DNA of 64,000 bases from Artemia franciscana (Eukaryota; Arthropoda; Branchiopoda; Anostraca; Artemiidae). Of this stretch, positions 1-64,000 are shown one piece after another (position 1 is the first letter of the stretch; every line of letters begins with the position of its first letter). The notes under the pieces were generated by a model. That model was not told the DNA's origin, did not search any database, and worked only from the letters and a program-made list of their open reading frames with translations. Both the position numbers and the translations under genes were made by a program. The stretch is from NCBI RefSeq assembly GCF_032884065.1, contig NC_088872.1:4774001-4838000 (forward strand), read 5' to 3'.

Positions 1-1500
1 CTAAAAATTTTGCTTCGCAAATGAAAGAGTCTTCTCCTAAGTTTTTACGACCAGTTGTTTTATGATATGTATCCTTCAATGATTTAATATATATACTTTA
101 CACAAAGTAAACTTTAGATTAATTGTAATTAAGTATTATGCTAAGCCTCATTTATTTTCTTTGTATTTTAAATATAAGTTTTATTTTGTCTTATATTTTT
201 TATCATAATTTATTGTTTTCTCACTTACCAGTTTTAAGCCAGTGCGGAGGCTTTATTGCAGAAAAGAAGCATTTTGTGTTTCTAGATGTCACGTTCTGCT
301 GGCTTCACCCATGCGTAAGAAATGAATGACAGTTCACAGAAAAGCTACGATTCCAGCCATCTCACAGGCAGCTCTTCAGGTTTTGCTAAGGTAACAGCTG
401 AAAAAAAGATGTCACGCATTTTGATCGTGTCGCAGATAGATTTTTTTAAGTTTTTCAGCACGACTGGCCTTTTTTAGCCTGGTTTTTGCGACCTCTCCTT
501 TGATTCTTCGCATATGTATAATACTCTAAACCGTGAAGCTCCATCTGTAGAATCATATATCAGATTGCCCCATCGAAGAAGTGGCGGCTTTTCATTTCGT
601 ACCAAAAAATGAGTATTTGGTTGAATTATATGACAATCTTTTCGGCCGATTCTTTGATTTCAAAGCTACGGACAACATTTAGGGAAAGGGTGCGACTGGT
701 GGGACAAGTCGGCCTTTCAAAGTTTCTGGTATTCAAGAGATATGTTTCACAATGGCAATTGTGATAATAATGAATTATCACAATAATGAATCAAAATGTC
801 TCAATAATATCAAAATCTCAATAATGAATCAAAATATGGTAAGCTGCAGCCCTTATCCCCCCTCTGAGAATTACTATTAGCTCTAATTCTCATTAGAAAA
901 ACCTAAAACTTAAGTAGTGTTCTCGATCTAAATGGATTCAAAAAAGTTACTACAAGATTTTTCGAGGGGTAAGCAGGGACGATTTTTTTAGTGGATGTGA
1001 CCTAGCTCGGATAAACAGCTCTCAAAGAAAGGTGTTCTATGTTTCCCAAGCATTAAAAAACATTAATCTTTTTATTTCTGCCATCCAAGAGGGGAGATTC
1101 GAAGTGCTCCAATGTAGGTCCTCGTCGATGTCTATTGTTACCTAGCCCATTTTCGGATTGAAAATTTTTTGCCATGTAAATTATATCATTCAGATAATAA
1201 TTTTTTTTAAAAGGCAGCTTTAGCGGCTAGTAGAGTCAACACTATGAATTTTTCATTACAAGTTTCACAAATCTCAGTTAGACACGGTGTTTCATTTCGC
1301 AGGTATTCAGCTCCATTAGTAAAAAAATAGTAGACGCAATGACAATACACAGTAGTTTTGTTGCAACTTCCACTTCCATTAATCCAATATCTTGTTCCTT
1401 ACCAGGCCGTAATCTTTTTTCCTCTTTCATTTATAAGCATTCAATTTTTCGTCTTTATTTCTTTTCTAACAAACACAACTTAGAAACTAGGGAAATTTTC
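1..1500. other. No gene or repeat recognised
   Basis: This is AT-rich sequence with short ORFs only. I see no homology, no long repeat and no tRNA-like fold. A perfect-looking donor (gtaaga) follows the stretch near 285-315, but no coherent exon could be built. Confidence 0.5.
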
Positions 1501-1504
1501 TCAA

Positions 1505-1583
1505 GAACGTTAAAACTAAAAATGGTTTTAAAAATTTAAAACAGCCCTAGCATCCTTACTTCAGCGAAGTTCAGCCAGGACTG
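1505..1583 (+). repeat. Short dispersed repeat, second copy near 36930
   Basis: The stretch containing cttacttcagcgaagttca recurs, with a few changes, at about 36930-36998 inside the loop of the foldback element there. It abuts the left end of a family A repeat. Confidence 0.6.
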
Positions 1584-1643
1584 ATAAATAAAATGGTATC
1601 AAATGATAAATTCATTCAAACAAAACAGAACAAAATAATCAAA

Positions 1644-3318
1644 AAGTTCGTGGTAATGAACTGTAGTAAAGAGCGACCCGGCTCAATAGTAACCGAAACT
1701 CTAAAAAACGGGATTTTTATAACAGTAGTTACGTCAAAAGAATCGAATTTTAATGCTGATTTTAAATATATAGGTTTCATTAAGTGTAGACTTACCTATC
1801 AAAAGATACGAGCCTGAGAAAATTTGCCTTATTTTAGAAAATAGGAGGAAACACCCCTTAAAAGTCATAGTATCTTAACGAAAATCACATAATCAGATTT
1901 AGCGTATCAGAGAACCCTACAGTAGAAGTTTCAGGCTCCTATCAACAAAAATGTGGTATTTTACATTTTTGCCACAAGACAGATGACGGATGCGTTTTTA
2001 TTTGTTTTTTTTTGTTTTTTTTGTTTGTTGTTTTTTTTTCCAGGGGTGGTCGAATCGACCCAATGAACCTAGAATCTCGTGAGAGGGCTCATTCTAACGG
2101 AAATTAAAGTTTCTAGTGCCCTTTTTAAGTGACCAAAAATTGGAGGGCACCAAGGCCCCCTCCCATGCTCTTTTTCTCCCCTAAGTCACGGGATCAAAAT
2201 TTTGAGATAGCCGTTTTATTCAGCATAGTCAAAAAACATAATAACTGTGTCTTTCAGGACGATTTACTCCCCCACAGTCCCCGTGGGAGGGGCTTCTCCC
2301 ACGTTTTGTTCAGCATAGTCAGATTTTCTGACTAAGCTGAACAAAATGGCTATATCCAAATTTGGATCTGGTAACTTCGGAAAAAACAATAGCGTGGGAT
2401 GGGGCCTAGATGCCGTCCAATTTTTTGGTATCTTAAAAAGTGAGCTAGAACTTTTAATTTACATTAAAATGGGCCCTTCCAGTAAAACGTAAAATGTGGC
2501 TCACGTAAAAAAGAGCCACAGTCCCCGTGGGAGGGGCTGCAAGTTATAAACTTTGACCATTGTTCACATATAGTAATGGTTATTGGGAAGTGTACAGACG
2601 CTTTCAGGGGGATTTTTTTGTTGGGGGAGGGTTTGAGGGGAGGGGGTTATGTGGGGAAGCTTCTCATGGAGGAATTTGTCACGGGGGAAGAAAATTTCCA
2701 TGAAGGGGATGCAGGATCTCTTAGCATTTTTTTTTGAGAACAATGGTAAAATAAACATGAAAAAGTTTTTTCAACTGAAAGTAAGGAGCAGTGTTAAAAC
2801 TTAAAACGAACAGACATTTTTACGCATATGACGGGTTCACCTCCTCATAATACTTCGCTCTTTACGCTAAAGTAATTTTATTAATTCCAACTATTTATTC
2901 TACAGCCTTTGTGATTCAGGGGTCATTCTTAAGAAATTGGGACAAAATTTGAGCTTTAGTGTAAAGAACGAGGTACTGACGAGGGGGTGAATTCCGTCTT
3001 ATACGTAATAAAAACATAAAAATATAGAAGTTCGTTACGTAAGTTAATTCGTAGGTTACATATATTTTTACTAATAAAAACGTTCGTAAAAAATTAAAAG
3101 TTCTAGTTACCTTTTAAACAATCCAAAAACTGGAGGGTAACTAGGCCTGGGAGGGTACTACCCCGCTCCTTTTTCTCAAAATTGTCCGATCAAAACTATG
3201 AGAAAGCCATTTAGCCATAAAAATAAATTTGGTTTTAATTATTCATATGCGGAGAGCCAAAATCAAAACATGCATTAATTCAAAAACGTTCAGAAATTAA
3301 ATAAGTAAAACAAGTTTT
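1644..3318 (+). repeat. Family A modular repeat, + orientation (left arm of giant inverted repeat)
   Basis: Noncoding repeat of two modules. Module A1 (1644 to about 2760) begins at a small palindrome around gttcgtggtaatgaactg and carries G/C-rich blocks such as ggagggcaccaaggccccc. Module A2 (about 2770-3318) begins aactgaaagtaaggagc and ends in attaattcaaaaacgttca. The same sequence recurs at 15655-17640, 18063-19312, 23068-23620 and, reversed, at 6336-7795 and 44990-45432. No ORF is conserved between copies, so this is a dispersed, probably non-autonomous element. The mechanism is unknown. Confidence 0.85.
2100..2475. repeat. Nested inverted duplication with tight hairpin
   Basis: The segment 2100-2330 of module A1 is followed at once by its reverse complement (2325-2475). 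The junction at about 2305-2348 is a near-perfect hairpin: ttttgttcagcatagtcaga and its complement around a three-base loop. Other family A copies lack this. Confidence 0.75.
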
Positions 3319-5700
3319 TATGGCACTTGGTATTAACCAAGTGACATATAGCAATCGCCAATTCTGTCGGTCTGTCTGTCTGTCGGTCTGTCGGTCCCGG
3401 TTTTGCTACTTTAGGCACTTCCAGGTAAGCTAGGACGATGAAATTCGGCAGGCGTATCAGGGACGGGACTAGCTTAAATTAGAAATAGTCGTTTTCCCAA
3501 TTTGACCATCTGGGGGAGAGTGGGGGGCCGGTTAATTCGGAAAAAATAGAAAAAATGAAGTATTTTTAACTTATGAATGGGTAATGGGATCTTCATGAAA
3601 TTTGATGTTTGGAATGATATTGTGTCTCAGAGCTCTTATTTTAAATCCCGACAGGATCTGATGATATTGGGGGAGTTGGAGGGGGGAAACCTAAAATCTT
3701 GGAAAACACTTAGAGTGGAGGGATCGGGATGAAACTTGATGGGAAAACTATGCACAAGTCCCAGATACATGATGGACATAATCGGAACGGATCCGCGCTC
3801 TTTGGGATAGTTGGGGGGGAGATAATTCTAAAAAATTAGAAAAAATGAGGTATTTTCAACTTACGAACGGGTAATGTGATCTCAATGAAATTTGATGTTT
3901 AGAAGTATATCGTGTCTTAGAGCTCTTTTTTAAAATCCCAACCGGATCTGGTGACATTGGGGGGGGGAGTTGGGAGGGGGAAACCTAAAACTTGGAAAAC
4001 GCTTAGAGTGGTGGGATCAGGATGAAACTTGGTGGGAAAAATAAACACAAGTGCTAGATACATGATTGGTATAAACGGAACGGATCTGCTCTCTTTGGGA
4101 TAGTTGGGGGGGGGGTTATTTCTGAAAAATTAGAAAAAATGATGTATTTTGAACTTACGAACAGGTGATCGGATCTCAATGGAATTTGATATTTAGAAGG
4201 ATATCGTGGCTCAGGGCTTTTATTTTAAACCCGACAAGATCAGGTGACATTGGGGGGGGGGGGAGTTGGGAGGGGGAAACCTAAAACTTGAAAAACACTT
4301 AGAGTGGAGGGATCGGGATGAAACTTGGTGGAAAAAATAATCGTGAGTCCTAGATACATAATTGGCATAATCGGAACGGATCCGCTCTTTTTGGGGTAGG
4401 TGGGGGAGGGGTTAATTCTGAAAAATTAGAAAAAATTAGGTATTTTTAACTTACGAACCTACCGGATCTCAATGAAATTTGATATTTAGAAAGTTATCGT
4501 GTCTCAAAGCTCTTATTTTAAATTCTGACTGGATCTGGTGACGTTGGGGGAAGTTTGAAGTGGGGAAACCTAAAATCATGAAAAACGCTTATATTGGAGG
4601 GATCGGGATAAAACTTGGTGGGGAAAATAAGCAGAAGTCTTACGTACGTGATTAACATAATTGGAACGAATCCGATCTATTAGGGAGGGGGGAGGGTTAA
4701 TTCTGAAAAATAAGAAAAAATGACGTATTTTTAACTTATGAAGGAGTGATCGGATCTTCATGAAACTTCATATTTAGAAGGACCTCGTAACTCAGATCTC
4801 TTATTTTAAATCTCAACCGGATCAAGCGTAATTGGGGGGGGGGGGCAGTTGGGGGGGGGGGCGGAAATCTAGAAAATACTTAAAGCGGTGAGATCAGGAT
4901 GAAACTGGATGGGAAGATTAAAAACCCGTCTAAGATACGTGACTGACATAACCGGACCGGATCTGCTCTCTTTGGTGGAATTGGAGGGGGGGGTAATTTT
5001 GAAAATTAAGGTATTTGTAACTTACGAAAGGGTGGCCAGATCTTAATAAAATTTGATATTTAGAAGGATATTGTGCTATAAAGTTCTTATTTTAAATTCT
5101 GACCAGATCCTGTGACGTTGGGGGAGTTGGAGGGGGAAACCGGAATTCTTGGAAAACGTGAAAATTGGGGTATTTTTATCGTACGAATAAATGATCGGAT
5201 CTTAATGAAATTTGATTTTTAGAAAGACTTCATGTCTCAGAGCTTTTATTTCAAATCTTGACCAGATCGTTTGACGTTGGGGGGAGTTGGAGGGAGAAAT
5301 CTTGGAAAAACACTTGGAGTGTAGGAATCAGGATGAAGCTTGGTGTATAGAATAAACAAATGTCCTTGATATGTGATTGACAGAATCGTATGGATTCGCT
5401 CTCTTTGGGAGATTTGGGGGGAGGAGTTCAGTGACTTGGCGAGTTTGGTGCTTCTGGGCGTGCTAGGACGATTAAATTGATAGGCGTGTCAGGGAGCTGC
5501 ACAATTTGACTTGATAAAGTCGTTTTCCCACTTTCGACCATCTAGGGGGCTAAAGGGAGAGGGAAATTTAGAAAAAATTGGGTATTTATAACTTACGAGT
5601 GGGTGATCGGATCTTAATGAATTTTGATATTTAGAAGGACATCGTGACTCAGAGCTCTTATTTTAAATCCTGACCGGCATTAAGCCTCTTATTTTTCTTT
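3319..5700. repeat. Tandem array, about seven units of roughly 290 bp
   Basis: Units start with a G-rich run then ttctgaaaaattagaaaaaa. Starts lie near 3532, 3822, 4116, 4411, 4697 and 4993, spacing 286-296 bp, with shortened units near 5160 and 5565. Each unit carries phrases such as gatctcaatgaaatttgat, gggaaacctaaaa and cggaacggatccgctc. The array is entered by a ctgtcggtctgtc-type stretch at 3365-3400 and a unique leader (ttccaggtaagctaggacga). A degraded leader copy sits near 5440-5540. A related single unit on the other strand lies at 34498-34822. Confidence 0.9.
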
Positions 5701-5814
5701 TTAAATAAATCTATTGATTCATAGAATTTTGTTAGAGCTCATACCATATGATCTCTTGGCTCTTAGCTCTTCTCGCCTCGTCACAAGTGCCATATGAGCT
5801 CTTAGCTCTTGTTT

Positions 5815-6052
5815 TTTAACTGAAAGTAAGGAGCAATATTAAAACTTAAAACGAATAGAAATTACTCCGTATACAAAAGGGGCTGTTCCCTCCAGAATGC
5901 CCCGCTTTTTATGCTAAAGTTTTTTAACTGTTTTAAAAAGTAGAGTTGAGAAAAAGAGTAAAACTTTAGCGTAAAGAGCTGAGTGTTGAGAAGGAAACAG
6001 CCCCATTCATATACAGAGTAATTTCTGTTCGTTTTAAGTTTTAATTAAATAA
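5815..6052. repeat. Foldback palindrome, module A3, copy 1
   Basis: Arms start aactgaaagtaaggagc and return as the complement of aaacgaatagaaattactcc. The centre is around ttttaaaaagtagagttgag. The right arm stops in taattaaat, so the last part of the palindrome is missing. Confidence 0.8.
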
Positions 6053-6057
6053 AAAAA

Positions 6058-6336
6058 AACAAGTTTTTTTAAATGAAAGTAAGGAGCGACATTAAAACTT
6101 AAAACGAACAGAAATTACTCCGTATATGAAAGGGGCTTTTCCTTCTCGACACCCCGCTCCTTGCGCTAAAGTTTGATTCTTTCTCGCAACTCTACTTTTT
6201 AAAACAATAAAAAACTTTAGCGTAAGGAGCGGGGTGTCGAGGAGGAAAAGCCCCTTTCATATACGGAGTAATTTCTGTTCGTTTTAAGTTTTAATGTCGC
6301 TCCTTACTTTCATTTAAAAAACCTTGTTTTTTTTTA
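6058..6336. repeat. Foldback palindrome, module A3, copy 2 (complete)
   Basis: Two arms of about 120 bp are nearly exact complements (gaaagtaaggagcgacatta ... and its return at 6280-6310). The short centre is near gcaactctactttttaaaac. The outer ends are poly-T/poly-A next to caag/cttg. There is no coding potential. Confidence 0.88.
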
Positions 6337-7795
6337 TTTAATTTCTGAAAGTTTTTGAATTAATGCATGTCTGATTTTGGCTCTCCGTACATAAATTACT
6401 AAAATGAAATTTGCATATTAATTCTTTTTTTGGCTAAATGGCTTTCTCTTAGTTTTGATCAGACGATTTTGAGAAATAAGGGGTGGGGAAGGAGGTCTAG
6501 TTGCCCTCCAATTTTTCGGTTACTCAAAAAGGCAACTAGATTTTTGCCTTTAAAAAGGCAAATAGAATTTTAATTTTTAACGAACGTTTTTATTAGTAAA
6601 AAAAAAAGTAACTTGAGAATTAACTTACAGTAACAAACGTACATAACTTACGTAACTTACGTTACGTTTTATCCCAATTCTTTAAGAATGACCCCTGAAT
6701 CAGAAAGGCCGTAGAATAAATAGTTGAAATTATTTAAAAAATTTTTAGCCTAAAGAGCGAAGTATTTATCTCCTCCTAAATACCTCGCTCTTTATGCTAA
6801 AGTATTTTTAGAACCCTTCATATGCGTAATAATCTCTGTTCGATTTAAGTTTTAATGCTTCTCCTTACTTTCAAATGAAAAAACTTTTTCATGTTTATAT
6901 TTTCATTGTTTTTTTTATAGTAATGCTAGAAAGTCCTGCGCCCTTTTCATTGAATTTCTCTTCCCCCGTGAAATACTCATCCAAGGAAAGATCCTCCCAT
7001 ATAGCCCCCTCCCCTGAACCCCACACCCAAGCCAAAAAAATCCCCCTGATAACGTCGGTACACTTCCCAGTAACCATTACTGTATGTAAACATTGGTCAA
7101 AGTTTGTAACTTGCAGCCCCTCCCCCAGGGACTCTGGGGGGGGGGGGGTAAATCATCCCCAAAGACATAGTTATTATGGTTTTCGACTATGCGGAACAAA
7201 ATGGCTATCTCAAAATTTTGATCCGTTTTGGGAAAAAAATGAGCGTGGGAGGGGGCCTAGGTGCCCTCCAATTTTTTTGGTCACTTAATAAAGGCACTAG
7301 AACTTTTCATTTCCGTTAGAATGAGCCCTCTTGCAACACTCTAGGACCACTTGGTCGATACGATGACCCCTGGGGAAAAAAAACAAAAACAAATAAACAC
7401 TCACCCGTTATTTGTCTTCTGGCAAAAAATACGAAATTCCACATTTTTGTAGATTGTACCTTGGAATTTTTCTATAGGGTTCTCCGATACGCTGAATGCG
7501 ATGGTGTAATTTTCGTTAAGATCCTATGACTTTTAGGGGGTGTTACCCCCTATTTTCCAAAATAAGGCAAATTTTCTCAGGCTCGTAACTTTTGATGACA
7601 AAGACTAAATTTGATGAAATTTATATATTTAAAATCAGCATAAAAATCCGATTCTTTTGATATATCTTTTAGTATCTAAATTCCGTTTTTTAGAGTTTCG
7701 TTTACTATTGAGCCGGGTCGCTCCTTACTACAGTTCGTTACCACGAACTGTTTGATATTGCTCCTTACTTTCAGTTAAAAAAACTTGTTTTTTTT
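6336..7795 (-). repeat. Family A modular repeat, - orientation (right arm of giant inverted repeat)
   Basis: This is the reverse complement of the sequence at 1644-3318: module A2 at about 6336-6880, then A1 to about 7765. It ends with the complement of the start palindrome (cgttaccacgaactg) and one more gctccttactttcagtt. Translations in this stretch are by-products of the repeat and are not conserved between copies. Confidence 0.85.
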
Positions 7796-7839
7796 TATTT
7801 AATAAAATACAAAGGAAGATTAGGTTTGAAAGCTTGTAT

Positions 7840-8687
<848 letters not shown>

Positions 8688-8892
8688 CAGGCGCGTCAAT
8701 AGAGGGGAAGGGAAGGGAGGTAATTGACCCTGTTCCCTGAGATTTTAAAGAATAACCTGTTTTGCTATTTTCATTGCAAACAACTTTTTATTTGGGCACT
8801 GTCGTCAAAGAAAATTGAAAAGCAACATCATTGATTTTTTAAATTATATTTTTCTCCCCCTCTCCTCTAAATGTTCGTGCATTGACGCCCCA
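8688..8892. mobile_element. Small MITE, hAT-like ends
   Basis: The left end caggcgcgtcaata and right end cattgacgcccc are imperfect inverted repeats around about 180 bp of noncoding DNA. The C/G-rich GGCG-TCAAT end resembles hAT-type non-autonomous elements. No target duplication was confirmed. Confidence 0.45.
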
Positions 8893-9755
8893 ATATATGA
8901 GTAGCTCTTTGATAGTTTGAAACAAATTGATTATTCCAAATTTTCACTGGTTACCACAGTAGCCCTAATTATGCCATTGCTATTTTACGAAAAAATTGGC
9001 AGAAACCAGGACTTTACCATGGTTATTTTACAAAAAGAAAAAGGTAAAAATCTGGATTTTACTGCTAGATAGTTTCTTTTTCACTCGATAATTAAATTTT
9101 GCTGGGCGATTTTTCTTTCGATTTTTCTTCGATTTTCTCTGGCTCAGTACAAACACCCCTGGTTTAGAAAAAAGATACATAAGCAAACAAATAAATTCGG
9201 TTCTATGACCAATTTTGTTGCAAAAATTCATTTTTTTTTTCTGCATATACAAACCTCCATTATAAGGATCTTGATCATTTAAGTCTGACGGTCTTCATCC
9301 GATTGTTTTCTTAAATCGTCCTCATATTACGGGTGGGTTTCCAACATTTCTAGAATTAAATAAATCTTTCGATGCAAATAATTTTGATGGAGAACTTCAT
9401 CATGTTTCTATGATATTTGTTCTATTTAATGCAACTGGGGAAAATCCGAATCTGGACACACTTCACGTATTGAAAATCAAGAATTTATGCTATGCTATTA
9501 CGCTATCTAGTGTTATTGCGCGCTTATAATTTATAAACTGTACTGACAGACGAATGCAAAAAAAATACATGAGATTCTTAGCACTTATCAAATAGATTAA
9601 GATAGATAAAAATCAAACTGAATAACATTATCTCAATTAAACTCATTTTCAATTAAATTTATTATAATCTGAGGAAATTGGATTATACTAATACAAATCA
9701 AAATAAACCAAACCGCATTATGGGAGACGCTTACGTACTGTTCCGTGAATCTAAG
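8893..9755. other. No feature recognised
   Basis: AT-rich sequence with poly-A/T runs; short open frames only. Confidence 0.4.
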
Positions 9756-9759
9756 CCGT

Positions 9760-10290
9760 TTCGTACTTACTACCACTACTACTAATAACTCACTGCAGCA
9801 CCAAGCCGCCTGAGGCCAACACAGCTACGCAAGCTCCTCCTCCAACCTAATCTATTCAATGCCTCCCTCTTTCCAACCTCCCAGGAAGTTCCCATTTCCT
9901 TTAAATCTGTATTTATGACATCCTCCCAACCCAGACAAGGACGACCTGCTTTCCGTGTAGCCCCAGACGGTTGGCCAAAAAGGACAATCTTCGGTAATCT
10001 GTCATCCTTCATCCGTAGAACGTGGCCTAGCCATCTCAACCTTTCTTTCATTGTAGCCCCAGAAAGCGGGATTGAACCACACTTTTCGTACAACCTACTG
10101 TTTGAAATACGGTCAGTCAGCCGGGAACCCAGAACAATTCGTAGGCAATTTCTCTGGAAAACATCTAGTAAATTTTCATCTGCTTTTCGGAGTGCCCATG
10201 CTTCAGAGCCATATTTGACCACTGTCATCACTGTAGCTTCCTATATTCTAATCTTGATTTGCAGAATTATCTTTCTATTCTTACAAAAAA
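9760..10290 (-). mobile_element. RTE-like LINE, 3' fragment
   Basis: Reading the minus strand from about 10285, the frame runs ILQIKIRI, a stop, then MTVVKYGSEAWALRK, DVFQRNCLRIVLGSRLTDR, RWLGHVLRMKDDRLPK and GRPCLGWEDVINTDLKEMG. This is the conserved C-terminal region after the reverse transcriptase of RTE/BovB-like non-LTR elements. It stops at 9782 and is followed by a tagtagtag-type tail (9770-9785 on the complement). The element is strongly 5'-truncated. Three more copies of the same family occur in this window (37860, 40815, 47685). Confidence 0.85.
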
Positions 10291-11795
10291 ATTTTAACCG
10301 TATTTGCAGATTGCAATATTGCGTACTATGCAATGACATTACATATTGTGTATTTATTATTACTAATTCATATTTACTGAAAAAAAAATATAATTCTTAT
10401 CGAATAAATCCCTTTTTGGAACACAAGGTCACCAAGTTTTCATTCTGATTGATAAGAAAATTATTGAATCATTTTTGAATTACAATCATGTTTTCAAATT
10501 GTTAAAATTTTTCTAAACAAGGTTTTTAAAAAAGAAAACAACTAAAATAACCTTTATTTTAATTCAAAGAAACAATTTTACAATGTGATAAAGATGAAAT
10601 CACTCTGGCCCTACTCGATTATTGAATAATAACTTTTAATTTGTATCTTATCCTCATCTGTTCCTTTTTTTTAGTCCTTAAGACCTGAATGCACATTTTT
10701 AGCCCCTATAGATTAATTTTGAGAAATGATTTCCAAAAAAAACTTTTCAAACAAAGGTGAAGAATCGTGCTAAAAACAAAAACGAGGATAAATACATTAA
10801 TATACTGATATAAATTTGAAACGAAAAAAAATTGTCAAAAACGAATAAACAAAACCCAAGAAGAAAAAAAAATTAAAATGAATTATTAAACTTAAAGAAG
10901 ACAGATACTTAAAAGTGGCAATTAAGTCAAACTTAAAAAGAACATAAATTACCCCAAAATTGAGCTGGGTTATCCCCCCCCCCTTAGACTCCCTAAAGGC
11001 CAGAGTGGTCTTGGCATTTTACTGTAAAAAAAAAACCTGGAAAATACCCCCCCCATGGAAAATTGATCCCCACTGAAAGAAAATTATTGGGAAAAATTGT
11101 CTTACCACCGAAAATTCCCTCAAACAATCCCCCCACCAACATAAGCCACAAGTAAGGTGAATATTGCTGCTTCAATGTCTAAAGGTCACATGTGACATTT
11201 TCAGGCTCATGACATAATTTCCAAAAACCACATGTGTAATCTGTTCTCAAAAGTAGATGTGCAAGACAATAAAGATCAGAAGGATTAAAATGTGATTCAC
11301 AAAAATTCCTCCGTTGATTTACCGTTTGTCAGAAGGATTAAAATGTGATTTACACAGATTGCTCCTTTGAGCATAGCAAACAGTTTTTAGAATTCATCTT
11401 GGAAGTATGAAGTGTCATATGGAAAGTTTGGCAGTGTCAGTGACGATATCGATTATCTACGTAACAGTATTTTGTATTTTGCGACATATAGGAAGACAAG
11501 TTGCTTCACTGATTAGAAAATTTCACATTCAATCAAAAAATGTACACATTATAAACAACTTTTACAAGTAAAAAACTTGACCGGAAATTCTACGCAAGTC
11601 CGGAAAATAAAAGCGCAATATCATAGATGATTTTGTAAAACGTCATTGATTTCAATCTCCAATGGATCTCAAAATTATTGTCGATAATAATAAGAAGGCT
11701 ATTTACATAAAATATACTCTTCAATTCGGGCACATAAAGCAAGGAAAAATTGCTGAAAAAATGAAAGTGTTTGAGGAATTCGCCATTGCTTGCTT
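10291..11795. other. No gene recognised; low-complexity AT-rich DNA
   Basis: Mostly A/T runs. A C-run near 10974-10983 and another at 11048-11055 are the only G/C features. A short direct repeat (agaaggattaaaatgtgatt) occurs at 11278 and 11333. Confidence 0.45.
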
Positions 11796-11799
11796 TCCA

Positions 11800-11945
11800 A
11801 GCTACATAGTGTGCGAAAGCACACGATGGCTGGCCCCCAACCCCCCATTCCACTTCCTGGCTGAAGGGCCAAGAAACGTAGATCAGCACCGCCGGTACGG
11901 ACTGTAAAGTCTAATGCCGTATCCTTTACCTTTTACCTTTTTTTC
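11800..11945 (-). repeat. GC-rich dispersed element, SINE-like
   Basis: A compact GC-rich block stands out from AT-rich flanks: cgatggctggcccccaaccc, cttcctggctgaagggcc and gccggtacggactgtaaag. It ends in a run of ttttacctttt, best read as the minus-strand head or tail of a short interspersed element. Self-complementary gactgtaaagtc is present. Family identity is uncertain. Confidence 0.4.
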
Positions 11946-12480
11946 CAAGCTACATGCAGCTCTGCAGAGCATGGTCGTCCACCAGAATTTTCTACGACGA
12001 GGAGACTGGGCATCAATGTTTTTTTTTTTTTTTGGGGGGGGGGGGTAAAAAAATCAACAAAGAAGTGTTAGTTTTCTTATGTACATTACAAAAGTTAGAA
12101 ATTTTGCGAATGATGGCCAAGAGTGGGGGAAAGGTCCCTCTTTCTCTTACCTGTTAGCCTAGTGATACCCGGTAAAGAGTAAGATGAAAGAGGTTTCTTT
12201 CCAGTACTTTTTTCTATATTTTTTCCATGTTTCATAACATTTTGTGAGCCTAAGATCGAAATACACGCCATGACCCCAAATACATTTGTGTGCACTTATC
12301 ACGTGTGTACCTTATTGTAAGCTCAACAGGGATGTACGGATTAATGCATTCGTGACGGGGTCAAGCTTGTATAATACAAAAAATAAACAATTTATGCAGA
12401 CAATTAAGAAAAACAATAAAGATTTTGAAAGGGAGACTTCACGAGTACAAAAGCTACTAGCGTCAATTATGATGTAGCCT

Positions 12481-12490
12481 CAGAGAATAT

Positions 12491-12525
<35 letters not shown>
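12481..12525. repeat. Poly-A tract
   Basis: About 32 consecutive A from 12492. It could be a retroposon tail, but no body was recognised to its left. Confidence 0.7.
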
Positions 12526-12526
<1 letters not shown>

Positions 12527-12552
12527 CGAAGAGAATTGGAGGTATTTGTTAG

Positions 12553-12889
12553 TTACTCAGAACGCACTCAAGAATTTTGATCTGAATGTAAGATCTGAGA
12601 GAACTGGTTTCGTACGACGGGTTAGATCAAAAACAATTTGCACGTTAGGGGGTGAAGTATAGCGGGTCTGCATGCAAAATGTGTTAGCTACATTTATTCT
12701 GTATATTATGAAGTAAGCATTGTTTTCTAACTTCATGCTGTCATAATACTTTCCCTCCCTCCTAATTTGCAAATATATAGAGTAAATTATATAAGTCCAG
12801 TGCATTATGTCACCTGTCGCTTGTCTTTGCGGCTATGAAACCGGTTTTATAGACCTACAGATCAAAATTCTTGGGTGTCTTCTGAATAA
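12553..12889. mobile_element. MITE of the TTATTCAG family, copy 1
   Basis: Inverted ends of about 32 bp: ttactcagaacgcactcaag followed by aattttgatctg on the left, mirrored by cagatcaaaattcttgggtg..ctgaataa on the right. Interior phrases ggctatgaaaccggtttt and aatatatagagtaaattata match the copy at 47036-47363. It is noncoding. Confidence 0.8.
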
Positions 12890-13097
12890 TTAACAAGTAA
12901 TAAATTTGATATTTGATGAAACTGCCTTTACCCTTCAACACGATGTGATTAAAACTGAAATTTCTCTGTAAATGACAATTGATCAGTAGTTTTTGTTTTT
13001 AAGACTTATTTAAAATATAAATTCAACCTGCACAAGATCGGCCTTGGTTGGCTTGATCAAATCAAGTCAGATTAAGTAGGTTAGGTGACTTTAAGCC

Positions 13098-13363
13098 CAG
13101 GGGCGTAATTTGTTATTGGGAAGGGGGGTAACTGCCCACCTCAGACCCCAATTTTCCCTGCTAGCTGTCAAAACTATCTTATCAAAACTAAGATAATCCT
13201 TCATAGTTCAAGCATCCATATATCTTTCAAGCATCCGTATATCTTTGCCTTTATGTCACTATATGGCTTATTTTTCAGTTTTCACAGTCAGTTTCACTTG
13301 ATTTGGCAAAATTTGCTCAAAATTACCCCCCCCCCCCATGATTTTGACGAAATTACGCCAGTG
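13098..13363. mobile_element. MITE, hAT-like ends (cagNggcgtaattt)
   Basis: The left end caggggcgtaatttgt and right end gacgaaattacgccagtg are inverted repeats. It includes a long C run near 13326-13336. A clean 8-bp target duplication was not found. Confidence 0.55.
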
Positions 13364-15615
13364 TCTTTTAAAGCAGTGTCTTTCAGCTTTTCCAAGCAAT
13401 GTCGCCAATGCCTTTTGACGTTTTTTAGCAGCTCCAGTCTCCATTGGTGCTTTTTAATGCTCTAAAAGGAAATGAGGCACATTTAAAGTTTTTTTTTTCA
13501 AGAGAAGTTAAATCTGATAAACTGAAGCTCTTTTCACTCGGCCGACTATGCCTGAAAAATCTATAACAAAGACAGGGCTTAACACTGTAGGCCTACTGGG
13601 AACAGAATTCTGCCTTTTTTTTTACCCTCTTTTCCATTTTAAAACCCCTGGTAAGTTAAGCGTGCAGTAGTTTTCGGTTAAACAAAGTTGCTAAATGTAT
13701 ATCTGCTGTGTATGCAACAATATATTTTGAGAAGTTCTGAATTTAAAAAAAAAGACAAAAACGGATTTACCATATAAATAAGGTAAAAAAGTAAAACTCT
13801 TCAATACTTTCAATAAAAGATGAATGGTGCAATTCAACTAAAGAACCATCCTTTTATTTTCTCTGCAACCTATCTCCTTTGTTAGTTTACAAGAATAAAG
13901 TACCATAAACATCAAAATAACAACATTTACCCCCCATGGTCCGAACTTAAGTCTATGTGCGCCTGAAAACCGTAATTTTTTTTACGATTCTTTTAATTGT
14001 TTCGAAATTATAAATTTTTTTGGGCAGCATTACGCTCTCATTAGTGTTGCTATGTTAAAGCGTAAAAATTTGTCATTTAAAAATATTTTCGGTCCATAAA
14101 ATCCAACTTTAACATTCTGTAAATTCCTAGGGACAACTATGCCTTCAAAGAAAAGTTTTACCTTCTCAAAGTGCTTGGTGCCACATGTTTTTAGCTCCTT
14201 TTTTGCTAATTTTTCGCCCAGGTTCTTTTTTAGATTTGGCACCCACTACTACTAAGAACTGTATAACTGCTCATAAAGGTCTTTTTCACAAGAATTCAAT
14301 TCCCAATTTTTCTTAGTTTTTAGATGTATGGTGTCTAACAAGCCTTGCAATATAATGTGATTATTATTGTCTATCATGAACAATAATTTCTAATCTTTAT
14401 TAATTTTTATTTGCTACTCGTAGCAGCATCTCACGTAACACAAATTAAGATATTAAAGAACAAGGGTGGAGAAACAGGATTATGAAAACTCAGACTTGAA
14501 AGCGAGCAGACCGAAAGGTCCACTAGGACCGGGCCTAGGGGTGCACAATGCCAAGGAGTGCAATTAATTTATCACAGAGTGATTTTTTTCTTAACAAAAC
14601 TGGACTGATGTGATTTATTGCCAAAGTGCCAGATGTGTTCCGCTGCCACCCTGTCTATTCGCAGAAAAATGATTTTAAAATAACTCAGGAATTCCGTGGC
14701 CCTTTAAGACTATCATATTTCTTCCAAGAATGGCAGCTGGGAGTTCGGTATCACCTCTTTCATTACTTTTGGCTTGTCAGTTAGGTTATGTTCAGTGATT
14801 CCGCTATCCCCGAATTTTCGACGACCTCCCGAAAATCTAGTAAAAACGGAGTGGCAAAAGCACTTCGGCCTAGGAGGGTTTAAAACCAGCCCTGCTTGGA
14901 AGAAGAGGCGAATTTCAGTTATGTAGGCTATGGTTGAGTTGTGTAAATTAATTGTTAGAGTATATTGAATGTAGATAGATGCACGGCATTTGACACAACA
15001 AGGTTGTTTACACAACAATTGAATTGTTTAGGTTAGAGTACATGGTTGTGTAAATTTCCACTTGACCAATTCAAACAATAAGATTTTACTTTCGCTGTTC
15101 TTGGTACTTTAAATGCTCGGATCCTGAACTAGTCGCAGGAGAAAAACTTCATATTAATATAACACTGTCAATGAATAATACTGGGAATCTAATTCTTAAG
15201 AATACTACATTAACATAGCGGATGTTATCTTTTCAGCAAGAATGGCTTTATTCCGTGCACATTAGAGATCATGTCCCATTTTAAGGAAACAAAATGTCAA
15301 TAATTATCAACAATCATTGGGTATTTTAGCAAGCTCAGAGAATTATCATTGTATAATTGTAAATATAATTTATGTGAAAAAAGATACAGAGCTTAGATCT
15401 TTATTTGGATCTTTATTTGAAACACTTTATTATGTGCATGGCAACCCTGCCTCTGAAAAGCGTAAACAAAACTTCACAAAATTTAGTATTGTTGCGCGTT
15501 TAGTAAATATAGTTATTATATAGGTTCGTCATGAAACAAAGATGATGAAGTTGATGACACTTGAATATTATTTGTTGCCCTGGAATGCTGTAATGAAGTT
15601 TTGCTATTGATGTAT
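13364..15615. other. No gene recognised
   Basis: AT-rich sequence with scattered short frames. A stretch around 14230-14255 (cccactactactaagaactg) resembles the complement of the RTE-like LINE tail seen at 9770, but no coding remnant adjoins it. Confidence 0.4.
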
Positions 15616-15616
15616 G

Positions 15617-15641
15617 GCAAACTGTAGTAATTACAGTTTGC
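15617..15641. repeat. Short perfect palindrome
   Basis: gcaaactgta, a five-base centre, then tacagtttgc. It lies 14 bases before the next family A copy. Confidence 0.6.
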
Positions 15642-16319
15642 ACGTGATTAATCAAACAGTTCGTGGTAACGAACTGTAGTAAGGAGCGACCCGGCTCAAT
15701 AGTAAACGAAACTCTAAAAATGGAATTTTGATGCTAAAATATACATCAAAAGAATCAGATTTTCATGCTGATTTTGAATATATATAAGTTTCATCAAATT
15801 AGTCTTTGTCATCAAAAGTTACGAGCCTGAAAAAATTTGCCTTATTTTAGAAAATAGGGGAAAACACCCCCTAAAAGTCACAGAATCCTAACGAAAATCA
15901 CACCATCGTATTCAGTGTATCAGAAAACCCTATAGCGAAATTTTCAAGCTTCTATCTACAAAAATGTGGAATTTCGTATTTTTTGCCAAAAGACAAATCA
16001 CGGGTGCGTGTTTATTTGTTTGTTTTTTTTGTTTTTTTTTCCAGGGGTCATCGTATCGACCAAGTGGTCCTAGAATGCCGCAAGAGGGCTCATTCTAACG
16101 GAAATGAAAAGTTCTAGTGCCCTTTTTAAGTGACCAAAAAATTGGAGGGCACCTAAGCCCCCTCCCACGCTCATATTTTCTCCAAAGTCAACAGATCAAA
16201 ATTTTGAGATAGCCATTTTGTTCTGCATAGTCAAAAACCATAATAACTATGTCTTTGGGAATGACTTACTCCCCCAGAGTCCCTGGGGGAGGGGCTGCAA
16301 GTTACAAACTTCAACCAGT

Positions 16320-16793
16320 GTTTACATATAATAATGGTTATTGCGAAGTGTAGAGTCGTTTTCAGGGGATTTTTTTTAGTTTTGGGTTTGGGGTTGAGGG
16401 GAGGGGGCTATGTGGGAGGATCTTTCCTTGGAGAAATATGTCATGGGGGAACAGAAATTCAATGAAAAGGGCGCAGGATTTCCTAAAATTACTATAAAAA
16501 AAAACAATGAAAAAATAAACATGGAAATTTTTTTCAATTGAAAGTAAAGAGTAGCATGTTTACATATAATAATGGTTATTGCGAAGTGTAGAGTCGTTTT
16601 CAGGGGATTTTTTTTAGTTTTGGGTTTGGGGTTGAGGGAAGGGGGCTATGTGGGAGGATCTTTCCTTGGAGAAATATGTCATGGGGGAACAGAAATTCAA
16701 TGAAAAGGGCGCAGGATTTCCTAAAATTACTATAAAAAAACAATGAAAAAATAAACATGGAAATTTTTTTCAATTGAAAGTAAAGAGTAGCAT
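16320..16793 (+). repeat. 238-bp tandem duplication inside family A
   Basis: 16320-16557 and 16558-16793 differ by only a few bases and a small A-run change. Both run from gtttacatataataatggtt to aaagtaaagagtagcat. Their similarity is far above that between dispersed copies, so the duplication is recent. Confidence 0.92.
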
Positions 16794-17344
16794 TGAAACT
16801 TAAAACGGACAGAGAGTATTACGCATATGAGGGGTTCTAAGAATACTTTAGCATAAAGAGCGAGGTATTTAGGAGGAGATAAATACCTCGCTCTTTATGC
16901 TATAGTATTTTTAGTAATTTCAACTATTTATTCTACGGCCTTTCTGATTCAGGGGTCATTCTTAAAGAATTAGGACAAAACTTACGATTTTGTGTAAAGA
17001 ACGAGGTATTAACGAGGGTACGAACCTCCTCATATACATAATAAAAATTAATGAATATAAAAGTTTGTTACGTAAGTTAATTCTTAAGTTACGTATATTT
17101 TTTACTAATAAAAAAATTCGTTAAAAATTAAAATTTATTGTTGCCTTTTTATGTAACCGAAAAATTGCATGGCAACTAGGCCTCCTTCCCCATCCCTTAT
17201 TTCTCAAAATCGTCTGATCAAAACTAAGAAAAAGCCATTTAGCCAAAAAAGGAATTAATATGCAAATTTCATTTTAATAATTTATGTGTGGAGAGCCAAA
17301 ATCAAACATGCATTAATTCAAAAACGTTCAAAAATTATATAAAA

Positions 17345-17622
17345 AAAACTAGTTTTTTAAACTGAAAGTAAGGAGCGACATTAAAACTTAAAACGGACAG
17401 AAATTACTCCGTATATGAAATGGGTCTTCCCCTCCGCAATCCCTCACTCTTTACCCTAAAGTTTGACTCTTTGCCACAATTCTGCTTTTTAAAACAATTG
17501 AAAGCTTTAGCGTAAAGAGCGAGGGATTGCGGAGGGGATAACCCATTTCATATACGGAGTAATTTCTGTCCGTTTTAAGCTTTAATGTCGCTCCTTACTT
17601 TCAGTTTAAAAACTAGTTTTTT
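17345..17622. repeat. Foldback palindrome, module A3, copy 3
   Basis: Arms of about 120 bp: actgaaagtaaggagcgaca outward and its complement at 17588-17608. The middle is around ctttttaaaacaattgaaag. Arm differences from copy 2 are often matched in both arms: cctccgcaatccctc here pairs with gagggattgcggagg. Confidence 0.88.
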
Positions 17623-17640
17623 TTATATAATTAGCTTATA

Positions 17641-18060
17641 AGCTCTAATGCTCAATAGAAACGTAATTAGAAGATTACAATTTTGGTCTCGGTTTTCAGA
17701 TATTCTCGTACTGTGATCATGTCTATTTATCCCTAAATTTACATTTTTATAGTAAAGTCCATTGTTATAGTAAGGTGTATTGTACGTTTTCTTTAGACTC
17801 AGATCTCGTATAATTTCCTGAAACAAAGAGTGGGGTTATTCGCGACAAGCCGTATCACAGCGGAAAAATGAGCCAATTGCGAATATCCAATGAAAGTTAA
17901 GATGGTTTATAAAACCGGCTGTCGAAAATTGTATGGATAATGATGGAAAAACCAAAATATTTAATAAATTGACTAAACTTTCAATGGAATGACCAGTTTG
18001 GCAATTAGGAAAGAAATGTCTGCCATGACCGCCATCACACTGGGTCTGACCCATATTTTG
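17641..18060. other. No feature recognised
   Basis: Unique-looking sequence between two family A copies. A 72-codon minus-strand frame at 17836-18054 has no recognisable motif. Confidence 0.4.
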
Positions 18061-18062
18061 TC

Positions 18063-18820
18063 AAACAGTTCGTGGTAAATAACTGTAGTAGGGAGCGACC
18101 CTGCTCAATAGTAACTAAAACTCTAAAAAATGGAATTTTGATACCAATAGCTACATCAAAAGAATCATAGTTTTAATGCTGATTTTAAATATATAAGTTT
18201 CATAAATTAGTTTGATTTTAAATATATAAGTTTAGTCTTACCCATCAAAAGTTACGAGCCTGAGAAAATTTGCCTTATTTTAGAAAATAGGGGGAAATAC
18301 CCCCTAAAAGTCACCACCAGACTCAGCTATCAGAGAACGCTATTGTAGATGTTTCAAGCTCCTATCTACAAAAATATGGAATTCTGTATTTTTTGCCAAA
18401 AGGCAGATCACGGATGCCTGTTTATTTGTTTGGGGTGTTTTTTTCCCAGGGGTGATCGTATCGACCCAGTGGTCCTAGAATGTTGCGAGACGGCTCGTTC
18501 TAACGGAAATGAAAAGTTCTAGTGCCCTTTTTAAGTGACCAAAAAAACTGGAATGCACCTAGGCCCCCTCCCACGCTAATTATTTTCCCAAAGTCAACGG
18601 ATCAAAATTCTGAGATAGTCATTTTATTCAGCATAGTCGAAGAACCTTATAACTATGTCTTTGGGGACGACTTACTCTCCCACAATCCCCGTAGGAGGGG
18701 CTACAAGTTACAAACTTTGACCAGTGCTTACATATTGTAATGGTTATTGGGAAGTGTACATACGTTTTCAGGGGGATTTTTTTGTTGGGGGAGGGGTTGA
18801 TAAGGGGGGATATGTTGGGG
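18063..18820 (+). repeat. Family A, module A1, + orientation
   Basis: Starts at cagttcgtggtaaataactg and breaks off in ggggatatgttgggg, within A1. A small internal duplication repeats gattttaaatatataagttt at 18180 and 18213. Confidence 0.82.
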
Positions 18821-18827
18821 TTAAAAA

Positions 18828-19312
18828 AACTTGTTTTTTTTATTTAGTTTCTGAACGTTTTTGAATCAATGCATGTTTTGATTTTGGCTCTCCGCAGGGA
18901 ACAATTAAAACGAAATTTGCATATTTATTTTTTTGGGCTCCATGGCTTCCTCATAGTTTTGATCGAATTATTTTGAGAAAAAAAGAGCGGGGGAGGAAGC
19001 CTAGTTGCCCTCCAATTTTTTGGTTACTTAAAAGGCAACTAAAACTTAAAATGTTTTACGAATGTTTTTATTAGTAAAAGATACACGTAACTTATAAATT
19101 AGCCTGCGTAACGAACTTTTGTATTCTCATATTTTTATAACATATATGAGGGGGTTCACCCCCTCGTTAGTACCTCGCTCTTTAAACTAAAGCTTAAATT
19201 TTGTCCCAATTCATTAAGAATGACCCCTGAATCACAAAAGCCCTTGAATAAATAGTTGAAATTACTAAAAATACTTTAGCGTAAAGAGCGACGTATTAGG
19301 AGGAGGTGAGCC
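18828..19312 (-). repeat. Family A, module A2, - orientation, joined head-on to the + copy
   Basis: Starts acttgttttttttatttag and runs through the complement of A2 (gcatgttttgattttggctc, ggaagcctagttgccctcc) to cgtaaagagcgacg. Orientation switches within about 8 bases of the end of the preceding + copy. Confidence 0.8.
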
Positions 19313-21273
19313 AAAGCTGTTTTTTGAATAGTTACATGTGTGACTTTTGGTTTAATTTTGCTGTTTCAAAACGACACTTTTTTTTGTCTTTTCGATTAGT
19401 TTTATTCCAACGAGTAGAAAGGCGCTGTCCTTCTAAAACTTTAAACCAACACTGATAATTTTTTAAGCAGTCTGTTTAGTTTGCAGAAGTAATATTTTGA
19501 GTTGACAAATCAACAGTCACCATTGATTTCGATACATTTGAATGAAATGTGTTTATAAGGAAGACTGCAATGGTACAAATTTATGAACTAGGTACAAATA
19601 ATGAAATGGTACAAATATATATAATGGTACAAATATATAATGGTACAATGGTACAAATAATGAAACTAGATTGATTGTTACAATATCATGACATTAATAT
19701 GTGGAAGTCTTTGAAATTTTGCGTTTTACAATGAAGTGATCACCAATGAGCAAACGCTTTGACTAGCTTGATTAGCTGTTGTTGCTGATATTATGATAAA
19801 TGACTTCTTGAAATGCAAATTATTTGAGTAAATCTAACAATTAGAGGGTTTAAGCGTTCAGTAGCCCTACTCTTAGTTTTAGTAATTTCTGTTTCTTTTT
19901 ATTTTTTTCTTTTCTCTCTCTTTTTTTGCATATTTGTTTTCTGATTAGAGATACGTCATAATTTATCTGTTTCATTTTGTTTGTTTGTTAAGAGCTTTAT
20001 TTGTTAAGCGTTTGTCATATATGTGTTCGCCCAATGTCAAGTGCCTTTATGTCTTCCTTTGGGCAGCCGCTTGTATTAATGCTATCTGCTATATCATTTT
20101 GTGCTTAAATGAATTGAACTAAAATTGAACTCAATTGAACTTTCAAGTTTGTCTTGATTATTTATTTCAGTTTCTTTTTGTTTAATCTATATATCCATAG
20201 TTGTAGTCTATTTTTTATTTTTATGTTAGATGTGATTATTTATTTTGATTTCTGTACATTTCGTGTTTAGTTTATTTATTTACATATTACTTATTACATT
20301 TTACTTATTTTCAATTTAATTCTGTTCCTTTCAAATTTGCATATGGCTTTTATTATTTTTTTTAGGAATATTTTTTTATACTTTTAGTGAATAGGAAGAA
20401 AAGAAATATATTGTTTGATTTGCTGTTCAATGCTATTCATAAATATAACAACAATTTGTTTCAGGTATTCCTTCGTTGTTTTTTTTTTTTTTTAATGCGA
20501 ATGTAATTCCCAGAACGCCCAGCCCGGGCAATCCTAATGCCCAATAGCCACCAGTGGTGTTTTTTTAGCGGTGTTACTTATTCTTCAAAATCTAAGGGAA
20601 TGGAGAATTTTTTCAATAAAAGAATAAAAAATAGCCATTTTTCAATGAAAATACCAAAAAGGGTATTTTTCCAAGCCCCCGAAAGGGTAGTGTTACAAAT
20701 CCCCTACAACAAAATTTACCCCAAAAACAGACCACTCGCTTGCATTAACAGTCGCCAAAGGGCCTTGCGCTGATTGTAATTGGAAGATCCAACCAAAATG
20801 CTCTTCTAATTCGTTATAAAAATTTATCTCACTTCAAATCGCCAACTTTTGCCCAGTAGACTGCTATGTAAAACTAAGGAAAAGAACTATATAATTTTTG
20901 GGTATTTGCAAACAATAACTTATTTAACTGGGGCGCTTTCCGGTCTTCTTAACCTCGTGCGTCGGACCACCGTCATCAGCTGGACCTTTATGAGGTGAAG
21001 ACGCTAAAATTCTCACAAAATTTACGTATATGTTTCCCCTTCTCCTACATATTTAAAAGCACATTGTTGTATCTTCGTTAAGAAAAGGTCGGAAAAAATT
21101 CTTGCCCCATCCCTGCACTTTTGTGAATTGGCGCCCCTACTATTGGAATCATTTTAGCTGAGTTGGTAAAATGAGCTCAAAATAATACAGCCCAATATAG
21201 ATTGATTTACCTTTGCCGCCGAGGCATACTTGCTATTCTGAGATTTCTTGCTTTAAAACAGTATGTACAGAGA
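19313..21273. other. No gene recognised; a short tandem tract at 19587-19665
   Basis: The phrase atggtacaaatatata is repeated four to five times with variation. T-rich stretches fill 19860-20500. A frame at 20537-20773 has no recognisable motif. Confidence 0.4.
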
Positions 21274-21445
21274 CAGGGCCGTATCTAGGGGAGGGCTACT
21301 TGACTTACACCCCTCCCAATTTTGTCTGACGATTGATTATTTTACGTCAAAAAATGGTCGTTAAAAAATATTCGTTACTTTTTGTTAAGTCTCCTCTCCG
21401 AACAAAACACCCTCTCCCCCGAACAAAATCCTGAATGCGACCCTG
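21274..21445. mobile_element. MITE of the ggccgtatccagg type, copy 1
   Basis: The left end cagggccgtatctagggg is mirrored by atcctgaatgcgaccctg on the right. The interior carries cgaacaaaacaccctc near the right end, a theme shared with 58271-58426. Confidence 0.6.
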
Positions 21446-22290
21446 GTGAGAGGCAAAAAACAATTTAATAGGGAGGGTGGATGACCAAAATGTTCACAGG
21501 TATTGTCCGCATGCCCCTGATAATTCTGAACAAGCGGTGGTATTGCGGTGTCGAAATTTGCAGATATCGCAACCCCCCTTAAAAGGTAGGCAAAATTATG
21601 CTTATGATTAAGAAAGATTGACTCTTTCACTAACCTGACGGTGGTTCGTCTCCTTCATCATCATCCTCACTATTTGTCACCATCAACACCGATATAGAGC
21701 ACATCCTCGGACTGTTTTTGAAAGTTTAAAAAAAGGATCGCACATAGAAAAGCCTTTATTTATACCTTTTTTGCGGGTAGACCTACCCTGGGGGTTTAAT
21801 TTACAAGTTTTACAAGAAACAGGATAATAAATTTAGTTTTTTTAGGGATATTTCCTTATCAAAGATAGTCATGCTAAATTTTAATTATTCAAGGCTCGAC
21901 AGGATTGGCTGTCAACTTTTGTCCCTAGAGTGCTACACGGTTCGGTCTTGTGACTACAGTCATGTGACTTAAACTTGATTTTTACAGGTAATGAAAAAAA
22001 GGAAAATGAAGAACTTTGCACTAACCAACTTGTACGACGTAGCTTGACAAATAGTATACGCAAAATGGATATGTTATAGGAGTTAAGTGCCCGCCCCAAG
22101 GTTATTTCATTTACATCAAAAGAAAGGATTTGGAACAGAACGCTGTGTTGTATACAGGATGTTGCGACGGACAGTGTGATACTTCTCGACAGTTTATACA
22201 CGTCCCTAATTATTACGTCCCTAATTCATGGTAAGGAAGCTCTAGAAGTAGCCTAGCCGAGACACCATTTTGTAGGAAACAAACAAAATA
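21446..22290. other. No feature recognised
   Basis: Short frames only on both strands. Confidence 0.4.
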
Positions 22291-22292
22291 GT

Positions 22293-22503
<211 letters not shown>

Positions 22504-22905
22504 TATCAAGATCAAATACATCCATTAAAATCAATTGATCATAGAGCTGGAGCTAGGTTTGCTTCAGGGGGGGGGGGGAAACATAGACTTTGGTGCCCCT
22601 GCCGCATCATCAATACTGTAAATACTGTAAATATACTTTGACCTTGTTTTGCCGCCCCTGGGCATACCACCCGGGGGGCTTCTCTCCTCTAGCCCCCCTA
22701 GATCCAACCATGATTGATCATGAATAAACAATGTTTAGTTATCGGAAAAAGGGGGGATATTGCAAAAGAAAAATTGGAATATAACCACGGTTAACATTCT
22801 AGGCTTAAACCCTGTGTCTGAAGCATTAAATTTCAGACAATACAATGAATAATCTTTTTTCTTCTTTAAGAGGGAGGGGGGTATCAAATTGATATGGTTG
22901 ATCAG

Positions 22906-23042
22906 TGAAAGATGGGGAAATGCTTAAACGATTTCATTATGTGAAGCTTAGTATCATTTCACAATTCGAAACGTATCCGGCTTCATGTAAGGCCATTCTG
23001 GTCCGAATTTTAACCTTAATGGAAGAAGAACTCCACTGTCAG
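22906..23042 (+). CDS. Candidate orphan exon, product unknown
   Basis: An open stretch reads KDGEMLKRFHYVKLSIISQF, then ETYPASCKAILVRIL and MEEELHCQ. It ends exactly at a consensus donor (cag/gtaaga at 23043). A stop lies just upstream in frame, and an ag at 22904-22905 could serve as acceptor, though its pyrimidine tract is weak. It is flanked by repeats on both sides, so it may be a transposon remnant and not a host exon. I do not recognise it. Confidence 0.25.
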
Positions 23043-23067
23043 GTAAGAAATACAAAATACATATTCA

Positions 23068-23620
23068 AACAATTCATGGTAGTGAACTGCAAGTAAAGAG
23101 CGACCCAGCTCAATAGTAGCTAAAACTCTAAAAAAAGGAATTTTGATACCAATAGATATATCAAAAGAATTGGTTTATAATTCTGATTCCAAATATGTGA
23201 GTTTCATTAAGTTTAGTCGATTCCATCAATCTCTACGAGCCTGAGAAAATTTGCCTGATTTTCGAAAAAAGGGGGAAACACCCCCTATAAGTCAAAGACT
23301 CTTGAAAAAAATTGAACCATCAGGTTCAACTTATCAGAGAACCCTACTATAGAGGTTACAAGCCCTTGTCAGCAAACATGTGGAATTTTTTATTTTTTTC
23401 TTAGAAAAAAGATCACGGATGCGTGTTTGTTAGTTTGTTTGTTTTTCCAAGGGGTTGTCGCCGACCCAGTGGTCCTAGTATATCAGAAGAGAGCTTTTAT
23501 GAACGCAAATCAAATGTTCTAGTGCCCTTTTCAAGTGAACAGAAAGATTGTAGGGCAACTAGGCCCTCCCACTCCCTTTTTTTTCTCAAAATCGTCCCAT
23601 CAAAATTTTATTCCAGTCCA
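23068..23620 (+). repeat. Family A, module A1, diverged + copy
   Basis: Starts acaattcatggtagtgaact and follows A1 through gcgacccagctcaatagtag and cagtggtcctagtatatc to the ggagggcaact-like block, then breaks off where hAT sequence begins. Confidence 0.75.
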
Positions 23621-23737
23621 CTCGATACAGTCACTTCGCAGAACGCTATTACCCCGTCTTATTTGGTTCCAAATGGCACCGGACGGTTTGTCCACAAATC
23701 GTCATCACTCGAAATAGCGTTCGAACTTTGTCTGCTA

Positions 23738-24430
23738 AAGAGTCCTTGGACTTCAGATATTGCATATAATTTTCCAATATCCGGGGAAAGAAAGTTAAAG
23801 TTTCAGTTGGGTTGGCTGTTTCGTTTCAGCTGGTTGTCCTATTCACCATCTGAGGACTGTGCTTTTCGTCGATTACGTCTTCTTTTTTCGCTCGAAACAG
23901 CTGACAAAGTCAACCATCAGTGCTTAGTTAACCTTGTCAGCAAACGCTTCAGGAAGTGGAAGGATTCAATTGATTGCTACACATATCTTCACTTCAACTT
24001 CTGGCTGGATTGCGAAAACAAAACCTGACCGGACTCTGCGAAACAAGATGGGTCGAGCGCCGTGATTCAGTTACGCGGTTTATTGAGCTCTGCCAGCCAA
24101 TTGTGCGTTCTCTCGAGCCTCTTGAGGAGAACGGCAACACAGTAACGTCTGCGAAAGTGTCGCAAATGCTGGATATCACGAACCAGTCACAGTTTGTTAT
24201 GTGCCTCCATTTCCGCCTAACGCTGCCTTTGTGCAAGACTCTTCGGTCGGTTGACTGCAACTTGGTTGCCACTTTTAGACATGTAAAAATTGTTCTTTCT
24301 AGTACAATGACAATGTGACGAGATTCTGTCACTACCTTCACTCCTGTTTTCGACAATGCTCAGTTTTTTGCAACTACTTTAGGGCTTGAGATAGCTAACC
24401 CAAGAACAAGAGGTGGAAGGAAATATTGAA
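23738..24430 (+). mobile_element. hAT transposase, ZMYM1/DUF4371-like, decayed and internally deleted
   Basis: The first part (to about 23985) reads SPWTSDIAYNFPISGERKL, KFQLGWLFRFSWLSYSPSED and VSKRFRKWKDSID. This resembles the TTF-type zinc-finger region of hAT transposases related to ZMYM1 and the PKR-inhibitor repressor p52, but expected cysteines are lost. A frame change then jumps to LRKQNLTGLCETRWVERRDS, VTRFIELCQPIVRSLE and later VFDNAQFFATTLGLEI, which normally lie several hundred residues further on. The middle of the transposase is therefore deleted. Stops at about 24316 and beyond confirm it is dead. The C-terminal dimerisation domain is not seen here. Confidence 0.75.
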
Positions 24431-24539
24431 AATACATAGATGTTTTGGCAGGGAAGAAAAAATCGACGTTTGCATTTCGTTAAGTAGGGAGTTAGTTTAC
24501 TTAACAAAAACACTTGGTCGGCTTTGTCGATCGGCTTTG

Positions 24540-25350
24540 ATCGATGTTTTGTCGATGGACAAAATTTATTGGAGGGCAACCAAGCTCCTCCCACGGCTAT
24601 TATTTCCCCAATCACATTCACTCAAATTTTCTAGATTGCCATTTTGTTCATCGTAGTTAAAAGATCCAGAAATTATGTATTTGAGGATGAGCCCTCAGGG
24701 CAAAAGTCATTATTTATTCTCTAAGGGCATATAAGGTTTTTATACAAAGAGTGGTCGTAAAAACTTCGGGGTTGGCTATTTGGATTGGTAATCAGAAGTT
24801 CTAGGCACATTTTTAAGATTTAAAGCGATCGGATTGCAGATAACCCCCTCCACACGTCGTATTTTCCCGAAGTCCATCTGGCAGAAATTTCAAGATGGTC
24901 ATTTGTTAACGTAGAAACTTCGAAAAGGCTCAATCGATTGGTAACTGAAAGGGCTAGTTCCCTTTTCAGTAGTGATTTGATTGGAGGGCAACCGAACCCC
25001 CTCTCAAATCCATCATTTCTCCAACAAGATCAAATCAAAATCTTGAGATAGACATTTGCTCAGTGTAGTTGAAAGGTCTGAAATTTTGTCTTTGATGATG
25101 ACAACCTCCCCACAGCCCTCAGAGTAAGGGTTGTAAGTTATGCCCCAAGGGCACATAAAGTTTTTATGGAAAGGGTGGTCTTAGAACTTCAGAGGGAGAT
25201 CATTGGATTGGTAATCAAAAGCTCTAGTGCTCTTTCCGAGATCCAAATTGATCGAAGGGCAGCCATCTCCCCTCATCCCCGTCGTACTTTCTTCAAATGA
25301 TTGAAATTTTGAGATAGTCATTTGTTCAAAATGACTAGGTGAGGATTGAA
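24540..25350 (+). repeat. Diverged tandem copies of a family A1 sub-module
   Basis: Three to four decayed copies (about 24565, 24830, 24980, 25245) of ggagggcaaccaagctcctc-type text, followed by a segment like caaaatcttgagatag and gaaattttgtctttgatgat. Compare ggagggcacctaggccccct and gagatagccattttgttca in A1. Confidence 0.55.
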
Positions 25351-26865
25351 ACTTTTGGGGCTACTAGTATTAATACTTCTGCTCTTTCAATTTAAATGAA
25401 TAAAAAGAGTGTAAGTGTATCCAGGTTACCAAGAAACATAAATAGAATTGTTTTGGATTAATACTAAGTTTATTTTCCACGTCAACATCAGGAGGTATAA
25501 AATTAAATCAAAATACTGTTTGTGTTAGAATTGTTGAAATTGTTGAAAAAGTTTTTCCAACATACAAATAGCAACCCAACTTCATTTTTTGCTGTAAGAA
25601 AATAAGCGCTTTATGTTTTTACTTTCAAAATCATATGTTGTCTTGAGTTTTCATTAAAGTGCTATTTTTTTAATCCTAACATCATAGGAAAACGCCATGA
25701 AAGGTTTTTTTAGGTAATTTTATGGATGCGTAAAGTATGAAGGGTGTCCTTATACATCCACGCTGGAGGTCATATTTTGAGGAGAGTAAAACTTATCAGT
25801 TTAGCAAACTCACAGTAATCAATTGAAGATTAAGTGAGATTAAGGAGAGGAAGAAATATTTTAAGTTATCTTTTAGAGCTGTTAAACTTTCGATGAAGTG
25901 GAAAAAAGAATCTCTAAGAGAACCTGAAAAATGTTTTGATGATAGATTGAATGAAGAAAAATAAAAACGCCCAAAATAAATTTCCGCAGTAATTTCTCTT
26001 GTAACTCCACCAATTAAAATACATTTCTTGAAAAGTTAGTGCTAGCATGGAAGTTGAACTTGAGACTTTCTGGTAACTTTTCAGTAAAAACTTTCACTTT
26101 TTTTTGAAAAAAAAGTTAAAAAAAAAGTTTTTTAAAAGTTTTTAAAAAAAAACTTTTTTACTTTTTGGTAACTTTTTCAGTAGCGCAAAATGCGCTACGG
26201 AATTAAAGAGGCAGTAGCCAAACTCCTGTTTGAAGTAAATTTCTGTATTGTTTCAGGTTTGAGTTGATTAGTCATATGAATTTCTATTTATTTTAAGGTT
26301 TATTTATTCATCTATAACAATATCTGCCAGTTTCATGTATGACGTAACTGATTATTTTCATATTTGTTTGTTTTGGTTTCATTTGTTTGTTGGTAATATT
26401 TCCTTTTAAGTTTTAATTATTAAAGGACGCTAGCTGAGAGCGGACACACAATGGCGGATCCAAGAGGGGTGGACCCCGGCTTCCCCCTTCAAAAATATTT
26501 CCGGTGTCCTCTTATCCTTTTTTTTCTTCTTTTTGTAACTCTTTTTTTAGATTCAATTTGTCAATTCGGTCAATTAATGGCACCTTTATCACATTGCCCC
26601 CAACATTTTGCTCATTGGCCCCTTGCGGCATTGGGCCTCCCCCAAGATTTGGCCCTATGTCCACCTTTGCGGACAAAGATGATTTTTGTGCCACCAATTT
26701 GCCAAATTAGCACCAGATTGCGAAGGAAAAGGCAGCAATCGAAGCTTGAAAAATGTTACAGTTTTCGTTGCCGATTTAAGTTATGTCGTCGACAAAAACG
26801 GTATTGAATTTCGTATCGATCATAAAACAAAAACTGTCAAAAAAAATTCCTGATGTGTTTCAATC
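25351..26865. other. No gene recognised
   Basis: AT-rich. A self-complementary A/T stretch (aaaaaagtttttt types) occurs at 26098-26165. At 26450 a phrase atggcggatccaagaggggt resembles hAT-type MITE ends, but no matching right end was found. Confidence 0.4.
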
Positions 26866-26869
26866 TTCA

Positions 26870-27510
26870 ATCAATTTTTTTTTCTCTTTAGCAGTTGACT
26901 ATTATTTGAAAGGAAGAAAAGTTAAAGTGCGATTTGGTGGAACCATTTTAAATCTAACAGTGTTTCCTGAACGAAGAATCACTCAAGGATCTGCATTGGG
27001 CCCTGACATGTACAACATAGGATCATATGATATTCTTATCAAAATGAAGGAAGGTGGAGGATCTATTTTTGTAGAAGACAATACTGCGTGAGTCATGTCA
27101 CGTGACACCCACCAAATAAAGACCCTAATGACCCAAGTCATTGCAAAATTTGAAAAATGGTCCAAAGAAGCTGACTTAAGGTTTTATGCAACAAAGACGA
27201 AGGCAATTGTGATCACAAGGAAAAGAATTAGAACCCTTCCAGATTTTTATATAAGTGGCCCCCCAGTTGAATATGTTAGCGGAGCAAAAATACTAGGTGT
27301 AATGCTTGACAATAAACTTACCTGGAAACCCCATGTGATCTATCTAAATCAACATGTAAGAAAAGACACAATCTTATGAATAGTTTGGCCTATATGGCTA
27401 GAGGATTACCAGCAGAATTTTTGATCCAATATTATATCAAATATGTATTGCCTAAAATGGAATATTGCTCAACAATATACGGCACAGCTTGTCATTCTAC
27501 CACTGCAAGA
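26870..27510 (+). mobile_element. LINE with RNase H (I/jockey-like), reverse transcriptase part
   Basis: Reads LAVDYYLKGRKVKVRFGG, RRITQGSALGPDMYNI (RT motif QGS.LGP), IFVEDNTA where FADDTA is expected, then KFEKWSKEADLRFYATKTK and AKILGVMLDNKLTWKPH. A stop follows the catalytic motif (27089) and a frame change occurs near 27375. It continues as LAYMARGLPAEF and YVLPKMEYCSTIYG until it is cut at about 27536. Loss of the catalytic Asp pair shows the copy is inactive. Confidence 0.88.
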
Positions 27511-28001
27511 TAAAATGTAATCCTCAGCCATGAGAATCAGAGGCGCCAATTGGCCAAGTCTTGGGGTGAGCATGAACTCCATCTCACCCCCCCCCCCCGA
27601 CTCACTTCGTGTCGCGTAAGAAAAATGCAGGTTTTGGCAGCACATCGGTCGAATATTCTAAGGAAAAACGCATTTTCAGCACCCGTGTGTTGCATGGAAA
27701 TGTACTGTAACCGAATGTGGAACTCAGCCACACTGACCTCTAAGATTAATTATAACAACGAAGATACAATCAACGAGGTTAAGTGATTAAACTGAAAGTG
27801 GAAAAATTCAACCAGACTGCGGGCTGGCCTTCCTCAGCGAGAAACTTTCTTATCTAAGTAAACAATACGTCGGTGAAAGTAATCTTCATTAACATGCTCA
27901 GGGTTGTAGCCAAAATCTTTGTTTTCATTCATCAAAGATCTTTCAGATCAAACATATTTACAAAAAGGAAAAATCTAACAAGGGAAAATATATTACAACA
28001 C

Positions 28002-28640
28002 TCAAGACAACAAGAGGAACCGCCGAGGTTTCATCTTTGCAAAATCGTCAACAAGCTGGTCGTAGTCCAAATTTTTTACTAAATCCTTCTCTGCAAACAT
28101 CAAAAGGAGGTGACTAAGACGATTGTCTCCTGTTATAGACCGTAGGTAGTTTTTCGCTATTTCTAGGCTAGAAGACAAACTCTTATTGCTCGCTGTTGTC
28201 ACAGGAAGTGTTGCAGCAATATAGAGTATTTTAATTACTTCTGAATAAGCCACTGGTAATGCCTGAAGATAGTCGACAATGTCTAGGAAGTTTTTCGGCT
28301 TTTTCTCCTCATCGAGCAACAAACGCTTGGCAATACCAGCTTGAGATTCGAGAAGAATGTCGTCGATATCCAACTCGCCGTAGAGAGCAGAGAAGCGCTT
28401 GATCAACTCTGTGTCCATAAACTTGGTCGAGCTTGGATCCAAGGCTTCGAGTGTGCTCAGCACTGGCTAGTTATCAGTGAACCTCCTGTCAAATTCGGCT
28501 AGTAGACGGGCGAAAGATTCGGAGTACTCTCGCTTCATTTCATCCGCAAAAGTAGCAGTCCGATTTCCAGATTGGATGATGTTCTTTCCAAGCTTCGAAG
28601 TTGTCACAAATTTTTTCAGATGCTTGGTCATCTTTTGAGT
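28002..28640 (-). pseudogene. hAT transposase C-terminal region, one internal stop
   Basis: Reading minus from about 28637: MTKHLKKFVTTSKLGKNI, ADEMKREYSESFARLLAEFD, RRFTDN, stop (about 28468), then PVLSTLEALDPSSTKFMD. It continues to ALPVAYSEVIKILYIAATLP, SLSSSLEIAKNYLRSITGDN, RLSHLLLMFAEKDLV and DFAKMKPRRF. The last part is the hAT C-terminal dimerisation domain: the LP.T....RSFS..K..KT.LR.....RL pattern and the closing DDFA..K.RR. Apart from the stop it is well kept, so it decayed later than the LINE around it. The N-terminal two thirds are absent. Confidence 0.85.
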
Positions 28641-28709
28641 TCTAATGCTAATGTATGTTAATACCTTAAGTTAATAGGCTTAATGATGTAAAGTCTTCTA
28701 CTTCTCTCT

Positions 28710-28800
28710 GTGCTCTCTTCTTTAGAGTCTTATGGTAGCATTGGCCTACAATCTGGGGTTCGACCGGTAAAGGATATCAAGCGTCTCTAACTTTCATAAG
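28710..28800 (+). repeat. tRNA-like promoter boxes, possible SINE head
   Basis: atggtagcattggcc resembles a pol III A box and tggggttcgaccgg fits a B box (GGTTCGANNC) about 30 bases later. No cloverleaf could be closed, and the body behind it was not matched elsewhere. Confidence 0.3.
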
Positions 28801-28954
28801 GTTTATGTTTCAAGTAAAAATGTTTTTTTTACAAATATAATACAGTAAATGTTCACAAGACGAGGAGAGAAATAGAATTAGAACTGACTGGACGAATCTA
28901 AAACGCTTGTCATTCTACCACTGCAAGATTAGATGTAACCCTCAGCCATGAGAA

Positions 28955-30060
28955 TTGCATTTGGAGCAAGAAAAACAGCATCTGTTAGTTTCCTTCTATT
29001 AAAAGGCGGTCTAGCAGATCTGGAAAAAGGAAGAAAAATCAGATTTGTAAAATATGTACAGAGGGATTTCAACTTCAGGAAAACAACCACCCAGTTAAGT
29101 CAAAAATCATCAAACCTGGTCGCCAATCAACTGCTAACATATCTAACGCAAGGAATCAATCCAATTGTCTTCAAGCAGCATTAGAATTTTGTAGATATTA
29201 TGGAATTGATATGGTACTCTCGTTGCCCTTTTAAAAATTTGTCCAAAAAATTTAAATTACTTTGTATTCCTGGCAGAAGTTTACACCATTAAGAGGGCGC
29301 TGGAGTTCATCGAGGATTCTGTTGAAGAGGACAAGGTGATCATTTGCTCTGATTCAAAAAGTGCTATTTAAGCAGTTGTAAATGCTAATACTATCGCAAA
29401 ACCAAATAGGGATGCCCTTATATGTTGCATTAAACTACAAAACCCGAATAAAATAGTTATTCAGTGGATTCTCACCCACATTGGGATTACTGAAAGTGCA
29501 ACGGCAGATTTGAAGGCCAAATCCGCAGTTGAGTCAGGAATACTTATAACCGACATGCACACTTCTTCCAAAGCTATTATGTTTGATAAAGTGATTAAAG
29601 AGATTGATCGTCAGGGTATTAAAATGAATAGAAAGCTGGCTGGAAATCTTTTTGTGACAATGAAAAAACAGAAGAATATAGAAACAAAAGTGTATAAAGA
29701 ACTCACTAGATATGAGCCAAAGAAACTGTTTTGACTCCAATCACACCATGCTGGAGTTGATTGTTACAAAGATAGATTTTTGGTAGAGAGAGAGGAATTT
29801 CCTAAGTGTGGTGTCTCAGAAACTAAAGAAGACTTGATTATAATGTGCCGTGGAAGCGAACAAGAGAGACGTGAAATAACTGAATTTCTCAGCCAGAAGA
29901 AAGTGCGGCCGAGCCTGTATATGTTATTAGGAGGATTTGATGGTGAAGAAGAAAATTGTATGATAGTTCGTGTTGTCATATAGCTTCTGACAAGAAATGC
30001 AAGATTAAAGGACATTGAAGTACAGTTTCAGGAAAATAGATTTCTCCCTATTATTTAATA
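28955..30060 (+). mobile_element. LINE with RNase H, 3' part after the insertion
   Basis: Resumes MRIAFGARKTASVSFLLL right after the second direct repeat. At 29277-29525 an RNase H domain reads AEVYTIKRALEFIED, IICSDSKSAI, stop, VVNANTIAKPNRDAL, QWILTHIGITESATADLKAK; the E, D and H positions of the active site are recognisable. Then LTRYEPKKLF, a stop, and EEFPKCGVSETKEDLI with a CX2C..C knuckle, as at the end of many I-type LINE ORFs. Several stops and frame changes show it is dead. Confidence 0.85.
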
Positions 30061-30534
30061 ACTATTCAATCAAATTGCCATAGAACGCCACCTAGGCTAA
30101 ACAATAAGAGGGCAGTCATAGCAACGTCTTAAAAGAATCATTGTATGAAGAAATCGTCTAATTTTCCTGTTATGACTCAACAATGAAAGGAATTTGCGCA
30201 TCAACTCTGCTAGGTTTTTAAGTTTTTTTTGGCTATTTGTAATATAATTAATAATTTATTAGGGTTTTATGACCAGAATTTATGTATACAATGGATCCTA
30301 GGCTGCTCTAATATGTTTAATGTGAGTTAAGCATAGCATGTAGGCTAGCCTTAGAGCAAGAATAAATCATAAGAAACTTGGCTTAATTTGGGTTTTTCTT
30401 TAGGATTCGGCTCTTTGGATGATATCGACAGCAAATGTAAAAATATACAATTATCAATTCCAATTTATGACATTTCAAAGATCTGCACAACACATTTCCT
30501 AGATTTAGAAAAAAAAACTGTTGATGTGGCTTAA

Positions 30535-31265
30535 AATTCTACTCAAATAGGCATAATAGGAATTGCATAATCAAAACTAAAACCATAGAAAAAGAAGTGA
30601 TAACTAAAAATTAAAATCAAATGTAGTTTTGTCAATTATAGACCCAAGTAGGCTAGGCAAATTTCTAGGCTCAGAAATCAGAAGAGGGTTAACATAGAAA
30701 CTTAGCAATACCTTCCCAGAGTGGTAAATTTATGACAGCTAATACCAGTAAAGTGAATTTACCATTTGATGCCTTTTTTATGTTCTTTATGAATATAATA
30801 ATTGCTTCTAGGCTACTATAAATTGAAATTTAAGCACTTTTTAACCTAACCATATAATAAATAATTTTAGCACTGGAAAAATGTAGCATTATTTTTTTGA
30901 AAACAGCCAAGAAAAGTTATTGCTGAGAAAATGTAGTAGGCTATTATTTTGTGAAAAATGATTGATAGGCTAACTCATACTTTCATTAAAAATTTGTCGT
31001 TTTTAAGAGCTCAAAAAGTACTTAAATTTGAATTCGCAATAGAAGCAATTATTACATTCATAAAGAAGATAAAAAAGACATCAAATGGTAGGCTATATCC
31101 ACTTTGTTATTAAGTCAGTTATTTGAATTGTGATAATTTTACTCTCAGAGTATGTTTTCTGCCCTGGATTCATCACTGAAAGTTTCATTTTCCTAATCTA
31201 ACCCCTTTCCAAAATAGTGAAAAATTAGCAACTAGAATTTTACCACATTCTAAAATACTTATATC
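30535..31265 (+). repeat. Dispersed repeat, interrupted by a foldback; second copy at 63413-63690
   Basis: aattctactcaaataggca and aactaaaaattaaaatcaaa at 30535-30620 match 63420-63500. ttcattttcctaatctaacc at 31188-31245 matches 63643-63690. The middle is replaced here by the element at 30738-31120. Confidence 0.6.
30738..31120. mobile_element. Foldback/MITE with arms of about 95 bp
   Basis: The left arm (30750-30842: ttaccatttgatgcctttt, tatgaatataataattgctt, tgaaatttaagcacttttt) returns as its complement at 31013-31110 (aaaaagtacttaaatttgaa, gaagcaattattacattcat, catcaaatggtaggctat). Noncoding interior of about 170 bp. Confidence 0.78.
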
Positions 31266-31589
31266 ACTCACAAAAGTTCATTGTTTTTCTTTGCCCTGCC
31301 CCCCTCCCCCCCCAAGTTCAGATATAGCCTATAGCCCAAATTAATTATCCCATGATTTTTTCTGTTTCTTGAAGTTCTCAATGTTGCTTCTTTGATGTTA
31401 AATCTATTTGAACAAAAGTGTTATGTAGGCTAATCAGAAAATAGAAAAATGTATAAGAAATATGTAATTTGGGCTATATATTTGCATATTAGGGAGGCTG
31501 GTTAGGGCTAAGGTATAATGAAGCACTTTTAGGAATTTTGTTCTCAAAGTGCTCTTTCAATCTAGATTTAATTCCATCTGTGGATTATA

Positions 31590-32370
31590 TCTAGTTGCCA
31601 TGTTTGTCAAGGAGGGAGCAAACCCTAAGGTCCTTCTTTTTAGCCAGTTCCCTTACTCTCATGTGCATGAAGTGCAACTCTCCTTTCTTAAAAGCTGTAT
31701 TATGCTGCTCACATTTTTCTTTAAGAAAGCCATGGTGAGCATAGTGTATTGCTTTCTTTATAGATTCCTGTAAGTTTGATGTTAGATAAGAAAGGAGTGC
31801 AATGTCATCCATTAAATTGTCATAAAATACAACATGGCTCTCATTTGACTGTGTCCCTCCAACAAAGGAATGCCTAAAGTATATAGTCAATGGCCATGGT
31901 GGCCATTACATAAAGCAACAGTAATGCTAATAGTCTTGTCTGAGGATTTTATGTTGGAATTCTGTGTGTACAGAATCAAAAACCAATTAAGGTTATATAA
32001 ATGTAACCTTATATAAAAACCAATTAACCTTATATAAAAACCTATGTAACCTTATATAAAAACCAATTAAGGTTATATGAGTTGATAAATGCTATTAGTA
32101 TTTCAGTCTGCTACTTTTTTGGTTCTTTAATTAATATTTTTAAACTGAATATCAAATTGGTGCAAGATCTGCCTGGGCAAAAACCATTTTTTTATCTTAC
32201 CATTTTTCCAGTCCTGAACTAGATAGCATTGATGAATATTTGGCAGACAGCTTTACTTCCATTGGACTTCTATGTGATACCTTGCCAATTGCTACAGTCA
32301 ACAGTGTGACCTTTCTTAAAAAGTTCAACAATGACCCCTTTCTTCTAGTCTGTACAACCTTCCAACTATT
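31590..32370 (-). mobile_element. LINE reverse transcriptase fragment, RTE-like, frame-broken
   Basis: In one minus frame 32340-32150 reads KGVIVELFKKGHTVDCSNWQ, GIT, stop, then NGFCPGRSCTNLIFSL. This is recognisable as the RTE phrase K.G.I..L.KKGD...C.NWRGI...SK..C.I....F..GRSCTDQIF. Further along (31890-31591) another frame reads LMDDIALLSYLTSNLQES, matching the YADDIALLS catalytic region, ending at DKHGN. Multiple frame changes and stops are present. Confidence 0.65.
31980..32080. repeat. Short repeats of ccttatataaaaaccaatt
   Basis: The phrase occurs about four times, partly inverted (aaggttatat), within 100 bases. Confidence 0.7.
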
Positions 32371-32581
32371 TTCATAATGTAGCCTGAATAAATACATTTA
32401 TTATTCTTCACAGCACTTGTCTGTCATTGAGTCTGCTTACAATTGAGTCTTTCTGGGATTGACAGGCTTTGTTTTAATTTTTAGATTCTGTGTCCAAGAT
32501 TGGGCAGTATTTTCAAAGATTAAGCACTAGATAAAAATACATATTTGCAATTAGGCTCCACTTTTAATTATCTGTGTATTT

Positions 32582-32663
32582 GAAATAGTTAGTATTTTAT
32601 ATTCAGACTAGCTGAATATTCAGAAATAGTTAGTATTTTATATTCAGACTAGCTGAATATTCA
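32582..32663. repeat. 41-bp tandem duplication
   Basis: Two exact or near-exact units starting gaaatagttagtattttata. Confidence 0.85.
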
Positions 32664-32910
32664 GACTGGTGAGTTAGTGACATTCTACTTAGACACTTTG
32701 AACAAATCTAATGGTGAAACATCAAATGTATTGGTGGTATAATTACAATTCATACTTTAGAGCAAAATAATGTCTAACACTGGATATGATTGACTCCATT
32801 CTCAAGATGAAAACTGTTTGAACACTTTGTACAAAAACATACAAAAAAAAGAAGGGGGCTGTATATATATTGAATATATATATTATATATATATTCCTTC
32901 CATCTAGAAG

Positions 32911-33026
<116 letters not shown>

Positions 33027-33129
33027 AAAATAAGTTGTCTTTGTGTGTGTGTGTGTTGAGTGATGTCATGTTTGTGTGTCAACTGACGTCATGTTTGTTG
33101 GCTGACATCATTTTAAGGATTGAGCTGTA

Positions 33130-33550
33130 TGTGTCATGAAGTTGTTTGTCAACTGATGAAATTACATACTGGGACACCGGGACACAAATGACGACTGGGA
33201 CACAGGGAATATAAATGACGACCGGGAACCTCAAAGAGAAATTACAGACTGGGACACCCAGACACAAATCACGACCAGGACACAGGGAATATAAATGACG
33301 ACTGGGACACAACTACAACAGGGACGCCAGGGGTACAGGCGGGATATATGAATGATGACTGGGACACAGGGATTGTTTGAATAGAAATTACAGACCAGGA
33401 CACTGGGACACAAATGATGACTGGGACACAGGGAATATAAATGATGACTGGGACACTCAAAGAGAAATTACAACCTGGGACACCAGGACACAAATGACAA
33501 CCGGGACACAGGGAATATAAATGACAACTGGGACACAGGGACACATCATT
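33130..33550. repeat. Minisatellite, 80-bp higher-order unit
   Basis: Sub-units of about 22-30 bp built on gactgggacacaggga and aatataaatgacgac. The order [aaatgacgactgggacacag][ggaatataaatgacgac..][tcaaagagaaattaca..] repeats at 33185 and 33265, and again at 33408 and 33487, each pair 80 bp apart. Isolated gggacacagggacacaact recurs at 33844-33862, beyond the (TA)n array. Long translations on the minus strand (IPCVPVVICVPVS) are products of the repeat. Confidence 0.85.
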
Positions 33551-33705
33551 AGAATAATGAGGTATAGATCTGAATATAGATTGTTTTTCCCATGGACAAT
33601 TATATGTTGCATGTTCAAGAGTCAGTAAACCTGACAATCTATTTATATGCATAGACAATGGGACAGTGAAGAATGTTGTATATTTGCATGTTTTACGTAG
33701 TTAAA

Positions 33706-33834
<129 letters not shown>

Positions 33835-34110
33835 ATTCACAGGTGGGACACAGGGACACAACTACAATGGCGCATAACTAATATGGCGCGTAATGACTTA
33901 CGTGCGCGGGGGGGGGGGGGCTTGGGGGGCGTGAAGCGCCCCACCAACTAGGTGTTGGGGGTGGTGCTTCATGGATCAATTCAATAAAGTGACAGCTAAA
34001 TAGTGTCCAGAAGCAGGGGCATGTAAATTTTCAATATCACTAAGTTCAGTTATGGTAAGATACCCAGTAGTTGAATAAATTCTTTACCATCTTGGATCTC
34101 TCAAAAAGAG

Positions 34111-34366
<256 letters not shown>

Positions 34367-34390
34367 GCGAACATATTCCAAAGTGAATAT

Positions 34391-35089
34391 ATGTAAGAAT
34401 GTCTTTGGCACAATATTCAAATAATTTATTTGGTATTGTTATGTTTTAACACAAGGTTACCTTAATATGGTTCCTTAATATTGCTTCAAATTTTTCTTTG
34501 TTTGTCCCTGAGTCCATTTCTGCCAGGTATCCTTCCAGACCACGATATCCTTCCAAACATCAAATTTCATTAAGATCTGATCAACCTTTTGTAAGTTAAA
34601 AGTACTTCATTTTTTCTGAATTTACCAGCCCTCTCCCCAGATGGTCAAATTGGGAAAATGGCTATATCTAATTTAATCTGGTCTGGTCCCTGATACGACT
34701 GCCAAATTTCATCGTCCTAGCTTACCTGGAAGTGTCTAAAGTGGCAAAACCAGGACAGACCGACAGACAGGCTGACAGATCGACAGAATTCGCGATTGCT
34801 ATATGCCATAAATACTTTGACAAAATCTCCATTTCTTGTGAAATTACAAATGTAGCAAAAAGCTATGCTGAGGTATGACTTGTATGGAACTTGGAACTTA
34901 GCACATGGAATAGTATACAGTATGGAACTGGACAATGTGAACCTATGTAAGAATGTCTTTGGCACAATATTCAAATAATTTATTTGGTATTGTTATGTTG
35001 CCAAATGTTTTAACACAAGGTTACCTTAATATGGTTCCTTAATATTGCTTCAAATTTTTCTTTGTTTGTCCCTGAGTCCTTTTCTGCCA
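34391..35089. repeat. Direct duplication of about 140 bp flanking a 0.4-kb segment
   Basis: 34391-34525 and 34944-35089 both run from atgtaagaatgtctttggca to tccctgagtcc.tttctgcca. The second has an extra ttgccaaatg-like insertion after gttatg. Confidence 0.9.
34498..34822 (-). repeat. Single reversed unit of the 290-bp array with its leader
   Basis: Complement of the 3325-3650 sequence: catcgtcctagcttacctgg, gacagaccgacagac and cgcgattgctatatgcca match the leader, followed by the first part of a unit (atcaaatttcattaagatct). Confidence 0.85.
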
Positions 35090-35166
35090 ATTATTCTCCA
35101 TAATCTTTATGGACACAAAAAACAGCTATCCAACAGATAATCTGATTATTTGAGTTGATTTTATGA

Positions 35167-35353
35167 TTGTCTTCAATCTTGCTCTGTTTTGCAAGGATTA
35201 AAATGTGGATTGCAAGGTTGTTGTATTGTAGAAAGGAAATGTTTGCCTGCATTAACCAAATCACACTCAAACTTATTGTTTCATGTAATGCTAAGTTACT
35301 GTCTTTTGTAGTTAGTTTAGTCAAAGTCTCAAGAAGCTTCTTGATCAACTTTT
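35167..35353 (+). other. Weak candidate for an upstream exon of prosaposin
   Basis: An open frame ends at a good donor (gtaagt at 35354) one base into a codon, the phase required by the exon at 37603. The encoded sequence is moderately hydrophobic (LLSFVVSLVKVSRSFLINF) but too long and basic for a typical signal peptide. One frame in three would match by chance. Confidence 0.12.
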
Positions 35354-35799
35354 GTAAGTGATTGCAGCATCTAATTACTCAGATGTTAGACAATGAACAA
35401 CAAGTCTGTATCTCATGTAAAAGCTCTTGCCAATGGAAATTTCCAAGCACTTGCAATTAAAATATTTTTTTTTCAGATCCACCCTGCTTCTTGTGAACTG
35501 GATAGGGGTAGCTTAGGTAGGGTAGTTGAATGATACAATCCATGGTTTCTGAAGAATTTTATATAATGTAAAAATTTCTAATTTTCAGTTTGATTGATAC
35601 AACATCAAAGATAATTTTAGCTTTCTTTCAATATAAAATGCTTCTATCATTAATTATTGTGTTAGGCAATGCATAGGTTAATGCTACCAATGAATCATCC
35701 ACAATCTTTGCTATTTGTCATAATAATGACATCACTAGAATTATTGAAGCTGTCATTATTTCTATCTTCAATTGTACCCACCCACTCTTCCCCCCTTCT

Positions 35800-36120
35800 T
35801 CTCTTTGGTTTTGAAACTTGGCTGATTGCTGCTTCTGTTTGTCATGTGGCCCAAACAAACATCTTAAGACGAATCAAAGGGGTTAAGTGGTATGACTTCG
35901 TATCGAACACCTGACTGCTGACACTTATAGATCAGGCCCCCAACTGTTGTGAGCTTGCTATAAGAACCCTACAGTAGTTCGGCCACCGTAATTTGCATAA
36001 CAGCAGAAGCACCCACCAGAATATTTTTCAATTTCGATCCCCCTGAATATGGATAGAAGCGCCCTCGTTGAAGACACCAGTTCAGATGGAGGGATATGAT
36101 TGGTACATGAATGGAGGCAA
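35800..36120 (+). mobile_element. LINE C-terminal fragment
   Basis: Frames in succession read FGFETWLIAASVCHVAQTNI, LRRIKGVKWYDFVSN, FGHRNLHNS, TRIFFNFDPPEYG and then a QFRWRDMI-like end. The order (RWYDFVSN, FGHV.RLP, ..W.RPRGRP...W.D) is the post-RT tail of a non-LTR element. Broken by stops. Confidence 0.6.
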
Positions 36121-36782
36121 AGAGTCACATCTCTTTCTATGCTGGACCACCAACTTTAAGTTAAGTAAGTCAGTTGTATCATTCACTCTCATTGCCTCCG
36201 AACATAAAAGTTGCCCAGAGTTCTCTGCTGACTTTGTTTTGTCATCATAAAACGTTAGTACTCTTCAAAAACCCTAATTGCTAAATCAATCTAGAACTGC
36301 ACCAAATACTATGACATCTCTGTTGTTATAGCACTTTCAAAAAACTTGCTCACTAACACAGCCTTAGATCGAGTTTCACACTGCTGGAAATCAGGTCAGA
36401 TTTAGTAACTTCTGTGCCATAACTATGTTGCCTCATTCTTTCATATAGGAGATAGCTTGGGGGCTTAACTATTTCAGGCTTGTAGGGTATTTCAAGGCTC
36501 TAATATCTTGTGTTTATTTTCCAACATGGCATTGGATTGGTCCAAGGGCTTACAGGTTACCTTTGATACCATGAATAACAATACATAATTCTAATTCATG
36601 GTATGTATAGCCTCTTTAAATTTTGTGGAGAATATCAAAGATCAACTGGTAAAACCCTGAGTGATAAGCTCAAGGATTCGAAAGGACTTGGGCATAACGG
36701 CCTTTGAGTAGGGAGCAAACCTTGGGTTTTCATCAGTTGAAGTATTAATAACTTAAAGATACCTTATGCACCATCAATATGT

Positions 36783-37233
36783 AAACATTAAAAACAAGAA
36801 GAACAATAGTGAAATATTTTCGCAAGACAGTCGAATTCTATATTTAAATGAATATTTCGACCCTATGTCCAAGGATTGTCCTCAGCAAAATATAAATATG
36901 TAAGAGAAAAGAGACTTGTATTGAAATACAACCATTAAAACTAAAATGAAAAATTTAAAACAGTCCCAGTATCCTTACTTCAACAAAGTTCAATCAGGAG
37001 TTCACAAATTTCAAATCTTAAATCTTAATTTTCCTTATCTCCATAGCTCTTCTATGAGCTATTATCATTTTAGTTTTAGTGGTCATATTTTAATGCAAGT
37101 TCTCTTTTCTTTTATATATTTATATTTTGCTGAGGACAGCCCTTGGACATAAGGTCGAAATGTTCATTCAAATATTGAATTTCACTATCTTGTGAAAAGA
37201 TTTCCCTGTTGTTCTTCTTGTTGTTGATGTTTA
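36783..37233. mobile_element. Foldback/MITE with arms of about 120 bp
   Basis: The left arm (36783-36904: caagaagaacaatagtgaaa, tatttcgaccctatgtccaa, gtcctcagcaaaatataaat) returns as complement at 37110-37233 (atttatattttgctgaggac, cttggacataaggtcgaaat, ttgttcttcttgttgttgat). The loop holds the short repeat also seen at 1505-1583. Confidence 0.85.
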
Positions 37234-37602
37234 TGATGGAAAGGAAGTGTGGTCTTTATCACTATTTTTCCATCAACATAGTCTGACTTCAACCCTCTGA
37301 TAGCTTGCAACATGATATAGAATTTGTTTTTATTTTTTGTTGTTGTTGTTGTTGTTCAGATAGTCAGTTATTCCTGACTAAAGGCCTAATACCCAAAATT
37401 TATTTCCCTGCACCATTATTATATTTGAAAAAAGAAGAAGCATCAGTTGATAAAACTCTATTTTCTGAGCTATAAATAAAAGAGTGTAAATAATAGAGAA
37501 GAAAAAAAGCTCATGGTGATCATAACAAAACATAAAGGCTTATTGTGTTTCTAATTTTAGTCTTGCTTTTTTTCTAATGCAATAAAACCCGTACTGTTTC
37601 AG

Positions 37603-63149
<25,547 letters not shown>

Positions 63150-63412
63150 GTTAGTATTTTTGTTTCTTACAGCCTTTTCTTTCTTTTTTTTGAAATATTC
63201 TAATGTCAAAGTACAAAGGCAATTGAAAATGGGATCCCATTGTTTGACCTGGTTAAGAATGATATTTAGACAACCGTATATACGACAAAATAATGAACAA
63301 AACTATCCATATTTATGCATTTGGTAAAATAAAAGTATCTTTAGGAACAAGTAAGATAAAGAGCAAAGAGTGTGGGTAACTTATAAAGAGTGAAAAAAAA
63401 ACATTGATATGA

Positions 63413-63690
63413 CTCAGAATTCTACTCAAATAACAAGAATTGCATTTTTAGAACTAAAGGCAGAGAAAAAGTAACTGGTAACTGAAAATTAAGGTAAAAT
63501 GTTGTTTTGTCAAAATTTCAATATGTATAGACCTGTCATGTAGGCGAATTTCAGGACCCTCTAGAGGGAGAAGGAGTGGAGGTGGGTACTCAAGTACCTC
63601 CACCGGATATACTTTAGCCTGTAGACCCATCCCCGAAATTTTCATTTTCCTAACCTAACCTCTTTCCGAGATAGCAAGGAGTCACTAAAC
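63413..63690 (+). repeat. Dispersed repeat, second copy of the 30535-31265 sequence
   Basis: Shares aattctactcaaata, cagagaaaaagtaactg-type text and ttcattttcctaacctaacc with that copy, but carries a different middle (ctctagagggagaaggagtg). Confidence 0.6.
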
Positions 63691-63713
63691 TAGAATTATA
63701 CCCCTGGCGCTAA

Positions 63714-63946
63714 CGTCGGCAAGAAAAAACATCATCGCCATCTAGCGTTTAGTGACACTTGGCAGTTTTTCAAGTTTTATAACAGTTTTACTGCACTAAT
63801 TCGTGTAATCGTTTAGACTCTTACTACTACACTAATTTTACCAACTACCCAAATCAAATTGATTGTTCTAATTATTATGGCGAGAAAATACCAAGTGTCA
63901 CCAAATGCTAGATTGCATTGAGGTTTTTTGTCGGCACTAGCGCCAG
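63714..63946. mobile_element. MITE with 56-bp inverted ends (ctggcgcta...)
   Basis: Left ctggcgctaacgtcggcaag through ctagcgtttagtgacacttgg; right ccaagtgtcaccaaatgcta through gtcggcactagcgccag. The interior is AT-rich and noncoding. It lies in the prosaposin intron after 63149. Confidence 0.85.
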
Positions 63947-64000
63947 TACTACTATTGTAAGTAGTTCCTACTCAGAAAAAGTTTTTCTACTCAGGAATAA

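Follow-up and report, generated by a model that had tools for sequence, protein, structure and literature searches.

Foldback/Galileo-type elements have large palindromic segments, and composite elements move as a unit with long inverted ends. Palindromes can also seed inverted duplications. Canonical Helitrons, as excerpts of two papers describe them (PMC4067079, PMC4778049), begin with TC, end with CTRR, use an A^T target and carry a 3' hairpin of 16-20 nt, situated some 11 nt before the 3' terminus, which acts as a terminator (PMC4778049). HINEs, the Helentron-associated interspersed elements of DINE-1 type, are represented in published excerpts by Cg_HINE of Crassostrea gigas (PMC7492417) and by HINE-Mo, the HINE of a mite (PMC4067079). 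A microsatellite with central tandem repeats is given there as an optional feature, and the 3' subTIR of the mite elements as lying 38-60 bp from the end (PMC4067079).

The window analysed here is a stretch of 64,000 nucleotides of Artemia franciscana contig NC_088872.1. The original prediction placed in it a giant inverted repeat at 1644-7795, read either as one non-autonomous foldback-type element or as the result of repeated transposition. The structure exists, with limits corrected to 1639-7802, and of the two readings it is repeated transposition that stands: the region is very probably a nest of three independent insertions that belong to two non-coding element families, A and B (Table 1). 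It is an ordinary transposon nest and no novel kind of element. Both families look like rolling-circle (Helitron/Helentron-type) transposons of a eukaryotic genome. Established for the nest are its boundaries, the rebuilt right arm of the A copy cp1 and the unequal kinship of the two large arms. As to the order of events, cp1 would have inserted first, at 1639; a HINE-like tandem-repeat element, B, would later have entered the terminal palindrome of cp1 in its left arm, and cp4, a further A copy, would have entered the right arm in reverse. The last two insertions may have followed cp1 in either order.

Table 1. Positions in the window of family A copies, element B and their parts
Feature	Positions	Strand	Description
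cp1, first part	1639-3319	+	TC and hairpin AGTTCGTGGTAATGAACT to left arm of 3' palindrome; 5' flank A before TC
cp1, extra segment	2325-2477		With inverted core; inside cp1 first part
Element B	3320-5811	+	HINE-like; in T run of cp1 left arm; ends exact to within a few T
B microsatellite	3363-3396	+	TCTGTCGG, GTCK/GTCY type; left flank of B
B central tandem array	3514-5425	+	Units of ~290 bp
cp1, continued	5812-6044	+	Rest of left arm, centre and most of right arm of 3' palindrome
cp4	6045-7755	-	Complete A, 1711 bp, in right arm of cp1 palindrome; own terminal palindrome
cp1, last part	7756-7802	+	Outer 47 nt of right palindrome arm and 3' terminus ...TTTTTTTTTATTTAA, then T
cp2	15652-17630	+	Complete solitary A, 1979 bp; terminal palindrome 17333-17630; flanks A before TC and T after ATAA
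cp2 site, as predicted without element			Flanks GCACGTGATTAA and TTAGCTTATAAG
cp3	18061-19312		A 5' part 18061-18820 (+) joined to inverted A stretch 18821-19312 (-)
Diverged A copy	23064-23609	+	Only 5' part; from self-comparison
B-family fragment	34541-34808	-	Separate; left flank and start of one tandem unit
Diverged A copy	45024-45434	-	Only 5' part; from self-comparison

Self-comparison of the window recovered all the parts originally described, namely arms, array and palindromes. The stretch 1638-2294 pairs with 7756-7115 (80%, E 4e-176), and the first 290 nt of the arms are 86% complementary. Of the two palindromes between the arms, that at 6043-6343 (301 bp) is 91% self-matching and corresponds to the terminal palindrome of cp4 itself (6045-6345); the other, at 5838-6045, is weaker and interrupted, with a 76% self-match. 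Plus and minus A copies had been predicted at 1644-3318 and 6336-7765. Both are present, the plus copy starting earlier, at 1639, and the minus copy occupying 6045-7755. The right boundary of the nest is at 7802 because 7756-7802 is the final piece of the cp1 palindrome. The palindromes are real, as predicted: self-complementarity scores for the joined cp1, cp2 and cp4 terminal palindromes are 294, 417 and 464, whereas sets of 200 shuffles reach at most 52, 36 and 48, respectively.

What happens when the later insertions are left out? Joining 6044 to 7756 rebuilds the right arm of cp1: it then agrees with the left arm in 60 of the 62 positions aligned, a 32-nt identical stretch spans the joint (the joints 6043/7755 and 6045/7757 are equivalent), and the self-complementarity score of the cp1 palindrome rises from 162 to 274. 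Because other A palindrome arms also match the cp1 left arm well (56-58 of 62, and one cp4 arm 63 of 69), the 60/62 match sets the cp1 arm apart mainly at the bases AATATT, where cp2 and cp4 have GACATT; AATATT also occurs in an A arm fragment at 22281-22397, and hence is not private to cp1. Element B splits the left arm between ACAAGTTTTT and TTTTTTAACTG, the right arm having an uninterrupted ACAAGTTTTTTTAACTG. A T run lies on both sides of B, and its omission leaves 11 T, as against 7 in the other arm, so that its ends may be misplaced or a short duplication may have occurred. Before the later insertions cp1 was about 1.96 kb long, starting with TC and the hairpin and ending in a palindrome of about 300 bp. 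The large inverted symmetry arose because cp4 was inserted reversed into the end of cp1; it is a by-product, without a function of its own.

Could 1639-7802 nevertheless transpose whole, as one composite foldback-type element whose long inverted ends are the A copies? The array is indeed enclosed by long inverted arms of 80-86% identity, and another plus/minus A arrangement is found at 18061-19312, but that pair is without B and breaks at other positions. The outer right end of the nest is cp1 palindrome and not the minus copy, the flanks of cp4 reconstitute a cp1 arm, and the arms are not sister copies, as cp4 is nearer cp2 than cp1. The mobile unit is A by itself (about 1.7-2.0 kb), as defined by cp2, which is solitary and complete and has the same ends. 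The proposal of a single 6-kb foldback element fails within the window; a composite that moves as a whole is most improbable. The 290-bp-unit tandem array between the A copies is borne out, but it too had been assigned to that single element, and it belongs to B, a separate piece of which lies elsewhere in the window.

The two large arms, cp1 and cp4, are not each other's closest relatives. In the 5' region cp4 is 92.2% identical to cp2 and 84.0% to cp1; over whole alignments the figures are 88.3% for cp4-cp2, 83.4% for cp4-cp1 and 81.4% for cp1-cp2. These values bear on a further explanation, a local inverted duplication of one A copy through a replication template switch or breakage, with the array in between. 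Palindromes are known to seed such events, and the inner inverted A segments, in cp1 and in cp3, resemble template switches. However, a duplication of this kind predicts cp1 and cp4 to be the closest pair, and the nearest relative of cp4 is cp2, 8 kb away. Moreover, cp4 is a full copy that has a TC start and a 3' palindrome of its own, and its omission restores the target. Short of gene conversion between cp2 and cp4, kinship refutes local duplication, which deserves hardly any credence next to the nest. Identity between the two arms of a palindrome, by local alignment, is lowest in the host copy cp1 (84.5%, with 93.2% in cp4 and 95.9% in cp2); BLAST puts cp4 at 91% and cp2 at 88%.

How does family A move? 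A rolling-circle mode is favoured, if with some reserve. Like a canonical non-autonomous Helitron, A starts with TC, has A and T flanks with no long target duplication, carries a terminal palindrome on its 3' side and has no coding capacity that was seen. The TC is found at all six 5' ends, one with an extra T ahead (TTC); the base before it is A in five of six copies and G in cp3, and the three complete copies are all flanked by A and T. Unlike the canonical element, A has a 5' hairpin and ends in ATTTAA or ATATAA; CTRR is absent from the three complete copies (TTAA in cp1 and cp4, ATAA in cp2). The last 45 nt, folded for two copies, form a weak short hairpin (-1.1 kcal/mol in cp2, -3.1 in cp1). 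Subterminal inverted repeats are present in cp2 (AACTG-nAGTAAGGAGCGAC) and cp4 (AGTAAGGAGCGAC), neither score being reached in 500 shuffles; that of cp1 is not significant alone, since 26 of 500 shuffles score at least as high. If A is a rolling-circle element, Rep/helicase would be provided in trans, transfer would begin at the 5' TC end and halt at the 3' hairpin or palindrome, and insertion would occur without target duplication.

The same nest can also be had with A as a cut-and-paste or other non-autonomous element that makes a 2-bp AT target duplication. The target of cp4 is restored on joining, but A and T flanks without duplication read the same as such a duplication, and in all three complete copies AT/CAAAC...TTTA/AT can equally be read in this way. 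A is also without CTRR, and an autonomous partner was not seen. On the other hand, the 5' TC, the A and T flanks, the hairpin near the 5' end and the subterminal inverted repeats of two of the three complete copies fit a Helitron or Helentron, and in the alignments the outermost bases of the two termini have no inverted repeat in common. This version is unlikely, though it keeps some weight. A ribozyme reading of A was rejected, as Rfam gives no match.

Of interest is the 3' palindrome, at about 300 bp far longer than the 16-20 nt of Helitron hairpins in the excerpts cited (PMC4067079, PMC4778049). A narrow search of open-licence literature, limited to excerpts of five papers (PMC4067079, PMC7492417, PMC5139131, PMC11492255, PMC4778049), found no such palindrome named for a Helitron or Helentron. 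Large palindromic segments are shared with Foldback/Galileo elements, but in A the palindrome is solely at the 3' end, and the 6-kb symmetry here derives from nesting. The palindrome is a modest curiosity. Since the Helitron 3' hairpin is described as a terminator (PMC4778049, in part), A, with its 300-bp 3' palindrome and an inner relic of another, could serve studies of terminator gain or bypass. Both insertions into cp1 fall in its palindrome, which makes up 15.4% of the copy; two would do so by chance with a probability of 0.024 (n=2, uncorrected for AT content). Could A be a rolling-circle lineage whose terminator has grown into a palindrome that doubles as a landing pad? Its arms, extruded as single strands, would then draw further A and HINE insertions and nested inverted stacks would result, but this is a long shot.

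Element B is quite likely a HINE, that is, a non-autonomous Helentron. The likeness is one of layout: the parts of the plan given in excerpts of PMC7492417 and PMC4067079 are present in the same order. These are a 5' subTIR with its complementary inverted repeat (hairpin TATGGCACTTGGT-ATTA-ACCAAGTGaCATA), a microsatellite of GTCY/GTCK type with a 4-nt motif, a satellite-like central array, a 3' subTIR with a short palindrome behind it, and what may be a T-rich target. The first 45 nt have a predicted fold of -11.5 kcal/mol (DNA parameters). The 3' subTIR is inverted to the 5' one at 11 of 11 positions (TATGGCACTTG/CAAGTGCCATA), the pair scoring 22, where the best of 500 shuffles scores 21, and the palindrome near the 3' end is GAGCT-CTT-AGCTC (-3.6 kcal/mol). 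The array core, 3514-5124, has a period of 290 and 5.5 copies, with diverged units continuing to about 5425; the four adjacent pairs among the first five units are 76.5-87.8% identical. B differs from the mite HINEs, as excerpted, in that its 3' subTIR is about 17 nt from the end, nearer than 38-60 bp (PMC4067079).

The nest consists of non-coding mobile-element DNA, as had been proposed. Open reading frames were counted from stop to stop with at least 90 aa in the standard code, and one of the 66 in the window lies wholly within the nest (6833-7288), with no Pfam match at E 0.01. Three others (7712-8140, 7756-8136 and 7795-8136) cross the right edge, all carried by an (AT)n repeat outside. 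Rep/helicase was not found among the 20 of the 66 reading frames that were scanned. Exact-pattern scans gave no matches for family A in prokaryote or viral contigs and none for B in viral contigs, and no phage or plasmid sequence matched cp2 in blastn; absence from prokaryote, plasmid and virus collections is expected, because this is eukaryotic DNA. No tRNAs were found in the window. At E values of 1 or less Rfam returned 21 matches (19 microRNA models, one snoRNA and one viral UTR model), but all 21 were under the gathering score and were rejected as RNA genes; they are taken for unspecific hits to hairpins or AT-rich sequence, sited on A palindromes or (AT)n stretches.

The nest reading removes a supposed new class of transposon and offers a simple test: a giant inverted repeat is a nest when a palindrome in one of its arms is made whole by leaving the other arm out. 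For A. franciscana, excerpts of PMC11492255 give a scaffold GC of 34.71% and rolling-circle elements as 8.81%. The window has a mean GC of about 0.345 and contains long (AT)n repeats, and its reading frames include saposin-domain and reverse-transcriptase sequences.

The structure at 1639-7802 is real, and it is very probably accounted for as an ordinary nest, in which one copy of the non-coding family A (cp1) hosts two later insertions, element B and a reverse A copy (cp4). Self-comparison recovered every component of the original prediction: a plus and a minus A copy, palindromes and a 290-bp tandem array (3514-5124, diverged units on to ~5425). The arms are similar at E = 4e-176 (1638-2294 vs 7756-7115). 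Self-complementarity of the terminal palindromes scores 294 in cp1 (joined), 417 in the solitary copy cp2 and 464 in cp4; the maxima in 200 shuffles of each are 52, 36 and 48.

Could the arms stem from a local inverted duplication of one A copy, or from a unitary element spanning the whole structure, the single giant element of one of the two readings first proposed? Both predict cp1 and cp4 as the closest pair, but cp4 is closer to cp2, with 92.2% identity in the 5' region (84.0% to cp1) and 88.3% over the whole alignment (83.4% to cp1). Both are thus most improbable, and by these identities cp1 and cp4 are of independent origin.

In the nest, the cp1 palindrome starts at ~3298, is cut by B after a T run at 3319, continues from 5812 and breaks off at 6044, where reverse cp4 starts; 7756-7802, past cp4, is the missing outer end of its right arm. 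With 6044 joined to 7756, 60 of 62 aligned positions agree between the right and left arms, a 32-nt stretch is common to both across the joint, and self-complementarity rises from 162 to 274. Arms of cp2 and cp4 are nearly as similar to the cp1 left arm (56-58 of 62 positions, or 63/69 for one arm of cp4), so that cp1's own arm is told apart mainly by the flawless continuation and by the bases at the joint, AATATT in both cp1 arms and GACATT in cp2 and cp4. AATATT is not private to cp1, since the arm fragment at 22281-22397 carries it. Cuts at 6043/7755 and 6045/7757 work equally, leaving the exact cut ambiguous by two bases (AT). The order of events would be cp1 first, then B into the left arm and cp4 into the right arm of its palindrome. 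Arm identity by local alignment is 84.5% in cp1, 93.2% in cp4 and 95.9% in cp2; BLAST gives 91% for cp4 and 88% for cp2, so the order of these two is method-dependent and cp1 is lowest. This fits cp1 as the oldest copy, as nesting demands, although arm-to-arm gene conversion could skew these values. What remains of interest is the size of the A palindrome and that both later insertions lie within it; two independent hits would do so by chance with a probability of 0.024 (n=2).

What family A is can be seen in cp2. It begins with TC and a hairpin, ACAGTTCGT-GGTA-ACGAACTGT, 4 nt from the end (-11.7 kcal/mol for folding of nt 1-51, DNA parameters), and a ~300-bp palindrome extends to the 3' terminus, ...TTTTTTTTATATAA. 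GATTAA precedes it and TTAGC follows; the ends of cp1 and cp4 match, likewise between A and T. The 5' end recurs in three more copies; TC has an additional T in front of it in one, and G precedes it in another, the composite cp3. Subterminal inverted repeats are present in cp2 (AACTG-nAGTAAGGAGCGAC) and cp4 (AGTAAGGAGCGAC), where 0/500 shuffles reach either score; that of cp1 is decayed (26/500). A 238-bp tandem duplication in cp2 (16319-16793) is probably younger than the element, because its copies are 98.7% identical.

TC and the A and T flanks agree with Helitrons; the 3' end departs from CTRR, the Helitron rule in a passage of PMC4067079. Like Helentrons and HINEs (non-autonomous Helentrons), A has a T-rich 3' end and, in part, subterminal repeats, but its flanks are A and T, not T and T. 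On these grounds A is assigned to neither group; it seems fairly likely to work like a rolling-circle element. A is also an imperfect dimer: in cp2 the core (nt 451-567 vs 1474-1589, 73%) and palindrome arm (nt 1114-1179 vs 1702-1767, 82%) are each repeated, order kept. By analogy with Helitrons, which read through a missed 3' terminator (described in part of PMC4778049), end bypass could have produced it.

Other A pieces occur. In cp3 a plus 5' part is joined at 18820/18821 to an inverted minus stretch opening with 26 nt that are very similar to the A 3' end. It may reflect a template switch, or a second reverse-nested pair that a deletion has collapsed. Within cp1, the A core recurs in reverse at 2325-2477 (80-82% to cp4 and cp2), enclosed by two cagtccccgtgggaggggct copies, which suggests an inner inverted duplication. 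The fragment at 22281-22397 is a single A-type palindrome arm beside a (TA)n stretch, with no adjoining A body, and 60936-61071 is a 136-bp piece, 95.6% identical to cp4, lacking either end. BLAST did not match A to a further 452-bp palindrome (36782-37233, ~76% self-matching), the inner part of which is similar (80%) to 1510-1580, immediately left of cp1.

The array is part of the separate element B. At the start of B a subterminal repeat pairs with its complement as a hairpin. Next come a TCTGTCGG microsatellite (3363-3396) and the array, and the inverted repeat CAAGTGCCATA with a GAGCT-CTT-AGCTC hairpin closes the element. The order is alike in oyster HINEs, as set out in a section of PMC7492417: 5' subterminal repeat, complementary inverted repeat, microsatellite (GTCY, GTCC or GTCK in several cases), array, 3' subterminal repeat, palindrome. 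Mite HINEs insert into T-rich sequence and leave the target unmodified (a passage of PMC4067079); the B site is a T run. A direct repeat (34379-34533/34933-35097; 165-nt alignment, 90%) flanks a lone B fragment.

The DNA of the window, with a mean GC of ~0.345 and with saposin and reverse-transcriptase open reading frames, is eukaryotic. As expected, A had no match in prokaryote, plasmid, phage and virus collections, and B none in the virus collection. The Pfam scan covered 20 of the 66 open reading frames of 90 aa or more. The SapA and SapB_2 frames are perhaps exons of a single saposin gene with long introns.

Coordinates of elements and domain-bearing open reading frames (ORFs)
Feature	Position	Strand	Remark
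cp1	1639-7802		complete A copy, interrupted
cp4	6045-7755	minus	complete A copy
cp2	15652-17630		complete A copy, 1979 bp
cp3	18061-19312		composite A copy
Element B	~3320-5811		in left arm of cp1 palindrome
B fragment	34541-34808		apart from nest; self-comparison
RVT_1 ORF	52945-53943	minus	retrotransposon remnant
RVT_1 ORF	53874-54875	minus	retrotransposon remnant
RVT_1 ORF	47773-48591	plus	retrotransposon remnant
Retrotransposon remnant	9782-10240	minus	ORF without Pfam match of its own; 9768-10287 92% identical to 48212-48732 (inverted)
SapA ORF	42221-42562		~17 kb from SapB_2
SapB_2 ORF	59745-60050
hAT C-terminal dimerisation domain	28002-28466	minus	remnant of hAT transposon
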